A DNA stretch of 64,000 nt from Nocardioidaceae bacterium. GTDB taxonomy: Bacteria > Actinomycetota > Actinomycetes > Propionibacteriales > Nocardioidaceae. The notes under the pieces were generated by a model. The model was not told the DNA's origin. It saw only the letters and a program-made list of their open reading frames with translations, and ran no database searches. The stretch spans positions 124,001-188,000 of the forward strand of contig JAGIBL010000006.1 in NCBI GenBank assembly GCA_017744365.1, in the 5' to 3' direction. The translations under genes and the position numbers were made by a program. Shown piece after piece: positions 1 through 64,000 of this stretch. The first letter of the stretch is position 1, and every line of letters starts with the position of its first letter.

Positions 1-824
1 ACATGATGACCGCGCGGGCGCACATCGCCCAGGGTGGCCTGAGCTTCGCCCAGCAGCTGCTCGAGCAGTCGCTGGGTCCCGAGCGCGCGGCCGAGGTGAT
101 CGAGCGGGTCAAGGCGGCCGCGGTCCGGCTGCCGTTCCAGTTCCTGCACCGCGCCGACCCCGCGCAGCTGCGCGGGTTCATCGTCGACGAGCACCCGCAG
201 GTGATCGCGCTGGTGCTGGCGCACATGACCCCGGACAAGGCCTCGCTGCTGCTCTCCGGGCTGCCGCCGGCCCAGCAGGCCCAGGTGGCACACCGGATCG
301 CGGTGATGGACCGCACCTCGCCGGAGATCATCCGCGAGGTCGAGTCCGCACTGGAGCGCAAGCTGTCCTCGATGCTGCAGCCCGCGGAGATGTCCCGGGT
401 CGGCGGCGTGGACCCTCTGGTCAACATCATCAACCGCTCCGACCGCTCCACCGAGCGGCAGATCGTCGACGGCCTCGAGGCGCTGGACGCGGCGCTGGCC
501 GACGAGGTGAAGAGCCGGATGTTCATGTTCGAGGACATCGTCAACCTCGACGACCGGACCGTGCAGCTGGTGCTGCGCTCGGTCGAGGGCAACCAGCTCG
601 CGCTGGCGCTCAAGGGCGTCTCGGACGCGGTGCGCGCGAAGATCACCGGCAACCTGTCCAGCCGCGCCGCCGAGAACCTGGTCGAGGAGGTCGAGCTGCT
701 CGGAGCGGTCCGGCTGACCCAGGTCGAGGAGGCCCAGCAGGGCATCATCCGGACCATCCGGCAGCTGGAGGAGCAGGGTCAGATCACGGTGCGGCGTGGG
801 AGCGACGATGAGTTCGTCGAGTGA
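1..824 (+). CDS. fliG: Flagellar motor switch protein FliG (5' end cut by window)
   Basis: FliG links the MS ring to the switch complex and receives torque from MotA. The 273 visible residues cover the middle and C-terminal FliG domains: an EHPQ motif followed by VIALVLAHM, and a C-terminal domain rich in charged residues (MFMFEDIVNLDDR) that meets MotA. Full FliG is about 330-340 residues, so the N-terminal domain lies left of the window. The frame is open to base 1, and the ATG at position 3 is probably internal. It is the first visible gene of a tightly packed flagellar operon, and its 3' end overlaps fliH by 17 nt. Identification is firm. Confidence 0.96.
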   Translation, partial: MMTARAHIAQGGLSFAQQLLEQSLGPERAAEVIERVKAAAVRLPFQFLHRADPAQLRGFIVDEHPQVIALVLAHMTPDKASLLLSGLPPAQQAQVAHRIAVMDRTSPEIIREVESALERKLSSMLQPAEMSRVGGVDPLVNIINRSDRSTERQIVDGLEALDAALADEVKSRMFMFEDIVNLDDRTVQLVLRSVEGNQLALALKGVSDAVRAKITGNLSSRAAENLVEEVELLGAVRLTQVEEAQQGIIRTIRQLEEQGQITVRRGSDDEFVE

Positions 825-1440
825 ACCGGCCGCGCTGACCACGCTGACCACGCCCGAGCTGCGCAGCGGCACCTGGACCCGCTTCGGCGCCGGCAGCGTG
901 CTCGGCGACGCGATCACCGAGGAGACGCTGGGCGCGCTCGCGGAGAGCACGCGGTCCGCGGCCCGCTCGCAGGGCTACGCGGTCGGCTGGGCCGAGGGGC
1001 AGCGCGCGGCGCGCGCGGAGGCCACGGCCGAGGCCGAGCGTGTCGCCGCCGCCCGGGCCGCCGAGGACGCCCACCGCGCGGCCGAGCACCAGGCCGCGAT
1101 GGACGCGCTGCACACCGCGACGGCCCGGCTGCACGAGGCGGTCGCCACCGCGGTGGCGCAGGTCGACGACCGGGCGAGCGCGCTGGCGCTGGGCCTGGCC
1201 GAGACGATCGTGGGTGCCGCGACGACGGACCTCGACGCCGTACGACGGGCACTGGCACTGGCTCCGGTCCACGGGCTGGTCGCCCTGCGGGTGCACCCGC
1301 TCGACGTCGTCGACGGCGAGGTCCGGCTGATCCCGGACCCGAGCCTGGTGCGGGGCGACGCCCTGGCCGAGTACGACGACCACGTCCTCGACCTGCGCAT
1401 CACCACCGCGCTGGAGCGGGTCCGGGAGGCACTGCGATGA
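808..1440 (+). CDS. fliH: Flagellar assembly protein FliH
   Basis: FliH regulates the export ATPase FliI and tethers it to the export gate. The 210-residue product has the Ala/Arg/Glu-rich helical middle (roughly residues 60-130) and conserved C-terminal domain of FliH/SctL proteins. I place the start at ATG 808, 5 nt after a GGGAG; an upstream GTG at 796 is possible but has a poorer site. It overlaps the end of fliG and its stop overlaps the fliI start (ATGA), so translation is probably coupled. Primary sequence is poorly conserved in this family, so position between fliG and fliI is the main support. Confidence 0.88.
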   Translation: MSSSSEPAALTTLTTPELRSGTWTRFGAGSVLGDAITEETLGALAESTRSAARSQGYAVGWAEGQRAARAEATAEAERVAAARAAEDAHRAAEHQAAMDALHTATARLHEAVATAVAQVDDRASALALGLAETIVGAATTDLDAVRRALALAPVHGLVALRVHPLDVVDGEVRLIPDPSLVRGDALAEYDDHVLDLRITTALERVREALR

Positions 1441-2717
1441 ACGTCCTGGAGGCTGCCCGGCCGTTGCGACTCGGCCGGGTCACCGAGCTGGTCGGGCTGC
1501 ACCTGCGGGTGCGCGGGCTGCACGCGGCGGTCGGCGACCTGGTCGAGGTCGAACCCGGCGTCCTGGCCGAGGTGGCGGCCAGCGATCCCGACGGCCTGGT
1601 CTGCCTGCCGCTCGGCGAGACCACCGGCCTGCGCGTCGGCGCGCTCGCCCGGCACACCGGCGGACCTTTGCGGGTCCACGTCGGCGACGCGCTGCGCGGC
1701 CGGATCCTCGACGGGCTCGGCCGCCCGGTCGACGGCGGTCCTTCCCTGGACCACCTGCCGCTGGTCCCGGTCCAGCACCCGGCCCCGGCAGCGCTGAGCC
1801 GGCCGCGGATCGCCGAGCAGCTCGGCACCGGCGTGCGCGTGCTCGACACCCTGGTCCCGGTCGGGCGCGGCCAGCGCATCGGCGTGATGGCCGGCTCCGG
1901 CGTCGGCAAGTCCAGCCTGCTCTCCATGGTCGCCCGTGGCACCGATGCCGAGGTCTCCGTGATCGCCCTGGTCGGCGAGCGCGGCCGCGAGGTGCGCGAG
2001 TTCCTGGAGGACGACCTCGGGCCCGAGGGCCTGTCCCGTTCGGTGGTCGTGGTCGCGACCAGCGACGCTCCCCCGGTCGAGCGGCTGCGCGCGGCCTTCG
2101 TGGCCACCCGGATCGCCGAGCACTTCCGCGACACCGGCAAGCACGTGGTGCTGATGATGGACAGCCTCACCCGCGTCGCGATGGCCCAGCGCGAGATCGG
2201 CCTCTCCGCGGGCGAGCCGCCGGCCACCCGCGGCTACCCACCGAGCGTGTTCGCACTCCTCCCCCGGCTGCTCGAACGCGCCGGGACCGCGGCCGGCGGC
2301 AGCATCACCGGCATCTACACCGTGCTCGTGGAGGGCGACGACCTGCAGGACCCGGTCGGCGACACCGCCCGCTCGATCCTGGACGGCCACGTGGTGCTCT
2401 CCCGCCGGCTGGCCACGGCCGGCCACTTCCCCAGCATCGACGTGCTCGAGTCGATCTCCCGCGTCACCGGTGCGGTCACCACGCCCGCGCAGCGGCGCTC
2501 GGCCACCGACCTGCGCCGGCTGCTGGCCGCGCACCGCGACGTGCGCGAGCTGGTCGAGATCGGCGCCTACGTGCCCGGCGCGGACGCGGACGCCGACCGG
2601 GCGATCGCGCTGCTGCCGCAGCTGGACGCGTTCCTGCGCCAGGACCTGCACGAGACGGTCCGTCTCGTCGACGCGTGGAGCGCGCTGGCTGACCTCGTCG
2701 ACGAGGACGCCGCATGA
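1437..2717 (+). CDS. fliI: Flagellum-specific ATPase FliI
   Basis: This cytoplasmic ATPase energises flagellar type III export and is homologous to F1-beta. The 426-residue protein has a Walker A (GSGVGKSSL, about residue 157), the segment GERGREVREF, a Walker B region (VLMMDSLTRVAMAQREIG) and the conserved EGDD element. Length is normal for FliI. Start overlaps the fliH stop, and its end overlaps fliJ. The coding sequence also contains a 7-bp inverted repeat (2651-2667) identical in form to a putative TetR operator elsewhere in the window, encoding ETVRL; here it may be chance. Confidence 0.97.
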   Translation: MNVLEAARPLRLGRVTELVGLHLRVRGLHAAVGDLVEVEPGVLAEVAASDPDGLVCLPLGETTGLRVGALARHTGGPLRVHVGDALRGRILDGLGRPVDGGPSLDHLPLVPVQHPAPAALSRPRIAEQLGTGVRVLDTLVPVGRGQRIGVMAGSGVGKSSLLSMVARGTDAEVSVIALVGERGREVREFLEDDLGPEGLSRSVVVVATSDAPPVERLRAAFVATRIAEHFRDTGKHVVLMMDSLTRVAMAQREIGLSAGEPPATRGYPPSVFALLPRLLERAGTAAGGSITGIYTVLVEGDDLQDPVGDTARSILDGHVVLSRRLATAGHFPSIDVLESISRVTGAVTTPAQRRSATDLRRLLAAHRDVRELVEIGAYVPGADADADRAIALLPQLDAFLRQDLHETVRLVDAWSALADLVDEDAA

Positions 2718-3178
2718 GCGAGCGTGCGAGCGAGCGATCCAACGCAGCCGAGCTGGACCGCGGCATCCTCGCCGTCCGTCGGGTGCGCAGCGTGCGCGAG
2801 GCGGACAGCCGGCTCGGGCTGCAGCGGGCGGTCGCCGAGCGTCGTACGGCGGGAGCCCGGGTGGCCGCGCTGCGCCAGCGGCTGGCCGGTACCAGCGCCT
2901 TCACCACCGGGGAGACCTCGGAGTTCCTCGCCGGACGAGCCGACCTGGCCGCGCTCGGCGAAGCGGTACGTGCCGCCGAGGCCGCCTGGGAGACCAGCCG
3001 CACCCTGACCGAGACGGCGCGTTCGGCCTGGCAGGCCGACCGGGCCCGCCTCGCCGCGATCGACCTGCTGCTGGAGCGCCGCGTCGCCGAGCGCCGGGCC
3101 GAGCGCGAGCGCCGCGAGGCCCGCGAGCTCGACGACCTGGCCGCCCAGCGCTGGCTGCGTGCGCGGGGAGGTGCCTGA
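2714..3178 (+). CDS. fliJ: Flagellar export chaperone FliJ
   Basis: This 154-residue, very charged, almost entirely helical protein fits FliJ, the coiled-coil that sits in the FliI ring like the gamma subunit of F1 and helps load substrates. Heptad-like Arg/Glu/Ala repeats run through the protein, and the C-terminus (about residues 110-150) is dense in RAERERREARE-type sequence. It starts in an ATGA overlap with fliI and ends overlapping the following hydrolase gene. FliJ is hard to identify by sequence alone; position and coiled-coil character carry the call. Confidence 0.85.
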   Translation: MSERASERSNAAELDRGILAVRRVRSVREADSRLGLQRAVAERRTAGARVAALRQRLAGTSAFTTGETSEFLAGRADLAALGEAVRAAEAAWETSRTLTETARSAWQADRARLAAIDLLLERRVAERRAERERREARELDDLAAQRWLRARGGA

Positions 3179-4095
3179 TGAGCGTTGCCGAGGTCACCGC
3201 CCGGATCGCGCAGATCCAGGCCCAGCTGGTCCAGCTCTCCCCGCCCGCGAGCACGAGCGATGCGGACTTCGCCACCGCGCTCGACGGCTCCTTCGACACC
3301 GGCACCGCGGGCGCCGCGAGCACCGGGACCGCGAGCGAGGACGCCGTGGTCAGCGAGGCCCGCAAGTACCTGGGCATCCCGTACGTCTGGGGCGGCACCG
3401 ACCCGCAGAAGGGGCTGGACTGCTCCGGCCTGGTGCAGCTGGTCTACAAGAACCTCGGCTACGACCTGCCCCGGGTCTCCTGGCAGCAGGCCAAGGCCGG
3501 CACCGAGGTCACCGGCGGGCTGTCGAACGCGCGGCCCGGCGACATCCTCGCGTTCGGCTCGCCGGTTCACCACGTGGGCATCTACATCGGCGGCGGCAAG
3601 ATGATCGAGGCGCCGCGGCCGGGCAAGGACGTCCGGGTCAGCGACGTCTACGAGACCCCCACGCACATCCGCCGGGTGCTGCCGGCCGACGGCGGCACCT
3701 CGGCGGCGCGGGTCGCCGGCCCGACGCCGTACGCCGACCTGTTCACCGCCGCGCAGCAGCGCTACGGCGTGCCGGCCACGCTGCTCTCCGCCGTTGCCCG
3801 GCAGGAGTCCGGCTACGACCCGGCCGCGGTCAGCCCGGCCGGCGCGCGGGGGCTGATGCAGCTGATGCCCGGCACCGCGCGCAGCCTCGGTGTGGACCCG
3901 CTCGACCCGGCCCAGGCCGTCGACGGCGCGGCCCGGATGCTGCGCGACCTGACCCGCCGCTTCGGCAGCACCGAGCTGGCCCTGGCGGCCTACAACGCCG
4001 GTCCCGGGGCGGTGCTCAAGTACGACGGCATCCCGCCGTACCCGGAGACGCAGCGCTACGTCCGCAACGTGATGTCGATGATGAAGGCGGCTTGA
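3178..4095 (+). CDS. Bifunctional peptidoglycan hydrolase: NlpC/P60 plus transglycosylase SLT domains
   Basis: This 305-residue protein joins two wall-cutting domains. Residues about 54-150 are NlpC/P60, with catalytic Cys82 in LDCSGLV and His131/His132 in SPVHHVGIY. Residues about 183-300 are a lytic transglycosylase (SLT) domain with catalytic Glu210 in ARQESGYDP, GLMQLMPGT at 225-233, and AYNAGPGAV near the end. No signal peptide is evident, so it is probably exported by the flagellar apparatus. It lies between fliJ and fliK with overlapping ends, which points to opening the thick cell wall for the rod, the job FlgJ does in Gram-negatives. That role is inferred; the domains are clear. Confidence 0.92.
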   Translation: MSVAEVTARIAQIQAQLVQLSPPASTSDADFATALDGSFDTGTAGAASTGTASEDAVVSEARKYLGIPYVWGGTDPQKGLDCSGLVQLVYKNLGYDLPRVSWQQAKAGTEVTGGLSNARPGDILAFGSPVHHVGIYIGGGKMIEAPRPGKDVRVSDVYETPTHIRRVLPADGGTSAARVAGPTPYADLFTAAQQRYGVPATLLSAVARQESGYDPAAVSPAGARGLMQLMPGTARSLGVDPLDPAQAVDGAARMLRDLTRRFGSTELALAAYNAGPGAVLKYDGIPPYPETQRYVRNVMSMMKAA

Positions 4096-5177
4096 TGAGC
4101 ATGAGCATCCCGTCCCCCGCACCGTCCCCGGTGCCCGGCATGCCCGCGGTCGCGGGACTGCCCGCGGTCGGCACCGACGCGAAGGCGGCGGACCCGGCCG
4201 GGTTCCTGGCGATGATCGAGCAGGCGCTCGGCGTCGTGCCCGGCACGCCGACCGTGCCGGGCCTGGCCGCTCCCCCGGTATCCCAGGTCGACTCCGAGGT
4301 GACCGAGGACGCGACGCCGGAGGCTGCCGAGCCGGTGGACCCGCGCGGTGCCGCCGACGTGGCGACCGCCCTGGCCGCGGCCCTCTCCACCGGCGTGGTC
4401 CCGGCGGTGCCGGTCGGCGTCACGACTCCCGTGGCCCCGGCCCCGCCCTCGGCTACTGCACTGGGCCCGTCTCTCGCGGCTGCTCCGACTGCCCTGGCGT
4501 CCCCGCCGATCACCGCCAAGCCCGACTTACCGGCTGCTCCGGCGGCACTCCAGGACGACGCACCCTCCCCGGCGACCGACACCCCGGCGGCGCAGGTGGC
4601 CGGCCCCCTGCTGTCGAGCCCCCCGCTGCCGAGCACGCCCGCCATCGCGGCACCACTCCCCGCCGCGGCGCCGGCGGCGGTGACCGAGCCCGCGCCCGCG
4701 GTCCGGGCCCAGGTCTTCGAGAAGGTCGACGCCCTGGTCTCCCGCGGCCCGGGCACGCACCGGCTCACGCTCACCCTGCGGCCCGAGCACCTCGGCGAGG
4801 TGCGGGTGGTGATGACCGTGCGCGACGGTGCCGTCCAGGTACGCCTCGCGGCCGGCGAGCACGAGGCCCGGGCGGCGCTGCGCGAGGGCGTCCCGGACCT
4901 GCACCGGCTGCTCCAGGCCACCGGCGCGACCGACACGCGCGTCGTCGTACGGGAGCTCGCGCCGACGGCCCCGGCCGCGTCCTCCGAGAGCGACCTGTCC
5001 GCGTTCACGCAGACCGGGACCGACCGGTCGCCGCAGCACCAGCAGCACGCAGGGACGCGTGCCGACCAGCCCGCCACGGACGGCGACCCCACGACCCCGC
5101 GGCCGGCCCGGCCGCGCGACCAGGTCACGTCGATGCCCACGGCCACGCCGGCCGGCGGCCTCGACGTGTCCATGTGA
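4095..5177 (+). CDS. fliK: Flagellar hook-length control protein FliK
   Basis: FliK measures hook length and switches export specificity through FlhB. The 360-residue product has a long low-complexity Ala/Pro/Val-rich N-terminal two-thirds (ruler part) and a C-terminal Flg_hook domain (about residues 210-300) with the typical LTLRPEHLGEVRVVMTV segment. The start ATG shares one base with the stop of the upstream hydrolase gene. The tail after residue 310 is Thr/Pro/Gln-rich. FliK varies greatly outside the C-terminal domain, so the domain plus its place before flgD make the call. Confidence 0.92.
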   Translation: MSMSIPSPAPSPVPGMPAVAGLPAVGTDAKAADPAGFLAMIEQALGVVPGTPTVPGLAAPPVSQVDSEVTEDATPEAAEPVDPRGAADVATALAAALSTGVVPAVPVGVTTPVAPAPPSATALGPSLAAAPTALASPPITAKPDLPAAPAALQDDAPSPATDTPAAQVAGPLLSSPPLPSTPAIAAPLPAAAPAAVTEPAPAVRAQVFEKVDALVSRGPGTHRLTLTLRPEHLGEVRVVMTVRDGAVQVRLAAGEHEARAALREGVPDLHRLLQATGATDTRVVVRELAPTAPAASSESDLSAFTQTGTDRSPQHQQHAGTRADQPATDGDPTTPRPARPRDQVTSMPTATPAGGLDVSM

Positions 5178-5188
5178 GGAGGGAAGCC

Positions 5189-5635
5189 ATGTCCGTCCCG
5201 GGCACCGAAGCGGTGACCAGCCCCGGCATCTCCGGGCTGCTGGGCACCACGCCCACCGGCACCGGCAGCACCGGCGGCACCGCCGACAAGGAGATGTTCC
5301 TGCAGCTCCTGGTCGCGCAGATGCGCTACCAGGACCCGATGAACCCGACCGACTCCAGCCAGTTCCTCGCGCAGTCGGCGCAGTTCACCGCGCTGGAGAA
5401 GATGCAGGCCGTCGCCGACCAGACCGCGGCCCTGTTCTCCGCGCAGATGGCCTTCGGCGCCAGCGGGCTGATCGGGCGGACCGTGTCCTGGCCCGACGGC
5501 GACGCCACCAAGACGGGCACCGTGCAGGGCGTCACCTTCGGCGCCGGCGGTCCCGTCCTCGACGTCGACGGCCAGGAGGTCCCGATCGCGTCCGTCATCT
5601 CCGTCACCACCGACTCCACCAGCACCACTGCCTGA
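5189..5635 (+). CDS. flgD: Flagellar hook capping protein FlgD
   Basis: FlgD forms the scaffold cap on which hook subunits polymerise. The 148-residue protein carries the conserved block KEMFLQLLVAQMRYQDPMNP and the following SQFLAQSAQFTALEKM (about residues 30-75). The C-terminal Ig-like part is short. I choose ATG 5189 because AGGAGG lies at 5178-5183; the earlier in-frame ATG at 5174 overlaps the fliK stop and has no such site. It is followed 12 nt later by the hook gene. Confidence 0.95.
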   Translation: MSVPGTEAVTSPGISGLLGTTPTGTGSTGGTADKEMFLQLLVAQMRYQDPMNPTDSSQFLAQSAQFTALEKMQAVADQTAALFSAQMAFGASGLIGRTVSWPDGDATKTGTVQGVTFGAGGPVLDVDGQEVPIASVISVTTDSTSTTA

Positions 5636-5647
5636 AAGGGAACCACC

Positions 5648-6502
5648 ATGCTGCGCTCGCTCTTCGCCGGGATCTCCGGCCTCCGGGTCAACCAGACCAT
5701 GCTCGACGTCACCGGCAACAACATCGCCAACGCGAACACCACCGCGTTCAAGGCCAGCTCGACCGTCTTCCAGGACACCCTGAGCCAGATGCTCACCGCC
5801 GCCTCCTCGGCCGGCGTCAACCGCGGCGGCACCAACCCGATGCAGGTCGGCCTCGGTGTCCAGCTCGCCGCGATCAACACCAACATGACCCAGGGCTCGG
5901 CGCAGACCACCGGCCGGCCGACCGACCTGATGATCCAGGGCGACGGGATGTTCGTGGTCCGCAAGGGCAACGAGCAGCTCTACACCCGCGCCGGCGCGTT
6001 CACCTTCGACAACACCGGCGGCCTGGTCACCCCGACCGGCAACCGCGTGCAGGGCTACGCGCTGGACGCCGCCGGGCTGCCCACCGGCGGTCTCATCGAC
6101 GTCACCCTCGACTTCTCCGCGCTCACCCCGCCGGTGCCCGCGGGCGTGCAGCTCACGTCGTACAACATCGGCAGCGACGGCAAGCTGCGCGGCATCTTCG
6201 ACGACGGCGTGCAGCGGGACATGGCCCAGCTCGCCATCGCGGACTTCAACAACCCGATGGGTCTGGAGAAGGTTGGCGAGACGACCTTCCGGGAGTCCGC
6301 CAACTCCGGCGCGGCCCAGCTCGGCGTGGCCGGTCAGGGGCGCCGCGGCACCCTCATGGGCGGTGCGCTGGAGATGTCCAACGTCGACCTGGCCGCCGAG
6401 TTCACCAACCTGATCCTCGCCCAGCGCGGCTTCCAGGCGAGTTCGCGGGTCATCACCACCTCGGACCAGGTGCTCGAGGACCTGGTGAACATCAAGCGCT
6501 GA
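5648..6502 (+). CDS. flgE: Flagellar hook protein FlgE (short form)
   Basis: This 284-residue protein belongs to the FlgE/FlgF/FlgG hook-basal body family. It has the N-terminal motif SGLRVNQTMLDVTGNNIANANTTAFK, a GDGMFVV element near residue 98, and a C-terminal helix ending in the pattern NLILAQRGFQASSRVITTSDQ. Position right after flgD argues for the hook subunit FlgE. E. coli FlgE is about 400 residues, so the outer D2-type domain must be much reduced; FlgG-type rod identity is the alternative. It is preceded by AAAGGGAACC and ends the first flagellar block. Confidence 0.88.
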   Translation: MLRSLFAGISGLRVNQTMLDVTGNNIANANTTAFKASSTVFQDTLSQMLTAASSAGVNRGGTNPMQVGLGVQLAAINTNMTQGSAQTTGRPTDLMIQGDGMFVVRKGNEQLYTRAGAFTFDNTGGLVTPTGNRVQGYALDAAGLPTGGLIDVTLDFSALTPPVPAGVQLTSYNIGSDGKLRGIFDDGVQRDMAQLAIADFNNPMGLEKVGETTFRESANSGAAQLGVAGQGRRGTLMGGALEMSNVDLAAEFTNLILAQRGFQASSRVITTSDQVLEDLVNIKR

Positions 6503-6532
6503 CCGACGCCAGTACCCGCGACCGCACGGCGG

Positions 6533-7366
6533 TCATCCGAGAGGTGAGTCCTCCGGGTGACCGCCGTGCAGTGCGTTGAACCGGGTGTCGGCGCCGGGCG
6601 CGGACCAGAGACCGCCCTCGCCGGTGCGGTACACCGTGCCAGCGACAACAAGGGGCGCGCCGCGGTCGGAGTCGATCTGCAGCAGAAGGCCCTCGTACGC
6701 CATCGGGTCACCGAGCAGCCGGCCTCGGAGCTGGTCGAGGGTGAACCCGGGTTCGTCACCGGGCGCGAGGCGCACCTCGATCGCGACCGCGACGCCCAGC
6801 GGTCTCACCTCGTCCATGCGGACGACCGACAGACCGAGCTCGGCGAGAGCTTTCTCCATCTCGCGCCGCGCGGCCGCGCGGTCGAACTCGGGCGACTCGC
6901 TGGCGAATCGTTGCCCGGTGGCGATGTATCCGACCGAGGAGGAGAACTCCTCGTTGGGGCCTTCGCTCTCGGAAGCCGCGACTTCGGCGCCCGAGATCAC
7001 CTGGTTCATCGCCGTCTCGTCCGACCGGATCAGCTCTCCGACCGCACCTTCGACGAGCCCCGCCTCCCACGAGCGAACGACCTCCTGGGCGGGCGCGGGT
7101 GCCTTGGCTCCGATGGCCGAGGGCCCGAGGGAAATCGCGAGGTGCAGCGACGCCGCGTGGGCCGACACGGTCGTGACCCGGTCGACGAAGTCCATGCCCG
7201 TGCCGGCGGCGACGGTCTTGACCGCCTCGTCCAGCGCCGCCTCGGTGTCCCGTCGCGCATTCTCGTCGTCCTGACCCATGCCGGTAGCCGCGGCCACTCC
7301 GGCGATCCCGAGCACCACCGCGCTCACCAGCGAGGCAGCCGCGATCCTGCGATCAAGGAAGGACAT
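6533..7366 (-). CDS. Hypothetical protein with N-terminal membrane anchor
   Basis: I do not recognise this 277-residue protein. Residues about 9-31 form one hydrophobic segment (SLVSAVVLGIAGVAAATGM), so it is probably membrane-anchored or secreted, with an acidic, mixed-secondary-structure remainder and no cysteines. Start ATG at 7366 is preceded by GGAGG with 5-nt spacing. It faces flgE tail to tail with 30 bp between stops, and is the first gene of the non-flagellar stretch that splits the flagellar cluster. Function unknown. Confidence 0.7.
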   Translation of the reverse strand: MSFLDRRIAAASLVSAVVLGIAGVAAATGMGQDDENARRDTEAALDEAVKTVAAGTGMDFVDRVTTVSAHAASLHLAISLGPSAIGAKAPAPAQEVVRSWEAGLVEGAVGELIRSDETAMNQVISGAEVAASESEGPNEEFSSSVGYIATGQRFASESPEFDRAAARREMEKALAELGLSVVRMDEVRPLGVAVAIEVRLAPGDEPGFTLDQLRGRLLGDPMAYEGLLLQIDSDRGAPLVVAGTVYRTGEGGLWSAPGADTRFNALHGGHPEDSPLG

Positions 7367-7532
7367 GGAAACCTCCGAAGGTGTCTGTCGCCGACACGCT
7401 CCAGCACGGACCCGCCGCGATGCGCACGTGACTCGTCACCGACTGAGACTCCGAAACTGTGCTCTAGGTTCCAACGACGTGCTGGTCTCCGCAGGAACAG
7501 CCGGGTCACGGCGATGTCCTCGGTCCTCCCTC

Positions 7533-7700
7533 TCACCGGCCGGCGAACAGCCTGCGGAACCATGACCCGGTGGTCGCGGTTCCCTCGTGTCCCGGGCACC
7601 ACTCCTCGGCGGTGAACATCGCCCGGACGTCGGCGACGTGCTTGCCGCACCCCGCCCAGGTCGCCTTCTGGCAGGTCTTGCAGACAACGGGTCGGCACAT
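7533..7700 (-). CDS. Small Cys/His-rich protein, 55 residues, zinc-ribbon-like
   Basis: A short reading frame encodes a 55-residue protein with Cys2, Cys7, Cys10, Cys18, His21, Cys35 and His38; the sequence begins MCRPVVCKTCQKATWAGCGK and later has WCPGH. The spacing suggests a small metal-binding or redox protein. Proteins of this kind occur widely in actinobacteria without assigned function (general knowledge). It lies 12 bp downstream of the AhpD-like gene on the same strand and probably shares its mRNA. With the thioredoxin and repressor on the other side of the intergenic region it forms a thiol-chemistry neighbourhood. Confidence 0.75.
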   Translation of the reverse strand: MCRPVVCKTCQKATWAGCGKHVADVRAMFTAEEWCPGHEGTATTGSWFRRLFAGR

Positions 7701-7712
7701 GGCGTGCTCCTC

Positions 7713-8102
7713 TCAGGCCGGGGCGTCGCCGGCGTCGTGGGCGTCCGCGAACTCGCAGAACGCGTCGTACGCGCGCGGGCCGTAGATGGTCGCCGGGCCG
7801 CCCTTCATCAGGAACGTCACCCCGATCGCCTCGGCGGCCTCCTGCCGGGTCGCGCCCGCGCGGGCGGCGGCCTGGGCGTGCGAGGCGATGCAGCCGTCGC
7901 AGCCCTCGACCACGCCGATGGCGAGCGCGATCAGCTCCTTGGTCCGGACGTCGAGCGCGCCGTCGGCGAACGCGGCCCGGTGCAGCTCACCGAACCCGCG
8001 GTACACCTCGGGGATGCTGCGGCGCAGCTCGCGGTGCAACGGGGACAGCTCGCGCAGCACGGCTGCTCCGTGCGGGGACTGGTCGACGGTCGTGACACTC
8101 AT
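7713..8102 (-). CDS. Carboxymuconolactone decarboxylase / AhpD-like family protein
   Basis: This 129-residue protein has the CMD/AhpD signature: Glu66, then Cys68-x-x-Cys71 and His75 in EGCDGCIASH. AhpD-type members use this pair for thiol-disulfide exchange, so a small peroxidase or disulfide reductase role is likely rather than decarboxylation. Start is ATG 8102. Directly upstream lie two inverted CsoR-type operator sites, and across them, divergently, thioredoxin and the repressor gene. The downstream gene encodes the 55-residue Cys/His protein. Confidence 0.9.
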   Translation of the reverse strand: MSVTTVDQSPHGAAVLRELSPLHRELRRSIPEVYRGFGELHRAAFADGALDVRTKELIALAIGVVEGCDGCIASHAQAAARAGATRQEAAEAIGVTFLMKGGPATIYGPRAYDAFCEFADAHDAGDAPA

Positions 8103-8107
8103 GGCCG

Positions 8108-8123
8108 ATACCCTAGGGGGTAT
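8108..8123. promoter_or_regulatory. CsoR-family operator, copy 1
   Basis: ATACCCTAGGGGGTAT is a near-palindrome of the C-tract/G-tract type bound by CsoR/CstR/FrmR repressors (family knowledge). It lies 6 bp upstream of the ahpD-like start. Its reverse complement matches copy 2 at 14 of 16 positions. The repressor encoded at 8522-8785 is the likely binder. Confidence 0.75.
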
Positions 8124-8140
8124 GTGTCGTCGGAGTCAAA

Positions 8141-8156
8141 ACACCCCCTGGGGTAT
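8141..8156. promoter_or_regulatory. CsoR-family operator, copy 2
   Basis: ACACCCCCTGGGGTAT lies 9 bp upstream of the thioredoxin start and 17 bp from copy 1, in inverted orientation. One operator near each divergent start suggests that one repressor controls both transcription units. Confidence 0.75.
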
Positions 8157-8165
8157 CCTCGCCGC

Positions 8166-8522
8166 ATGAGCACCATCGACCTGACCGCCGAGAACTTCGA
8201 GCGCACCATCGCCGAGAACGAGATCGTCCTCGTGGACTTCTGGGCGGCCTGGTGCGGACCGTGCCGGATGTTCGCGCCGATCTACGAGCAGGCCGCCGAG
8301 ACCAACCCCGACCTCGTCTTCGGGTCCATCGACACCGAGGCGGAGCAGGCACTGGCCGCCGCTGCGCAGGTCTCCTCGATCCCCACGCTGATGGTCTTCA
8401 AGCAGGGACACCTGGTCTTCGCGCAGCCGGGCGCACTGCCGGCCCCTGCCCTCGACCAGGTGATCCAGGCCGCCCGCGACCTGGACATCGACGCGGCGCT
8501 GGCCGCCCAGAAGGAGCAGTGA
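8166..8522 (+). CDS. Thioredoxin
   Basis: This 118-residue protein is a single thioredoxin fold with the canonical active site WCGPC (Cys30, Cys33) and the cis-proline loop SIPTLMVF. It has no signal peptide, so it acts in the cytoplasm. It is transcribed divergently from the AhpD-like gene from behind a CsoR-type operator, and its stop overlaps the repressor start (ATG of the next gene begins on the last base of TGA). The arrangement suggests a regulated, stress-specific thioredoxin, perhaps for persulfides, rather than the housekeeping TrxA. Confidence 0.95.
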   Translation: MSTIDLTAENFERTIAENEIVLVDFWAAWCGPCRMFAPIYEQAAETNPDLVFGSIDTEAEQALAAAAQVSSIPTLMVFKQGHLVFAQPGALPAPALDQVIQAARDLDIDAALAAQKEQ

Positions 8523-8785
8523 TGGAGCTCGACCCGGAGCAGCTGACCCCGGCGATCAACCGGATCAAGCGTGCCCAGGGCCAGCTGGCCGGCGTGCTCC
8601 GGATGCTCGAGGAGGGCCGCGACTGCGAGCAGGTGGTCACCCAGCTCGCCGCGGTCTCCAAGGCGCTGGACCGGGCCGGATTCGCCATCGTCGCGAACGG
8701 GCTGCAGCAGTGCCTTACCAGCGGCGACGGGATCGACGGCGTGGACGTGCAGAAGATGGAGAAGCTCTTCCTCTCCCTGGCCTGA
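8522..8785 (+). CDS. CsoR/CstR-family transcriptional repressor lacking the metal-binding His
   Basis: This 87-residue all-helical protein is a DUF156/CsoR-superfamily repressor (RIKRAQGQLAGVLRMLEEGRDC). Copper-sensing CsoR uses Cys-His-Cys ligands. Here Cys35 and Cys64 are kept, but the residue four before Cys64, where CsoR has His, is Gly60 (Asn59 next to it). Two Cys without His is the pattern of CstR, the persulfide sensor. With thioredoxin, an AhpD-like protein and a Cys/His-rich peptide as neighbours, a reactive-sulfur or thiol-stress repressor is the best guess. It shares one base with trx and probably represses both divergent units. Confidence 0.88.
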   Translation: MELDPEQLTPAINRIKRAQGQLAGVLRMLEEGRDCEQVVTQLAAVSKALDRAGFAIVANGLQQCLTSGDGIDGVDVQKMEKLFLSLA

Positions 8786-8788
8786 GCC

Positions 8789-9361
8789 TCAGGCGAGCCC
8801 CTGCACCATCAGCACCACCCCGAAGAGCGCGAACAGCGCCGCCGCCCCGTACTTGATGGCCTTCTCCGGCAGCCGCTTGGCCAGCATCGCGCCGACCACG
8901 ATCGCCAGCGCGTCGGCCGCGACCATGCCCAGCGTGGAGCCGATCCAGGTGCCCAGCCAGCCCTCCCGGGTGGCCAGCGTGATCGTGGCCAGCATGGTCT
9001 TGTCGCCGAGCTCGGCGAGGAAGAAGGCCGTCCCGACCGCGACCAGCGCGAGCCCGGTGCTGGTGCGCGCCTTGGCCGCCTCCTCCTCGGTGAGCTCGTC
9101 GCCGCGCAGCGTCCACAGCGCGAAGCCGAGGAAGGCCACGCCCGCCACGACGGCGATCGCGCCCTGGTAGTCGGCGAACGAGCTGCCGATCAGCGCGCCA
9201 ATGCCGACCGAGACCAGGTGCACCAGGGCGGTGGCGACGGTGATGCCGAGCAGCACGTCGCGGGCCCGGTAGCGCGCGGCGAAGGTCATCGCCATCAGCT
9301 GGGACTTGTCGCCGAGCTCGGCGACGAAGATGACGGCGGTGCTGAGCAGGAACGCGTACAT
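8789..9361 (-). CDS. GDT1/UPF0016 (TMEM165) family manganese exporter
   Basis: This 190-residue membrane protein has two inverted halves, each with the family motif E-x-G-D-K-S/T: Glu15-Leu-Gly-Asp-Lys-Ser20 and Glu117-Leu-Gly-Asp-Lys-Thr122. Six membrane segments are visible. Bacterial members (MneA, Mnx) export Mn2+. The long leader (9362-9551) holds a yybP-ykoY type Mn riboswitch and a hairpin enclosing the ribosome binding site, which supports Mn2+ as substrate. It ends 4 bp from the convergent repressor gene. Confidence 0.95.
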   Translation of the reverse strand: MYAFLLSTAVIFVAELGDKSQLMAMTFAARYRARDVLLGITVATALVHLVSVGIGALIGSSFADYQGAIAVVAGVAFLGFALWTLRGDELTEEEAAKARTSTGLALVAVGTAFFLAELGDKTMLATITLATREGWLGTWIGSTLGMVAADALAIVVGAMLAKRLPEKAIKYGAAALFALFGVVLMVQGLA

Positions 9362-9369
9362 CGCGTGGA

Positions 9370-9401
9370 CTCCTCCAGGTCGTGAGCGACCTGGCGAGGA
9401 G
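9370..9401 (-). promoter_or_regulatory. Hairpin enclosing the ribosome binding site of the Mn exporter
   Basis: On the minus strand CTCCT-cg-CCAGGTCG-ctca-CGACCTGG-AGGAG forms a 13-bp stem with a small bulge. The 3' arm ends in AGGAG, the ribosome binding site 8 nt before ATG 9361. The hairpin would block initiation, so it is a candidate translational output of the upstream riboswitch. Confidence 0.75.
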
Positions 9402-9448
9402 AGCGGACGTCCCTTCGACCAGGACGCCCAGGGGGTGGGTGTACTGGT

Positions 9449-9551
9449 CGAAAGTCTCGTCCGCCGGCCCGAGTGGGCCGGCCCGCCGTACCGGAGCCCC
9501 GCGAAGGCGGCTCAGTGTGTCGACACGGCTGTTGGGGACTACTCCCTTTCG
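9449..9551 (-). ncRNA. yybP-ykoY (Mn2+) riboswitch aptamer
   Basis: Read on the minus strand, the element starts CGAAAGGGAGTAG and ends GGACGAGACTTTCG; the outer CGAAAG and CTTTCG pair as P1. The GGGAGUAG block and the 3' GACGAGAC block correspond to the conserved 5' and 3' parts of the yybP-ykoY motif, and internal G/C-rich stems lie between. Immediately downstream TTCGACCAG can pair with CTGGTCGAA (about 9409-9453), an alternative stem that would break P1. The downstream gene is a GDT1-type Mn exporter, a classic target of this riboswitch. Confidence 0.85.
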
Positions 9552-9577
9552 GCGAGGAGCACGCTAGCAAACGCCGT

Positions 9578-10087
9578 TCAGCCCACGCGCACCGGCTTCC
9601 AGCTGTAGTCGAACGCGAAGCCCTGCGGGAAGTTCTCCTCGTTGCCGGTCGGGTCGAACAGGCAGAACTGCACGAACGCGGTGCCGGGCTGGAGCTGTCC
9701 GAAGACGCGCTTGAGCAGGTACCGGGTCACGTGCCAGTGCCCGTCGCAGTCGACGGTCAGGCCGGCCTCGCTGTTCTCGAAGTTCCAGTTGGTGTCGTAC
9801 CAGGCGTCGGCGTCCGAGCTGCTGGTGTGGTCCGGCTCGCTCAGGTTCGGGCCCTGCTTGACCGAGACCCAGAGGTGGGTGCCCTGCTGGCCGCCGTAGC
9901 ACTTGTACTTGCCCTGGATGTAGGCCTCACCGTCGTTGTCGGCCGAGAGGATGATGTTGGCGCCGGTCCAGGCGACCTGCGGGTCGGCGTAGGCGGGGGC
10001 CGGCTTGGCGATGGCGGGGCTGCCCATGGTGAGCGCGGCGACCACGGCGCCGGCGGTGGCGAGGGACTTCAGGAGTGGGTGCGACAT
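9578..10087 (-). CDS. Secreted hypothetical protein
   Basis: I do not recognise this protein of about 169 residues. A clear signal peptide (MSHPLLKSLATAGAVVAALT, cleavage probably after AIAKPAPAYA) is followed by a beta-rich, Trp- and Asn-rich domain with three cysteines (CYGG, DCDGHW, QFCLF). It is probably exported by Sec. An alternative GTG start at 10096 adds three residues. It stands alone between the riboswitch and the response regulator gene. Confidence 0.75.
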   Translation of the reverse strand: MSHPLLKSLATAGAVVAALTMGSPAIAKPAPAYADPQVAWTGANIILSADNDGEAYIQGKYKCYGGQQGTHLWVSVKQGPNLSEPDHTSSSDADAWYDTNWNFENSEAGLTVDCDGHWHVTRYLLKRVFGQLQPGTAFVQFCLFDPTGNEENFPQGFAFDYSWKPVRVG

Positions 10088-10156
10088 GCGCCCCACCGTC
10101 TCCCCCGCCCGGCCCTCGGATCCATAGCGAGAACGGACCAGTTCCTGAATAGCCCG

Positions 10157-10831
10157 TCAGGGCTCGAACCGATAGCCCATGCCCGGTTCGTTGAGCAGGT
10201 GCACCGGCCGGGACGCGTCGGTCTCGAGCTTCTTGCGCAGCTGTCCCATGTACAGCCGCAGGTTGCCGCGTGCGGTCTCGTAGCCCGGCCCCCAGACCTC
10301 CAGCAACAGCTGCTTCTGGCTCATCAGCCGGCCCGGGTTGCGCACCAGCACCTCGAGCAGGTGCCACTCGGTCGGGGTCAGCCGCACCTCCTCGCCGGCC
10401 CGGACCACCTTGTGTGCGGCCAGGTCCACGCTCACCTCCCCGAAGGACACCGACGGCAGCTCCTCGCGCCCGAGCGAACGGCGCAGCATCGCACGCAGCC
10501 GGGCCAGCAGCTCGTCCATCCCGAACGGCTTGGTCACGTAGTCGTCGGCGCCGGCGTCCAGCGCGTCCACCTTGTCGGCGGAGTCGGTGCGACCGGAGAG
10601 CACCAGGATCGGCACGTCGGTCCAGCCGCGCAGCCCGGCCACCACCTCGGTGCCGTCCATGTCGGGCAGACCGAGGTCCAGCACGACCACGTCCGGCGGG
10701 TGCGCGGCCGCCGCGCGCAGCGCCTCGGCGCCGGTGGCCGCGGTGGTCACCTCGTAGCGGCGCGCGCGCAGGTTGATGCCGAGCGCGCGCAGCAGCTGCG
10801 GCTCGTCGTCGACCACCAGCACCCGGGTCAC
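10157..10831 (-). CDS. kdpE: KdpE-like response regulator (OmpR family)
   Basis: This 224-residue protein has a receiver domain (acidic Asp8/Asp9, phospho-acceptor Asp52 in VVLDLGLPD, Lys101 in TKPFG) and an OmpR-type winged helix (about 128-224). It resembles KdpE, which normally activates the K+-ATPase operon kdpFABC. No kdpFABC is visible; the nearby target is an APC-type permease. Its start overlaps the stop of the kinase gene upstream (ATGA/GTGA type), so the two are co-translated. Confidence 0.9.
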   Translation of the reverse strand: MTRVLVVDDEPQLLRALGINLRARRYEVTTAATGAEALRAAAAHPPDVVVLDLGLPDMDGTEVVAGLRGWTDVPILVLSGRTDSADKVDALDAGADDYVTKPFGMDELLARLRAMLRRSLGREELPSVSFGEVSVDLAAHKVVRAGEEVRLTPTEWHLLEVLVRNPGRLMSQKQLLLEVWGPGYETARGNLRLYMGQLRKKLETDASRPVHLLNEPGMGYRFEP

Positions 10832-11973
10832 AGCTCGACCCCCTCGCGCTCGCGGCGTCCGGGGACCGACGCCGCCTCGGCCGCCCGGGTCAGCGTGAGC
10901 ACCATGGTCAGGCCGCCACCCGGGGTCTCCTCGGGCACGAGCGTGCCGGCCATCGCCTCGGTCAGCCCGCGCGCGACGGCGAGCCCGAGGCCGATCCCGG
11001 TGGTGTTGTCGGTGTCGCCGAGCCGCTGGAACGGCAGGAAGACCCGGTCGCGCGCGGCCGCGGGGATCCCGGGACCGTGGTCGACGACGCGGATGCGCAC
11101 GGTCTGCGCGCCCTCCTCGAAGCGCAGCTCCGGGTTCGTCCCGTACGGCGAGTAGCGCACCGCGTTGGTGAGCAGGTTCGCCAGCACCCGCTCCAGCAGG
11201 CCGGGGTCGGCCGAGACCATCGGCAGGTCTCGGTCCCCGTCCTCGACGTCGATCCGGTGCGGATCCAGCCCGAAGGCGTGCAGCGACCGGGTGACCACCT
11301 CCTCCAGGGCGGTCGGCTCGAGTGCCAGGGTCAGCGCACCGGTCTGCAGCCGGCTCATGTCGAGCAGGTTCTCGACCAGGTCCGCGAGCCGGTCCAGCGA
11401 CTCGTCGGCGGCGGCGAGCAGCTCGACGCGGTCCTCGTCGGTGAACCCGCCGGTGCCGCGCAGGCTGGAGACCGACGCCTTCGCCGCGGCCAGCGGTGCC
11501 CGCAGGTCGTGCCCGGCCGCGGCCAGCAGGGCGGTGCGCATCTCGTTGCCGGCCGCCAGGGCCGCGGTGTCGGCCGCCTCGTCGCTGAACCGCGCGACCA
11601 GGTGCACGGTCCAGCTGACCAGCACCGCGACCAGCACGAAGACGACCAGGGCGATCGCGTTGTTGGCGTCGTGGATCGAGAGCGTGTGCAGCGGCGCGGT
11701 GAAGTAGAAGTTGATGAGGCCGCTGCTCAGCACCGCGGCGACCAGCGCCGGGCCGAGGCCACCGACCAGCGCGACCGCCACCGTGGTGAGCAGGAACAGC
11801 AGCATGTCGCTGGCCAGGTTCACCTGGTCGCGAGCCGGTACCAGCGCGGCGGTCAGCAGCGCGGGCGCGGCCACGGCGACCGCGAAGCCACCGAGCCGCC
11901 GGCCGCGACCGAGCCCGCCGCGTCCCTGGGGCAGCCAGGCAGAGAGGTCCACGACCTCAGTCTGCCGTGGCAC
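10828..11973 (-). CDS. KdpD-like sensor histidine kinase, N-terminally shortened
   Basis: This 381-residue kinase has four hydrophobic segments (about 28-125, the DUF4118 block of KdpD), then HisKA with His155 in AGHDLRAPL, and HATPase_c with N box NLLTNAVRYS, DHGPGIP and GIGLGLAVARG. Full KdpD is about 850-900 residues and carries N-terminal KdpD and Usp domains; both are absent, so K+ or c-di-AMP sensing by those parts is lost. It overlaps the preceding small membrane protein gene by 17 nt and kdpE by 4 nt. Confidence 0.9.
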   Translation of the reverse strand: MPRQTEVVDLSAWLPQGRGGLGRGRRLGGFAVAVAAPALLTAALVPARDQVNLASDMLLFLLTTVAVALVGGLGPALVAAVLSSGLINFYFTAPLHTLSIHDANNAIALVVFVLVAVLVSWTVHLVARFSDEAADTAALAAGNEMRTALLAAAGHDLRAPLAAAKASVSSLRGTGGFTDEDRVELLAAADESLDRLADLVENLLDMSRLQTGALTLALEPTALEEVVTRSLHAFGLDPHRIDVEDGDRDLPMVSADPGLLERVLANLLTNAVRYSPYGTNPELRFEEGAQTVRIRVVDHGPGIPAAARDRVFLPFQRLGDTDNTTGIGLGLAVARGLTEAMAGTLVPEETPGGGLTMVLTLTRAAEAASVPGRREREGVEL

Positions 11974-12304
11974 GTGGCCGCACCGCTCTCGCCATCGTCA
12001 GCGTGCACAGCACGAAGAGGCCGAGTCGGACCAGGTCGGCGTCCGAGAACGTCAGCACGCCGTACGCGTTCTCCACGAAGCCCGTGAAGAACGCCCAGCC
12101 GATCGCGCCGACCGCGAGCACCACCCAGCCGGGCAGCCGGCGCGCCGCGAGGGCGCTGGCGAGGACCAGCCAGACCGCGGTCGGCAGCGGCGCCAGGCCG
12201 GCCAGGCCGGCGGTGGTCAGCGCGGCCACCTCGGTCCCGGCCGCCATCCCGAAGCGGACCCCGTTCTCGTCCCTCATCCGCGGCGGTGTCTGCATGGGGA
12301 CCAT
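11957..12304 (-). CDS. Small membrane protein, 3 transmembrane segments
   Basis: This 115-residue protein shows three hydrophobic segments (about 24-54, 59-78 and 91-108) and no known domain I can name. It is the first gene of a minus-strand operon with the KdpD-like kinase and KdpE; its 3' end overlaps the kinase gene. The start could be ATG 12304, 12295 or 12277; none has a strong ribosome binding site. It may modulate the kinase or the divergent permease, but that is speculation. Confidence 0.6.
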   Translation of the reverse strand: MVPMQTPPRMRDENGVRFGMAAGTEVAALTTAGLAGLAPLPTAVWLVLASALAARRLPGWVVLAVGAIGWAFFTGFVENAYGVLTFSDADLVRLGLFVLCTLTMARAVRPRATAD

Positions 12305-12334
12305 CGAAACGCGCCGCGGTCGCGAAGTCCCGGG

Positions 12335-12353
12335 CCCTGACAACACCCTGACA
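12335..12353. promoter_or_regulatory. Direct repeat, candidate KdpE box
   Basis: CCCTGACA occurs at 12335-12342 and again at 12346-12353, an 11-bp period that fits a head-to-tail OmpR-family dimer. It lies in the 114-bp region between the kinase operon and the divergent permease gene. Confidence 0.5.
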
Positions 12354-12418
12354 GCCGCCGGCGTCAGGATCCTGTTAGGTCCCGTGGCCGCCCGGTTTCC
12401 CGGTGCTTGCATGAAGGC

Positions 12419-14314
12419 GTGACGACCACGAGCCTCAGCGTCGCCGAGCACCTCGGCCCGCACGCGCAGCCTCACGAGAAGCAGCACGCCTGGTGGAAGG
12501 TGATGTGCCTGACCGGCGTCGACTACTTCTCCACCCTCGGCTACCAGCCCGGCATCGCCGCCCTCGCCGCCGGCGCGGTCGCCCCGATCGCCACGGTCGT
12601 CCTGGTGCTGCTCACCCTGCTCGGCGCGCTGCCGGTCTACCGCCGGGTGGCCCAGGAGAGCCCGCACGGACAGGGCTCGATCGCGATGCTGGAGAAGCTG
12701 CTGCCGTTCTGGCGCGGCAAGCTCTTCGTGCTGGTGCTGCTGGGCTTCGCGGCCACCGACTTCATGATCACGATCACGCTCTCGGCCGCGGACGCCAGCG
12801 CCCACGTGGTCGAGAACCCGCACGTGCCGGACTTCCTGCACGGGCACGCGGTGCTCATCACGCTGGTGCTGGTCGGCCTGCTCGGCGCGGTGTTCCTGCG
12901 CGGCTTCACCGAGGCCATCGGGGTCGCGGTCGGGCTGGTGGTCGTCTACCTCGCCCTCAACGCCGTGGTGATCGCGGTGGCCGGGTGGCACGTGGCCGAG
13001 CACCCGCACGTGGTCGGTGACTGGACGAACCTGCTGCAGACCGAGCACACCAGCGTCTTCGCGGTGATCGGGGCCGCCCTGTTGGTCTTCCCCAAGCTCG
13101 CGCTGGGCCTGTCCGGGTTCGAGACCGGCGTCGCCGTGATGAGCCACGTCGAAGGCGATCCGTCGGACACCGAGGAGCGCCCGGCCGGCCGGATCCGGAA
13201 CACCCGCAAGCTGCTCGCCGCGGCCGCGCTCATCATGAGCGTCTACCTGATCGCCAGCAGCCTGGTCACCACCTGGCTGATCCCGCCGAAGGAGTTCGAG
13301 GACGGTGGCGAGGCCTCCGGGCGGGCGCTGGCCTTCCTGGCGCACCAGTACCTCGGTGACGGCTTCGGCAGCGTGTACGACGTCTCCACGATCGCGATCC
13401 TCTGGTTCGCCGGTGCCTCCGCGATGGCCGGGCTGCTCAACCTGATCCCGCGGTACCTGCCCCGCTACGGGATGGCGCCGGAGTGGTCGGCCGCCATCCG
13501 GCCGCTGGTACTGGTGCTGACCGCGATCGCGTTCGCGATCACCTGGATCTTCGAGGCCGACGTCAACGCCCAGGGCGGGGCCTACGCGACCGGCGTGCTG
13601 GTGCTCATCACCTCGGCGGCGGTGGCGGTGACCCTGGCTGCGCGCCGTGCCGGGCAGCGCCGGCTGACTGTCGCCTTCGGGCTGGTCGCGGCGGTGTTCG
13701 TCTACACCACCGTGGACAACATCCTGGAGCGCCCGGACGGCGTGAAGATCGGTGGCCTGTTCATCGCCGCCATCGTGCTGGTCTCGATCGCCTCCCGGCT
13801 GCTGCGCGCCTTCGAGCTGCGTGCCACCGAGGTGCGGCTCGATCCGGCGGCCGAGCGGTTCCTGCGCGACTGCGCCCGGCGCAGCATCCGGCTGGTCGCC
13901 AACGAGCCGGACGCCCGGGACCGCGACGAGTACCACCGCAAGGTCGAGCAGATCCTCGACGACAACGACCTGCCCGACGCGGGCGACATCACCTTCGTCG
14001 AGGTGACCCTCACCGACCCTTCCGACTTCGAGTCCGCGATCGAGGCCCACGGCGAGGTGCTGCACGACAAGTACCGGGTGATCACGATCTCCTCGCCGTC
14101 GGTGCCGAACGCGCTGGCGGCGCTGCTGCTGCACATCCGCGACGTCACCGGGGTCCGGCCGCACATCTACTTCGAGTGGACCGAGGGCAACCCGCTCCCC
14201 AACCTGATGAGGTTCCTGCTCTTCGGCGTCGGCGAGGTCGCCCCGGTGACCCGGGAGGTGGTCCGTCGGGCCGAGCCGGACCGGTCCCGCCGGCCGCACG
14301 TGCACGCGGGCTGA
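12419..14314 (+). CDS. APC-superfamily permease with C-terminal cytoplasmic domain (possible K+ transporter)
   Basis: This protein of about 631 residues has about 12 membrane segments (residues about 25-470) and a soluble C-terminal domain of about 150 residues. The first helix region ([21 protein letters not shown]) is typical of an APC subfamily often annotated as amino acid transporter. Its overall layout resembles KimA/KUP-type K+ transporters, and divergent linkage to a KdpDE-like pair favours K+; the substrate is not proven. The start is uncertain: GTG 12419 is used here, TTG 12407 is possible, and neither has a good ribosome binding site, so the gene may be leaderless. Confidence 0.85.
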
Positions 14315-14328
14315 CGCTGGTTGAGTTG

Positions 14329-14433
14329 CTACCGGCGCAAGAGCAGAACCATGACGACCGGCAGTGCGAGCACGAGCAGACCGGCGAGCACCAGGACGAT
14401 CACGAGGTTGGTGCGACGGGTTTTCACATTCAC
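14329..14433 (-). CDS. Single-pass membrane microprotein (34 residues)
   Basis: A short frame encodes MNVKTRR followed by about 25 hydrophobic residues and a final RR. GTG 14433 is preceded by GGAG with 7-nt spacing. It is tail to tail with the permease gene. Small one-helix proteins accompany K+ transport systems (KdpF), but the sequence does not identify it as such. It could also be chance, since no homolog can be checked here. Confidence 0.45.
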   Translation of the reverse strand: MNVKTRRTNLVIVLVLAGLLVLALPVVMVLLLRR

Positions 14434-14564
14434 GGCGTTCTCCGTTCCTCGGGACAGCCGAACCTGTCACGATCCGGCGACCGATGGGGAAACGGACCTT
14501 CTGAACAGCGAACTTTTTCTGGCGACGCAGGCGAGTCCTCGTCGACGTCGTACGACGAAAGTCC

Positions 14565-14592
14565 CTCAAGTCCCGGCGGGACCCGCCGATCA
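14565..14592 (+). promoter_or_regulatory. Sigma-28 (FliA/WhiG)-type promoter upstream of flbD
   Basis: CTCA (14565-14568), 16 nt, then GCCGATCA (14585-14592) matches the flagellar sigma pattern with -10 GCCGATAA. It lies 55 bp before flbD and would restart transcription of the second flagellar block. The rest of 14434-14646 shows no other gene. Confidence 0.7.
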
Positions 14593-14646
14593 CCTCCCCT
14601 GAAGGGCCACGGACGGCCCGGGCAACACGCACAGGGAAGGTGCGCC

Positions 14647-14913
14647 ATGATCACGCTCACGCGTCTCTCCGGTCAGGCATTCGTGCTGAACTCCGACCTG
14701 ATCGAGCGCGTCGACAGCACGCCGGACTCGGTGGTCACCCTCGTCGACGGCAAGAAGTACGTCGTCAAGGAGTCCCTGACCGAGATCATCGACGCGGTCC
14801 GCGAGTACCGCAGCACGCTGATCGCGGTGACCTCGATGATCGCCGAGAAGCCTCCGCAGAGTCCCGACCGCCGCCTCGCGCCCGTGTCCACGATCGAGCG
14901 CGGGGAGGACTGA
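14647..14913 (+). CDS. flbD: Flagellar protein FlbD/SwrD
   Basis: This 88-residue protein has the FlbD/SwrD pattern: MITLTRLSG, then NSDLIERVDSTPDSVVTLVDGKKYVV and ESLTEIIDAVREYR. SwrD in Bacillus increases motor torque. About 20 C-terminal residues exceed the usual length. GGGAAGG lies 6 nt before the ATG. It is first in the second flagellar block, with its stop overlapping motA. Confidence 0.93.
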   Translation: MITLTRLSGQAFVLNSDLIERVDSTPDSVVTLVDGKKYVVKESLTEIIDAVREYRSTLIAVTSMIAEKPPQSPDRRLAPVSTIERGED

Positions 14914-15683
14914 TGGATCCGGCTCCCGCGATTGGCATCGGCCTGGGCTTCGTCGTCGTCGTCGCCGCCAACGTGCTCGAGGGTGGCAACCCGATGAGCC
15001 TGCTGCTCGGCCCGCCGCTGCTCCTGGTCTTCGGCACCACGATCCTGGTCAGCATCGCCGGCGGCACCATGACCGACGCCAAGAACATCGTCCCCTCGCT
15101 CAAGCGCGCCTTCACCGGCAAGGTGGACCCGGCCGCGGCGATGATCCCGGACGTGGTCTCGCTGGCCGAGAAGGCCCGCCGCGAGGGGCTGCTCGCGCTC
15201 GAGGACACCCTGCCGACCATCGACGACCCGTTCCTGGTCAAGGGCGTCACGATGGCCATCGACGGCACCGACCCCGAGGAGGTCCGCGACATCCTCGAGG
15301 CCGAGGTCTACGCCAAGCGCGCCGAGGACAAGCAGGCCGCGAAGTTCTTCGCCGACGCCGGCGCCTACGCCCCGACCATCGGCATCATCGGCACCGTCAT
15401 GGGCCTGGTGCACGTGCTGGAGAACCTGGCCGCGCCCGAGGAGCTCGGCCACCTCATCGCCGGCGCGTTCGTGGCCACCCTGTGGGGCGTCACCTCGGCG
15501 AACGTGATGTGGCTGCCGCTGAGCAGCCGGCTCAAGCGCCTCGGCGAGCTGGAGTGCGCCCGGATGGAGCTGGCCATCGAGGGCGTCGCCGCGATCCAGG
15601 CCGGTGCCAACCCGCGGATGATCGCGCAGAAGCTGCGCTCCCTGCTGCCCTCGGGCCAGCAGGCGGAGTCCGAGGCCGCCTGA
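14913..15683 (+). CDS. motA: Flagellar motor stator protein MotA
   Basis: MotA is the proton-channel stator subunit. The 256-residue protein has four membrane segments: two near the N-terminus (PAIGIGLGFVVVVAANVLEGG; SLLLGPPLLLVFGTTILVSIAGG), a charged cytoplasmic loop (about 55-155, with RREGLLALED), and two more near 165 and 195 (YAPTIGIIGTVMGLV; GAFVATLWGVTSANVMWLPL). ATG overlaps the flbD stop, and its stop overlaps motB. Confidence 0.96.
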   Translation: MDPAPAIGIGLGFVVVVAANVLEGGNPMSLLLGPPLLLVFGTTILVSIAGGTMTDAKNIVPSLKRAFTGKVDPAAAMIPDVVSLAEKARREGLLALEDTLPTIDDPFLVKGVTMAIDGTDPEEVRDILEAEVYAKRAEDKQAAKFFADAGAYAPTIGIIGTVMGLVHVLENLAAPEELGHLIAGAFVATLWGVTSANVMWLPLSSRLKRLGELECARMELAIEGVAAIQAGANPRMIAQKLRSLLPSGQQAESEAA

Positions 15684-16585
15684 TGTCGTCGCGGAGAAAG
15701 CGGCGCGAGGACCACTCCGACGAGCATCCCAACCACGAGCGCTGGCTGGTCACCTACGCCGACATGGTCACCCTGCTGATGGTGCTGTTCATCGTGATGT
15801 TCGCGATGAGCCAGGTCGACCAGAAGAAGTTCAACGCGCTCAAGGAGGGCCTGGCCGCCGGGTTCGGGCAGTCCACCTCGATCCACGACGGGTCCAACTC
15901 GATCCTGGACCAGCCCGGGATGGCCGCCCAGCAGCCGATCGCGCCGAACCGGTTCAGCGTCGAGGTCGAGCAGGTGAAGACCTCCGCGACGACCGAGGCC
16001 GCCAACCGCGCGGTCGCCGCGCACGACAAGGCCAAGGCGTCGGCGCAGCGTGCCGACGCGGAGGCCGAGGTGGACCGGCTCACCGACCTGGTCCGGCGCC
16101 TGTACGCCGCGCTGCGCAAGCACCACCTCGAGGACGACGTACGGACCGTCATCGACGACCGCGGCCTGGTGGTCAGCCTGGTCTCGCGGCACGTGGTCTT
16201 CGAGCCGAACCTGGCCACCCTGACCGCGCGCGGCCGGGAGATCGTCGACACCATCGCGCCGGTGCTCGCCGACATCCCCGACCCGCTGCAGATCGACGGG
16301 CACACCAACCAGGTCAAGGTGAAGCCGAAGTACTACCCGACCGACTGGGAGCTCTCCTCGGCGCGCGCGGTCACCGTGCTGCGGCACCTCAACGAGGTCG
16401 ACCGGCTCCCCGCGAACCGGCTCACCGCCTCTGCCTTCGGGCACACCAAGCCGCTGGTCGACCCGCGCAAGCCGGGCTCGCAGCGAGTGAACAAGCGGGT
16501 GGACATCGTGGTCCTCTCGTCGCTGCCGAGCCAGACCCGCGCACTGATCCAGGACGTCATCCGGGAACGAGGAGGGATCTCATGA
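15683..16585 (+). CDS. motB: Flagellar motor stator protein MotB
   Basis: MotB anchors the stator to peptidoglycan. The 300-residue protein has one membrane helix with the proton-carrying Asp27 in TYADMVTLLMVLFIVMF, a linker, and an OmpA-like domain (about 180-280) with DGHTN, SSARAVTVLRHL and NKRVDIVV. Co-translated with motA and overlapping fliL by 4 nt. Confidence 0.96.
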   Translation: MSSRRKRREDHSDEHPNHERWLVTYADMVTLLMVLFIVMFAMSQVDQKKFNALKEGLAAGFGQSTSIHDGSNSILDQPGMAAQQPIAPNRFSVEVEQVKTSATTEAANRAVAAHDKAKASAQRADAEAEVDRLTDLVRRLYAALRKHHLEDDVRTVIDDRGLVVSLVSRHVVFEPNLATLTARGREIVDTIAPVLADIPDPLQIDGHTNQVKVKPKYYPTDWELSSARAVTVLRHLNEVDRLPANRLTASAFGHTKPLVDPRKPGSQRVNKRVDIVVLSSLPSQTRALIQDVIRERGGIS

Positions 16586-17007
16586 CGGTGACCGCGATGC
16601 CACCCGCGACCGAGCAGGCCGCGCCGCCGAAGAGCCGCAAGAAGCTGGTCGTCATCGTCGTGGCCGTGCTCGCCCTCGGCGCCGGCGGCTGGTGGTTCAT
16701 GAAGCCGGCACCGGCCGGCCCGCCGAAGCCGGGCGAGGTCGTCAAGCTGGAGCCGGTGCAGATCAACCTGGCCGCCGAGCACTACCTGCGCATCGGGATC
16801 GCGCTGCAGCTGGTCCAGGGCGCGACCGAGGCCGACGGCAGCAAGGCGCTCGACGCCACCATCGGTGTCTTCTCAGGGCTGCCGATGGCCGAGGTCAACG
16901 ACCCCAAGCACCGGGTCGCGCTGAAGAAGGAGCTGGAGAAGCAGCTCTCCGAGCTCTACGAGAAGGACGTGATGGGGGTGTACTTCACCGAGTACGTGAC
17001 CCAGTGA
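16582..17007 (+). CDS. fliL: Flagellar basal body-associated protein FliL
   Basis: FliL surrounds and supports the stator. The 141-residue protein has one N-terminal membrane segment (about 21-40) and a periplasmic FliL domain containing KLEPVQINLAAEHYLRIGIALQL. Start ATG overlaps motB (ATGA). A sigma-28-like promoter follows before fliM. Confidence 0.94.
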   Translation: MTVTAMPPATEQAAPPKSRKKLVVIVVAVLALGAGGWWFMKPAPAGPPKPGEVVKLEPVQINLAAEHYLRIGIALQLVQGATEADGSKALDATIGVFSGLPMAEVNDPKHRVALKKELEKQLSELYEKDVMGVYFTEYVTQ

Positions 17008-17059
17008 GCGACGAGTGAGGACCTGTTTCCCGGTGGTCTAGGGACGTTCGTCCCGACGG

Positions 17060-17087
17060 CTCAGGTGCCCCCCGGCAGCGCCGATAC
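17060..17087 (+). promoter_or_regulatory. Sigma-28 (FliA/WhiG)-type promoter upstream of fliM
   Basis: CTCA (17060-17063), 16 nt, then GCCGATAC (17080-17087), with the same spacing as the promoter before flbD. The -10 ends 8 bp before the fliM GTG, so this transcript would be leaderless or nearly so. Confidence 0.65.
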
Positions 17088-17095
17088 CTCCCGGC

Positions 17096-18040
17096 GTGAG
17101 CCTCGCGACCCCCACCCCGCGCAGTGCCGCTCGCAGCCGCCGCCGCGGGAGCGCAGAGCCGGTCCCCTACGACTTCCGCCGACCCATCCAGCTCTCGCGC
17201 GAGCACTCCCGCACGCTGCAGCTCGGCTTCGACGGGTTCGCCCGGCAGGCGACGACGGTCTTCACCTCCTCGCTGCGCACGGTCTGCCAGATGGCGCTGG
17301 CCTCGATCGAGCAGCGCTCGTACGCCGAGTACGTCGACTCGCTCGACGCCTCGACGTACCTGACCTTGTTCTCCGCCGAGCCGATGCCGGGCCTCGGCGT
17401 GCTCGAGCTGCCGCTGCAGGCCACCATGTCCTGCGTCGACCACATGCTCGGCGGACCGGGCAACCCCGACCAGCCGCTGCGCCCGCTGACCGACATCGAG
17501 GGCCGGGTCATCGGCGGCCTCGTCGAGCGGCTCCTCGGCGAGCTTCGCTACTCGCTGGCCGGCACGGTGGACCTGGAGCCGGCCGTGACCGGCATCGAGT
17601 ACAGCCCCCAGTTCGCCCAGGTCGCCGGCGCCGCCGACGTCATGGTGGTGACCACCTTCGACCTCAAGGTCGACGAGCAGGCGCACCGGATGACGCTGTG
17701 CCTGCCGTTCAGCGGGCTGCTCCCGCACCTGACCTCGGCCGCCGCGCCGGCCCCGGCCTCCGAGCGCGAGCGGGCCAAGCGCGCCCAGGCCGCCCAGCAG
17801 CTGCACGAGCGCTTCGAGACGGTGCCGGTCGAGATCGCGGTCCGGTTCCGGCCGACCCGGCTCGGCCCCGGCGAGCTCAGCCGGCTGCAGCCCGGCGACG
17901 TGGTCCGGCTCAGCCACCCGGCCGCCGCGCCCCTCGACGTCACCGTCGACGACACCGTCTTCGCCCACGCCACCCCCGGAGCGCACGGCCGCCGGCTCGC
18001 CGCGCTGATCGTGGGCACCACCCAGGAGGAGAACCGATGA
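17096..18040 (+). CDS. fliM: Flagellar motor switch protein FliM
   Basis: FliM binds CheY-P and forms the C-ring wall. The 314-residue protein contains the FliM core ([17 protein letters not shown], then the CheC-like fold with LGGPG, about 110) and a C-terminal SpoA domain (about 230-310). The N-terminus has no obvious CheY-binding EIDALL-type motif, only a basic stretch (RSRRRGS), which is unusual. Start GTG 17096. Confidence 0.94.
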
Positions 18041-18774
18041 CCGACCTCGCGCTCGCAGCCGGTGCGGCTGCTGCGGCCGTGCTCCCGTCCGTCGAACCAC
18101 TGAGCGCGCTCGGCACCCAGCCCGGTGACGCGGGCGTGCTCGAAGGCTTCGCCGCTGCCGTCGTCGCCGACCTCGACGGCCCTCGCGGCGGCCGGATCGC
18201 GCTGCTCGTCGGCGGCGAGCTGACCGCGGCGCTCGCGGACAGTCCCATCGACGGCCTCGACCTCGGCGCCGCCACCCAGCCGGCGCTCGACGCCGCCGCG
18301 GCCGCCTTGGAGGCCAACGCCCGCGCCGCCCGCGTGGTCCCGCTGGATCTGGCGCTGGACGGCCTGACCTCGTTCACCGCGGTCCCGCTGGCCGGGTCCC
18401 AGGTGGCCGCCGCACTGCTCGTCGACGACGCGCTGCTCGTCGTACCGGCGGCCGATCCGTCCTTCGCCGCGACCACCCCGCCCGCGGCCACCGAGCCGCC
18501 GGCCGACAACGTGACCGCCCTCCCCCGGCGGGGCATCGAGATGCTGCACGGCGTCGACATGGAGGTGACCGTCGAGCTGGGCCGTACCCGGATGACGGTC
18601 CGCGACCTGCTCGCGCTCACCCCGGGCGCCGTGCTCGAGCTGGACCGGGCCGCGGGCTCGCCGGCCGACCTGCTCGTCAACGGCCGCCTGATCGCGCGCG
18701 GCGAGGTCGTCGTGGTCGACGAGGACTTCGGCCTGCGGGTCACCGAGATCGTCGACGACAGCGCGACCGGCTGA
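18037..18774 (+). CDS. fliN: Flagellar motor switch protein FliN with long N-terminal domain
   Basis: The C-terminal part (about 165-240) is a clear SpoA/FliN domain ([46 protein letters not shown]). The protein is 245 residues, while minimal FliN is about 130; the extra Ala/Leu/Asp-rich N-terminal domain resembles the arrangement in FliY-type proteins, though CheC phosphatase motifs are not evident. ATG overlaps the fliM stop. Confidence 0.93.
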
Positions 18775-18776
18775 GC

Positions 18777-19169
18777 ATGCTCGAGCTGACCATCCGGCTG
18801 ATCGTCTCGCTGGCGATCGTCGTCGGACTCCTGCTGCTGCTGGCCCGGTTCGGTGCCCGGAAGTTCCGGGGCTCGGCCGGGGCGCTGGTGCACGTCGTGC
18901 ACCGCCAGCCGCTGAGCCGTACGTCGGCCGTCGCGGTCGTGACCGTGGGCAGCAGGGTGCTCGTGCTCGGCACGACCGAGCAGCAGGTCAGCGTGCTGGC
19001 CGAGCTGGACCCGGACGAGCTGGAGCTTCCGGACGTCGAGGTCGCCGAGACGGTCGAGACCGTTCCTCCCGCGATCGGCGCTCTGCAGGGCTCGATGCTC
19101 TCGGCGCAGACGTGGAAGCAGGCCTACAGGGCAGCCACCGCGGGACTGTCCGGGAAGAAGGCGTCCTGA
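18777..19169 (+). CDS. fliO: Flagellar biosynthesis protein FliO
   Basis: This 130-residue protein has one N-terminal membrane helix (about 5-25, LIVSLAIVVGLLLLLARFG) and the cytoplasmic FliO domain with VVTVGSRVLVLGTTEQQVSVL. FliO helps assemble the FliP ring. It starts 2 bp after fliN and its stop overlaps fliP. Confidence 0.9.
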   Translation: MLELTIRLIVSLAIVVGLLLLLARFGARKFRGSAGALVHVVHRQPLSRTSAVAVVTVGSRVLVLGTTEQQVSVLAELDPDELELPDVEVAETVETVPPAIGALQGSMLSAQTWKQAYRAATAGLSGKKAS

Positions 19170-19942
19170 TGCGCCGCCTCCTCCTCGCGCTCGCCGGCGC
19201 GGTCGGGTTCGTGCTGCTCTCCGCGGCCGGCGCGATGGCCGAGCCGGTCGGGCCGAAGGGTCCCGGCGGCACCGACGGGACCGTACGGGTGGACATCGGC
19301 GGTCTCACCGACAAGCCGAGCACCTCGGTCACCGTCATCATCGCGCTGACCCTGCTGAGCCTGCTGCCGGCGATCCTGCTGACCTGCACCAGCTTCACCA
19401 AGATCCTGGTGGTGCTCGGGCTGACCCGCAACGCGCTCGGCCTGCAGCAGACCCCGCCCAACCAGGTGCTCGCCGGACTCGCCCTGTTCCTGAGCCTGTT
19501 CATCATGGCGCCGGTGCTCGGGGCCATCAACGACGCCGGCGTGCAGCCCTACCTGCACGGCACCAAGACCAACGCGCAGGCCTACCACGACGGCGTCGAG
19601 CCGCTGAAGGCGTTCATGCTCGAGCACACCGACAACGACGAGCTGCAGCTGCTCACCGACGTCGCGCACCGCAAGCTGCCCAAGGACGAGAAGGACGTCT
19701 CGATGGCCACCCTGGTGCCGGCCTTCGTGCTCACCGAGCTCAAGCAGGCCTTCATCATCGGGTTCATCGTCTTCATCCCGTTCCTGGTGATCGACATCGT
19801 CGTCAGCGGGGCGTTGATGGCGCTGGGCATGATGATGATGCCGCCGGTGGTGGTCTCGCTGCCCTTCAAGCTGCTGCTCTTCGTGCTGGTCGACGGCTGG
19901 GGTCTGGTGATCCGGTCGGTGGTCGCGAGCTACGGGACCTAG
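19169..19942 (+). CDS. fliP: Flagellar type III export gate protein FliP
   Basis: FliP forms the export gate with FliQ and FliR. The 257-residue protein has an N-terminal signal sequence (about 1-25, ending GAMAEPVG) and the conserved membrane segments, including TSFTKILVVLGLTRNALGLQQTPPNQ and LGMMMMPPVVVSLPFKLLLF. Length and motifs are typical. Confidence 0.97.
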   Translation: MRRLLLALAGAVGFVLLSAAGAMAEPVGPKGPGGTDGTVRVDIGGLTDKPSTSVTVIIALTLLSLLPAILLTCTSFTKILVVLGLTRNALGLQQTPPNQVLAGLALFLSLFIMAPVLGAINDAGVQPYLHGTKTNAQAYHDGVEPLKAFMLEHTDNDELQLLTDVAHRKLPKDEKDVSMATLVPAFVLTELKQAFIIGFIVFIPFLVIDIVVSGALMALGMMMMPPVVVSLPFKLLLFVLVDGWGLVIRSVVASYGT

Positions 19943-19947
19943 CTGCC

Positions 19948-20217
19948 GTGACCGACACCGCCATCATCGAGATCGCGCTGCGCACCATGCTGGTCGCGCT
20001 CAAGCTCTCCGCGCCCATCCTGGTGACCTCGCTGGTCATCGGCTTCACCATCTCGCTGTTCCAGTCGATGACGCAGATCCAGGAGTTCACGCTCTCGTTC
20101 GTGCCCAAGGTCGTCGGCGTCGGCATCGCGCTGCTGGTCTGCGGCAACTGGATGCTGCACACCCTCGTCGACTTCACCCAAGACCTCTTCGCCTCGATCC
20201 CCGGGCTGCTCTCGTGA
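19948..20217 (+). CDS. fliQ: Flagellar export gate protein FliQ
   Basis: This 89-residue protein has two membrane helices with the FliQ pattern (ALRTMLVALKLSAPILVTSLVIG; QIQEFTLSFVPKVV). GTG start 5 bp after fliP, ending in a GTGA overlap with fliR. Confidence 0.96.
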   Translation: MTDTAIIEIALRTMLVALKLSAPILVTSLVIGFTISLFQSMTQIQEFTLSFVPKVVGVGIALLVCGNWMLHTLVDFTQDLFASIPGLLS

Positions 20218-20978
20218 CCATCACCGTGGCCGGCGAGCCGCTGATCGCCTACCTGCTCGCCTCGGTGCGGATCGTCTCCTGGCTCGCGCTGGTGCCGCCG
20301 TTCTCCTCGCGGGCGGTGCCGGCGATGGCCAAGGTGGTGCTTTCCCTCGGCCTCGCGTTCGCGGTCACGCCGGCGATGGCGGGCACGATCCCGGTCGGGT
20401 TCGCCGAGCTCGCCGTCAACGTGGTCACCCAGGTGCTCGTCGGCGCCGGGATGGGCTTCGTGACGTACCTGCTCTTCCAGGCGGTCGCCACCGCCGGCTC
20501 GCTGATCGACCTGTTCGGCGGGTTCGCGCTGGCCCAGGGGTTCGACCCGCTGAACTACCAGATGAACACCGTCTTCGGGAAGTTCCACCAGATGCTCGCG
20601 GCGATGCTGCTGTTCGCCTCCGGCGGGCACCTGCTCGTGGTCGGCGGGCTGCTGCGCACCTTCGAGTTCCTGCCGCTGGGGACCACGCCGAAGGTCGGCC
20701 ACTCCGCCGACGTGCTGGTCACCGCGATGAGCATGTTCTTCACCACCGCGGTGCAGATCGCGCTGCCGATGATCGCAGTCCTCTTCGTCGCCGACCTCGG
20801 GCTGGCGCTGCTGACCAAGGTGGCCCCGCAGCTGAACGCGATCAACGTCATGTTCCCGGCCAAGATCGGGCTCACCCTGCTGCTGGTCGGGCTCTCCTTC
20901 CCGGTGCTGCCCGAGGCGATGGCGCGCCTGGTCGACCTGGCCAACCAGGCGATGTCCTCGCTGGCAGGCGCGCCGTGA
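20214..20978 (+). CDS. fliR: Flagellar export gate protein FliR
   Basis: This 254-residue membrane protein has the FliR pattern: an Arg in helix 1 (LASVRIVSWLALVPPF), the central FGGFALAQGFDPLNYQ region, and KVAPQLNAINVMFPAKIGL near residue 205. GTG start overlaps fliQ. Confidence 0.96.
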   Translation: MTITVAGEPLIAYLLASVRIVSWLALVPPFSSRAVPAMAKVVLSLGLAFAVTPAMAGTIPVGFAELAVNVVTQVLVGAGMGFVTYLLFQAVATAGSLIDLFGGFALAQGFDPLNYQMNTVFGKFHQMLAAMLLFASGGHLLVVGGLLRTFEFLPLGTTPKVGHSADVLVTAMSMFFTTAVQIALPMIAVLFVADLGLALLTKVAPQLNAINVMFPAKIGLTLLLVGLSFPVLPEAMARLVDLANQAMSSLAGAP

Positions 20979-20991
20979 GCGAGGTGTGCCG

Positions 20992-22116
20992 ATGAGCGGG
21001 GAGAAGACCGAGAAGCCCACCGCCAAGAAGCGCAAGGAGTCGCGGAAGGAGGGCCGCGTCCCGCGGACCCCCGAGCTCGGCGGCTGGGCCACGCTGCTGC
21101 TGGTCGGGATGGCGCTGCCGGTGCTGCTGAAGCACGAGCTCGGCGCCCTGCGCGAGCTGATGGTCCGCTCCCTGAGCATGGGCGACGAGGCCACCCCCGG
21201 CCGGGCGCTGCTGATGCTCGGCGACGGCGGCAAGCACGTGCTCGTCGCACTGGTCGGGCTGGGCTGCGGGGTGATGCTCGTCGGCGTCGCCTCGGCCGTC
21301 GCCCAGGGCGGCTTCTTCGTGGCCACCAAGACGGTCAAGCCCTCGTTCTCCAAGCTGAACCCGGTCGCCGGGGCCAAGCGCGTCTTCGGGCCGCAGGCGC
21401 TCTGGGAAGGCGGCAAGATGCTGCTCAAGAGCGCCCTGGTCGCGCTGGTCTGCTACGGCAGCGTGCGCGCGATGATGCCGCTGATCGGCGGCCTGGTGCC
21501 GATCCCCACCGTGCTCGACACGGTCTCGTCCACGGTGCTCGGGATGATCCGCAACATCGGCCTGCTCGGGCTGGTGATGGCCGGTGCCGACTACGCCATC
21601 CAGCGCCGCCGGATCGGCAAGCAGGTGCGGATGACCAAGGACGAGGTCAAGCAGGAGCACAAGCAGACCGAGGGCGATCCGATGCTCAAGAGCGCGATCC
21701 GCTCGCGCCAGCTGGCCGCCGCCCGGAACCGGATGATGGCCGAGGTCGCCACGGCCGACGTGGTGCTGGTCAACCCGACGCACGTCGCGGTCGCCCTCCG
21801 CTACGACGCCCTGCGCGGCGCCCCGACGGTCGTGGCGCGCGGCGCCGGGGCGATCGCCGGCAAGATCCGCGAGCGCGCCGGCGAGGAGCGCGTGCCGCTC
21901 GTGCGCGACGTCCCGCTCGCCCGGGCGCTGTACCGGTCCACGCGCGTGGGCCAGGAGATCCCGCCCGAGCTGTTCGCGGCGGTCGCCCAGGTGCTCGCCT
22001 TCGTCATCAGCCGCAAGCGACGAGGCCAGTACGGCGGCGAGCACGGCTCTCCCCGTCGTACGGACGACGTGCCCGACGTACCCAGGAACAGGCCCCCCGT
22101 CAGGAGGACAACGTGA
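20992..22116 (+). CDS. flhB: Flagellar export switch protein FlhB
   Basis: FlhB switches export from hook to filament substrates by self-cleavage. The 374-residue protein begins EKTEKPTAKKRKESRKEG, has four membrane segments (to about 205) and a cytoplasmic domain with the cleavage site Asn261-Pro262-Thr263-His264. Its C-terminal tail after about 345 is poorly ordered and Arg-rich. ATG 20992 is preferred; GTG 20986 would add two residues. It overlaps flhA by 4 nt. Confidence 0.96.
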   Translation: MSGEKTEKPTAKKRKESRKEGRVPRTPELGGWATLLLVGMALPVLLKHELGALRELMVRSLSMGDEATPGRALLMLGDGGKHVLVALVGLGCGVMLVGVASAVAQGGFFVATKTVKPSFSKLNPVAGAKRVFGPQALWEGGKMLLKSALVALVCYGSVRAMMPLIGGLVPIPTVLDTVSSTVLGMIRNIGLLGLVMAGADYAIQRRRIGKQVRMTKDEVKQEHKQTEGDPMLKSAIRSRQLAAARNRMMAEVATADVVLVNPTHVAVALRYDALRGAPTVVARGAGAIAGKIRERAGEERVPLVRDVPLARALYRSTRVGQEIPPELFAAVAQVLAFVISRKRRGQYGGEHGSPRRTDDVPDVPRNRPPVRRTT

Positions 22117-24164
22117 AGCGACTGACCCAGCTCGCCGTCCCGATCGGCATCGTCTTCATCGTGGTGATGCTGGTGGTGCCGCTGCCGGCGATCCTGCTCG
22201 ACCTGCTGATCGCGCTGAACATCACCGGCGCGCTGCTGATCCTGCTCACCGCGATGTTCATCGCCAAGCCGCTCGACTTCGCCGCGTTCCCGGCGGTGAT
22301 CCTGGTGATGACGCTGTTCCGGCTCGCGCTCAACGTCTCCGCGACGCGGCTGGTGCTGCTCGACGGGTACGCCGGCAAGGTGATCGACACCTTCGGCCAC
22401 TTCGTCGTCGGCGGCTCGCTGATCGTCGGGCTGATCGTGTTCGCGATCCTGCTGGTGATCCAGTTCGTGGTCATCACCAACGGCGCCGGTCGGGTCGCCG
22501 AGGTCGGTGCCCGGTTCACCCTGGACGCGATGCCCGGCAAGCAGATGGCCATCGACGCCGACCTCAACTCCGGCCTGATCGACGAGGACGAGGCCCGCCG
22601 GCGCCGTCGCGAGGTGCACGCCGAGGCCGACTTCTACGGCGCGATGGACGGTGCCTCCAAGTTCGTCAAGGGCGACGCCATCGCCGCCATCGTCATCACC
22701 CTGGTCAACCTGATCGGCGGCTTCGCCGTCGGCGTGGGCCAGAAGGGGCTGCCGTTCGGCGACGCGATCTCGACGTACAGCCTGCTCTCGGTCGGCGACG
22801 GCCTGGTCTCGCAGATCCCGGCGCTGCTGCTCTCGGTCGCGACCGGCCTGATCGTGACCCGGTCGACCGGCGAGGACGACATGGGCTCCGACATCCTGCG
22901 CCAGGTGACCGCGTCCCGGACGCCGCTGCGGGTGGCCGGGTTCGCCGGGCTCGCGCTCTGCCTGATCCCGGGGCTGCCCAAGCTGCCGTTCATCCTGGCC
23001 GGCGGGCTGATGCTGCTCGCCTCGACACGGGTGGTCGAGGAGGAGCCGGTCGCCGAGACCGACGCCACCCTCGCGCTGCCCTCGCCCGACTCCCCCGAGG
23101 TGATCGCCACCGAGATCCTGCTCGACCCGCTCGGGCTGGAGCTCTCCGGCGACATCATCGACCTGGTCGACCCGAGCGCCGGCGGCGACCTGCTCGAACG
23201 CGTCAAGGCACTGCGCCGCAAGGTCGCCGGCGACATCGGCATCGTGGTGCCGCCGGTGCGCACCCGCGACAACCTGGACCTGCCGCTGCACACCTACGCG
23301 ATCAAGCTCTTCGGCGTCGAGGTCGCGCGCGGCGAGGCACCACCCGGGACGGTGTTGGCGATCGGCGACTACCTGGGGTCCTTGCCCGGCCGGACGACGC
23401 GGGAGCCGGTCTTCGGGCTGGAGGCGAAGTGGATCCCGGCCGAGCTGCGCAACCAGGCCGAGATCGGCGGCGCGACCGTGGTCGACCGGGCCTCGGTCAT
23501 CACCACGCACCTGGCCGAGGTGGTCACCACGCACGCCGCCCGGCTGCTCGGCCGCGAGGACGTCCGGCTGCTCACCGACGTGGTCAAGAAGTCGCACCCG
23601 GTCGTGGTCGAGGAGCTCACCCCGGCCCAGCTCACCCTGGGCGAGGTGCAGCGGGTGCTGCAGAGCCTGCTCGACGAGGGCGTCTCGGTGCGCGACCTGG
23701 TCCGGATCTACGAGGCGCTCTCGCTGCGCGCGCAGACGACCAAGGAGACCGACGCGCTGGTCGAGGCGGCCCGGCAGGTGCTCGGGCCGGCGATCGTGAC
23801 GCCGTACGTCTCCGGGAGCGGCACCGAGCGGACCGCACACGTGATCTCGCTCGACCCGATGCTGGAGCAGCAGCTGCTCGAGGACCTGCGCCCGTCCGAG
23901 CAGGGCTCGGTCATCGCCGTCGACCCCGACCTCGGCCAGTCGGTGCTGAGCCAGCTCGCGGCGCTGGTCACCGAGGCGGAGAACCAGAACGTGCGGCCGG
24001 TGCTGGTCTGCTCGCCCCACCTGCGGCCCGCCGTACGACGGTTGGTACGGCCTTCGCTGCACCAGCTGCCCGTGCTCTCCTACGCCGAGCTCGGCGGCGC
24101 CGAGCAGGTCCGCTCGGTCGGCGTGGTCGGCGCCGCCCCCGCGCTTCCGGCGGGTGCGCGATGA
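22113..24164 (+). CDS. flhA: Flagellar export gate protein FlhA
   Basis: FlhA forms the nonameric export gate. The 683-residue protein has eight membrane segments (about 1-310), the FHIPEP region (GARFTLDAMPGKQMAIDADLNSGLIDEDEA, residues about 130-160) and a large cytoplasmic domain. GTG start overlaps flhB. It closes the known flagellar genes in the window. Confidence 0.97.
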   Translation: MKRLTQLAVPIGIVFIVVMLVVPLPAILLDLLIALNITGALLILLTAMFIAKPLDFAAFPAVILVMTLFRLALNVSATRLVLLDGYAGKVIDTFGHFVVGGSLIVGLIVFAILLVIQFVVITNGAGRVAEVGARFTLDAMPGKQMAIDADLNSGLIDEDEARRRRREVHAEADFYGAMDGASKFVKGDAIAAIVITLVNLIGGFAVGVGQKGLPFGDAISTYSLLSVGDGLVSQIPALLLSVATGLIVTRSTGEDDMGSDILRQVTASRTPLRVAGFAGLALCLIPGLPKLPFILAGGLMLLASTRVVEEEPVAETDATLALPSPDSPEVIATEILLDPLGLELSGDIIDLVDPSAGGDLLERVKALRRKVAGDIGIVVPPVRTRDNLDLPLHTYAIKLFGVEVARGEAPPGTVLAIGDYLGSLPGRTTREPVFGLEAKWIPAELRNQAEIGGATVVDRASVITTHLAEVVTTHAARLLGREDVRLLTDVVKKSHPVVVEELTPAQLTLGEVQRVLQSLLDEGVSVRDLVRIYEALSLRAQTTKETDALVEAARQVLGPAIVTPYVSGSGTERTAHVISLDPMLEQQLLEDLRPSEQGSVIAVDPDLGQSVLSQLAALVTEAENQNVRPVLVCSPHLRPAVRRLVRPSLHQLPVLSYAELGGAEQVRSVGVVGAAPALPAGAR

Positions 24165-24237
24165 GCGAACGGAGTGAGCGAACAATTCAACTCAGCTCCC
24201 GGGGCTCGTGCGGGCCCGACGCGAAGCGAGTGATCGC

Positions 24238-24498
24238 ATGAGTCCTTTGTCCCCCGCGGTGCTGACCGCCGCGACCGTCGTCTCCTCGCCCGCGCTCTGG
24301 TCGGCCCTGGTGGACCAGACGATGCCCCTGGACGTCGCCCTGACGAGGTACCTGGTCGCCGTGCTGATCTGCTGGGCCGTCATCGGTGTCGTGGCGGAGT
24401 TCGCCTTCCCCGCCCCGGGTTCGGTGAAGCCGCGCGAAGCCCAGGAGGCCCAGGAAACAAGGGAAAACTCGTCGTCCGGGGAGGGCGAAGCGGCCTGA
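24238..24498 (+). CDS. Small membrane protein downstream of flhA
   Basis: This 86-residue protein has two hydrophobic stretches (about 6-24 and 36-56) and a charged, Glu-rich tail. No domain is recognised. It follows flhA after about 75 bp that contain short GAGCGAA-type repeats, and may be part of the flagellar unit. Start ATG 24238 is preferred over an in-frame ATG at 24208 because the membrane segment begins right after it. Confidence 0.6.
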   Translation: MSPLSPAVLTAATVVSSPALWSALVDQTMPLDVALTRYLVAVLICWAVIGVVAEFAFPAPGSVKPREAQEAQETRENSSSGEGEAA

Positions 24499-24518
24499 GA
24501 ACTGTCGGTGCTCGCGTC

Positions 24519-24524
24519 TAGGTT
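24519..24524 (+). promoter_or_regulatory. -10 element TAGGTT, leaderless start
   Basis: TAGGTT lies 6 nt before ATG 24531, so transcription would begin at the start codon. Confidence 0.5.
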
Positions 24525-24530
24525 GTCGGT

Positions 24531-25706
24531 ATGACCTCGACGCAGACCCTCGACGCTTCAGCTGTGTTGGCTGCTGCGCGGCGTCATCGCGGGGAGGCTG
24601 ATCTGGCGGAGGCGCGGGTGCTGGCGGACGCGCTCGCCTGGGCGCACCTGCACGAGGTCGGGTCGCTCGATGAGGGTGGGGTGGCGACGTGGGGTGACTC
24701 CCCGATCCCGATCGCCGGTGAGGGGGCTCCGCTGGTCTCGGAGTTCTGCCTCTTCGAGATCGCCGCCGCGTTGGGGCTGACCCCGGAGGCTGGTCGGTAC
24801 CTGGTCGCGCACGCGCTGGAGCTGTTCCACCGGCTGCCGCGGTTGTGGGAGCGGGTCCAGTCCGGGTCGCTGCCGGCGTGGCGGGCACGCCGGGTGGCGG
24901 ACAAGACCAACGCCCTGTCGGTCGAGGCGGCCGCGTACGTCGATGCGCAGGTGGCGCAGTACGCACCCCGGATCGGGAACGCCGCCCTGGATCGGTTGGT
25001 CGATGAGGCGATCGCCCGGTTCATGCCCGAGACCGCCGCCGAGATGGCCGAGCGGTCAGCGGACGGGCGGCACGTCACGATCAACCACCAGCAGGCATCG
25101 GCGCAAGCCGATGAAGCCGACCCGGCCGAGATTCTCGGAGGAGCGAAGCGGGGGAGGGAATCTCAGCCGGTCGGCGCCTCGGCACCTGCCTGAGCCATCT
25201 CACGCGACCCATCCCGTGGGGACCAGTTCCTCGGGTTCGCCTCCCCGGACGTCGAGCGCGTCGAGACACCGCGCCGGAAGACCCGGCAGATCGTGTTGCA
25301 TGTGCACCTCTCCGAGCGCGCCCTCGGCGAACCGCACGGAATTGGGCGCGTCGAGTCCCCGAACATCCTGGTCACCGCCGCGCAGATCGCCGCCTGGTGC
25401 GGCCTCCCGGAGACCCAGGTCATCCTCAGAGACCTCGGCTGCGTCGCACCGCACTGCACCAAACAAGCCCGCCGCGCCGACATCGACCACATCCTCCAGT
25501 GGATCCTCGGCGGCAGCACCGGCGACCTCAACCTGGCCCCGTTGTGCCGGAAGCACCATCGGGCCAAGACGTTCAGCGCCTGGGCCTACACCATGCTCCA
25601 GCCCGGTTCCTATCTGTGGCGGTCTCCGATGGGCCACGTCTATCTGCGCGACGGCACCGGCACCCGCGGCCTCACCCCACGACCCGTCGATCCCCCGGGT
25701 GGGTAA
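24531..25706 (+). pseudogene. Broken DUF222 / HNH endonuclease (13E12-repeat family)
   Basis: The first 220 codons encode a DUF222 domain (ALELFHRLPRLWERVQSG, ADKTNALSVEAAAYVD). A TGA at 25191-25193 then stops the frame, but the same frame continues with RKTRQIVLHVHLSERALGEPHGIGRVE and an HNH motif (CVAPHCTKQARRADIDHILQW, LAPLCRKHHRAKTF) to 25706. The middle segment that normally joins the parts is missing and replaced by a palindromic G-rich stretch (25128-25164). I read this as deletion plus insertion in a once-intact gene of about 400 residues. The N-terminal 220 residues could still be translated. Confidence 0.85.
25128..25164. repeat. Palindromic insert in the DUF222/HNH pseudogene
   Basis: GAGATTC (25128-25134) and GAATCTC (25158-25164) flank a G-rich core. 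The element sits exactly where the conserved DUF222 sequence is lost, so it may be a small mobile palindrome or its scar. Confidence 0.5.
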
Positions 25707-25737
25707 TCCCCTCAAGCCGCCGGTTGCGCCGCTCAGT

Positions 25738-25953
25738 TCACTGACGACGTGCGACCCGTACTGCTGGATTGCCGCTGCGGCGGTACTGGCGCCGTGCGCG
25801 GTTTCGTAGCGAGCGCACGGTCTTGCTGGCCATCAGCAATGTCAACCCGACGCCGAGCAGGAGGCGCGAGACCCAGAGCAGCGTCGGGTGCACAAGCACG
25901 CCCACCGGAACGAATGTCACCCGCCCGAGCAGAGCAAGAGTCTGCCCGCGCAT
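25738..25953 (-). CDS. Possible small membrane protein
   Basis: A 71-residue frame with two hydrophobic stretches (about 5-25 and 26-42) and a very basic C-terminus (RARRQYRRS). No ribosome binding site is evident and no family is recognised. It lies in a decayed region next to a repeat copy, so it may be a remnant or a false frame. Confidence 0.3.
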   Translation of the reverse strand: MRGQTLALLGRVTFVPVGVLVHPTLLWVSRLLLGVGLTLLMASKTVRSLRNRARRQYRRSGNPAVRVARRQ

Positions 25954-25975
25954 CGTGCCCGCAGCATCCGAAACA

Positions 25976-26028
25976 GGCTCATCCCAATCGAGGGTGTAGG
26001 TGGGGTCTGACGCCGCCGGTCTCGAGCA
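25976..26028. repeat. ISL3-like end, copy 1
   Basis: GGCTCATCCCAATCGAGG starts a segment of about 53 bp that recurs with few changes at 26554-26609 (both end GCCGCCGGTCTCGAGCA). Terminal GGCTC is reminiscent of ISL3-family ends. The two copies flank the VOC-family gene in the same orientation. On the minus strand the copy would encode the tail of a transposase-like frame. Confidence 0.6.
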
Positions 26029-26127
26029 CGTTGTCGTAGGCCGCGCGCCGGCCCCGCAGCTGGGCCGAGCGGCCGGTGACGAGGTTCGAGCGCAAGGGGA
26101 CTGCCGCCGGCCGCGGCATCGCCGACC

Positions 26128-26538
26128 TCAGCCACCCCCGGCGATGTTGACCAGCCACGAGGTCCCGAACCGGTCGACGCACATCCCGAACTCGTCGCCC
26201 CACGCCTGGGTGGCCAGCTCGACCGTCACGGTCCCTCCGTCCGACAGCGCCTGCCAGTAGCCGCGCAGTTCCTCGGTGTCGTCCCCGCCGAGGCTGACCG
26301 CGAGGTTGTTCCCGGGCCGCAGCGTCTCGCCCGGCAGCATGTCGGCGGCCATCAGCGTGAGGCCAGACGCTGTTTCCAGCTGGCCGTGCATGACCTGGTC
26401 GCCCACGCCGTGGTCGTCGGTGCCGAAGTCGCCGAAGTGGTTGATCGTGAGATCGCCGCCGAACACGTCCTGGTAGAACGCCAGGGCGGCCGAGGCATCA
26501 CCCGCGAAGCTGAGGTAGGGGTTCAGTCGAGTGGTCAT
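26128..26538 (-). CDS. VOC family (PhnB/glyoxalase-like) protein
   Basis: This 136-residue protein begins LNPYLSFAGDASAALAFYQDVFGG, the standard start of PhnB-like VOC-fold proteins, and ends DRFGTSWLVNIAGG. These proteins form beta-alpha-beta metal-binding modules, and many have no known substrate. It lies alone between two repeat copies, so it may have travelled with, or been flanked by, insertion-sequence debris. Apparently leaderless. Confidence 0.9.
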   Translation of the reverse strand: MTTRLNPYLSFAGDASAALAFYQDVFGGDLTINHFGDFGTDDHGVGDQVMHGQLETASGLTLMAADMLPGETLRPGNNLAVSLGGDDTEELRGYWQALSDGGTVTVELATQAWGDEFGMCVDRFGTSWLVNIAGGG

Positions 26539-26544
26539 GGACCG

Positions 26545-26550
26545 ACGATA
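26545..26550 (-). promoter_or_regulatory. -10 element TATCGT, leaderless start
   Basis: On the minus strand TATCGT lies 6 nt before the ATG of the VOC-family gene. Confidence 0.45.
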
Positions 26551-26553
26551 GAG

Positions 26554-26609
26554 GGCTCATTCCCATCGAGGGTGTAGGAGTTGGGGTCCGAAGCCGCCGG
26601 TCTCGAGCA
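26554..26609. repeat. ISL3-like end, copy 2
   Basis: Second copy of the segment at 25976-26028, here beginning GGCTCATTCCCATCGAGG. It adjoins a transposase remnant (26610-26933). Confidence 0.6.
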
Positions 26610-26933
26610 GCGATGTGGCGATGTGGTGGGTCAGGGTGCGGAACCCGAGTGCGGACCCCGGTCAGGCTCGAGTCGCTGTCCAACGACGTCGAGGCCGAGC
26701 CGGTCGAGCCGGGCGAAGGTGGTCAGGTCGGGACGGCCGAAGCCGACCGGCGGGCTAGCGTCCGGCACGTCGAGGTCGTCCAGATGGCGAGCGTGAGAAC
26801 TCCCATCTTCGGGAGGCCTCGACTCCCACCCGCTCAACGAACGCGCGATCCGCAGACGGCGGCGCGCCAGCCGATCGCTCTCCGGGGCTTTCGTCAAGCC
26901 CATCGCACGATGCCCGGGCGTAGCGGGCCGCAA
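26610..26933 (-). mobile_element. Transposase remnant, ISL3-like
   Basis: No intact gene is present in 26539-26957. On the minus strand part of this stretch encodes PDLTTFARLDRLGLDVVGQR, which resembles the N-terminal region of ISL3 transposases, and then runs out directly into the end-like repeat. The body of the transposase is absent. I interpret it as an internally deleted insertion sequence; family assignment is from memory of the motif. Confidence 0.5.
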
Positions 26934-26957
26934 ACCAGCGTCGGTGCCGAAACGCGC

Positions 26958-27305
26958 TCAGTACCGAGCAGCAGCCAAGAACCCCGAGGCCCCCTCGGCC
27001 ACGGCCACGACCTCGCACTCCTCGATGAAGATCGGCGCGGAGCCGATGATCTGCGACCCCGGGGAGTCCGCGGCGACGAGCGAGAACTCCTTCTGGAACA
27101 CCGAGCGCGCCTCGGCGGACTCGAAGACGTAGCAGCCCTCGAACCACTCCCCTGCCCGCATCCGCCAGGTCTTGAACCGCAGGCCCTCCATCGCGGAGAA
27201 CCGGGCGTGCGAGGTGTCCGCGACGTAGTCCGCCAGCGCGTCCTCGACACCCGCGGGCGCCTCGGCCAGCGACCAGCGCACGGTCAGTCCTGCCAGGGTG
27301 CTCAT
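26958..27305 (-). CDS. YdhR-like / dimeric alpha-beta barrel protein
   Basis: This 115-residue protein fits small ferredoxin-like-fold proteins annotated as YdhR-type putative monooxygenases (RFKTWRMRAGEWFEGCYVFES, then VFQKEF and SAPIFIEECEVVAVAEG). The reaction is unknown. Its ATG overlaps the stop of pepA, so the two genes are probably co-transcribed. Confidence 0.7.
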   Translation of the reverse strand: MSTLAGLTVRWSLAEAPAGVEDALADYVADTSHARFSAMEGLRFKTWRMRAGEWFEGCYVFESAEARSVFQKEFSLVAADSPGSQIIGSAPIFIEECEVVAVAEGASGFLAAARY

Positions 27306-28795
27306 CGTCCGACTCCTTCCAACGGGTTCTCCGACCCGAGCCAGTGCAGCAGCAGCCGCACGCCGAACCCGGTCGGGCCGGCGGTGTACTCGTCCTTGTC
27401 CGCCAGGCTGTCGCCCACGGACGCGATGTCCAGGTGCAGCCAGGGCAGCCCTCCGGTGAAGTGCTGGAGGAACAGCGCGGCGGTGATCGCCCCGGCCCGC
27501 CCGGGAGCGTTGTCCGCGTCGGCGACCTTGGAGGCCAGCAGCGACTCGTACTCGGCGGCCAGCGGCATCCGCCACATCCGCTCGCCCGAGGCCCGCGAGG
27601 CCGCCTCGACGTGCCCGGCGGCGCCCTCGTCGGTGGCGAAGTAGCCACCGGTGTGCAGCCCGAGCGCGACCTTCATCGCGCCGGTGAGGGTGGCCACGTC
27701 CAGGAGCAGGTCGGGCTTGAGCTCGCTGACCGCGTACTGCAACGCGTCCGCGAGCACCAGCCGGCCTTCGGCATCGGTGTTGGTGACCTCGGTGGTTCGT
27801 CCGCCCCAGTGCGTGATGACGTCGCCGGGACGCATCGCGTCGCCGCCGATGGAGTTCTCGGCGATGGCCAGCAGCCCGGTCACCCGGATCGGACAGCCGA
27901 CCTGGTGCAGCGCGCCCATGGTCGCGGCCACCACGGCAGCGCCGGTCATGTCGCGCTTCATGTTCATCATCGCCTCGCCCGGCTTGATGGACAGGCCGCC
28001 GGTGTCGAAGGTGATGCCCTTGCCGACCAGCACCACGTGCGGCCCTCGCCGGCGCGGCGCGTAGTCGAGCCGGACCAGGCGCGGCGGCGAGTCGGACGCG
28101 CGGCCCACGGCGAGGATGCCGCCGAACCCGTCCTTGGCCAGCTGCACCTCGTCCCAGACCTTGGTCTTCAGCCCGCCCGGCTCCGCGAGACGCAGCGCCT
28201 CGTCGGCGAGCCAGGCCGGGTTCTTGATGTTCGCCGGCACGGTGGCCAGCCGGCGTGCCTCCCAGGACGCCCGGGCGATCGCCTCGGCCCGCTCGAGCAC
28301 CGGCGCATCGGTCTCCGGCGAGGCGTACGCCAGCGCGAACCGTCGTACGGCGCCCGGCCGGTCGTCCTCGGTGCGCAGGCTGAAGCGGAACGACGCCAGC
28401 ACCGCGCCGGCCACGAACGCGGTCAGCCCGGCTTCGTCGCCGACCGCCTGCACGGCCGAGACCACCTCGTCGCTGCCCCGCGCCGCCCGGGCGAGCGCAG
28501 CCCCGGCCTTGCGGAGGGCGTCGGGCCCGGCGTCACCGGCGCCGACGGCGTACACGGTGAGTCCGGCGAACGGCAGCGCGGTCGCGGAGCCGGCGGCCGC
28601 GGAGGCGCCGGCCTGGTCCAGCAGCGCGAGCAGATCCACGTCCAGGCGCTCGCTCACCTCGGCTGCGCCGGGCCCCAGGCTCAGGTCACCGTCGTCGTCG
28701 AGGAGCGCCAGCGCGACCGCACGGGCGCGGCCGTCCGGGGCGCCCGCGAGAAGGGTGAAGGCAGGGGGTCCCGAGACGGGCTTCGCGGCTGGCAC
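27302..28795 (-). CDS. pepA: Leucyl aminopeptidase (M17 family)
   Basis: This cytoplasmic dimetal aminopeptidase of 497 residues has the M17 catalytic domain in its C-terminal two-thirds: VGKGITFDTGGLSIKPGEAM, MKRDMTGAAVV and the signature NTDAEGRLVLADAL. The N-terminal macro-like domain (about 1-165) is more variable. GTG start at 28795. A strong hairpin separates it from the DUF3117 gene upstream. Confidence 0.96.
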   Translation of the reverse strand: MPAAKPVSGPPAFTLLAGAPDGRARAVALALLDDDGDLSLGPGAAEVSERLDVDLLALLDQAGASAAAGSATALPFAGLTVYAVGAGDAGPDALRKAGAALARAARGSDEVVSAVQAVGDEAGLTAFVAGAVLASFRFSLRTEDDRPGAVRRFALAYASPETDAPVLERAEAIARASWEARRLATVPANIKNPAWLADEALRLAEPGGLKTKVWDEVQLAKDGFGGILAVGRASDSPPRLVRLDYAPRRRGPHVVLVGKGITFDTGGLSIKPGEAMMNMKRDMTGAAVVAATMGALHQVGCPIRVTGLLAIAENSIGGDAMRPGDVITHWGGRTTEVTNTDAEGRLVLADALQYAVSELKPDLLLDVATLTGAMKVALGLHTGGYFATDEGAAGHVEAASRASGERMWRMPLAAEYESLLASKVADADNAPGRAGAITAALFLQHFTGGLPWLHLDIASVGDSLADKDEYTAGPTGFGVRLLLHWLGSENPLEGVGR

Positions 28796-28808
28796 GCAGC
28801 GACAATAC

Positions 28809-28847
28809 CGAAGGCCCCGCCCCCGTCATCCGGGGTCGGGGCCTTCG
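28809..28847 (-). terminator. Hairpin terminator after the DUF3117 gene
   Basis: CGAAGGCCCCG and CGGGGCCTTCG pair around an inner CCCCG/CGGGG. It lies between the DUF3117 stop and pepA. No long T-run follows on either strand, but stem strength is high. Confidence 0.7.
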
Positions 28848-28867
28848 ACACGTTCAGCGGATCGGCG

Positions 28868-29035
28868 TCAGCCGACCACGTCCTTGAGGGCGTCACCGAG
28901 TGCGCCGGCCTCTTCGGCATTCAGCTCGACCACCAAGCGGCCACCGCCTTCGAGGGGGACCCTCATGACGATGCCACGCCCCTCCTTGGTGACCTCCAGC
29001 GGCCCGTCGCCGGTCCGCGGCTTCATTGCCGCCAT
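28868..29035 (-). CDS. DUF3117 family protein
   Basis: A 55-residue protein beginning MAAMKPRTGDGPLEVTKEGR and ending LGDALKDVVG, which matches the small actinobacterial DUF3117 family almost throughout. Function is unknown. It ends before a strong hairpin and is divergent from the paaX-like gene. Confidence 0.92.
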   Translation of the reverse strand: MAAMKPRTGDGPLEVTKEGRGIVMRVPLEGGGRLVVELNAEEAGALGDALKDVVG

Positions 29036-29174
29036 GCGCACACCTCTTCCTTAGCGTGAATCCGAGCGCTCACCCAGGGGTGTGACGCCGTTCTCAGCCA
29101 TTATTCCCCATGACGCCACGCCTCGGACAATCGCGCCGCAGCCGGTGGGCGTGGTGTTGAGGCAGACTCGGGGG

Positions 29175-29990
29175 GTGCACGCCCGCTCCGCGCTGTTCGA
29201 CCTGTACGGCGACCACCTGCTCGCCCGCGGCGGCAGCGCGCCCGTGGCCGGCCTCATCCGGATGCTCGAACCGCTCGGCATCAGCGGTCCCGCGGTCCGC
29301 ACCGCGGTCTCCCGGATGGTCGCCCAGGGCTGGCTCGAGCCCGAGGACGGCGGCGCCGTCTACCGGGCCACCGAGCGGGCCCGGGTGCGGCTCGACGAGG
29401 CCGGCGCGCGCATCTACCGCACCGGCACCGAGAACTGGGACGGCTGCTGGCACCTGCGCATCCTCGACCCGATCGCCGACCGCGGCCGCCGCGAGCGGGT
29501 CCGCACCCAGCTCCGCTTCCACGGGCTGGCCCCGGTCAACGAGAGCACCTGGGTGACCCCGCGGCACTCGGCCGAGGCTGACCGGCTGCTCGCCGAGGAG
29601 CAGGTCGCCGCGGTGGCACTCTCGAGCACCGACGCCGGTCCGCCGCAGCGGTTGCTGGCGGCGTACGACGTCGACGCCCTGGCCGCGGCGTACGACGACT
29701 GGCGCAACGACGCCGTACGAAGGACCGCGGACGCCCCCGCGCGAGGAGACGACCGGACCGCCTTCGTGGTCCGTTCCGAGCTGGTGCACAGCTGGCGGAT
29801 GTTCCTGTTCCGCGACCCAGGCCTGCCCACCGCCCTGCTCCCGGCCGACTGGCCCGGGTACACCGCCGCCGCCTTCTTCGACGAGCACGCGGACCGGCTG
29901 CTCCCGGCAGCCCGGCGGTTCGTGGACGGGTGCCTGAGCGCTACCCTCGCGAGCACCGGAACGACCCCGACGAACGGAGCCTCCCGATGA
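29175..29990 (+). CDS. PaaX family transcriptional regulator
   Basis: This 271-residue protein has the PaaX layout: an N-terminal winged helix (ARSALFDLYGDHLLARGG, SGPAVRTAVSRMVAQGWL), a central domain (YRTGTENWDGCWHLRIL) and a C-terminal PaaX-C domain. PaaX represses phenylacetate catabolism and responds to phenylacetyl-CoA. Here the only overlapping partner is an enoyl-CoA hydratase, so the regulated pathway may be different. I choose GTG 29175, where family homology begins. Confidence 0.9.
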   Translation: MHARSALFDLYGDHLLARGGSAPVAGLIRMLEPLGISGPAVRTAVSRMVAQGWLEPEDGGAVYRATERARVRLDEAGARIYRTGTENWDGCWHLRILDPIADRGRRERVRTQLRFHGLAPVNESTWVTPRHSAEADRLLAEEQVAAVALSSTDAGPPQRLLAAYDVDALAAAYDDWRNDAVRRTADAPARGDDRTAFVVRSELVHSWRMFLFRDPGLPTALLPADWPGYTAAAFFDEHADRLLPAARRFVDGCLSATLASTGTTPTNGASR

Positions 29991-30778
29991 CCGGCCCGGT
30001 GACCTACGAGACCGCCGACGGCGTCGCCACCATCACGCTGGCCCGCCCGGACGCGATGAACAGCCTGGACATCGTCACCAAGGAGGCCCTGCTGGACGCG
30101 GCCACCCGGGCTGCCGAGGACGAGGCCGTGCGCTGCGTGGTGCTGACCGGGTCGGGCCGGGCGTTCTGCGTCGGGCAGGACCTCAAGGAGCACGTCGAGC
30201 TCCTCAACAGCGGCTCCTCCGACCAGCTGTTCACGACCGTCGAGAAGCACTACAACCCGATCGTGACCACGCTCGCGGAGATGCCCAAGCCGGTGATCGC
30301 CGCGGTCAACGGCGTCGCCGCGGGTGCGGGCGCCAGCCTCGCCTTCGCCTGCGACCTGCGCATCCTGGCCGCCTCGGCCGGGTTCAACCTGGCCTTCCCC
30401 GGTGTCGCGCTCTCCTGCGACACCGGCGCCTCCTGGACGCTGCCGCGGCTGGTCGGCCGGGCCAAGGCGCTGGAGCTGCTCTACTTCCCGAGCACGATCC
30501 CGGCCGCCGACGCGCTCGACCTGGGCCTGGCCACCAAGGTCGTCGAGGACGACGCGTTCACCGCCGAGGTGACCGCGCTGGCCACCAAGCTGGCCGCGGG
30601 CCCGACGCTCTCCTACGCCTCGATCCGGCAGTCGGTGAACTTCTCCTCCAGCCACGACTTCGCCGAGTCGCTGGCGTTCGAGGGAGCCAAGATGAGCCTC
30701 ACCGGCGCCAGCGCCGACCACCGCCGCGCGGTGGACGCCTTCCTGGCCAAGGAGAAGCCGAGCTTCGAAGGCCGCTGA
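29987..30778 (+). CDS. Enoyl-CoA hydratase/isomerase family protein
   Basis: This 263-residue crotonase-fold protein has the oxyanion-hole segments GSGRAFCVGQDLKEH and AAVNGVAAGAGASLAFACDLR. The usual catalytic Glu pair is not plainly placed (SCDTGASWTLPRLVGRAKALEL), as in the PaaG/PaaB isomerase branch (Asp-type). ATG overlaps the paaX stop, so a phenylacetyl-CoA or fatty acid role under PaaX control is likely. Confidence 0.92.
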   Translation: MTGPVTYETADGVATITLARPDAMNSLDIVTKEALLDAATRAAEDEAVRCVVLTGSGRAFCVGQDLKEHVELLNSGSSDQLFTTVEKHYNPIVTTLAEMPKPVIAAVNGVAAGAGASLAFACDLRILAASAGFNLAFPGVALSCDTGASWTLPRLVGRAKALELLYFPSTIPAADALDLGLATKVVEDDAFTAEVTALATKLAAGPTLSYASIRQSVNFSSSHDFAESLAFEGAKMSLTGASADHRRAVDAFLAKEKPSFEGR

Positions 30779-31504
30779 TCAGCGCCGAGCCCCGATCGCG
30801 AGCAGCAGCCCCCGAGCCCCGACCACCACCTGGCGCGCACTGACGGTGCGGCCGTACTCGACCGTGACCGCCACACCGGCGTGCTTGGCGTTGAACCACT
30901 GCGTCATGGTGCCGTGGCAGACCGAGTTGCACGTGAAGGTCTTGCGCGGCAGCCCGAGGTGGTGGGCCAGCCGCGCCGAGAAGGTCCGCGTCTTGCCGGC
31001 GTAGGTGTCCACCCCGTAGAGGGGCTGGTGGAACCCGATCACGTAGTCAGGGTTCACGCCGTCGAGGAAGCGCATCACGAACCGGGTCTCCGGCTCCGAG
31101 GCGGGCTTGTGCCCGGAGTAGTAGCGGCCGGTGAGCCGGCGCCAGCCGACCGGGAAGTTGCGGTTCAGGTCGACCTTGCGGGCGTTCGTGCGCCGGTGGT
31201 GCGCGAAGCCGTCGCGGTTCATGTAGAGCACCACCCAGACGTCCGCCCCGGTGATCGGCGCGCCGTCGCGCAGGTTCGCCAGGATCTTGGCCGGGCCGGC
31301 CTCGTCGCCGTGGATCGTGCCCAGGAAGACCGCCTTGTTCGGCGAGGTCGGGTCGCCGAGCCGGAACGCCCGGATCGGCCGTCCCTCCACCGTCCAGCCG
31401 ATCGTCCGCACCTGCGTCACGGCCCGCGCCTCCGCGCGTGAGGGCACGGTCAGCAACGCGAGGAGCAGGGGAAGCAGCAGGGAGCCCGAGAGCAGACGAC
31501 GCAT
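30779..31504 (-). CDS. Secreted M14-type zinc carboxypeptidase / murein peptide amidase
   Basis: This 241-residue protein has a signal peptide (about 1-27) and the M14 features: zinc ligands His65 and Glu68 in TIHGDEAG, VDLNRNFP (about 111-118), His159 in IGFHQPLYG, and catalytic Glu216 in VTVEYGR. A short M14 domain of this kind fits a MpaA-like murein peptide amidase acting outside the membrane. Its ATG overlaps the stop of the membrane protein gene upstream. Confidence 0.88.
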   Translation of the reverse strand: MRRLLSGSLLLPLLLALLTVPSRAEARAVTQVRTIGWTVEGRPIRAFRLGDPTSPNKAVFLGTIHGDEAGPAKILANLRDGAPITGADVWVVLYMNRDGFAHHRRTNARKVDLNRNFPVGWRRLTGRYYSGHKPASEPETRFVMRFLDGVNPDYVIGFHQPLYGVDTYAGKTRTFSARLAHHLGLPRKTFTCNSVCHGTMTQWFNAKHAGVAVTVEYGRTVSARQVVVGARGLLLAIGARR

Positions 31505-31920
31505 CAGGTCAGTTTTCCGGACACCAGCAGATAGGTCCAGACGACCGAGCCGACCAGCAGCCCGACGTGCCCGAGCACCGAGAGCCCGGGGCCCTCGCCC
31601 CAGGAGTCGGAGGCCGGGCCGGAGGCGTGCCGGCCGCGCGCGGGCAGCCAGCGCATCAGGATCAGCAGCCCGGCGGCCGTGGTCACCCACCAGCAGGCCA
31701 GCCCGGCGTACCCGACCCAGGTGCGCACGTCGGCGAGCAGGAAGGCGCCCCACCCGGCCAGCGCGAGGACACCGAAGATCGTGTGCACGTTGACCACGCT
31801 GCGGGAGATGTCCAGCCGGCCGGCCGCCTCCTCCTCACCCGAGGCGAACCGCAGCCGGGTGAGCACGACGACGACCGCGGCGAGCGCGGTGAGCACGAAC
31901 GCGATGCGCTCGGGAGTCAT
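31504..31920 (-). CDS. Membrane protein, 4 transmembrane segments
   Basis: This 138-residue protein has four hydrophobic segments (about 5-22, 43-64, 70-90, 115-133) with a conserved-looking NVHTIFGVLALAGW between them. No family I can name. It is co-transcribed with the secreted M14 peptidase downstream. Confidence 0.75.
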   Translation of the reverse strand: MTPERIAFVLTALAAVVVVLTRLRFASGEEEAAGRLDISRSVVNVHTIFGVLALAGWGAFLLADVRTWVGYAGLACWWVTTAAGLLILMRWLPARGRHASGPASDSWGEGPGLSVLGHVGLLVGSVVWTYLLVSGKLT

Positions 31921-31924
31921 TCCG

Positions 31925-32221
31925 TCAGTCTGCCGGAGTTTGCCCCGGGGTCGTCGGAGGCTGGCCACCGCGAGTCTGCTGGTCGTCGAGCTGGGCGGCG
32001 AGCCGGTCCAGCAGCGCGTCCACCTCGCTGGCCCGGTAGCCGCGGACCGCGGTGGACAGCCGCACTGCCCGCAGGTCGTCGCCGGTCAGCGGACGATCGG
32101 CCGGGACCACGGCATCGGGGCGGTCGTCGTACGACTCGGCCAGGGCGGCACCGCGACCGGAGGCGACCACCACGACGGCGCCGACGGCCAGCACGACCAG
32201 GACCGCGAGGAACCAGACCAC
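31925..32221 (-). CDS. DivIVA-domain small membrane protein
   Basis: This 98-residue protein has one N-terminal membrane helix (about 2-22) and a short DivIVA-like motif, RLSTAVRGYRASEVDALLDRL (about 55-75), then a Pro/Gln/Thr-rich tail. In mycobacteria a similar gene lies in the dapE/LOG/folP2 neighbourhood (known synteny), which supports the call. GTG 32221 begins 2 nt after the LOG gene stop. Confidence 0.8.
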   Translation of the reverse strand: MVWFLAVLVVLAVGAVVVVASGRGAALAESYDDRPDAVVPADRPLTGDDLRAVRLSTAVRGYRASEVDALLDRLAAQLDDQQTRGGQPPTTPGQTPAD

Positions 32222-32223
32222 GG

Positions 32224-32958
32224 CTAGCGGGACGCTCTCATGATCGCGACGGCCTCGTCGACGTCGTCGGTGAGGGTGAGCATGTCCAGGTCGGCCTCGG
32301 AGATCTTGCCGTCGGCGAGCACGGTGCCGCGCAGCCAGTCGAGCAGCCCGGACCAGTACTCGGTGCCGATCATCACCAGCGGGAACGAGGTGACCTTCTT
32401 GGTCTGCGCCAGGGTCATCGCCTCGAACAGCTCGTCGAAGGTGCCCAGGCCGCCGGGCAGCACCACGAAGCCCTGGGAGTACTTCACGAACATCGTCTTG
32501 CGGGCGAAGAAGTAGCGGAAGTTGATGCCGAGGTTCACCCACTCGTTGACGCCCTCCTCGAAGGGCAGCTCGATGCCGAGCCCCACACTGACCCCGCCGG
32601 CCTCGGAGGCACCACGGTTGGCCGCCTCCATCGCGCCCGGGCCACCGCCGGTGATGACCGCGAAGCCGTTCTCCACCAGCGCGCGGCCGAGCTCGACGCC
32701 CTTCGCGTAGTACGGGTCGCCGACCGGCGTTCGGGCGGAGCCGAACACCGCGATCGCCGGGCCGAGCTCGGCGAGCGCGCCGAATCCCTCGACGAACTCG
32801 GCTTGAATTCGCAAGACACGCCACGGATCCGTGTGCACCCAGTCGCTGGGCCCGCGCGAGTCGAGCAGCCGCTGGTCGGTGGTGGACAGGTCGATCTGGC
32901 TGTCGCGCAGGAAGGTCGGGCCCTTGCGCTTGAGCCGGCGCTGCGGCGGGGTGCTCAT
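32224..32958 (-). CDS. LOG family protein (TIGR00730-type Rossmann fold)
   Basis: This 244-residue protein has the LOG (Lonely Guy) family signature VVLPGGLGTFDELFEA plus GSARTPVGDPYY and GGGPGAMEAANRGA. Members act as cytokinin-like nucleotide phosphoribohydrolases, although the bacterial role beside dapE is unclear. The ATG overlaps the dapE stop. The arrangement dapE-LOG-DivIVA-like is conserved in actinobacteria. Confidence 0.93.
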   Translation of the reverse strand: MSTPPQRRLKRKGPTFLRDSQIDLSTTDQRLLDSRGPSDWVHTDPWRVLRIQAEFVEGFGALAELGPAIAVFGSARTPVGDPYYAKGVELGRALVENGFAVITGGGPGAMEAANRGASEAGGVSVGLGIELPFEEGVNEWVNLGINFRYFFARKTMFVKYSQGFVVLPGGLGTFDELFEAMTLAQTKKVTSFPLVMIGTEYWSGLLDWLRGTVLADGKISEADLDMLTLTDDVDEAVAIMRASR

Positions 32959-34025
32959 CGGCCCACCAGCCAGGTGCGCAGGGTCTGCTCGCAGTGACGG
33001 ATCTGCTCCAGGGGCACGTGTTCCTCCTGCTTGTGGGCGAGCATCGGGTCGCCCGGACCGTAGTTGACGGCCGGGATGCCGAGGCCGGTGAACCGAGCCA
33101 CGTCGGTCCAGCCGAACTTCGGCTTCACCTCGCCGCCGACCGCCTCGGTGAACGCCTTCGCGGCGGGCAGCTCGAGGCCCGGCAGCGCACCGGGCGCGGT
33201 GTCGGTGAGCACGACGTCGTACCCCGCGAAGAAGTCGCGGACGAAGGCGAGCGCCTCCTCCTCGGAGCGGTCCGGCGCGAACCGGTAGTTGACGGTGACC
33301 ACGCACCTGTCCGGGATCACGTTGGTGGCGACGCCGCCGCTGATGAGCACCGCGTTGAGGCCCTCGTGGTACTCCAGCCCGTCGATGACGGGCCGGCGGG
33401 GCTCGTACGACGACAGCCGCCGGAGCACCTCGCCGGCCCCGTGGATCGCGTTGACGCCGCGCCACGCGCGCGCCGAGTGCGCCCGCTCGCCGGGCACGGT
33501 CACCTCGACGCGCAGGGTGCCCTGGCAGCCGGCCTCGACGATCGCGTCCGAGGGCTCCATCAGGATGGCGAAGTCGGCGTCGACCAGGTCCGGCCGCTCC
33601 TCGGCGATGCGGCGCAGCCCGTTCGCGGAGGCCTCGATCTCCTCGCACTCGTAGAAGACGTAGGTGACGTCGCGGACCGGCTCGGCCAGCGTGGCGGCCA
33701 GCCGCAGCGCGACCGCGACGCCGCCCTTCATGTCGCAGGTGCCGAGGCCGTGCAGCAGAGTGCCGTCGTTGCGGGCGGGGAGGTTGTCGTTGAGCGGGAC
33801 GGTGTCGACGTGCCCGGCGATCACCACGCGCTCGGCGCGGCCGAGGTCGGTCCGGGCCACCAGCGAGTTGCCCAGCCGGGTGAGGGCGAGGTGGTCGTAC
33901 CCGGCGAGCGCGCCCTCGATGGCGTCGGTGATCTGCTGCTCGTTCCGGCTGACCGACTCGATGTTCACCAGCGCCTCGGTCAGGGCGACGGCGTCGGCGG
34001 TGAGGTCCAGACCCATGCGGGCCAT
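32955..34025 (-). CDS. dapE: Succinyl-diaminopimelate desuccinylase
   Basis: DapE hydrolyses N-succinyl-LL-diaminopimelate in lysine and peptidoglycan synthesis. The 356-residue M20 metallopeptidase has GHVDTVPLNDN, LHGLGTCDMKGG, YECEEIEASANGL and EPSDAIVEAGCQGTLR. The second ATG (34016) has CAGG at better spacing than ATG 34025, so the true start may be three codons later. dapD and dapC lie nearby, completing the succinylase branch except DapF/DapB. Confidence 0.96.
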   Translation of the reverse strand: MARMGLDLTADAVALTEALVNIESVSRNEQQITDAIEGALAGYDHLALTRLGNSLVARTDLGRAERVVIAGHVDTVPLNDNLPARNDGTLLHGLGTCDMKGGVAVALRLAATLAEPVRDVTYVFYECEEIEASANGLRRIAEERPDLVDADFAILMEPSDAIVEAGCQGTLRVEVTVPGERAHSARAWRGVNAIHGAGEVLRRLSSYEPRRPVIDGLEYHEGLNAVLISGGVATNVIPDRCVVTVNYRFAPDRSEEEALAFVRDFFAGYDVVLTDTAPGALPGLELPAAKAFTEAVGGEVKPKFGWTDVARFTGLGIPAVNYGPGDPMLAHKQEEHVPLEQIRHCEQTLRTWLVGR

Positions 34026-34029
34026 CCTG

Positions 34030-34752
34030 TCAGGACTCAGGGAACACGCAGAACTCGTTCCCCTCGGGATCGGCGAGAACCGTCCAGGCGATCGGACGCG
34101 TCTTGCCCGGAACCTCCCACAGCTTGGTCGCGCCCCGAGCCAGGAACTCCTCGACGTCGCCGTACACGTCCCAGTGCCAGCGGTTCTTCACCGTCTTGGG
34201 CTCCGGGGAGTCGCTGAACACCCAGGCCTCGAACGGCATCCCGGGCACGTCCTCGAGCCAGCGCCAGTCCGGGTGCTCGGTGCCGTGCACGGTGGCGCCG
34301 AAGACCTCGGCCCACCAGTCGGTCAGCGACGCCGCGTTGACGGTGTCCACCACCAGCTCGTAGGTCCGGTACGGCGTGAGCTTGGCGGGGTCGCGGACGA
34401 ACGCGCAGAACTCGCCGCCCTCGGGGTCCTCCATCACCGTCCAGTGGATCTCGTCGTCCTCGGCGCGCTGCACCGTCGCGCCGAGCGCCAGCACGGAGTC
34501 GACGGAGTCGGTGTTGATGTCCAGGTGCACCCGGTGCTTGACGTCGGCCTTCTTCTCCGGGACCGGGCAGATCGCGATGCCCATCCCCTCCTCGGTGCCG
34601 ACCACGTCTCCCGGGTCGCGCGGGTCGTCGGAGACCTTGTACTCGCAGCCGGTGACCGCGGCCCAGAACCGGCCCAGGTCACGCGACGGCCCGTCGGGGC
34701 CGTCGTACACGTCGAGACAGAGCTCCTTGAAGCGCGCGATGCCGTTGGTCAT
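34030..34752 (-). CDS. Tandem VOC-domain (glyoxalase-like) protein
   Basis: This 240-residue protein contains two VOC-fold halves, each ending in a repeat of the form W-T-V-x-x-D-P-E-G-x-E-F-C (HWTVMEDPEGGEFCAF about 103-118, AWTVLADPEGNEFCVF about 223-238). Such duplicated Glyoxalase_6-type proteins are common in actinobacteria, with no known substrate. It is divergent from dapD across only 30 bp. Confidence 0.9.
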   Translation of the reverse strand: MTNGIARFKELCLDVYDGPDGPSRDLGRFWAAVTGCEYKVSDDPRDPGDVVGTEEGMGIAICPVPEKKADVKHRVHLDINTDSVDSVLALGATVQRAEDDEIHWTVMEDPEGGEFCAFVRDPAKLTPYRTYELVVDTVNAASLTDWWAEVFGATVHGTEHPDWRWLEDVPGMPFEAWVFSDSPEPKTVKNRWHWDVYGDVEEFLARGATKLWEVPGKTRPIAWTVLADPEGNEFCVFPES

Positions 34753-34770
34753 GCGTTGCAGCCTGCCAGA

Positions 34771-34776
34771 TAGCCT
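34771..34776 (+). promoter_or_regulatory. -10 element TAGCCT of dapD (leaderless), shared with the divergent promoter
   Basis: TAGCCT lies 6 nt before the dapD ATG. On the other strand TATCTG (34772-34767) uses the same TA step and faces the VOC gene, so the two -10 elements overlap. Confidence 0.5.
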
Positions 34777-34782
34777 GACCCC

Positions 34783-35724
34783 ATGCCCGCTGAGTTTTCC
34801 GCGCCGACGCACGCCTGGGGTCACGGCCTCGCCACCGTGGCCGAGGACGGCACCGTCCTGGACACCTGGTACCCCGCGCCCGCCCTCGGCGAGGCTCCTG
34901 CCGACGCGACCCCGCCCGCGTCCCTGACCGCGCTGGCCGGCAAGGACGACGTACGACGGGTGCGCACCGACGTGGTCACCACGAGCATCGTGCTCGCCGA
35001 CGCCCCGGCCGACGCCAGCGACGTGTACCTCCGGCTGCACCTGCTCAGCCACCGCCTGGTCGCCCCGCACGGCGTCGACCTGACCGGCATCTTCGGCCTG
35101 CTCGCCAACGTCGTGTGGACCAGCCGCGGGCCGTGCTCGCCGGCCGGCTTCGAGGAGGTCCGTGCCGGGCTCCGGGCGAGCGGTCCGGTCGAGGTCTTCG
35201 GCGTGGACAAGTTCCCGCGGATGACCGACTACGTGCTGCCCACCGGCGTCCGCATCGCCGATGCCGACCGGGTCCGGCTCGGCGCGCACCTGGCCGAGGG
35301 CACCACGGTGATGCACGAGGGCTTCGTGAACTTCAACGCCGGCACGCTCGGCACCAGCATGGTCGAGGGCCGCATCTCCGCGGGCGTGGTCGTCGGCGAC
35401 GGCTCCGACATCGGCGGTGGCGCCTCGATCATGGGCACCCTGTCCGGCGGCGGCACCCAGGTCATCTCGATCGGCCGTCGCTGCCTGCTCGGCGCGAACG
35501 CCGGCGTCGGCATCTCGCTCGGCGACGACTGCGTGGTGGAGGCCGGCTGCTACGTGACCGCGGGCACCAAGGTCACCCTCAAGGACGGGACCGTCGTGAA
35601 GGCACTGGAGCTCTCCGGCGCCGACCACGTGCTGTTCCGCCGCAACTCCGTGAGCGGCGCCGTCGAGGCGGTGCCGTGGCAGGCCGAGGGCATCGCGCTC
35701 AACGCCGACCTGCACGCCAACTGA
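34783..35724 (+). CDS. dapD: Tetrahydrodipicolinate N-succinyltransferase
   Basis: DapD transfers succinyl from succinyl-CoA to tetrahydrodipicolinate. The 313-residue protein has the actinobacterial N-terminal domain and a left-handed beta-helix with hexapeptide repeats (about 160-260) and the stretch [19 protein letters not shown]. Length agrees with actinobacterial DapD. Apparently leaderless. Confidence 0.97.
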
Positions 35725-35737
35725 CCCGGGCGCTCGC

Positions 35738-36607
35738 GTGAGTCCCCGTCGACGCCGACGGGCCGGGTTCGTCTGGTTCGTCTTCCTCGCCGTCCTGGCC
35801 GTGGTGGCCGGCGTCGGCGTGGCGGTCTGGCGCGGCACCGGGCCGCTGCCCGACCCCGAGGCGTGTACGGCGACCGCGGCCGGGCGCTCGGTCGGGCTCT
35901 CCCCCGAGCAGTCCCGCAACGCCGCGCTCATCGCCGCGATCGCGGTCAGGCGCGGGCTGCCCGCACGCGCGGCCTCGATCGCGCTCGCGACGGCGTACCA
36001 GGAGAGCAAGATCCGCAACCTGGGCCACGGCGACCGGGACTCGCTCGGCATCTTCCAGCAGCGGCCGTCGCAGGGCTGGGGCACCGCGGCCCAGATCCAG
36101 GACGAGTACTACGCGATCAACAAGTTCTACGACGCGCTGGAGAAGGTCGACGGCTACGAGACGATGCGGATCACCGAGGCCGCGCAGAAGGTGCAGCGCT
36201 CCGGCTTCCCGGAGGCCTACGAGGACCACGCGCCGGACGGGCGGGCGCTGGCCTCGGCGCTCACCGGCTACAGCACCGGCGGCTCGTTCACGTGCGTGGT
36301 GCACGCCCGCGACGGGCACCGGACCGCGGCCGCCGTCCGGCACTCGCTGACCAAGGCCTACGGGACCGGCCTGGCCGTCGCCCGCACCGGCGTCCGGCAG
36401 GACGTGACCGTCGCCGTCGGCACCGGCGTCCCCGGCCGGCGGCAGGGCTGGTCGGTGGCCGCGTACCTGCTCGCGCACGCCGCCGACCTGCGCATCCAGG
36501 CGATCTCCTTCGACGGCCGGGTCTGGAAGGTCGGCCGCGACTCGGAGCAAGGCTGGCAGGCCTCGAGGGCGGGCAAGCCCGACCGGGTGACGGTCACCTT
36601 GGGCTAG
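35738..36607 (+). CDS. Membrane-anchored lysozyme-like protein
   Basis: This 289-residue protein has a basic N-terminus, one membrane helix (about 10-30) and a lysozyme-like region (ALIAAIAVRRGLPARAASIALATAYQESKIRNL, DSLGIFQQRPSQGWG) in which Glu92 of YQES is the likely catalytic residue. The C-terminal part (about 200-285) is a separate domain without a clear match. It may be a cell-wall hydrolase. GTG start; it overlaps the convergent XRE gene by 4 bp. Confidence 0.75.
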   Translation: MSPRRRRRAGFVWFVFLAVLAVVAGVGVAVWRGTGPLPDPEACTATAAGRSVGLSPEQSRNAALIAAIAVRRGLPARAASIALATAYQESKIRNLGHGDRDSLGIFQQRPSQGWGTAAQIQDEYYAINKFYDALEKVDGYETMRITEAAQKVQRSGFPEAYEDHAPDGRALASALTGYSTGGSFTCVVHARDGHRTAAAVRHSLTKAYGTGLAVARTGVRQDVTVAVGTGVPGRRQGWSVAAYLLAHAADLRIQAISFDGRVWKVGRDSEQGWQASRAGKPDRVTVTLG

Positions 36608-36834
36608 CGCTCCAGGAACAGCACGTCCCCGACGTCGCACTGCAGTGCGTCGCAGATCGCTGTCAGCGTGGAGAAGCGGACCGCCCGCGCCCGGCCGTTC
36701 TTGAGCACCGACAGGTTCACCAGGGAGACGCCGACGCGCTCGGAGAGCTCGGTCAGCGTCATCCCGCGGTCGGCGAGCAGGGCGTCCAGACCGCAGGCGA
36801 TCCGGTGCCCCTCCTCCGGGTCGACCGGGCTCAC
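36604..36834 (-). CDS. XRE/YozG-type helix-turn-helix regulator
   Basis: A 76-residue Cro/CI-type protein (DRGMTLTELSERVGVSLVNLSVLKNGRARAVRFSTLTAICDALQC). It follows the DUF2975 membrane protein in a GTGA overlap. The perfect inverted repeat upstream of that operon is its likely operator. The pairing of a DUF2975 membrane protein with a YozG-type regulator is common in bacteria. Confidence 0.9.
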   Translation of the reverse strand: MSPVDPEEGHRIACGLDALLADRGMTLTELSERVGVSLVNLSVLKNGRARAVRFSTLTAICDALQCDVGDVLFLER

Positions 36835-37502
36835 ACCAGCCCCCGGACGTCCTCGGCCATCGCCACGCCACGTCGCCAGACCCCGGCGAGGACGAGCACC
36901 GCGGCGCCGACGAGCATCGTCCACAGCGGCAGCGAGGCGAACACGTAGTCGCGGGTCGCGACCTCGTCGCCCACCGAGGAGGACTCCACCAGCCAGCGCT
37001 CGCAGGCCCAGCTCGCCAGCGAGGCCAGCGGCGCGCCCAGGACGAGCAACAGCCCGATCACGCGCAGCCGGCGTGCGTTGGCCTCGCTGAACGGTGACGC
37101 GGTGCGCGACGTCCCCACCAGCTGGGCGAGGGTGACCGCGATGAAGGCGACGACGGCGTAGGTGAGCAGGTGCAGGCCGACGTAGCAGAGCTGCTGCAGG
37201 TTGGTCAGGCCCTGGAGGACGGCGTAGTCGGAGCTGAAGAGGGCCGCGTAGTTGCGCGGGAGCGGACTCGGCTGCCCGAGGAAGACGTAGCCCGGCTTCG
37301 CGACGGGCACGCTCGGCAGTGCGAGCGCGCGGGCGTTGCCGCCGTACAGGGAGAGCGGGTCCAGCCACCGCGGCACGTCGTCGTAGCGCAGCCGCCCGAA
37401 CCCGTTGGGCCCGAGGACCCAGAGCGCGCTCCAGAACGCGCACGCGGCGGCGACCAGCCAGAGCCCTGCCTCGACGATCCGCGTAGCCCGCACGACCACC
37501 AC
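36831..37502 (-). CDS. DUF2975 family membrane protein
   Basis: This 223-residue protein has four membrane segments (about 10-30, 105-130, 148-170, 190-212) in the order expected for DUF2975. Function unknown; such proteins are linked to small XRE regulators. The start codon (GTG 37502) is only 4 nt from a 33-bp inverted repeat, so the mRNA is short-leadered or leaderless. Confidence 0.85.
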   Translation of the reverse strand: MVVVRATRIVEAGLWLVAAACAFWSALWVLGPNGFGRLRYDDVPRWLDPLSLYGGNARALALPSVPVAKPGYVFLGQPSPLPRNYAALFSSDYAVLQGLTNLQQLCYVGLHLLTYAVVAFIAVTLAQLVGTSRTASPFSEANARRLRVIGLLLVLGAPLASLASWACERWLVESSSVGDEVATRDYVFASLPLWTMLVGAAVLVLAGVWRRGVAMAEDVRGLV

Positions 37503-37506
37503 CCAC

Positions 37507-37539
37507 TTATCGTTTTTCGTTATTATCGAAAAACGATAA
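37507..37539. promoter_or_regulatory. Perfect AT-rich inverted repeat, operator of the DUF2975-XRE operon
   Basis: TTATCGTTTTTCG (37507-37519) and CGAAAAACGATAA (37527-37539) are exact 13-bp arms around a 7-nt spacer. The minus strand contains GATAAT, a good -10, inside the repeat, so a bound regulator would block the promoter. The low GC makes it stand out strongly. Confidence 0.85.
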
Positions 37540-37557
37540 ATCTCGCCGCGAGGCCCG

Positions 37558-38667
37558 TCAAGAGGTCAGGCGGGTGACCGCGGCGTCGATGCGCTCGTCG
37601 GTGGCGGTGATCGCGACCCGCACGTGCCGCCCTCCCGCGACCCCGTAGAACGAGCCCGGGGCGACCAGGATGCCGCGCTCGGCAAACCAGGCGACGGTCT
37701 CCCAGCAGTCCTCGTCGCGACTGGACCACAGGTACAGCGACGCCTCGGAGTGGTCGACCCGGAACCCGGCCCGCTCCAGCGCGTCCTTCAGCTTCGTACG
37801 TCGTGCGGCGTAGCGAGCGTGCTGCTCGTCCACGTGCGCGTCGTCATCGAGGGCGGCGATCATCGCGCGCTGCTGCGGCCCGGGCAGCTGCAGGCCGAGG
37901 TTCTTGCGGACCGCGAGCAGCTCGCCCACCACGGCCGGGTCGCCCGCCACGAACGCACACCGGTACCCGGCCAGGTTGGACCGCTTGGACAGCGAGTGCA
38001 CCGCCAGGATGCCGTCGTGCGAGCCGCCGCAGACGTCCGGGTGCAGGACCGAGACGGGCTTCTCGGGTCCCCAGCCGAGCTCGAGGTAGCACTCGTCGGA
38101 GACCAGCAGCACGCCGCGCTCGCGGCACCAGTCGACGACCTTGCGCAGGTGGTCGACGGGCAGCACCCGGCCGGTGGGGTTCGACGGCGAGTTGATCCAG
38201 ACGAGACGCGGCGTCTCGGGCCCGAGCGACAGCAGCGAGTCGGTGGCGATCGTCCGGGCCCCGGCCAGCACCGCCCCCACCTCGTACGTCGGGTAGGCGA
38301 GCTCCGGGTAGACGACCAGGTCGCCCGGCCCGATGCCCAGGTGTCCCGCCATCGAGGCGATCAGCTCCTTGGAGCCGATCACCGGCAGCACCCCGTCGAT
38401 GCCGAGCCCGGTCACCCCGAACCGCCGGGAGAGCCAGTCCACGCAGGCCTGCCGGGTCTCGGGCAGACCGATCGTCAGCGGGTACCCGGGCGAGTCGGCG
38501 GCGTCGCGCAGCGCCAGCTGGACGATCTCCGGGGTCGGGTCGACCGGCGTGCCGACGGAGAGGTCGACGATCCCGCCGGGATGCGCGCGCGCCTTCTCGG
38601 CGTACGAGGTCAGGTGGTCCCAGGGAAAGTCCGGGAGCCTGGCCGAGACCCGGTCGGTGATGCTCAG
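37558..38667 (-). CDS. dapC: Succinyldiaminopimelate transaminase (probable CTG start)
   Basis: This class I/II PLP aminotransferase of 369 residues matches actinobacterial DapC: RLPDFPWDHLTSYAEKA, HPGGIVDLSVGTPVDPTP, NSPSNPTGRVLP, and SLSKRSNLAGYRCAF with the PLP lysine. Homology extends to the fdxA stop, and no ATG or GTG exists there. CTG 38667 overlaps that stop (CTGA) and has AGGA 5 nt upstream, so CTG is the likely start. The fdxA-dapC order is common in actinobacteria. Confidence 0.93.
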   Translation of the reverse strand: MSITDRVSARLPDFPWDHLTSYAEKARAHPGGIVDLSVGTPVDPTPEIVQLALRDAADSPGYPLTIGLPETRQACVDWLSRRFGVTGLGIDGVLPVIGSKELIASMAGHLGIGPGDLVVYPELAYPTYEVGAVLAGARTIATDSLLSLGPETPRLVWINSPSNPTGRVLPVDHLRKVVDWCRERGVLLVSDECYLELGWGPEKPVSVLHPDVCGGSHDGILAVHSLSKRSNLAGYRCAFVAGDPAVVGELLAVRKNLGLQLPGPQQRAMIAALDDDAHVDEQHARYAARRTKLKDALERAGFRVDHSEASLYLWSSRDEDCWETVAWFAERGILVAPGSFYGVAGGRHVRVAITATDERIDAAVTRLTS

Positions 38668-38990
38668 TGGTCCTGGTTCTGCGGGGGAAGCGCCGCGATC
38701 ATCGGGGCGTCCTGGTCGATGACGCCCATCTTGGCGGCACCGCCCGGCGAGCCGAGGTCGTTGAAGAAGGCCACGTTCGCGTCGTAGTACTCCTTCCACT
38801 CCGAGGGCGTGTCGTCCTCGTAGTAGATGGCCTCGACGGGGCAGACCGGCTCGCAGGCGCCGCAGTCGACGCACTCGTCCGGGTGGATGTAGAGCATCCT
38901 CTTGCCCTCGTAGATGCAGTCGACGGGGCACTCGTCGACGCAGGCGCGGTCCTTCACATCGACACAAGGCTGGGCGATGACGTAGGTCAC
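38664..38990 (-). CDS. fdxA: Seven-iron ferredoxin FdxA
   Basis: This 108-residue ferredoxin has Cys9, Cys17, Cys21, Cys25, Cys40, Cys43, Cys46 and Cys50 in the pattern of a 3Fe-4S plus 4Fe-4S protein (VDECPVDCIYEGKRM, DECVDCGACEPVCPVEAI). GTG 38990 is preceded by AGGAGG with 6-nt spacing. It is co-transcribed with dapC. Confidence 0.96.
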   Translation of the reverse strand: MTYVIAQPCVDVKDRACVDECPVDCIYEGKRMLYIHPDECVDCGACEPVCPVEAIYYEDDTPSEWKEYYDANVAFFNDLGSPGGAAKMGVIDQDAPMIAALPPQNQDH

Positions 38991-39034
38991 CTGGATCCTC
39001 CTGAGGTCTTCGTCCGGGGCGGACGAGGCCAGCC

Positions 39035-39040
39035 TAGTAT
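39035..39040 (+). promoter_or_regulatory. -10 element TAGTAT, leaderless start
   Basis: TAGTAT lies 7 nt before GTG 39048 of the GNAT gene, placing the start of transcription at the start codon. Confidence 0.5.
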
Positions 39041-39047
39041 CCCGACC

Positions 39048-40004
39048 GTGGCGCCCGAGGACAGACCCACGTTTCGACACGTGACCAAATCAGGGCTGGG
39101 TTCGTCCCTGGGCCCGGCGGTGGTCGGTCAGCGCGTCGTCGTGCGGCGGATCCTGCCCGGGGAGGCCGGCCCGACCGGCGGCCCGGCGTTCACCGACGTG
39201 CTCGGCACCTGCGAGTCCTGGGGCGAGGACACGATGACCGTGCGCACCGAGGACGGCACCCTGGTCACCATCGCGACCGCGGACATCGTCTCCGGCAAGC
39301 CGGTGCCGCCGCGGCCCAGCATCCGCCAGCGGGTCAGCGCTCGCGAGGCCGAGTCGCACGCCGAGCCGCACTGGCCGGGCGTGCGGCGCACTGCCCTGGG
39401 CGAGTGGCAGCTGCGGATCGAGCCGGAGCCGAAGGACCGGCCCGGCAGGGGGCCGCGCAAGCGCGCCAACTCCTGCCTGGCGATGGGCGATCCGGGGATG
39501 GCGCCGGCCGAGGCCGCGCACGCCGTCCGGGACTTCTACGACTCCCACGACCGCACCCCCATGGTGCAGGTGGAGGCCGGCTCCGAGGTCGAGGACTGGT
39601 TCGCAGCCTCGGGCTGGTCGGTCGTGCCCGGCGGCGACGCGTTGTTCCTGCTGGGCTCGCTGGCCCGCGCGCGCCGGCTGCTGGGCGTCCCCGTCGAGGA
39701 GGCGGTGGTCACCGCCGACGGGCCGCGCGCGCAGGCCACCCTCGGCGAGAGGGCGTTCGGCAATGCTGCCCTGGACGGGGACTGGCTGGGCGTGCACGAC
39801 CTCGAGGTCGAGCAGTCCGTACGACGGCGCGGACTGGCCCGCGCGGTGCTGAGCGCGCTGCTCGAGTGGGGCGCCGAGCAGGGAGCGACGACGGTGTGGC
39901 TGCACGTGGAGACCGGCAACGAGCCGGCCATCGCGCTCTACGAGACGCTGGGTCTCGCCGAGCACCACGGCTGCCGCTACTACGCCCTCACTCCAGGCCG
40001 CTGA
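39048..40004 (+). CDS. GNAT family N-acetyltransferase
   Basis: This 318-residue protein has a C-terminal GNAT domain (LEVEQSVRRRGLARAVLSALLEWGAEQGATTVWLHVE, EPAIALYETLGL) and an N-terminal region (about 1-150) with a small beta-barrel-like segment and basic linker, possibly a second degenerate GNAT half. The acyl acceptor is unknown. The 3' end overlaps mshB convergently by 17 nt. Confidence 0.9.
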   Translation: MAPEDRPTFRHVTKSGLGSSLGPAVVGQRVVVRRILPGEAGPTGGPAFTDVLGTCESWGEDTMTVRTEDGTLVTIATADIVSGKPVPPRPSIRQRVSAREAESHAEPHWPGVRRTALGEWQLRIEPEPKDRPGRGPRKRANSCLAMGDPGMAPAEAAHAVRDFYDSHDRTPMVQVEAGSEVEDWFAASGWSVVPGGDALFLLGSLARARRLLGVPVEEAVVTADGPRAQATLGERAFGNAALDGDWLGVHDLEVEQSVRRRGLARAVLSALLEWGAEQGATTVWLHVETGNEPAIALYETLGLAEHHGCRYYALTPGR

Positions 40005-40896
40005 ACAGGTCCGTCTCCAGCCCGTCGCCGTTGAGCAGGCTGCCCTTGGCGCCCTTGGCGAGCCGGTAGTACTCGAAGCCCCAGGCCTCGACGCCGACGT
40101 TGTTGGAGAGCGCGAAGAACGGCCCGTCGGTGGTGATCTGGGTGGCGTGCGCGGCCAGCGCGTCCATCTTCTGCTGGTGGAAGGCGGTGCCGTCGATGAC
40201 CGCTGCGAGGTCGGCGTCGGGGTTCACGAACGGCGGCATCGGGCCGTCCGGGTCCATCCCCTCGAACGTGGTGGTGTCGCCGGCCTCGCGCAGCCGCCGC
40301 AGGCCCTCGCGCAGCCGGCTCTCCGACATCGCGTTCCAGTAGATCTTCGCGATGTCGTGGGCCGGGCCGAGATCGCGCCGGTAGGACTCGACGGCGGCCA
40401 GCGAGGCGGCGTACGTCGCGACCCGGTGCGCCTGGATGTGGTCGGGGTGGCCGTAGTTGCCGAACTCGTCGTAGGCGACCAGCACCTGCGGGCGCACCTC
40501 GCGGATCACCGCGACCAGGTGGTTGGCGGCCTCGGTCAGGTCGGCGTGCCAGAAGGCGTTCTCGTGGATCGTGTCGGCCGGGATCGCGTGCCCGTCCTCG
40601 TGCCACTTCATCCCGGAGTCGCGATAGGTGCCGAACCCGCCGAGCCAGCGGTAGTCGGTCACGCCGAGGTGCTTCATGGCGTTGTCGAGCTCGATCTTGC
40701 GCTGGTCGGCGAGGGCGTCGTCCTTGTCGGCGGCCAGGTGCTCCAGCTCGGGGACGAGGATCTCCCCCATCTCGCCGGCGGTGCAGGTGACCAGGGTGAC
40801 CCCGACGCCCTCGGCGACGTACTTCGCCATGGTGGCGCCGTTGTTGATGCTCTCGTCGTCCGGGTGGGCGTGCACGAGCAGCAGGTGCTTGTCCAT
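39988..40896 (-). CDS. mshB: Mycothiol biosynthesis deacetylase MshB
   Basis: MshB removes the acetyl group from GlcNAc-inositol in mycothiol synthesis. The 302-residue LmbE-like zinc protein has His11-Pro-Asp-Asp14 in VHAHPDDESINNG, YDEFGNYGHPDHIQAHRV, and GTYRDSGM. Length and motifs favour MshB over the related mycothiol conjugate amidase Mca. It is preceded by TAGGGT at leaderless spacing. Confidence 0.9.
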   Translation of the reverse strand: MDKHLLLVHAHPDDESINNGATMAKYVAEGVGVTLVTCTAGEMGEILVPELEHLAADKDDALADQRKIELDNAMKHLGVTDYRWLGGFGTYRDSGMKWHEDGHAIPADTIHENAFWHADLTEAANHLVAVIREVRPQVLVAYDEFGNYGHPDHIQAHRVATYAASLAAVESYRRDLGPAHDIAKIYWNAMSESRLREGLRRLREAGDTTTFEGMDPDGPMPPFVNPDADLAAVIDGTAFHQQKMDALAAHATQITTDGPFFALSNNVGVEAWGFEYYRLAKGAKGSLLNGDGLETDLFSGLE

Positions 40897-40903
40897 GCGG
40901 ACG

Positions 40904-40909
40904 ACCCTA
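40904..40909 (-). promoter_or_regulatory. -10 element TAGGGT of mshB, leaderless start
   Basis: On the minus strand TAGGGT lies 7 nt before ATG 40896. Confidence 0.45.
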
Positions 40910-41290
40910 GTCGGAGGACCCTCGGAGCAGCGCCGTGATTTCCGGCACGAAGGGCCGGTCCGCGGCGAGCCAGTCCAGGGAGCCGAGCCCGCCGGCTCCG
41001 TGCCACCACACCGCGTCGTGCTCACCGGCGCTCGGGATCGGCTCGCCCGCGAGCAGGACCGCGGTGGCCACCCGCAGCGCCAGGCCGGGGCGGATCTCCA
41101 CGGTGCCGTCGAGCCAGCCGGTCACCGCGACCACGCAGCCGAGCTCCTCAGCGACCTCGCGGACCAGCGCCGCCGCGGGCTCCTCGTCGTCCTCGACCTT
41201 GCCGCCGGGGAACTCCCAGCCGTCGCCGGTCCGCCGGGCCAGCAGGACGCGCCCGTCCCGCACGACGGCGGCACCGACCACGAGCTGCAT
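40907..41290 (-). CDS. Nudix hydrolase (MutT-like)
   Basis: This 127-residue protein has the Nudix box GGKVEDDEEPAAALVREVAEELG and the typical MutT-like start VVGAAVVRDGRVLLARRTGDGWEFPGG, so an oxidised nucleotide or NDP substrate is likely. It is divergent from the 336-residue protein gene across 23 bp. Confidence 0.92.
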   Translation of the reverse strand: MQLVVGAAVVRDGRVLLARRTGDGWEFPGGKVEDDEEPAAALVREVAEELGCVVAVTGWLDGTVEIRPGLALRVATAVLLAGEPIPSAGEHDAVWWHGAGGLGSLDWLAADRPFVPEITALLRGSSD

Positions 41291-41297
41291 GCCCGAC

Positions 41298-41307
41298 AGC
41301 GTAGGTT
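41298..41307. promoter_or_regulatory. Bidirectional promoter with overlapping -10 elements
   Basis: Plus-strand TAGGTT (41302-41307) is 6 nt before GTG 41314, and minus-strand TACGCT (41303-41298) is 7 nt before ATG 41290. The two share the TA step at 41302-41303, so both genes appear leaderless and compete for one opening site. Confidence 0.65.
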
Positions 41308-41313
41308 GACGCG

Positions 41314-42324
41314 GTGCACCTGCGCCGGACCGACGAACGCCTCGACGAGATCGCGGCACTGCACGCCGCCGCCGAGAAGGTCGGCCTGGCGGGCATCCTC
41401 GGTGACCTGGACCGGCAGGCCGAACCGGTCCGGGTGCCGGGCCGTGCCGTGACCGGCGGCTTCACCTGGAACGCCCACGACCGCACCACCGAGCGCTGGT
41501 GGCCCCAGGGCATCACCACCTCCGCGGACGCGGACCCGGAGACCGAGGCGCTCGACGGCAAGCGGCTGCTGGTCACCAGCGCGTACTCCCACCTGGTCGG
41601 CGGCAGCAACCACGGCAGCCGGATCAGCGTGGTCGACCGGGACACGCTGCGCTACCGCAACGTGCTGCTGGTGGTGCCCACCCTCGGACGAGACGAGACG
41701 GTTCGTCTCGACCCGCTGCTGGTGCACGCCGGCGGGATCGCCTGGGTCGGTCCGTACCTGCACGTGGCCGGCACCCGGCGCGGGCTCTTCTCCTGCCGGG
41801 TCGAGGACCTGACCCGGGTCGCGGACGGCCCGTTCGGCTACGAGTACGTGCTGCCGGTGCGGTTCTCCTACGACGCGGTCACCCCCGACGGCGCCGAGCA
41901 GCTGCGGTACTCGTTCCTGTCGCTGGACCGCTCCGGGCCGGTGCCGCACCTGGTCGCCGGCGAGTACGGCAAGCAGGACATGACCACCCGGCTGGTCCGC
42001 TACCCGCTCGACCCGGAGACCTTCCACCTGCACGCCGAGTCCGACGGCAGCGCCCGGCCGGTGCACCTCGACGAGCGCGGGGTCGGGCACATGCAGGGCG
42101 CCACCGTCGTCGGCGACACCTACTACGTGACCTCGAGCCGCGGCCGCTGGAAGCTCGGCTCGGTCTTCACCGGCGAGCCCGGCGCCTTCACCGAGCACCG
42201 GCAGGCGGTGCCGAACGGGCCCGAGGACATCGCCTACTGGCCGAGCGAGGACGCCTTCTGGTCCCTGAGCGAGTACCCCGGCCGCCGGTACGTGTTCACG
42301 ATGCCGCGGTCCTCCTTCGACTAA
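41314..42324 (+). CDS. Hypothetical protein, possible beta-propeller fold
   Basis: I do not recognise this 336-residue protein. Regular short hydrophobic strands with turns such as GGIAWVGPYLHVAGT, GVGHMQGATVVGDTYYVTSS and GPEDIAYWPSEDAFWSLSEYPGR suggest a propeller-like cytoplasmic protein. No signal peptide. An in-gene palindrome (41694-41710) has the same form as the candidate TetR operators at 45007 and 47398. Confidence 0.75.
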   Translation: MHLRRTDERLDEIAALHAAAEKVGLAGILGDLDRQAEPVRVPGRAVTGGFTWNAHDRTTERWWPQGITTSADADPETEALDGKRLLVTSAYSHLVGGSNHGSRISVVDRDTLRYRNVLLVVPTLGRDETVRLDPLLVHAGGIAWVGPYLHVAGTRRGLFSCRVEDLTRVADGPFGYEYVLPVRFSYDAVTPDGAEQLRYSFLSLDRSGPVPHLVAGEYGKQDMTTRLVRYPLDPETFHLHAESDGSARPVHLDERGVGHMQGATVVGDTYYVTSSRGRWKLGSVFTGEPGAFTEHRQAVPNGPEDIAYWPSEDAFWSLSEYPGRRYVFTMPRSSFD

Positions 42325-43166
42325 CGCGGCTGCAGCGCGAGCTGGCGGGACTGGGCGACCAGGCGGCCGGCGGAGTCCCAGACGTCGCAGTCCTCCTCGA
42401 AGAGGCCGCCCGCGACCGTCGTGGTCCGGTGCCGCACGATCGCCCAGCCCGGCGCCGGCTTGGCGCGCACGTGCGCGGTCAGCTCCAGGGTCGGCGCCCA
42501 GCCCGGCAGCCCGAGGTCGAAGGTGACCGGAGGGAGCGCGTCGACGACCACGAGCAGCGCGACCGGGTCGAGCGGCCGGCCGTCCGCGAGCTGGAACCAG
42601 CCCTGGATCAGGCCCTGCCGGCTGGGCTGCCCGACCGCCCACATCGCGGTGGCCGGGTCCATCCGGATGTCGAACCGGTCCAGCAGCGGCGCGACCTTCT
42701 TGAACTCCGGCGGCGCGTCGGCGGTGGCCACGCACTGATCGCGCGGCGGCAGCGCGGGCGCGGGCAGGGAGAGCCCGAGCGCGGCGGCCTGCGCGTCGCT
42801 GGTCGTGTCGTGGACGTGGTCGTGGTCGCCGTACGTCGCCAGGGCGGTGAGCCGCGCGACCGGCGTCCCGTCGACCTCCTGGAACAAGGTGGCGGCCACC
42901 GTGGAGAACCGGCCGCCGGTGCGCGCGACCCTGGTCTCGACGTACGCCGGGCCGGCCACCGACGCGGAGAGGTACTGCGCACTCACCGAGAACGGGTCGT
43001 GGTGCCCCCGGGCGGCGAGCACGTCCTTGACCGCGTTGCCGAGGACCGCCAGCAGGTAGCCGCCGTTGACGCCGCCGCCGACCACCCAGCCCGGTGCCAG
43101 CTCGGCGTCGTACCGGCCGTCGCCGCGGGCATGAACAGCGGTGTCGTGGTCGAGCTCGTAGGTCAT
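42321..43166 (-). CDS. Acyl-CoA thioesterase family protein (double hotdog)
   Basis: This 281-residue protein fits the TesB-like double-hotdog group: WVVGGGVNGGYLLAVLGNAVKD and FSVSAQYLSASVAGPAYVETRVARTG in the first half, and GLIQGWFQLADGRPLDPVALLVVVDALPP in the second. It probably cleaves acyl-CoA in lipid turnover. GTG 43172 is an alternative start. Confidence 0.82.
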   Translation of the reverse strand: MTYELDHDTAVHARGDGRYDAELAPGWVVGGGVNGGYLLAVLGNAVKDVLAARGHHDPFSVSAQYLSASVAGPAYVETRVARTGGRFSTVAATLFQEVDGTPVARLTALATYGDHDHVHDTTSDAQAAALGLSLPAPALPPRDQCVATADAPPEFKKVAPLLDRFDIRMDPATAMWAVGQPSRQGLIQGWFQLADGRPLDPVALLVVVDALPPVTFDLGLPGWAPTLELTAHVRAKPAPGWAIVRHRTTTVAGGLFEEDCDVWDSAGRLVAQSRQLALQPR

Positions 43167-43224
43167 CTGCACGGTCCCGTCGGGTACGGTCGAACGATCG
43201 TTCTCGACTCTAGGGGGAGCCTCC

Positions 43225-43815
43225 GTGCTGGTTCGTCGCGTCCTCGGCACCGCGACTGTCGTGCTGCTCACACTCGGCGTGGGCGGGTGCGGCGGCGGTG
43301 ACGACGAGCCGTCAGCCGGGCCGACCTCGGGCCAGCCGACCAGCGCGCCGGCCACCGGCCACGCTCCCGACGAGCCGATGCCCGGGGTGCCCACCGAGAC
43401 GCGGCTGCAGCAGCCGAGGGCGAAGGCGACCATCGCGCCCAGCGGGACCGCGACGGCGCTTCCCGACGTACGGATGCTCACCGCGCCGCGCGGCGCCCCG
43501 GTGAAGACCTGGCCGGTGCCCACCGACGTCAAGATCACCGACCCGGGCGCGGTCGACGACACCTGGCAGTTCGACCTGCACACCCGCGAGCCGGCGAAGG
43601 TGATCCGGTTCTACGAGCAGGTGCTCCCCCGGCTCGGCTACCGGGTCCGTACCGACCTGACCTACACGCTCGGCGACGAGCCGGTGCACTGGGACCTGGT
43701 CTTCGACGGCAAGGTCTCCGGCTCGATGGTGCGCGACCCCGCGCACGGCGTCGTCTTCGTGGTGGTGAACCCGCCGGGCCAGCCCGCGATCGCGGGCGAG
43801 ACCCCCTCGTCCTAG
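43225..43815 (+). CDS. Lipoprotein of unknown function
   Basis: This 196-residue protein has a signal peptide with lipobox (LGVGGC, Cys22) and a Ser/Pro/Thr-rich linker, then a domain with FYEQVLPRLGYRVRTDLTYTLGD, which looks like a compact alpha-beta fold. Probably anchored to the outer face of the membrane. GTG start. Confidence 0.75.
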   Translation: MLVRRVLGTATVVLLTLGVGGCGGGDDEPSAGPTSGQPTSAPATGHAPDEPMPGVPTETRLQQPRAKATIAPSGTATALPDVRMLTAPRGAPVKTWPVPTDVKITDPGAVDDTWQFDLHTREPAKVIRFYEQVLPRLGYRVRTDLTYTLGDEPVHWDLVFDGKVSGSMVRDPAHGVVFVVVNPPGQPAIAGETPSS

Positions 43816-44987
43816 GCCTTCGGCTCGAGCACGGTGCAGCGGGTGCGTGAGTAGATCGTCGTCATGCACTGGTTGCAGTGGATGCAGGCGCCCGCTGCGG
43901 TCTCGCCTCCGGCCATCCGGTTGACCAGGTCCGGCTCGCGCAGCAGGGCGCGGCCCATCGCGACGAACTCGAAGCCCTCGGCCATCGCCCGGTCGACGGT
44001 GGCGCGGGTGTTGATCCCGCCGAGCATGATGAGCGGCATCGCCACCGCCCCGCGGAAGACCAGCGCCTTCTCCCGCAGGAACGCCTCCTCGAACGGGTAG
44101 GAACGGAAGAACCGCTTGCCCACCGGGGTCTTGAGGCCCAGCCGCAGCGGCGCACGCATGTTGGCGGCGAACTCCTCCAGCGGCACGTCGCCGCGGAACA
44201 GGTACATCGGGTTGAGCAGCGACGAGCCGGCGCTGAGCTCGAGCGCGTCGAGGTGACCGTCGGCCTCGAGCAGCTGGGCGAACTCGACGCTCTCCGGCAT
44301 CGAGAACCCGGCCGGCGATCCCTCGGTCATGCCGATCTTGGCGGTGACCGCGACGCGGTCGCCGACCTCCTCGCGGACCGCGCGAGCGACCTGGCGGGCG
44401 AACCGGGCCCGGTTGGCCAGCGGACCGTTCCAGGCGTCCTTGCGGCGGTTCTGGCCGGGGGCGAGGAACGAGCTGAGCAGGTAGCCGTGCGCCATGTGGA
44501 TCTCGAGGACGTCGAAGCCCGCGGCGGCCATGATCCGCGCGGTGCGCACGTAGTCGCGGGTGATCCGGGCGATGTCGGCCTCGGACGCGGAGCGGACCAT
44601 CTGCATCGACAGCGGCGAGGGCATCCGCGAGGCGGCCAGGGCGTGCACCCCGTTGGAGCGGCCGTCCGCGACCGGGCCGGCGTGGCCGAGCTGGCCGGCG
44701 ATCTTCGCTCCCGTCTCGTGGATCTTCTCCGCCAACCGGGACAAGCCGGGCGCGGTGTCCTCGCCGACCACGATCACGTCGCGGTGTGTACGACCCTCGG
44801 GCGCGACCGCCAGGTAGGCGACCGTGGTCAGCCCGACGCCCCCGCGGCTCGGCGCCAGGTGGTAGTCGACCAGCGCATCGGTGACCTGGCCACCCGGGGT
44901 GCGGCCCTCGAAGGTGGCCGCCTTGACGATCCGGTTCCGCAGCGTCACCGGGCCCAGTCGGGCGGGCGCGAAGGCGTCGTTCTGCAC
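43812..44987 (-). CDS. NADH:flavin oxidoreductase (Old Yellow Enzyme-like)
   Basis: This 391-residue FMN-barrel protein has RNRIVKAATFEGRTP, AKIAGQLGHAG, DVLEIHMAHGYLLSSFLAP and LIMLGGINTRATVDRAMAEG. A C-terminal CIHCNQC plus later Cys resembles the iron-sulfur ligand cluster of 2,4-dienoyl-CoA reductase-type enzymes, but the protein stops before the second flavin domain. Upstream is the palindrome 45006-45024, which makes it a candidate target of the TetR gene at 46147. Confidence 0.9.
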   Translation of the reverse strand: MQNDAFAPARLGPVTLRNRIVKAATFEGRTPGGQVTDALVDYHLAPSRGGVGLTTVAYLAVAPEGRTHRDVIVVGEDTAPGLSRLAEKIHETGAKIAGQLGHAGPVADGRSNGVHALAASRMPSPLSMQMVRSASEADIARITRDYVRTARIMAAAGFDVLEIHMAHGYLLSSFLAPGQNRRKDAWNGPLANRARFARQVARAVREEVGDRVAVTAKIGMTEGSPAGFSMPESVEFAQLLEADGHLDALELSAGSSLLNPMYLFRGDVPLEEFAANMRAPLRLGLKTPVGKRFFRSYPFEEAFLREKALVFRGAVAMPLIMLGGINTRATVDRAMAEGFEFVAMGRALLREPDLVNRMAGGETAAGACIHCNQCMTTIYSRTRCTVLEPKA

Positions 44988-45005
44988 GGTCGCAGGCTAG
45001 CCCAA

Positions 45006-45024
45006 ACGAGACGCCGCGTCTCGT
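45006..45024. promoter_or_regulatory. Candidate TetR operator, site A
   Basis: ACGAGACGCCGCGTCTCGT has 8-bp perfect arms around a 3-nt centre. It lies 19 bp upstream of the OYE-like start. The same arms occur at 47397-47415, on the far side of the TetR gene. Confidence 0.65.
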
Positions 45025-45140
45025 CTGAGGAATTTTCCGAACTCGCGTAAACATCGCGGCCCCGCCTCCGTCTGGGTGCCAACGAGCTACTCCCGGCTCG
45101 TCTCCCACCACCTCGGGTCTCCCCCTTCGGAGGTACTTCC

Positions 45141-46112
45141 GTGCGCCCTCACGCGCTCCGTCTCGCCCTCGTCAGCGCTCTCGCCATCGCCGGCGTGGCC
45201 CTGGCCGTCCTGCCCCTGATCAGCTCGCACGATGCCCACGCGGGCGTGCCCGCGGCGGCGTGGTCGACCCGCTCGGTGCCGGTCGTCGAGTCCCACGGCG
45301 ACGGGCCGGTCCTGGCCGCGGCCACCAGCGGCGGCTCGACCTACACCGACGCCCCGGCGCGGCCGGTCACCTGCGTCCGCGGCTCCTCGGCGCCCGCCTT
45401 CCAGGTCGTCTACGCCTACCCGCGCGACGCCGGCAACCGGCGCTCCTCGGCGATCCGGACGATCCGGCGGGCGATGGCCCAGGCCAACGGGATCATCTAC
45501 AAGTCCGCCCGCGAGACCGCGCCGGGCTCGGACGTGCGGCTGCGGGTGCGCTGCAACCGCTACCAGGCCATCTCGGTGGCGACCTACGCGTTCTCGAAGG
45601 CCGGCGCCGACGGCCGTGGCGAGACCTTCCGCCAGATCATCACCGCGGGCCGCAAGGCCGGGTTCCGCTCGGGCGCGAGCAAGTACGTCGTCTTCTGGGA
45701 CAGCGGCATCTCCGGGATGTGCGGGCAGGCGGAGATGCACCTGGACACCAGCCGGTCGGTCGCCAACGCCAACAACACCGGCAACAACTACGCGGTGGTC
45801 TACGGGCGCACCTGCTGGACCGGCACCAGCACGATGCACGAGCTCGGCCACACCATGGGCGCGGTCCAGAACGACGCCCCGCACGCGACCGGCACCGCGC
45901 ACTGCAACCAGGAGCAGGACGTCATGTGCTACGCCGACGGCGGCCCGTCCGGGCGGACTTCGAACCTGCGCTACTCGTGCGCGCGGATCGTCCGCTTCGA
46001 CTGCGGCCACGACGACTACTTCCGCGTCGGCCGGACCAGCGGCTACCTGGCCACGCACTGGCAGGTCGGCTGGGTCGGAAACCGCTTCCTCTCCTTCCGC
46101 GGCACGCTGTGA
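45141..46112 (+). CDS. Secreted protein with metzincin-like HExxH motif
   Basis: This 323-residue protein has a signal peptide (about 1-34) and an HELGH (233-237) followed by TMGAVQNDAPH. The HExxH-x-x-G pattern is metzincin-like, but the expected third ligand position holds Gln243; Asp245 or His248 may serve. Several Cys (about eight) suggest disulfides. Probably an extracellular zinc protease of actinobacterial type. GTG 45141 has GGAGG at 7-nt spacing. Confidence 0.8.
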   Translation: MRPHALRLALVSALAIAGVALAVLPLISSHDAHAGVPAAAWSTRSVPVVESHGDGPVLAAATSGGSTYTDAPARPVTCVRGSSAPAFQVVYAYPRDAGNRRSSAIRTIRRAMAQANGIIYKSARETAPGSDVRLRVRCNRYQAISVATYAFSKAGADGRGETFRQIITAGRKAGFRSGASKYVVFWDSGISGMCGQAEMHLDTSRSVANANNTGNNYAVVYGRTCWTGTSTMHELGHTMGAVQNDAPHATGTAHCNQEQDVMCYADGGPSGRTSNLRYSCARIVRFDCGHDDYFRVGRTSGYLATHWQVGWVGNRFLSFRGTL

Positions 46113-46146
46113 CCCGGCGTCCTCTGCTGCCCTAGGCTTTCCTGCC

Positions 46147-46725
46147 GTGACCGATTCCCGACCCCGCCGCCGGAGCGAGCGCGCCCGCGTCGCGATCCTC
46201 GAGGCCACCAACGTGCTGCTCCACGACCACGGCCTGGAGAACCTGAGCATCGAGGAGATCGCCGCCACGGCCGGCGTGGGCAAGCAGACGATCTACCGGT
46301 GGTGGCCGACCCGGCCGGCGCTGGTGGCCGACGCGCTGCTGCACCGCGACGACCTGGCGCCGCTGCTGCCCAAGGACACCGGCGACGTGGTCAAGGACCT
46401 GAGCCGCTGGGCCGGCGGGCTGGCCGAGTCGCTGGGCAGCGATCGGGGCGCGGCGACGCTGCGGATGCTGACCGCAGCGGCCACCGAGCACCCGGAGATC
46501 TCACGGCGGCTGCACGAGCGGTTCAGCGGGCCGCTGCAGGAGACGGCCTACGAGCGGCTGTCCGCGGCGAAGGAGATCAAGGCGACGCCGGCGCAGCGCC
46601 GGCACGCGGTGGACGCGATCATCGGCGGGATGGTCTACAAGGTGCTCTCGCACCAGAAGCTGACCCGGGCCGGGGCCGCGGAGACGGTGCGGATCGTGCT
46701 GCGGGGGCTCGGGGCTTCCGTCTGA
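46147..46725 (+). CDS. TetR/AcrR family regulator
   Basis: This 192-residue protein has a TetR HTH (ARVAILEATNVLLHDHG, IEEIAATAGVGKQTIYRWWPTRPALVADALL) and a C-terminal ligand domain. It lies between two units that carry the same palindrome (45006-45024 and 47397-47415), so it probably represses both the OYE-like and hotdog genes. GTG start with TAGGCT at near-leaderless distance. Confidence 0.93.
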   Translation: MTDSRPRRRSERARVAILEATNVLLHDHGLENLSIEEIAATAGVGKQTIYRWWPTRPALVADALLHRDDLAPLLPKDTGDVVKDLSRWAGGLAESLGSDRGAATLRMLTAAATEHPEISRRLHERFSGPLQETAYERLSAAKEIKATPAQRRHAVDAIIGGMVYKVLSHQKLTRAGAAETVRIVLRGLGASV

Positions 46726-46731
46726 GCCGGC

Positions 46732-47379
46732 CTAGCGGGTCTGCTCGAAGTCACCGGACCAGCGCGGCACGACGAAGGTGCCCTCGGCCTCGATGGCGAC
46801 GCCGAGACGGCCCTCGATGCGGGCCTCGACGAACACCTTGCGGCCCTCCTCGCCGACGACCTCGCCGGTCAGCCGGACCTCGCCGAGCGGCAGCGGGTCG
46901 CGGTAGCGCAGGGTCAGGGTGCCGGTCAGGGTGACCTTCTTCATCTGGCTGGCGGTGACGCCCATGAGGTGGTCGAGCAGGAGCGCGCCGACGCCGCCGT
47001 GCACGCAGCCCGGCGGGCCCTCGTAGGCGGCGCCGAGGTGCAGGGTCGCGCTGGTACGACCGTCGGGCCCGTGCTCGATCGACAGCGGCGGCGCGATCGC
47101 GTTGCGCACGCCCGCCACGGCGTTGCCCCAGTTCCAGGCGCGTCCGGTGGCGTTGTAGTTGACCCCGGCGGGCCCATCCGCCTGGTCCGCGCGCAGCCGC
47201 GCGGTGGCCTCCCGTACGGCGGCGAGCACGACCGCCACCTCGTCGTCCCCGACCCGGCTGCGGATGGTCGCGTCCACCAGGTCGCGGACCGCGCCGGCCA
47301 GCGGGCCGTACCGGGCCTCGACGGCATCGACCTCGGCGTCCGGCACGTCGACCATCCGGAACGCGGTCACGTCCTCCAC
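46732..47379 (-). CDS. PaaI/hotdog thioesterase family protein
   Basis: The C-terminal half (about 110-210) is a single hotdog domain with YEGPPGCVHGGVGALLLDHLMG and LRYRDPLPLGEVRLTGEVV; the N-terminal half (about 1-100) is helical and unassigned. A thioesterase acting on aryl- or acyl-CoA is likely. GTG 47379 is preceded by AGGAGG, and a TetR-type palindrome lies 17 bp upstream. Confidence 0.85.
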   Translation of the reverse strand: MEDVTAFRMVDVPDAEVDAVEARYGPLAGAVRDLVDATIRSRVGDDEVAVVLAAVREATARLRADQADGPAGVNYNATGRAWNWGNAVAGVRNAIAPPLSIEHGPDGRTSATLHLGAAYEGPPGCVHGGVGALLLDHLMGVTASQMKKVTLTGTLTLRYRDPLPLGEVRLTGEVVGEEGRKVFVEARIEGRLGVAIEAEGTFVVPRWSGDFEQTR

Positions 47380-47396
47380 GGGGCCTCCTGGGGTAG

Positions 47397-47415
47397 ACGA
47401 GACGGTGCGTCTCGT
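47397..47415. promoter_or_regulatory. Candidate TetR operator, site B
   Basis: ACGAGACGGTGCGTCTCGT repeats the 8-bp arms of site A. It lies between the hotdog thioesterase gene and the decayed VapC. Confidence 0.65.
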
Positions 47416-47419
47416 TTGC

Positions 47420-47673
47420 TCAGGGTAGCCACGGATCGACCAGGTCGAGCCCCAAGCCCTCGAAGTCACGGGTGTTGCGGGTGGCCACACCGGCACCGTG
47501 GACCAACGCGATCGCCGCGATCATCCCGTCCTCGGTGCCCAGCGGCTGCCCGGCGTTCCGGCGATCCTCCTGCAGGGCCGCCGCCGATCACGGCGACCGC
47601 GTTCTGCCCAACCAAGATCCGGCGGCCTGGTCCGCAACGGCTCGGAGACCACGTCGGTGTCGAGCACGATCAC
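47420..47673 (-). pseudogene. Decayed VapC (PIN-domain) toxin
   Basis: The minus strand begins with IVLDTDVVSEPLR, a PIN-domain start with the first catalytic Asp, and in another frame ends with GTEDGMIAAIALVHGAGVATRNTRDFEGLGLDLVDPW, a typical PIN C-terminus. The two parts are joined after loss of about 45-50 codons, with a frame change (254 nt in total). The RNase is therefore dead. It overlaps the 47-residue upstream gene. Confidence 0.85.
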
Positions 47674-47813
47674 GAGAGGTCGATCTCCCGCGGCACCGAA
47701 CGCTCGGGCAGCTCGAACTCGTGGTCGTCCTCGGTCCCGGGGCGGCGGTAGCCGTCGGCGATCCGGAGCCAGTCGGTCATGAAGGAGTCATCGTCGCCAG
47801 CCATCTCCGTCAT
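47670..47813 (-). CDS. Small protein upstream of vapC remnant, possible orphan antitoxin
   Basis: A 47-residue acidic protein (MTEMAGDDDSFMTDWLRIADGYR...EIDLS) with GGGAGG 8 nt before ATG 47813. Its stop overlaps the former vapC start (GTGA), as in TA operons. It lacks a recognisable DNA-binding motif and is short for VapB, so it may be atypical or already truncated. Confidence 0.6.
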   Translation of the reverse strand: MTEMAGDDDSFMTDWLRIADGYRRPGTEDDHEFELPERSVPREIDLS

Positions 47814-47880
47814 CCGCGTCACCTCCCAGTTCAGGGTAGGTGTCGATCCGCGGCTGGACCGGATCCGAGAGGATGCAGCC

Positions 47881-48300
47881 ATGCGAAATCTTGCTGCCGG
47901 AGTCCTTGCGGTCGTGGTCCTTGCCAGCGCGACGGGTTGCTCCGGCGGCGACGACAAGGCGGCCGGCGGCAAGGACACACGGCCCACCAGCACCTTCCCG
48001 ACGCCGGACTCGGCGACGATCCAGGGCCGACTGCTCGCGGTCGGCGGCCCCGCGCCGGGAGACCCGCGGCCGATGAAGCGCGGCACGGTCACGCTGACCG
48101 GCGCGGACGGCTCCCGGATCCAGGGGCAGGTCGACGCCGACGGGCGGTTCGCGATCGGCGTGTCCCCGGGCACGTACCGGATCAGCGCGCGCAGCAAGGA
48201 CTACCAGGGCGGCGCCGCGGACTGCCTGCCGGCCAAGCAGCCCGGACCGCTGGACAAGGGCACCACGACGACGGTCGACGTCGTCTGCTCGCTGAAGTAG
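47881..48300 (+). CDS. Lipoprotein with carboxypeptidase-regulatory-like fold
   Basis: This 139-residue protein has a lipobox (SATGC, Cys20), a flexible Gly/Lys/Thr-rich linker and a beta-sandwich-like domain (MKRGTVTLTGADGSRIQGQVDADGRFAIGVSPGTYRISARS) typical of carboxypeptidase-regulatory or transthyretin-like folds. Two Cys near the end may pair. Role unknown. Confidence 0.75.
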   Translation: MRNLAAGVLAVVVLASATGCSGGDDKAAGGKDTRPTSTFPTPDSATIQGRLLAVGGPAPGDPRPMKRGTVTLTGADGSRIQGQVDADGRFAIGVSPGTYRISARSKDYQGGAADCLPAKQPGPLDKGTTTTVDVVCSLK

Positions 48301-48304
48301 CGGC

Positions 48305-50242
48305 TCAGAGCGCGACCGCGGCCCGGGCGGCGTCCTCGGTGGCCTTGCGCACCAGGCCGATCCCCTCGGCGTCGCCGGCGACGGTCACCGGGACACGGGG
48401 CAGTCGGTCGCGGATCTCGTCGTACAGGGTGAGGTCGGGCTCGGGCACCGGCGCCAGCACGACCGTGTCCGCGACCAGCACCCGTGCGCTCCCGCCGCAC
48501 GGCGTGAACGCCAGGCCCTCGGGCACGACACCGTCCACGCCAGCCTCCACGTGCACGGTCACGCCGAGCCGGTCCAGCCGGTGCAGGTGCTCGGTCCGGC
48601 GCTTGTTCCCCACCTCCGGCGCGAGAGTGGCGTGGTCGGTGACGAGGGCGACGAGGCGGTCCTGACGAGCCAGGGTCTCGGCGTACTGGACCACGGCCAG
48701 GCCACCACCGACGATCACCACCCGGCGTCCGGGCGAGGCGGCCAGCAGCTCCGGCCAGGCGCCCCGCAGTGCCAGGTCGTCGCCGGGCACCGACGGCACC
48801 ACGAACCGGGCTCCGGTGGCGACCACCACGGCGTCCGGGGCGAGCGCGGCCACCGCCTCGGCGTCCGTGACGCTCCCCCGTCGTACATCGATCCCGGCGG
48901 TGTCCACCTCAGCCCGCAGCCAGTCCAGGAACGACGCGTTCTCGGGATGCACCAGCGAGGCCCATCGCAGTGCACCGCCGAGCTCGTCCTCCTGCTCCAG
49001 CAGGGTCACCCGGTGCCCGCGAGACGCCGCGACTCGTGCTGTCTCCAGCCCGGCCGGACCACCGCCGACCACGACGACGTGCTTCGCCGCCGGCGTCGGC
49101 ACCGGCGTCAACGTCAGCTCGCGGCCGGTCACCGGGTTCACCGCGCAGTCCACCGAGAACCGCTGCTCGAGCGCGTCGATGCAGTTCTCGCAGGAGATGC
49201 ACCGGCGGACCCGGCGTCCGTCGCGCAGCTTGTTCGGCAGCTCCGGGTCGGCCAGCAACGGCCGGGCCAGCGCGACGAAGTCGGCCCGCCCGTCGGCGAG
49301 CACCCGCTCGGCCAGGTCCGGATCGTGCAGCCGGCCGACCGCGATCACCGGGACGTCGACCGCCTCGCGCACCGCCGCCGCGGCACCGACGTTGAGCCCG
49401 TCTCCGTCGTCGGAGCCGTTCACCATCTGGGTCACCAGCCGGTCGATCACCCCGCCGCTGACGTGGAACGCGTCCACCCCGGCCTCGACCAGGCGCGGGG
49501 CCACCTGCGCGGTCTCGTACGACGGCCGCCCGCCGGCCACGCGCTCGAAGCCGGAGATCCGCAGCGTCACCGGGAAGTCCGGCCCCGCCTCGGACCGGAT
49601 CGCGCCGAGCGCCTCGAGGACGACCCGCAGCCGGCCCTCGCTCGTGTCGCCGCGGTACTCGTCGGTGCGCCGGTTGCGCTGCGGCGCCAGGAACGAGCCG
49701 AGCAGCATGTACCCGTGAGCGGTGTGCAGCTCGATGCCGTCGTACCCCGCCTCCCGCGCACGCCGGACCGCCGCCTTGTAGAGATCCATCACCGCGGCGA
49801 GCTGTGCGTGGGTGATCTCCGCCGACGGCCGCCCGGTCAGGTACGACGGGATCACCGACGGGCCGAGCGAGGTCACGCCGAACATCTCCGGACCGAGCCC
49901 GTCCGGGCCGGCGTGCACCAGCTGCGGCTGGATCTTCGCGCCGTGCGCGTGCACCTCCTCGACCAGTGCCCGGTGCGCGGCGACGCCCGCGTCGGTGCCG
50001 AGGTGCAGGCCGCCGGGCGTCTCGGGGTGCTCGTGGTCGATCCCGGTGGCGCCCAGGGTGATGAGCCCGACCCCACCCGCGGCACGGGCCGCGACGTAGG
50101 CGCGGGTGCGCTCCGAGGGCAACCCGTCCGGCGTGCCGTACATCGTCTCCATCGGGGACATGACGATCCGGTTGCGCAGCTCCATGCTCCCGATCCGGCC
50201 GGGGCGGAGCAGGTGCCCGAACCTCGGCGACACCGCGGTCAC
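48305..50242 (-). CDS. 2,4-dienoyl-CoA reductase-like flavoenzyme (OYE barrel plus FAD/NAD domain)
   Basis: This 645-residue protein joins an FMN barrel (about 1-345; LRNRIVMSPMETMYGTPDG, YDGIELHTAHGYMLLGSFLAPQRNRRTDEYRG), iron-sulfur Cys (CISCENCIDA...DCAVNP) and a nucleotide-binding domain (HVVVVGGGPAGLETARVAASRGH). That is the FadH/BaiCD layout, so it reduces an enoyl- or dienoyl-CoA, steroid enone or similar. GTG overlaps the upstream DapB-like gene. Confidence 0.93.
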   Translation of the reverse strand: MTAVSPRFGHLLRPGRIGSMELRNRIVMSPMETMYGTPDGLPSERTRAYVAARAAGGVGLITLGATGIDHEHPETPGGLHLGTDAGVAAHRALVEEVHAHGAKIQPQLVHAGPDGLGPEMFGVTSLGPSVIPSYLTGRPSAEITHAQLAAVMDLYKAAVRRAREAGYDGIELHTAHGYMLLGSFLAPQRNRRTDEYRGDTSEGRLRVVLEALGAIRSEAGPDFPVTLRISGFERVAGGRPSYETAQVAPRLVEAGVDAFHVSGGVIDRLVTQMVNGSDDGDGLNVGAAAAVREAVDVPVIAVGRLHDPDLAERVLADGRADFVALARPLLADPELPNKLRDGRRVRRCISCENCIDALEQRFSVDCAVNPVTGRELTLTPVPTPAAKHVVVVGGGPAGLETARVAASRGHRVTLLEQEDELGGALRWASLVHPENASFLDWLRAEVDTAGIDVRRGSVTDAEAVAALAPDAVVVATGARFVVPSVPGDDLALRGAWPELLAASPGRRVVIVGGGLAVVQYAETLARQDRLVALVTDHATLAPEVGNKRRTEHLHRLDRLGVTVHVEAGVDGVVPEGLAFTPCGGSARVLVADTVVLAPVPEPDLTLYDEIRDRLPRVPVTVAGDAEGIGLVRKATEDAARAAVAL

Positions 50243-51288
50243 GAGCGGAAGCGGCCCGCGAACGCGCGCAGAGGCAGGTCGGCACTGGTGACGATGCCGG
50301 GCGGCGCCGCGACCACGGCCGGGATCGCGTTCAGCGCGGGCATCCCGGTCACGGTCATCCCGATCGAGGCGAAGGCCGCCGCGTCGAACGGCGTGCCCGG
50401 CCGCGGGATGATCAGGTGCTTGCTGTAGACGATCGGATCGCCGTCGATCCGGGTCACGTAGCAGCCCTGCACGTCCCAGGAGGGCGCTGTCTTCGGGGTC
50501 ATCTGCCACTCCAGCGCGAGCTCGACCTTCGGCACGCCACCGACCTTGCCGACGTACGAGAACCGGGCGGCGCCGACCGAGCCCTGCGGCAGGGTCCACC
50601 AGCCCAGGTCGACGTCCTCGGTGCAGGCGCCGAGCTCGCCCTCGAAGTCGACCGCGTCCAGGTCCAGCCCGAAGGCATCGGCCATCAGCCGGACCCCGTC
50701 CTCGAAGACCCGGGTGCCGGACTCGAGCTTGCGCAGCTGCGCGAGGTCGTCGGCGGGCGCTCCGAAGCCGCAGTTGACCCAGGTGTCGACGGAGTGGTGG
50801 CAGGAGACGTCGACGGACTCGGTGCAGGTGACCTTCTCGATGTCGGCGACATCGGTGGAGTGCACGACGGTGAGGACCTGCGCGAGCCCCGGGTTCATCC
50901 CGGTGCCGTAGAACGTCGAGCCTCCGCGCTCGCAGGCCGCCGCGATCCGGCTCGTCTCGGCCGACCCGCGGTGGTGGCCGGTGACGAAGTCGGCGGTGGT
51001 GACCACGTCGATGCCCGCCTCGAGCACCCGCTCGTACAGGTCGAGGTCGGGCCAGACGCCGTGGAAGGTGAGCACATCGGGCCGCGCGGCCAGGATCTCC
51101 TCGACCGTGCCGGTGGCGAGCACGCCGACCGGCTCACCGCCGCTCAGCTCGCCGGCGTCGCGGCCGATCTTCTCGGGGGTGTAGCAGTGCAGCCCGACCA
51201 GCTCGAGGTCCGGGTGCCGCCGGATCCGGCCGATCATCTCGCGGCCGACGTTGCCGGTGGCGACCTGGAAGACGCGGTACGCGGGCAT
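50239..51288 (-). CDS. DapB-like NAD(P)-dependent dehydrogenase
   Basis: This 349-residue protein starts with a Rossmann motif (VFQVATGNVGREMIGRIRRHPDLELVGLHCY), as in the dihydrodipicolinate reductase-like family that includes 2,4-diaminopentanoate dehydrogenase. It continues with GIDVVTTADFVTGHH and TGMNPGLAQVLTVV. Such proteins occur beside actinobacterial lipid and steroid genes. Substrate unknown. It is co-transcribed with the FadH-like gene and divergent from the LLM gene. Confidence 0.85.
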   Translation of the reverse strand: MPAYRVFQVATGNVGREMIGRIRRHPDLELVGLHCYTPEKIGRDAGELSGGEPVGVLATGTVEEILAARPDVLTFHGVWPDLDLYERVLEAGIDVVTTADFVTGHHRGSAETSRIAAACERGGSTFYGTGMNPGLAQVLTVVHSTDVADIEKVTCTESVDVSCHHSVDTWVNCGFGAPADDLAQLRKLESGTRVFEDGVRLMADAFGLDLDAVDFEGELGACTEDVDLGWWTLPQGSVGAARFSYVGKVGGVPKVELALEWQMTPKTAPSWDVQGCYVTRIDGDPIVYSKHLIIPRPGTPFDAAAFASIGMTVTGMPALNAIPAVVAAPPGIVTSADLPLRAFAGRFRS

Positions 51289-51297
51289 GGCGGGAGG

Positions 51298-51321
51298 GTT
51301 TCATAGATCCCTCAATGAAAC
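51298..51321. promoter_or_regulatory. Inverted repeat between divergent metabolic operons
   Basis: GTTTCAT (51298-51304) and ATGAAAC (51315-51321), with a 10-nt spacer, occupy the 46-bp gap between the DapB-like and LLM genes. A TetR regulator at 53570 is the likely binder. Confidence 0.5.
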
Positions 51322-51327
51322 TAGGGT
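51322..51327 (+). promoter_or_regulatory. -10 element TAGGGT of the LLM gene
   Basis: TAGGGT lies 7 nt before GTG 51335 and adjoins the inverted repeat, so the transcript appears leaderless and the repeat could regulate it. Confidence 0.45.
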
Positions 51328-51334
51328 GGCGACC

Positions 51335-52210
51335 GTGGACTTCGCCGTCGTCGGTGCGTTCGTGCCCACCGAGGAGCTGCTGCCGCTCGCGGTGGCGGCG
51401 GACGAGCTCGGGTACGACGGCTTCTGCGTGGGCGACCACGTCGTCGACCTGGAGACCATCGCGACGCCGTACCCCTACGAGGCCGACGGCAGCCGCCGCT
51501 GGGACCCGGACACGCCCTGGCCGGACCCGTGGGTGCTCATCGGCGCGATGGCCGCGGTCACCACCCGGCTCTCCTTCTTCACCTCGATCTACGTGGCCGC
51601 GCTGCGCAGCCCGTTCCAGGTCGCCAAGTCGGTCGGTACCGCGGCCGTGCTCTCCGGCGGCCGGGTCCGGCTCGGCGTCGGGGTGGGCTGGTGCCGCGAG
51701 GAGTTCGAGCTCCTCGGGCAGGAGTTCGAGTCCCGTGGTCGTCGTACGGACGAGGCGCTGGCGCTCCTCGAACGCCTCTGGACCGAGGACTGGGTGAGCG
51801 CGGACGGACCGCACTACCCGGCGCCCCGGCTGACGATGCGGCCGCGGCCGGCGCAGCGGGTGCCGATCCTGGTGGGCGGCCTCAGCGACGTGGCCCTGCG
51901 GCGCGCCGCCCGGCACGACGGCTGGATCGGCGACGTCTCCTCCACCGACGAGGCGATCGCGGTCGCGGCCCGGCTGCGCGAGCTGCGCGGCGGCAGGCCG
52001 GCGAGCGTGGTCGCCGCCCTGAACGACGCGCTGCTGCCCGAGGACTTCGCCCGCGCGGAGGCCGGCGGCGTCACCGACGTGATGACCCAGCCGTGGATGT
52101 ACTACTCCGGCCGCCGGGCCACCCTGGCGCAGAAGATCGAGGGCCTGGCCCGCTTCCGCGACGACGTGCTCGTTCCCCTTGACACTGCCCGGGAGCACAC
52201 CCATGCTTAA
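51335..52210 (+). CDS. LLM-class F420-dependent oxidoreductase
   Basis: This 291-residue luciferase-like barrel begins VDFAVVGAFVPTEELLPLAVAADELGYDGFCVGDHVVD, and contains RVRLGVGVGWCREEFELLGQEFESRG and RVPILVGGLSDVALRRAARH. This type in actinobacteria usually uses F420. It is divergent from the FadH-like operon and 42 bp upstream of the P450. Confidence 0.92.
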   Translation: MDFAVVGAFVPTEELLPLAVAADELGYDGFCVGDHVVDLETIATPYPYEADGSRRWDPDTPWPDPWVLIGAMAAVTTRLSFFTSIYVAALRSPFQVAKSVGTAAVLSGGRVRLGVGVGWCREEFELLGQEFESRGRRTDEALALLERLWTEDWVSADGPHYPAPRLTMRPRPAQRVPILVGGLSDVALRRAARHDGWIGDVSSTDEAIAVAARLRELRGGRPASVVAALNDALLPEDFARAEAGGVTDVMTQPWMYYSGRRATLAQKIEGLARFRDDVLVPLDTAREHTHA

Positions 52211-52252
52211 TTTGCTCGCCTGCACAAATAACTCACCGAAGCGAGGACACCG

Positions 52253-53485
52253 ATGACCGTCACCAGCCTGCCCGAGGGCTTCGACTTCACCGACCCGGAC
52301 ACCATGCTCGCCGGCGTGCCGCTGGCCGAGCACGCGCTGGCCCGGCAGACCTCGCCGGTGCACTGGGTCGAGCAGCCGCAGTCCTCCCGCGACGGGATGG
52401 AGGGCGGCACCGGCTACTGGGCCGTGTCCCGGCACGCCGACGTGCTCCGGGTGTCCAAGGACAGCAAGAACTTCTCGAGCGCCGAGAACTCCGCGATCAT
52501 CCGGTTCCCCGCGGGGATGCAGCGGGAGATGATCGAGTTCCAGCGGGTGATGCTGCTCAACCAGGACGAGCCCGAGCACACCGCGACCCGGCAGATCATC
52601 AGCCGCGGGTTCACGCCGCGCTCGATCATGGCGCTCGAGGAGGGCCTCAAGGAGCGGGCCCGGAAGATCGTCGCCGACGCGCTCGCCCAGGGCGACGTCG
52701 ACTTCGTCACCGAGGTCGCCGCCGAGCTGCCGCTGCAGGCGATCGCCGACCTCCTCGGCGTGCCGCAGGAAGACCGCAAGCAGCTCTTCGACTGGTCCAA
52801 CCAGATGCTCGCCGGGGAGGACCCGGAGTTCGCCGGTCAGTCCGACGTGGCCGCCGCCGAGATCCTCGCCTACGCGATGGCGATGGCCGCGGACCGCAAG
52901 GCCAACCCGCGCGACGACATCGTCACCAAGCTGGTGCACGCCGACAAGGACGGCCGCGGCCTGACCGACGACGAGTTCGGCTACTTCGTCATCATCCTGA
53001 CCGTGGCCGGCAACGAGACCACCCGCAACGCCATCACCCACGGGATGGACGCGTTCCTCGACAACCCCGAGCAGTGGGACCTGTGGGTGAAGGAGCGGCC
53101 GGCCACCATGGTCGACGAGGTGACCCGGTGGGCGACCCCGGTCAACGTCTTCCAGCGGACGGCGACGAGCGACGTCGAGGTGGGCGGGCAGCTGGTCAAG
53201 GCAGGGCAGCGGGTCGGGCTGTTCTACGCCAGCGGCAACCACGACGAGGACGTCTTCGCCAACCCCCACACCTTCGACATCCGGCGCGACCCGAACCCGC
53301 ACCTGGCCTTCGGCGGCCACGGCGCGCACTACTGCATCGGCGCCAACCTGGCCCGGGTCGAGATGAACCTGATGTTCAACGAGCTCGCCGACCAGTGCAC
53401 CAAGATCGAGCGCCTCGGGGACCCGGTCCGGCTGCGCCACAGCTGGATCAACGGCATCAAGGAGCTGCGCGTCCGGCTCTCCTGA
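52253..53485 (+). CDS. Cytochrome P450, CYP125-like
   Basis: This 410-residue P450 has the I-helix AGNETT (252-257), the ExxR pair Glu289/Arg292, and the heme ligand Cys361 in FGGHGAHYCIGANLAR. Segments such as EGFDFTDPD, SRGFTPRSIMALEEGL, AELPLQAIADLLGVPQEDR and ITHGMDAF follow CYP125, the steroid C26/27-hydroxylase that starts cholesterol side-chain removal. CYP142 or a fatty acid hydroxylase is possible. It needs a ferredoxin partner, which is not adjacent. Confidence 0.93.
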   Translation: MTVTSLPEGFDFTDPDTMLAGVPLAEHALARQTSPVHWVEQPQSSRDGMEGGTGYWAVSRHADVLRVSKDSKNFSSAENSAIIRFPAGMQREMIEFQRVMLLNQDEPEHTATRQIISRGFTPRSIMALEEGLKERARKIVADALAQGDVDFVTEVAAELPLQAIADLLGVPQEDRKQLFDWSNQMLAGEDPEFAGQSDVAAAEILAYAMAMAADRKANPRDDIVTKLVHADKDGRGLTDDEFGYFVIILTVAGNETTRNAITHGMDAFLDNPEQWDLWVKERPATMVDEVTRWATPVNVFQRTATSDVEVGGQLVKAGQRVGLFYASGNHDEDVFANPHTFDIRRDPNPHLAFGGHGAHYCIGANLARVEMNLMFNELADQCTKIERLGDPVRLRHSWINGIKELRVRLS

Positions 53486-53490
53486 GCCTG

Positions 53491-53545
53491 CCGGTTTCCC
53501 GAAGGCACATGTGAAACCGGCCGTTCGATCCGAAACATCGGATCG
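53491..53545. terminator. Two hairpins between convergent P450 and TetR genes
   Basis: CCGGTTTC/GAAACCGG (53491-53520) and CGATCCGA-aaca-TCGGATCG (53526-53545) lie between convergent ends and probably stop transcription from both sides. Confidence 0.6.
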
Positions 53546-53569
53546 GACGTGCCCGTTTCGGGTCGGCAG

Positions 53570-54223
53570 TCAGCCCGCCTGCAGGCCGGCGCTGGTGAAG
53601 ATCGTGAGCTGCTCGACGAACTCCGGGTCGATCCCCTCGGGACCGATCGGGCGTCCGTAACCACCCAGGTCGGCGGTCGCGAGCGCGCTCAGCATCGAGA
53701 ACATCGCAATCGGCGCGCGCAGCTCGACCGCGCTCGATCGCAGCGCGGGCACCCCAGCCGCCGCGGAGACGAACAGGTCGGCGATGTCGTCCTCGCCGGC
53801 CACCTGCGCGGCGATGATCTCGTCGCCGTTGAGGGCCAGCGTGATGACGATCCGCAGCCACCGGACGCCGCCGTCCGGGTCGCGGCGGATCTCGTCGACG
53901 AACGGCAGCAGGACCGACTCGACCAGGTCGCGCGCACTCAGGTCGGTCCGGCCCTGGAGCGCGCGCAGCCGCGTTCGGATGGCGTCGCCGACCCGGCCGC
54001 CGCGGCGCAGCACGACCGCCTCGAGCAGGTCGCGCTTCGACGGGAAGTGATGGGTCAGCGCGGCCGGTGCGACCCCGGCGGCACGGGCCACCGAGCGCAG
54101 CGAGACGGCGTCCACGCCCTCGGTCCCGAACAGCTCCTCGGCCGTCTCCAGCAGGACCACACGGACGTCGACGTCGACCCGGGGGCCGCGGCGTCGCTGC
54201 GTGGTCGTCTCCATCTGCCCCAC
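53570..54223 (-). CDS. TetR/AcrR family regulator
   Basis: This 217-residue protein has a TetR HTH (VVLLETAEELFGTEGVDAVSLRSVARAAGVAPAALTHHFPSKRDLLEAVV) and a long ligand domain. It is convergent to the P450 gene and may control the LLM/P450 and FadH-like/DapB-like units through the inverted repeat at 51298-51321. Start may be ATG 54223 or 54214. Confidence 0.92.
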   Translation of the reverse strand: MGQMETTTQRRRGPRVDVDVRVVLLETAEELFGTEGVDAVSLRSVARAAGVAPAALTHHFPSKRDLLEAVVLRRGGRVGDAIRTRLRALQGRTDLSARDLVESVLLPFVDEIRRDPDGGVRWLRIVITLALNGDEIIAAQVAGEDDIADLFVSAAAGVPALRSSAVELRAPIAMFSMLSALATADLGGYGRPIGPEGIDPEFVEQLTIFTSAGLQAG

Positions 54224-54224
54224 C

Positions 54225-54689
54225 CTAGTCAGTCGGCGCTCGCAGGTCGGGGACGTTCTGCATCAGCTCGATCCGGGTGCCGTCCGGGTCGGTCAGGTAG
54301 ACGAGCCGCGGGGCCGCCGGGTCGCCCGGGTCGCCGAGCACCTGCCGGGTGTGCGCGACCACCTCCCCGCCGTACGCCGCGACCGCCTCGTCCAGCTCGC
54401 CGATGTCGTCGACACGGAAGGAGAGGTGGGTGAAGCCGAGCTCCGTCATCGGCCTGCGACCGCCGCCGGTGATCGGCACGTCCTCCCACTGCAGCAGCTC
54501 GACCCGGATGTCCCCGCGGACCAGCATCGCCGAGCGGAACGCGCCCTCCTGCTCCATCGTGACCGCGACCTCGTCGTTGGCGAAGTCCATCCGGTACAGC
54601 ACCGTGAAGCCGAGCACCGCGGTGTAGAACGCCACCGAGCGCTCCAGGTCGGAGACCGCGACGCCGACGTGCGAGAAGCCCTGGATCAT
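54225..54689 (-). CDS. VOC family (glyoxalase-like) protein
   Basis: This 154-residue protein begins MIQGFSHVGVAVSDLERSVAFYTAVLGF and ends LVYLTDPDGTRIELMQ, a standard VOC signature with a Glu metal ligand. ATG 54689 is chosen because homology begins there. Same strand as, and 1 bp upstream of, the TetR gene. Confidence 0.9.
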   Translation of the reverse strand: MIQGFSHVGVAVSDLERSVAFYTAVLGFTVLYRMDFANDEVAVTMEQEGAFRSAMLVRGDIRVELLQWEDVPITGGGRRPMTELGFTHLSFRVDDIGELDEAVAAYGGEVVAHTRQVLGDPGDPAAPRLVYLTDPDGTRIELMQNVPDLRAPTD

Positions 54690-54747
54690 GGCCGCAGTGT
54701 GACGGAACGCCACGTCTCGTGGGGGAAGAAGCACCTACGCTCGGGAT

Positions 54748-55404
54748 GTGGACAACGAAGACCTGCGGCTGGCGGTGTTCCGGACCTTCGCCGCCGGGCG
54801 GATCCCGACGATCGCCGGCCTGGCCACCGAGCTCGGAACGATGCGCGACACGGTCCGGGCCGGCCTGTTCTCACTGTCCAACGCTCACCACGTGGTCCTC
54901 GGCAAGGACAGCGAGGTGGTGATGGCGCACCCGTTCTCGGCGGTACCGCTCGGCTTCTCGGCGATGGGCAAGGACGCCCTGTGGTGGGGCGGCTGCGCCT
55001 GGGACTCCTTCGCGCTGCCGCACCTGCTGCCCGAGCAGGCCCCGGTGCTGGTGGCCACCCGGTGCCCGGCCTGCGCCCGCCCGCACGCGTGGAACGTGAC
55101 CGACCGCGAACCACCGCCGGGCGACCAGGTCGCGCACTTCCTGGTCCCGGTCGCGCGGATGTGGGAGAACGTCGTGCACACCTGCGGGCACCAGCGGATC
55201 TTCTGCTCGCAGGCGTGCGTGGACACCTGGCTGGAGCGCACCGGCCGGCAGCGGGGGTACGTGATGGACCTGCCCACGCTGTGGCGGCTGGCAGCGCACT
55301 GGTACGACGGCCGGCTCACCCGCGGCTACGTACGACGAGAGCCCCGCGCTGCCGCGGCGTACTTCCGCGAGGTCGGTCTCGAGGGTCCATTCTGGGGCCT
55401 GTGA
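54748..55404 (+). CDS. Alkylmercury lyase (MerB)-like protein
   Basis: This 218-residue protein resembles MerB: VMAHPFSAVPLGFSAMG and WWGGCAWDSFALPHLL, with Cys83-Ala-Trp-Asp86 matching the MerB Cys96/Asp99 pair, and Cys153 in HQRIFCSQACVD where MerB has its second catalytic Cys. An N-terminal helix-turn-helix-like part (about 1-50) also agrees. No mer operon is present, so organomercury lysis is not assured. The extra CPAC and CSQAC may bind metal. Confidence 0.8.
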   Translation: MDNEDLRLAVFRTFAAGRIPTIAGLATELGTMRDTVRAGLFSLSNAHHVVLGKDSEVVMAHPFSAVPLGFSAMGKDALWWGGCAWDSFALPHLLPEQAPVLVATRCPACARPHAWNVTDREPPPGDQVAHFLVPVARMWENVVHTCGHQRIFCSQACVDTWLERTGRQRGYVMDLPTLWRLAAHWYDGRLTRGYVRREPRAAAAYFREVGLEGPFWGL

Positions 55405-55408
55405 GCGG

Positions 55409-55741
55409 CTACTTCGCCGGCAGCGATCGCGCGTAGTCCACGCCGATCCCCACCCAGCGGCGCAAGTCGGCGTCCTCCTCGACGGCCGCGTCGACGACCC
55501 GCAGCCAGCCGTCCATCGCGCGTCCGCGCATCACCATCCGGTCGACGGTGCTGCCGTCGACGTACTCCTCCGACCGGGCCGGGTCCACCCGGAGCAGCAG
55601 CCCGCCCTGGCCGCTGGCGGCGACCGCCATGTTGCCGCCGACCAGGAAGGCCAGCCCGCCGAACATCTTCTTCTCGCTCAGCCCGCCCTCGTCCTGGACG
55701 ATCTCCCGGATCCGGTCGGCGAGGTCCTCGTCGTACGCCAT
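55409..55741 (-). CDS. TfoX N-terminal domain protein
   Basis: This 110-residue protein (YDEDLADRIREIV, SEKKMFGGLAFLVGGNMAVAA, GRAMDGWLRV) matches the TfoX/Sxy N-terminal domain. In other bacteria TfoX controls competence, but stand-alone N-domains in actinobacteria have no known role. Convergent with the MerB-like gene, 4 bp apart. Confidence 0.92.
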   Translation of the reverse strand: MAYDEDLADRIREIVQDEGGLSEKKMFGGLAFLVGGNMAVAASGQGGLLLRVDPARSEEYVDGSTVDRMVMRGRAMDGWLRVVDAAVEEDADLRRWVGIGVDYARSLPAK

Positions 55742-55785
55742 GGAGCGATCGTGGCACGCGGCACCGACATCGGGGCGCCGGGAGC

Positions 55786-56355
55786 TCACGGGTGCCGCAG
55801 CCGGCCCCAGTCGACCCGGGCCAGCACGACCAGCCCGGCGATCATCGCCACCTGCAGCACGACGCCCCACGGCGAGGTCAGCGAGGAGAGCAGCACCTTG
55901 CCCGTGTCGGTGCTGCTCAGCGCACCCGCGCCCCCGACGTAGATGCCGTAGCTGACCAGGCGTCCGGCAACGAAGGCCCCGGTCAGCGGCAGCAGCCGCA
56001 GCGTGGTCAGCCCGGCCGCCTCGAACAGCTGCGCCGAGGGCAGCGGGGAGAGCAGGAACAGTGCCAGCAGCGCCACCGTGCGGCGTCCCCGGCGGGTGAC
56101 CAGCTCACCGGCCTCGGCGAGGTTGGACCGGATCCGCGCCGGCAGGTGGTCCCCGAGCCGACGGGTGGCGAGCGCGAGCACCAGCCGGCCGGCCGCCGCG
56201 AAGAGCGCGCCGACCACGACCAGGGCCGGCAGCCAGAAGTCGTGGTGCAGCGAGAACAGCACCAGGATCGCCCAGGTGGGCGGGCCGAACGCGGGCAGCA
56301 GGTTCAGCCCGAACACCGCTCCCGCCACCGCCGCGTACGCCGCCAGCTCGCCCAC
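55786..56355 (-). CDS. VTT/DedA-like membrane protein
   Basis: This 189-residue protein has about five membrane segments. FLLSPLPSAQLFEAAGLTTLRLLPLTGAFVAGRL resembles the re-entrant region of DedA/VTT (SNARE-associated) proteins. I choose GTG 56355 because AGGAGG precedes it with 5-nt spacing; a TTG at 56376 would add seven residues. Function unknown. Confidence 0.75.
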   Translation of the reverse strand: MGELAAYAAVAGAVFGLNLLPAFGPPTWAILVLFSLHHDFWLPALVVVGALFAAAGRLVLALATRRLGDHLPARIRSNLAEAGELVTRRGRRTVALLALFLLSPLPSAQLFEAAGLTTLRLLPLTGAFVAGRLVSYGIYVGGAGALSSTDTGKVLLSSLTSPWGVVLQVAMIAGLVVLARVDWGRLRHP

Positions 56356-56477
56356 CCGCGCCTCCTGTCCAGACAACAGCCCGATTGTCTCCTGCCGTTC
56401 ACCTGGAACCCCTACGCTCCGCGCGGGGGTTTCACGCTCGGGACGTACCGCACCGGCTCGTCGATGGGGGAAGGCAG

Positions 56478-57080
56478 ATGACCAGGCTCGCGTCAGGGGT
56501 GCTGCTCGCCCTGGTGACGGTGCTGGCTGTCTCCCTCGGCGCGCCCGGCCCGGCCCTCGCCGCCCCGAAGGACCCGGCGTTCACGCTGAAGGTCGACCGG
56601 CACACCGTGCGCGGCGGCCAGACCCTCACCGCGACGGCGACCGCCCAGGTCGTCTGCGACTGGATCATCGAGTGGAACGGCGAGCGCCGGCACGTGCGAG
56701 CCACCCGGATCGTCACCTCGTACGTCGCGCCGACTGTCGCCAGGCCCACGAAGATGCCGCTGCGGGGCACCTGCGTCGTCGCGCCGGCGCCGATCGCCGG
56801 CCCGGCGCGGTCGACGGCTCAGCCCGACCAGCAGTCGGTCGTCGTCCGAGTCCCCCCGCACAGCAGCCACACCGTCGGCGTCACCGTGCTGCCGCCGGGC
56901 ACCGACGTCAGCCCTCCCGACCCGGGTGGCGGAGTGGGGGGCGAAGGCACGGGCCCCGGCGGTCTCCCCAGCACCGGCGGTCCCCCGCTCTGGCTGCTCG
57001 CCGCCGGCCTCGGCGCTCTGCTGGCCGGAGCTCTCGTCGTACGGCGGGCGCAGCGCGACCCGGGGCTCCCCGTGGCCTGA
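56478..57080 (+). CDS. LPXTG-anchored surface protein
   Basis: This 200-residue protein has a signal peptide (about 1-29), a beta-rich domain (about 35-135) with two Cys, a Pro/Gly-rich spacer and a sortase signal LPSTG at 163-167, followed by a membrane segment and RRAQR tail. Sortase would link it to the wall. Binding partner unknown. Confidence 0.85.
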   Translation: MTRLASGVLLALVTVLAVSLGAPGPALAAPKDPAFTLKVDRHTVRGGQTLTATATAQVVCDWIIEWNGERRHVRATRIVTSYVAPTVARPTKMPLRGTCVVAPAPIAGPARSTAQPDQQSVVVRVPPHSSHTVGVTVLPPGTDVSPPDPGGGVGGEGTGPGGLPSTGGPPLWLLAAGLGALLAGALVVRRAQRDPGLPVA

Positions 57081-57087
57081 GCACCAC

Positions 57088-57501
57088 TCAGGAAGCCGGG
57101 ACGAGGAAGGTCTGCGAGGGCAGCTCCCGGGCCAGTGTCGTGTCCAGGGTGGCGAGCCTGGCTCCTCGCGAGGCTGCCAGCGAGGCCAGGTAGGCGTCCG
57201 TGACCTGGCGGTGTCCACGGACGTGGCCGAGCGCCACGTCGGCGTACGAGATCGTGTCCGGCCAGAGCTCGCAGCGCGGGTCCTGGTGGTGGAGTCGCAG
57301 CACTTCCTGCGCCGTTGCGGCAGTCTCTCCGATCCGCACCAGGAAGCGCACCAGCGCCCCTTCGACGACCGGGCACAGCGCGATCCGCTCGGTGCCGGCG
57401 ATCCATCGCGCGACGCGCCGGTGGTGCTCGTGCTCGGCGACCGTGAGCGCGATCAGCACGTTGGCGTCGAGCAGGTGGAGGTCAGTCCTCGTCGAGGGCA
57501 T
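57088..57501 (-). CDS. VapC toxin (PIN-domain ribonuclease)
   Basis: This 137-residue PIN protein has Asp12 in LLDANVLIAL, a Glu in CPVVEGALVRFL and Asp residues in SYADVALG and QVTDAYLASLAASRG, matching the VapC acidic cluster, so it should be active. ATG 57501 with GGAGG 9 nt upstream; it overlaps vapB by 20 nt. In contrast to the decayed copy at 47420, this pair is intact. Confidence 0.93.
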   Translation of the reverse strand: MPSTRTDLHLLDANVLIALTVAEHEHHRRVARWIAGTERIALCPVVEGALVRFLVRIGETAATAQEVLRLHHQDPRCELWPDTISYADVALGHVRGHRQVTDAYLASLAASRGARLATLDTTLARELPSQTFLVPAS

Positions 57502-57712
57502 CGGCGACATCCTCCGAGGTGATCCGCCGGCCGATGCTCACCACGGGAAACCCGGACTCGGGATCCAGCCCGACCACAAGTGGCTCGTCGATCTGGCTCA
57601 GACCCCGCGCGGTCAGCTCGGCCAGCGTGGCGGAGAGCGACTGACCGCGGGCCTTGGCCAGCTCCTGGGCACGCCGATGGACGGCTGGTGGGAGGTCGAC
57701 GGTGGTGCGCAC
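57482..57712 (-). CDS. VapB antitoxin
   Basis: This 76-residue protein starts MRTTVDLPPAVHRRAQELAKARGQ, a ribbon-helix-helix N-terminus, with an acidic C-terminus (SEDVADALDED) that binds VapC. GTG 57712. It lies behind the palindrome at 57726-57745, the likely operator of the pair. Confidence 0.92.
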   Translation of the reverse strand: MRTTVDLPPAVHRRAQELAKARGQSLSATLAELTARGLSQIDEPLVVGLDPESGFPVVSIGRRITSEDVADALDED

Positions 57713-57725
57713 CCGTGCATCATAG

Positions 57726-57745
57726 CTGCATCAGCCTTGATGCAG
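57726..57745. promoter_or_regulatory. Palindromic operator of vapBC
   Basis: CTGCATCA-gcct-TGATGCAG is a perfect 8-bp inverted repeat, with a further TGCATCA next to it (57717-57723 as TGCATCA). It lies between vapB and the end of rnhA and could double as rnhA terminator, though no T-run follows. Confidence 0.65.
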
Positions 57746-57747
57746 CC

Positions 57748-58200
57748 TTAGAGGGAGGCGACCGCCTCGCGCATCCCCCGCGTGGCCAGCTCGTCGGCCA
57801 GCTCGTTGTCGGCGACCCCGGCGTGACCCTTGACCCAGAACCACTCGACCCGGTGCCGCGCGCAGGCCTCCTGCAGCCGCTGCCACAGATCGACGTTCTT
57901 CACCGGCTGCTTGGCCGAGGTGAGCCAACCGTTGCGCTCCCAGCCGAGGACCCACTTGGTGATCCCGTTCCGGACGTAGGTGCTGTCGGTGTAGAGGTGC
58001 ACCGTCATCGGCCGGGTCAGCGTCTCCAGCGCCACGATCGGCGCAGTCAGCTCCATCCGGTTGTTCGTGGTCTCGCCGGACTCGCCACCGCAGAGCTCGC
58101 GGACGTGCTCGCCGTACCGGAGCACCGCGCCCCAGCCACCCGGGCCCGGGTTCGGCGCGCAGCCGCCGTCGGTGTGGATGACGACGACGTCCTCGCTCAC
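57748..58200 (-). CDS. rnhA: Ribonuclease HI
   Basis: RNase HI cuts RNA in RNA-DNA hybrids. The 150-residue protein has the catalytic residues Asp11, Glu50 (NNRMELTA), Asp72 (YTDSTYV) and Asp131, with His126 ([14 protein letters not shown]). Length is that of E. coli RnhA. GTG overlaps the 63-residue gene upstream. Confidence 0.96.
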
Positions 58201-58388
58201 GGGCGCTCTCGCTCGGCGCGCTCGCGGCGCAGGCGCGCGATCACGTCGTCGACCTGCGCCTGCGGGTCGTCGGCCGCCGGCTTCTTCTCTGGCTTCTTCG
58301 GCTCCGCCGGAGGTCGGTGCCGCGGCGGCTCGGCGAACTCGGGGAAGTCGTCGTCCGCTACGGGCGGGGTCGGGTCGTCAGTGCTCAT
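58197..58388 (-). CDS. Small charged hypothetical protein
   Basis: A 63-residue protein, acidic at the start and Lys/Pro/Arg-rich after, probably disordered with a C-terminal helix ([16 protein letters not shown]). It overlaps rnhA by 4 nt and is probably co-translated. Function unknown. Confidence 0.6.
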
Positions 58389-58468
58389 CGTGCCTTCATC
58401 TCCTGAGTCGACTGTCCCAGACCGCGCGGCGGATTTCAGGGAGCCGAGCGCTCCGGGCTGGACCGGCC

Positions 58469-59545
58469 TCAGACGTTGAAGCGGAACTCCACGACGTCCC
58501 CGTCGGCCATCACGTAGTCCTTGCCCTCCATGCGGACCTTGCCGGCGGCCTTCGCGTTCGCCATCGAGCCGGCCTCGATCAGGTCGTCGTAGCCCACGAT
58601 CTCGGCCTTGATGAAGCCCTTCTGGAAGTCGGTGTGGATCACGCCGGCGGCCTCGGGCGCGGTGGCGCCCTTCTTGATCGTCCACGCGCGCGCCTCCTTC
58701 GGCCCGGCGGTCAGGTAGGTCTGCAGGCCGAGGGTGTCGAAGCCGACCCGGGCGAGCACGTCCAGCCCGGGCTCCTCGACGCCCATCTCGCGGAGCATCT
58801 CGCGGGCCTCGTCCTCGTCGCCCAGCTCGACCAGCTCGGCCTCGAACTTGGCGTCGAGGAAGATCGCCTCGGCCGGCGCGACCAGCTCGCTCATCTTCTT
58901 CTTCAGGTCCTCGTCACCGAGCTCGTCGGCGTCGCAGTTGAAGACGTAGAGGTAGGGCTTGGCGGTCAGCAGGGAGAGCTCGCGGATCAGCTCGCGGTCG
59001 ACCTTCGTCTCGATGATCGGGGTGCCGGCCTCCAGCGCTGCCAGCGCCTCCTTGGCGGCGTCCAGGTTCGCGGTCAGCTCCTTCTTGCCGCGCGCCTCCT
59101 TCTCCAGTCGCGGGATCGCCTTCTCCACCGTCTGCAGGTCGGCCAGGATCAGCTCGGTCTGGATCGTGGAGATGTCCGAGGCCGGGTCGACCTTGCCGTC
59201 CACGTGGGTGACGTCCTCGTCGCGGAAGACCCGGGTGACCTGGCAGATCGCGGCGGCCTCCCGGATGTGGGAGAGGAACTTGTTGCCCAGGCCCTCCCCC
59301 TGGGACGCACCGGCGACGATGCCGGCGATGTCGACGAACTCGACGGTGGCGGGCAGCTCGCGCGCGGATCCGAAGACCTCGGCGAGCTTGTGCAGCCGCT
59401 CGTCGGGCACCGCGACCACGCCGACGTTGGGCTCGATGGTCGCGAACGGGTAGTTCGCCGCAAGCACGTTGTTCTTGGTCAGGGCGTTGAAGAGGGTCGA
59501 CTTGCCCGCGTTGGGGAGTCCTACGATGCCGATGGTGAGAGCCAC
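58469..59545 (-). CDS. ychF: Redox-regulated ATPase YchF
   Basis: YchF (Obg-like, prefers ATP) binds ribosomes. The 358-residue protein has G1 GLPNAGKS (8-15), DIAGIVAGASQGEGLGN, the altered G4 NCDADE, a coiled-coil insertion and a C-terminal TGS domain. Typical length. Nothing else is evident in the 219 bp between it and the next gene. Confidence 0.97.
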   Translation of the reverse strand: MALTIGIVGLPNAGKSTLFNALTKNNVLAANYPFATIEPNVGVVAVPDERLHKLAEVFGSARELPATVEFVDIAGIVAGASQGEGLGNKFLSHIREAAAICQVTRVFRDEDVTHVDGKVDPASDISTIQTELILADLQTVEKAIPRLEKEARGKKELTANLDAAKEALAALEAGTPIIETKVDRELIRELSLLTAKPYLYVFNCDADELGDEDLKKKMSELVAPAEAIFLDAKFEAELVELGDEDEAREMLREMGVEEPGLDVLARVGFDTLGLQTYLTAGPKEARAWTIKKGATAPEAAGVIHTDFQKGFIKAEIVGYDDLIEAGSMANAKAAGKVRMEGKDYVMADGDVVEFRFNV

Positions 59546-59764
59546 CCGCGGATTCTACGGGTCGGCGAGATCAGTCCTGACGGGCCATTGCCCCCGCCGT
59601 ACGACGGGGCGGATCATCGACCCCGAGGGACTCCCGGTTCGCCGTACGACGCCGGTAGCAGTCGCCGCGGTAGCCCTTGCCGCGGCACCTGCCGGCGCAG
59701 CGGCGGACCGGTCGTCCCGCACGAGCGAGAGACGCACGAACGAGAGGCACCGGAGGAGCGGTTG

Positions 59765-60133
59765 ATGAGTACATCCCTGGGGCGACGCCTCGCCGAGGCG
59801 ATCGGCGCCAAGGACAAGGCCGCCATCGACGACCTCATCGCGCCCGAGGTGGACTTCAAGGGGCTCACGCCGCGGAAGTTCTGGGAGGCGGCGACCCCGG
59901 ACGAGGTGGCCGAGATCGTCTTCGGGACCTGGTTCGAGGACACCGACCGGATCCTGGGGGTGCACGTCATCGACGGCGAGCCGGTCGAGGACACCGAGCA
60001 GGTGACGTACCGGTTCGCGATCGAGAACCAGGACGGACCGCACACCGTCGAGCAGACCGCGTACTACCGCGCCGAGGGCGACCGGATCGGCTACCTGCGG
60101 GTGGTCTGCTCGGGCTACCGCCCGGCGGGCTGA
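59765..60133 (+). CDS. SnoaL-like / NTF2-fold protein
   Basis: This 122-residue protein (GRRLAEAIGAKDKAAIDDLIAPEVDFKGLTP, then VEQTAYYRAEGDRIGYLRVVCSGYRP) fits the NTF2/SnoaL-like fold. Ligand and reaction are unknown. GGAGGAG precedes ATG 59765. Its 3' end overlaps the next minus-strand gene by 19 bp. Confidence 0.82.
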   Translation: MSTSLGRRLAEAIGAKDKAAIDDLIAPEVDFKGLTPRKFWEAATPDEVAEIVFGTWFEDTDRILGVHVIDGEPVEDTEQVTYRFAIENQDGPHTVEQTAYYRAEGDRIGYLRVVCSGYRPAG

Positions 60134-60558
60134 TCCGAGGCGCTGAGCAGCTCGGCGCGGTGCCGCCACGACCAGGACAGCAACGTCACCGCGAAGAACA
60201 GCGTCAGCGCGACGATCACCGCCTCGAACGCACCGCCGCCACCCTGGGTGAAGATGCGATTCTCCACGTCGTACAGGAAGTCCATCCCGAACAGGTAGAG
60301 CGCCGCGCTGCCCGAGCAGAGCAGCCAGAGCAGCGCGCTCGGACGACGGCGGCGCAGCGTCACCAGGGCCAGCAGGCACGCGACCCCGAGCCAGGTGTCG
60401 GCCAGCGGGAAGGCGTTCTCGAACTCGTAGTAGGCGTGGCTGTGCTCGCTGGCGATCCAGTCGCGCTGGGCGAACCACAGCGTCCAGTAGACGATGTCGA
60501 GGGCGATGGCCACGACCAGCATGGCCTCGATGCCGCGTTGCCTCGGGAGGGGGCGCAT
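60115..60558 (-). CDS. Membrane protein, four segments
   Basis: This 147-residue protein has four hydrophobic segments (about 12-30, 55-70, 78-95, 110-130). EFENAFPLADTWLG and SGSAALYLFGMDFLYDVENRIF are conserved-looking. I cannot name the family. It follows the MpaB-like gene on the minus strand. Confidence 0.7.
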   Translation of the reverse strand: MRPLPRQRGIEAMLVVAIALDIVYWTLWFAQRDWIASEHSHAYYEFENAFPLADTWLGVACLLALVTLRRRRPSALLWLLCSGSAALYLFGMDFLYDVENRIFTQGGGGAFEAVIVALTLFFAVTLLSWSWRHRAELLSASDQPAGR

Positions 60559-60570
60559 GGCGCGACCCTG

Positions 60571-61386
60571 TCAGATGACGCGGCGTCCCGTCCGCATCCG
60601 CCAGCGGATGTCACGCATCGCGACCTTCGCCGGGATCCGTCGCACCCAGCGCGGGATCCACGGGTAGACGGTGCGAATCAGCGACCAGAGCCGGTTGTAG
60701 CGCTGCTGCTCCCGGTCGCTCCAGGACAGCCCGAGCACCTCGCGCGCCTGCGGGCTGAGGTTGCCGCGGGTGACCAGGCTGATGAGCGGCGAGATCGGCT
60801 TGACGAACCACTTCGCGTCCTTGGTCGACAGCAGCGCGCGGGCGTAACGCTGGATCTGCGGGTCGGAGCGGAACTCGCTCTGCATCCGGTCCCAGTAGGC
60901 GTCGAACTCGGCGCGCGTCGGCGGCCACATCTCGGGCTTGACCTGGAGTGCGGTGCCGTAGATCCAGCCGTCGCGGTAGAGGCCCTCGAGGGTCGCGGGG
61001 TCGATCGGGCCGAAGATCTTCTCGTACATCTCGCGGGCGACCTCGGCGAGGGTGGCGGCCACCCACAGCTGCAGCTCGGGGTCGAAAGCGGTGTAGCCCT
61101 CCCCCTTCACCGGCACGTGCGCGCGGTTGACCATCCGGGCGATCGCCTGCTGCTCCTCCTCGGTGCCCAGGCCCATCACGTAGACGTAGGAGAGCGTGGT
61201 GCGCAGCCGGTCCAGCGGGCGCTGCATCGTGTTGGAGTGCTCGGCGACGCCCTTGCCGACGCCCCAGACCGCGAGCTGGTACATCACCGCCGAGCCGGAG
61301 CCGAGCATCAGCCCGGGCTCGTAGAGCAGGTCGGCCAGGGTGAGCCGCGAGGGCGCGTGGTGCTCTTCCGCGGGGAGGGCGCTCAT
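60571..61386 (-). CDS. MpaB-like oxygenase (DUF2236)
   Basis: This 271-residue protein has the DUF2236/MpaB pattern (YEPGLMLGSGSAVMYQLA, TLSYVYVMGLGTEEEQ, VKGEGYTAFDPELQLWVAATL). His-containing stretches (NRAHVPVKG) may hold heme, as in latex-clearing relatives. ATG 61386 lies inside the palindrome 61385-61413 that faces the divergent TetR gene. Confidence 0.85.
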   Translation of the reverse strand: MSALPAEEHHAPSRLTLADLLYEPGLMLGSGSAVMYQLAVWGVGKGVAEHSNTMQRPLDRLRTTLSYVYVMGLGTEEEQQAIARMVNRAHVPVKGEGYTAFDPELQLWVAATLAEVAREMYEKIFGPIDPATLEGLYRDGWIYGTALQVKPEMWPPTRAEFDAYWDRMQSEFRSDPQIQRYARALLSTKDAKWFVKPISPLISLVTRGNLSPQAREVLGLSWSDREQQRYNRLWSLIRTVYPWIPRWVRRIPAKVAMRDIRWRMRTGRRVI

Positions 61387-61413
61387 GCAACAATGAAACA
61401 GGAGTTGTTGCAT
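61385..61413. promoter_or_regulatory. Inverted repeat, TetR operator covering the MpaB-like start codon
   Basis: ATGCAACA (61385-61392) and TGTTGCAT (61406-61413) are exact 8-bp arms with a 13-nt spacer, between divergent MpaB-like and TetR genes. The repeat overlaps the start codon on one side, so binding would block both promoters. Confidence 0.75.
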
Positions 61414-61433
61414 CGGTGCAAGAGGAGAAGTGC

Positions 61434-62024
61434 ATGACCCCGGACACGGCGATCCTCGAGGCAGCGCTCGAGCAGTTCGCCCTCACCGGCGTCAGCCGCA
61501 CCAGCACCGACGACGTGGCGCGACGCGCCGGGGTCAACCGGGCCACCGTCTACCGCCGCTTCGGCACCCGCGAGCAGCTGCTCGCCGCCGCCTACCTGCA
61601 CGAGGCCGGCCGGGTGCTCGAGGAGCTGACCACCCGGGTCCCGGACGTGGGCGCGGGCGCCGCGTTCGACCCCGCCGCCAACGTGGTCACCATGTTCACC
61701 GAGGCAGTCGCACTGATGCGGGACAACCGGCTGCTGCAGCGGATGCTCGAGGTCGACCACGACCTGGTCGTCGTCGGCATGACCACCGGCGCCGCCGACG
61801 TGCTCGCCTTCGCCGCCGACGTGCTCGCGCAGCGGGTCCGCGAGCTGCACGAGTGGCGCGGGACCAAGCCGCCGGCGGACCCGCACGACCTCGGCATCAC
61901 CGTCGCGCGGCTGATCCAGTCGCTGGTGCTCACCCCCGCCGCCGGTCCGGACCTGAGTACGACGAGATCCGCCCGGCACTACGCGCGGACGGTGATCGTC
62001 CCGCTGCTCCTCGGCGCCGACTAG
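61434..62024 (+). CDS. TetR/AcrR family regulator
   Basis: This 196-residue protein has the TetR HTH (ILEAALEQFALTGVSRTSTDDVARRAGVNRATVYRRFGTREQLLAAAY). ATG 61434 has GAGGAG at 6-nt spacing. It faces the MpaB-like gene across a palindrome, the classic self- and neighbour-repressing design. Confidence 0.93.
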   Translation: MTPDTAILEAALEQFALTGVSRTSTDDVARRAGVNRATVYRRFGTREQLLAAAYLHEAGRVLEELTTRVPDVGAGAAFDPAANVVTMFTEAVALMRDNRLLQRMLEVDHDLVVVGMTTGAADVLAFAADVLAQRVRELHEWRGTKPPADPHDLGITVARLIQSLVLTPAAGPDLSTTRSARHYARTVIVPLLLGAD

Positions 62025-62027
62025 TCT
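62022..62027 (+). promoter_or_regulatory. -10 element TAGTCT of xthA, leaderless start
   Basis: TAGTCT overlaps the stop of the TetR gene and lies 6 nt before GTG 62034. Confidence 0.45.
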
Positions 62028-62033
62028 CACCGG

Positions 62034-62810
62034 GTGCGCATCGCCACCTGGAACGTGAACTCGATCCGCTCCCGCATCGACCGCGTCGAGGCCTTCCTCG
62101 AACGCCACGACATCGACGTGCTCGCGCTGCAGGAGACCAAGGCCCGTGAGGACCAGCTCCCGATCATGGGGCTGCAGGCACGGGGGTACGACATCGCCGC
62201 GGCCGGCTACAACCAGTGGAACGGGGTCGCGATCGTGTCCCGGGTGGGCCTCGAGGACGTCACCATCGGCTTCGACCAGATGCCAGCATGGGAGGAGGCC
62301 GCGGAGGCGCGCGCGATCGGCGCGACCTGCGGCGGCGTCCGGGTCTGGTCGCTGTACGTCCCGAACGGTCGCAAGGTCGACGACCCGCACTACCACTACA
62401 AGCTCGCCTGGCTCGGCGCGCTCCGGTCGGCGGCCGCGGCCTGGAGCAGCGAACCGACGGCACTGGTCGGCGACTGGAACATCGCGCCCCAGGACGAGGA
62501 CGTCTTCGACATCGCCGCCTTCGCCAAGGACACCCACGTCACTCCACCGGAGCGGGCCGCCTTCCAGGCCGTGCTCGACGCCGGGTACGTCGACGTGGTC
62601 CGCCCGCACGCGCCGGGCCCCGAGGTCTACACCTACTGGGACTACTACCGGCAGCGGTTCGAGCGGAACCGCGGCATGCGGATCGACTTCATCCTCGGCT
62701 CGGCACCGTTCGCGGACCGGGTGCGGGGCGCCTTCATCGACCGCGACGAGCGGGCGGGCCAAGGGGCCAGCGACCACGCCCCGGTGATCGTGGACCTGGC
62801 CGACGACTGA
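62034..62810 (+). CDS. xthA: Exodeoxyribonuclease III
   Basis: This AP endonuclease/3'-exonuclease of 258 residues has RIATWNVNSIRSR, LALQETK (Glu34), GDWNIAPQDEDVFD and the C-terminal ASDHAPV. Length is typical. It starts 9 bp after the TetR stop. Confidence 0.96.
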   Translation: MRIATWNVNSIRSRIDRVEAFLERHDIDVLALQETKAREDQLPIMGLQARGYDIAAAGYNQWNGVAIVSRVGLEDVTIGFDQMPAWEEAAEARAIGATCGGVRVWSLYVPNGRKVDDPHYHYKLAWLGALRSAAAAWSSEPTALVGDWNIAPQDEDVFDIAAFAKDTHVTPPERAAFQAVLDAGYVDVVRPHAPGPEVYTYWDYYRQRFERNRGMRIDFILGSAPFADRVRGAFIDRDERAGQGASDHAPVIVDLADD

Positions 62811-62852
62811 ACTCGCTGGACCTGGGAAGAACGCCAGGCGACGATTTCAACC

Positions 62853-63029
62853 ATGCACGAGGGCAACCGAGACGCCACGCCGGCCGATCTCCGACGGGGC
62901 ATCGGTGAGTCGCCATCCAGCCGAGACCGCGGACGGCGTCTTGAGGCGATGCGGGCATCGGTCGGCGCATCGAAGCCCGAGCTGACCGCCGAGGATCGCG
63001 CGTGGCTCGACGCCGACTTCGACGCGTAA
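62853..63029 (+). CDS. Small hypothetical protein
   Basis: A 58-residue charged protein with a C-terminal ELTAEDRAWLDADFDA helix. It has the size and acidity of antitoxin-like or small regulatory proteins, but no toxin is adjacent. No family recognised; no strong ribosome binding site. Confidence 0.5.
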   Translation: MHEGNRDATPADLRRGIGESPSSRDRGRRLEAMRASVGASKPELTAEDRAWLDADFDA

Positions 63030-63085
63030 CCGAGCATGACCGGCTCGCGCCGGCTACCGACAGAACCGGCCGACCCTGACCCGGA

Positions 63086-63091
63086 TAGGTT
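63086..63091 (+). promoter_or_regulatory. -10 element TAGGTT, leaderless start
   Basis: TAGGTT lies 6 nt before ATG 63098. Confidence 0.5.
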
Positions 63092-63097
63092 GCGGGC

Positions 63098-64000
63098 ATG
63101 ACCCGCCGGTCCTGGGCTCTCGAGGTCCTCGTCTTCGTGGTCGGCGCCGGCACCCTCGGCGCCGAGATCGCCGCGGCCCGGCTGCTGGCGCCCTGGTTCG
63201 GAGCCAGCACGATCGTCTGGGCGAACACCATCGCCATCGTCCTGGTCGCGCTGTCCGTGGGCTACGCCCTCGGCGGCCGGTTCGCGGACAAGGACCCGCG
63301 CCCGGCCGGCCTGGCCCGGATCGTGCTCGTCGCGGCGGCCCTGCTCGCGGTGGTCCCGTTCGTCTCCGGGCCGTTTCTGCGGCAGGCGGTCAAGGCGGTC
63401 GACCAGCTCAGCGCGGCCACCTTCGTCGGGTCCCTGCTCGGCGTCGGGGCGCTGCTCGCGGTGCCGCTGCTGCTGCTCGGGATGGTCTCGCCGTACGCCG
63501 TCCGGCTGCGCGTGGACCGCGTCGACGACGCCGGCCGGGTCGCGGGCCGGCTCTACGCGATCTCGACGGTCGGCTCGCTGACCGGCACCTTCCTGGCCGC
63601 GCTGCTGCTGATCCCGGTCGCGGGCACGCGTCGTACGTTCCTGATCTTCGCCGCCGCGATGGCGCTGGCCGCCGTCGCCAACCTCGGCAGCCGCCGGGTC
63701 GTCGCGGCCGTCGTCCCGGCGACCATCCTCGGCCTGATCGCCCTGCCCACCGGCACCGTCAAGGGCGCGACCGGCGCCGACCGGGTGATCTGGGAGCGGG
63801 AGACGGAGTACCAGTACGCGCGAGTGATCGAGGAGCCCGACGGCACCCGCACCCTCGAGCTCAACGAGGGCCACGCGATCCACTCGCGGTACCGCCCCGG
63901 CGAGTGGCTGACCGACAACTACTGGGACGAGCTGCTGGCGCTCTCCCTCTCCGGCGGGCACGCGCCACCGCGGTCGGTCGCGATCCTCGGCAACGCCGCC
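63098..64000 (+). CDS. Fused membrane/spermidine-synthase-like protein (3' end cut)
   Basis: The 301 visible residues start with about seven to eight membrane segments (VLVFVVGAGTLGAEIAAARLLAPWFGAS, IVLVALSVGYALGGRFADKDPRP) and enter a soluble part (EYQYARVIEEPDGTRTLELNEGHAIHSRY) that matches the beginning of a spermidine-synthase-like domain; SVAILGNAA at the edge begins its Rossmann motif. The layout is the fused MFS/spermidine synthase type. The frame runs off the window. Confidence 0.9.
   Translation, partial: MTRRSWALEVLVFVVGAGTLGAEIAAARLLAPWFGASTIVWANTIAIVLVALSVGYALGGRFADKDPRPAGLARIVLVAAALLAVVPFVSGPFLRQAVKAVDQLSAATFVGSLLGVGALLAVPLLLLGMVSPYAVRLRVDRVDDAGRVAGRLYAISTVGSLTGTFLAALLLIPVAGTRRTFLIFAAAMALAAVANLGSRRVVAAVVPATILGLIALPTGTVKGATGADRVIWERETEYQYARVIEEPDGTRTLELNEGHAIHSRYRPGEWLTDNYWDELLALSLSGGHAPPRSVAILGNAA

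Follow-up and report, generated by a model that had tools for sequence, protein, structure and literature searches.

A cluster of genes around a CYP125-family cytochrome P450 in a Nocardioides/Marmoricola-type genome (48305-54223 of the window, i.e. of the whole 64-kb stretch of DNA analysed here) probably represents an accessory, KstR-independent sterol-processing module under the control of its own operator. The substrates would most likely be ring-methylated sterols, and the module appears to be reduced in this genome. We assign a probability of roughly 55% to this reading.

Organization of the gene cluster

The five genes which an earlier note had placed together here, coding for a P450, an F420-type oxidoreductase, a FadH-like flavoenzyme, a DapB-like dehydrogenase and a TetR regulator, are all present, together with an inverted repeat between the divergent genes. 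On the minus strand, a FadH/OYE-type NADH:flavin oxidoreductase with a pyridine-nucleotide domain (48305-50242; GTG start, uncertain) is encoded with a four-base overlap to the gene of a DapB-like or 2,4-diaminopentanoate-dehydrogenase-like NAD(P) oxidoreductase (50239-51288, minus strand), which was assigned by its sequence matches and carries Asp100. The 46-base divergent gap holds the conserved, putative operator (51298-51321) and is followed on the plus strand by the genes of a luciferase-like F420-type oxidoreductase (about 51335-52210; GTG start) and of the P450 (52253-53485), a cluster-type CYP125 paralogue according to its relatives and a phylogenetic tree. The TetR gene (53570-54214, minus strand) adjoins the cluster-type CYP125 gene in relatives as well, with 69-76% identity, and a VOC-family gene (54225-54689, minus strand), recognized by profile match and neighbourhood comparison, lies beyond it. 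In relatives, a GMC oxidoreductase gene comes after the TetR gene; in the window genome no GMC gene is found between TetR and VOC, and the only relative, with 68% identity, is located elsewhere in the genome. The module genes are intact open frames.

The conserved unit is wider than the extent originally proposed, 48305-54223, and includes a short OYE-type flavoenzyme (43812-44987, minus strand; 69-84% identity) and a 4HBT-type thioesterase (46732-47379, minus strand), both of which travel with the cluster, as well as the GMC oxidase in relatives. A second TetR gene (46147-46725, plus strand), kept in some relatives, adjoins the thioesterase gene. Genes outside the window were called by simple codon scorers; their starts are uncertain, and some of them were named by eye.

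The FadH-like protein matches the Pfam families Oxidored_FMN (201.8 bits) and Pyr_redox_2 (91.1 bits), with 6qkg and 1ps9 as best PDB matches, and stays below the NCBIfam cut-offs for BaiCD (339.7 vs 825 bits), mycofactocin OYE2 (390.7 vs 793.15 bits) and bilirubin reductase (351.2 vs 750 bits). The luciferase-like enzyme passes TIGR03619 (199.6 bits vs a curated cut-off of 166.9), and its use of F420 is predicted. Its GTG start lies just 3' of a TAGGGT box, both judged by eye, and the gene is perhaps leaderless. The TetR protein scores below every curated TetR family cut-off.

The P450 and its relation to cholesterol catabolism

Among its best solved relatives, the P450 scores 504 and 479 bits against CYP125, compared to 304 bits for CYP124 and 192 bits for CYP142. 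In a tree that separates 43 CYP125 rows from two outgroup P450s of the same genome, and which holds no CYP124 or CYP142 rows, it is placed among the CYP125s; the grouping away from CYP125 that had been named as counter-evidence was looked for and not observed, and the proposed CYP125-like identity is sustained. The cluster-type proteins form a clade of seven rows (support 99/99), within which the window P450 shows 83-88% identity. It is one of three paralogues in its genome, of which another copy, on contig C7, lies divergent from a fadA5-like thiolase gene.

The motif TNNAACNNGTTNNA, which we take to be that of KstR, has no match across the 64-kb window, in agreement with the earlier note, and a KstR homologue is present elsewhere in the genome. 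The available portions of PMC7593942 and PMC7807495 describe the canonical KstR-regulated cholesterol cluster as combining cyp125 with fadA5 (N. simplex KR76_14335/14340). The window cluster has the CYP125-family P450 in common with this system, but differs from it in its partners and operator and in the lack of a KstR motif and of a fadA5-like neighbour, for which no match was found beside the window CYP125 gene. The partner enzymes are not those of the canonical cluster, as had been suggested. Of the idea of a steroid or isoprenoid degradation island the steroid context is supported; a cholesterol side-chain island finds no support. Cholesterol degradation is unsupported as the role of the cluster, whereas the predicted steroid role is supported by context; that steroids would be degraded, as opposed to modified, is what we infer.

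A conserved operator and its candidate regulator

The inverted repeat of the gap (GTTTCATAGATCCCTCAATGAAAC, 51298-51321) is free of mismatches. When up to three mismatches are allowed, two sites occur in the window, compared to a mean of 0.14 in shuffled sequence. The repeat had been described as GTTTCAT-N10-ATGAAAC; its location in the divergent gap holds, but its shape with seven-base arms and a ten-base spacer does not, as relatives show approximately TTTCAYAGA-N4-TCTRTGAAA. In the same head-to-head gap, TTTCA-N12-TGAAA is found in 10/10 family genomes examined, nine times exactly and once (G075) with one mismatch. Relative to the consensus, for which the composition table was built from 19 sites picked as clear (loci with no site and G075 were left out), the window site keeps all ten half-site bases and deviates in its core, as does the site of genome G053. 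On this basis, the repeat is a predicted conserved operator of the TetR type.

The likely reader of this operator is a TetR-family regulator encoded outside the window, here called TetR3, for which no orthologue was found in the window genome or in one sister genome. Nocardioides marmoriginsengisoli (L093), one of the cluster carriers, has retained TetR3. The best match in the window genome (C1:31003-31596) shows 49-51% identity, compared to 62-89% to the query for true TetR3 genes; it is a paralogue, and G087, G107 and G110 carry both it and TetR3. The gene run around this paralogue also holds an LLM-like gene and a gene for a KstD-type 3-ketosteroid dehydrogenase. The paralogue may be a replacement reader; no site with up to two mismatches was found in the surrounding 4 kb or at seven related loci. 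The local TetR (53570) is disfavoured as reader: G257 and G239 have the operator and TetR3 and lack the local TetR. The TetR-GMC gaps of seven loci showed no common palindrome. Locus L131 lacks the divergent arrangement of TetR3.

Beyond the cluster, the operator lies 5' of the Rieske gene in 8 of the 58 named loci with Rieske and TetR3 genes (five exact, three with one mismatch); the other 50 have no site with up to one mismatch, and none was found by the same threshold at five cyp51-operon loci. Since the best palindromes in Nocardia gaps are often of another type, the operator does not extend to every TetR3 locus.

The DapB-like protein

The DapB-like protein matches the C-terminal Pfam domain DAP_DH_C (PF19328) with 28.2 bits vs a cut-off of 23.3, and reaches 74.8 bits against NF040740 (2,4-diaminopentanoate dehydrogenase), below the cut-off of 400. 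With its structural model (pLDDT 76.9), the top 18 Foldseek matches are all amine dehydrogenases (TM 0.59-0.74). Its segment TTADF aligns with TTAEE/TIAEE of these enzymes, of which we take one Glu to be catalytic; neither Glu is kept in the window protein. Asp100 is present in 27/27 DapB-like orthologues, and the orthologue was counted in 25 genomes. Compared to the native amine dehydrogenases and 2,4-diaminopentanoate dehydrogenase covered in the available part of PMC11164908, the protein has a common fold with a weak sequence match, and an Asp where those amine dehydrogenases have Glu. It resembles group G5 of that work, in which, according to the same part, the catalytic Glu is mostly missing and to which it assigns no function. 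Within the accessible main texts of the literature searched, no function was found for DapB-like relatives that lack the catalytic Glu.

Sterol and steroid context

Among 80 named loci, the DapB orthologue is paired with a KshA-type Rieske oxygenase in 60 and with FadH in 12, and never with both. Five of the 80, all from Mycobacterium, hold the FadH-DapB pair within the cyp51 operon, adjoining a gene for a Rv0760c-like steroid isomerase; the copy at one of them (L102) matches Rv0764c with 832 bits. In the window genome the pair instead forms a separate locus with CYP125 and the F420-type enzyme. The presence of FadH-DapB in a sterol-demethylase gene set elsewhere suggests a sterol job beyond the ordinary cholesterol genes. 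In G257 the module is located about 5 kb from a cyp51 operon, and CYP51 occurs in 13/13 genomes with the module vs 0/3 without it, all hand-chosen; the three genomes lacking CYP51 also have no CYP125 matches, and the co-occurrence may merely mark sterol degraders.

The Rv0760c-like protein, which matches Rv0760c at E 7e-62, was found in all seven other cluster genomes vs none of eight non-cluster genomes searched (hand-chosen), and not in the window genome. In Nocardioides relatives the operator precedes its gene; upstream of it, three of the seven cluster genomes have an exact site, two a site with one mismatch, one a site with three mismatches, and one has none. Because close relatives have a common history, these counts are not independent. 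Taken together, the cyp51 operon, the isomerase behind the same operator type and the co-occurrence with CYP51 support a steroid role.

The window genome has its own cyp51 operon elsewhere, consisting of CYP51, ferredoxin-like and 8,14-reductase-like genes. The bacterial 8,14-sterol reductase acts after CYP51, and the available part of PMC13277303 names Mycobacteriales, not Nocardioides, among its carriers. The CYP51-adjacent gene in the window genome shows the same spacing of the six residues tested there (YxxxxxY, YxY, DxxD), from which we infer a putative 8,14-reductase-like protein.

For bacterial sterol C-4 demethylation by SdmAB, the portion of PMC10202945 available describes a Rieske oxygenase and an NAD(P) reductase, with SdmB/C of the SDR type. 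The Rieske-DapB pairs of the relatives recall this pairing by analogy only, the reductase here being DapB-like, and no Rieske gene is seen in the window cluster.

Proposed function and alternatives

In the proposed module, a sterol or steroid ligand would release the TetR repressor from TTTCAYAGA-N4-TCTRTGAAA and thereby open both divergent promoters. CYP125 would then oxidise the end of the side chain, the FadH-like enzyme could reduce a conjugated C=C bond, the DapB-like enzyme might use Asp100 and NAD(P) to reduce or oxidise a ring carbonyl or hydroxyl, and the F420-type enzyme may carry out a further redox step. The likeliest substrates would be sterols with extra ring methyls, of the lanosterol or cycloartenol type, and the module would work together with the CYP51/ferredoxin-like/8,14-reductase-like operon elsewhere in the genome. 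The set in the window genome would be a reduced one, with cognate repressor and isomerase not found and the GMC oxidase represented by the 68% relative only. With the cognate TetR and the isomerase not found, the module may be decaying in this genome or may have another mode of action there.

The P450 could instead be a redundant cholesterol side-chain hydroxylase that backs the canonical CYP125, with unrelated flavoenzymes as neighbours. It belongs to the same family and shows 66-67% identity to the other two copies, and many genomes of the family carry at least two CYP125s, sometimes side by side. We nevertheless consider this unlikely, as the clade keeps its kinds of neighbours (LLM, FadH and TetR, with GMC in relatives), Ser80 is fixed in it and replaced by Gly in 36/36 other CYP125 rows, and the KstR motif is missing from the window. 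Decay to a nonfunctional remnant would account for TetR3 and the isomerase not being found, for the GMC gene missing between TetR and VOC, and for the off-consensus operator core shared with G053. The intact main genes, the identity of the P450 to its own clade and the ten retained half-site bases make it very unlikely that decay has gone so far.

The cluster could also break down or modify a branched lipid or an isoprenoid other than a steroid (hopanoid, carotenoid, diterpenoid or branched alkane). This would fit the breadth of the OYE, LLM and thioesterase families and the DapB-FadH pairs at L062 and L066, which have no recognised steroid neighbours. The cyp51 operon, the Rv0760c-like isomerase, the KshA-type Rieske oxygenase and the KstD-type links, however, all indicate steroids, and this explanation, weaker than the steroid one, also seems improbable to us.

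An extension of the sterol-processing module is offered tentatively, as a possibility that we rather doubt. The FadH, DapB, LLM and CYP125 genes, the TetR3 operator and the mycobacterial and nocardial Rieske-DapB-TetR3 module would then form one unrecognised actinobacterial pathway for dismantling ring-methylated sterols (lanosterol, cycloartenol, 4-methylsterols), in which CYP51 would remove the 14-methyl group, Rieske-DapB would be a catabolic counterpart of SdmAB acting at C-4, and the Glu-less amine-dehydrogenase fold would have been turned to sterol carbonyls. The natural role of mycobacterial CYP51 is described as unclear in the available parts of PMC6469627 and PMC13277303. The cluster ties CYP51 and the Glu-less DapB-like relatives together through gene order and a common operator, and if the one-pathway reading is true, orphan mycobacterial CYP51 and Rv0760c would gain a catabolic role. 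The cluster also offers a testable regulon, made up of a single operator sequence and a single regulator with a defined enzyme set, for which a class of substrates can be proposed.

Further matches to the operator pattern

The second repeat in the window (53494-53517; three mismatches) was rejected as an operator. It belongs to a perfect 9-bp hairpin (GCCGGTTTC/GAAACCGGC) between the convergent ends of the P450 and TetR genes, read by eye, and therefore looks terminator-like. Another exact site of the same genome, at C13:54707, differs in its core and precedes a gene that by eye is purK-like. Many exact TTTCA-N12-TGAAA matches in G081, G075, G257 and G239, which were left uncounted, carry other cores (e.g. 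CCAGCTGG, CCGGGTGCCCGG and CGGCCGGCCG).

Results and Discussion

Gene order, operator and co-occurrence agree in suggesting a sterol or steroid as substrate of the cluster at 48305-54214, which consists of known enzyme families in an apparently new combination and under its own operator. It comprises, in order, genes for a FadH/OYE protein (-), a DapB-like protein (-), a 46-base gap with an inverted repeat, an F420-type luciferase-like oxidoreductase (LLM, +), a P450 (+) and a TetR regulator (-). Our literature search found neither this enzyme combination nor its operator described, and we infer every step of the cluster's mechanism. The gene names proposed in an earlier note match our family search results; the inverted repeat that it placed in the divergent gap is exact and exceeds shuffle expectation, and the window contains no KstR motif, as had been stated. 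The surrounding genome (G000) measures 4.76 Mb in 15 contigs, the window corresponding to C12:124001-188000. Among named organisms, the DapB-like protein points to Nocardioides marmorisolisilvae, N. marmoriginsengisoli and Marmoricola MAGs as the nearest relatives. The first third of the window holds mostly flagellar-type genes (assigned by eye). An ORF adjoining the cluster (54748-55404) is MerB-like (alkylmercury lyase family), with a score below the curated cut-off.

Conservation of the cluster

Of 294 genomes, 25, window included, encode orthologues of the DapB-like protein, 27 genes in all, at 65-82% identity against a background of 41%. The order FadH-DapB/LLM-CYP125-TetR recurs in the genomes G053, G087, G107 and G110, the latter three having the gene of TetR3, the presumed operator reader, between LLM and CYP125. 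DapB/LLM-TetR3-FadH-thioesterase, without CYP125, is found in G257 and G239, and FadH/LLM-TetR3-CYP125-TetR-GMC, without DapB, in G081 and G075; in G101 the genes are divided between two contigs, the first bearing FadH/LLM and the second CYP125-TetR-GMC at its edge. Across these ten genomes, window included, FadH and LLM always occur together, DapB and CYP125 being optional. A GMC oxidoreductase gene follows TetR in G053, G087, G107, G110, G081, G075 and G101. In the window this gene is absent and a VOC gene comes next instead; the closest GMC protein found in G000 (68% identity) has its gene on contig C7 (C7:1035095), some 26 kb away from the CYP125 gene there.

Operator and regulator

Nine of the ten genomes have an exact TTTCA-N12-TGAAA operator in their head-to-head gap, and G075 shows it with one mismatch. 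A search of G000 for the exact pattern gave two occurrences, against none in the control. Among 80 named loci of DapB orthologues, it is present at the five Nocardioides/Marmoricola gaps. It also stands between Rieske oxygenase and TetR3 genes in eight of the 58 loci having both, exact in L107, L114, L115, L116 and L131 and with one mismatch in L112, L118 and L168; the two genes are divergent in all but L131. Three further Rieske/TetR3 loci (L153, L163, L169) carry AATCACAGAGGNCTCTACGATT. Using TetR3 of G087 as query, we found the regulator at 62-89% identity in G107, G110, G239, G257 and G114; G081 and G075 have it at 62%. TetR3 was not found in G000 and G053, where the best match is a paralogue (48-51%); hence, the operator is retained there without its usual regulator.

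P450

Compared with solved structures, the window P450 scores 504 and 479 bits with CYP125, 304 with CYP124 and 192 with CYP142. Two further CYP125 copies exist in G000, at C7:1008237 (67%) and C9:361580 (66%). The former is divergently paired with a fadA5-like thiolase gene (named by eye); the latter (361580-362803; L003, L025) has no fadA5-like neighbour within its 4.2-kb locus. A KstR homologue at C7:715749 reaches 277.5 bits, slightly below the cut-off of 280. At E <= 1e-120, CYP125 is encoded by 124 of 288 family genomes. Full-length copies of the cluster type (83% or more) occur in seven family genomes, window included; the type is broken in G075, where it is split near residue 135 into two pieces (L216:9095-10337) by either a frame break or an assembly error. 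All eight genomes belong to the window's own genus. In the tree, seven cluster-type sequences form a clade (support 99/99) with the window copy paired with that of G053 (100/99), and are set apart by one site, Ser80 in 7/7 vs Gly in 36/36 others.

DapB-like protein

By sequence and structure model (pLDDT 76.9) the DapB-like protein groups with native amine dehydrogenases. The position of their Glu is occupied by Asp100, in 27/27 orthologues. PMC11164908 describes a group G5 whose members mostly lack the catalytic Glu, with no function given in the excerpted text. We therefore class the protein as a relative of amine dehydrogenases rather than as one of them.

Links to steroid enzymes

The DapB orthologue adjoins a Rieske oxygenase in 60 of the 80 loci, FadH in 12, both in none and neither in 8. 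The one Rieske protein checked (L075) is of KshA_C type, with KshA 4qdc as best PDB match (E 5e-32). On contig C1 of G000, a TetR3 paralogue has an LLM-like gene (by eye) on one side and, on the other, the gene of a KstD-type 3-ketosteroid dehydrogenase (4c3x, E 8e-160; C1:30134-33113, L087:8135-11114). Downstream of a second operator copy, Nocardioides encode a relative of Rv0760c (E 7e-62), which at E <= 1e-20 occurs in 7/7 other cluster genomes vs 0/8 non-cluster genomes and was not found in G000. The site upstream of its gene is exact in G081, G075 and G110, has one mismatch in G107 and G101 and three in G087, and is missing in G053. A Mycobacterium isomerase adjoining FadH-DapB is 70-73% identical to the Nocardioides protein.

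A methylated sterol as substrate would be a step further, resting on links to cyp51. FadH and DapB orthologues are part of the cyp51 operon in five of the 80 loci (L099, L101, L102, L103, L104). The L102 P450 scores 832 bits with M. tuberculosis CYP51 Rv0764c, and the remaining P450s are 86-88% like the L103 copy. In L099, DapB lies 4 bases from an adhB-like gene and overlaps FadH; L111 has the FadH-DapB pair with AdhB-like and isomerase-like genes on a short contig. Thirteen of 16 genomes that we picked encode CYP51 (65-69%), and all 13 carry the module; the other three lack CYP51, module and CYP125. The cyp51 operon lies about 5 kb from the module in G257, and adjoins a TetR3 paralogue in G029. 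G110 encodes a second CYP51 (C185:14098-15357) and, some 15 kb away, a second DapB orthologue (C185:30529).

The cyp51 operon of G000 (L260, C8:616539-624681; several names by eye) encodes an SDR, CYP51, a ferredoxin-like protein, an Rv0762-like protein, an aldehyde dehydrogenase, two more dehydrogenases, a small protein, a TetR and a CYP123-like P450. According to the excerpted text of PMC13277303, the M. tuberculosis homologue of 8,14-sterol reductase acts after CYP51; a Mycobacterium turning lanosterol into a C19 steroid is also cited there. Y37/Y43, Y78/Y80 and D133/D136 of the Rv0762-like protein have the spacing of the reductase's six tested residues. That the two proteins correspond is something we infer, because this text gives no Rv07 number.

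Other palindromes

In Nocardia loci (e.g. L124, L129, L152), a AACCCTCTT-N11-AAGAGGGTT palindrome replaces the operator in the Rieske/TetR3 gap. A repeated TTTCACRCCAGCTGGYGTGAAA-type palindrome occurs at many places across the G081 and G075 genomes. Another perfect palindrome, TTTCACCGGGTACCCGGTGAAA, possibly the site of another regulon, is found at L219:10775 and 11933 and at L074:11481, with similar sites in G257; that at L219:10775 lies immediately beyond a fadA5-like gene adjoining CYP125.
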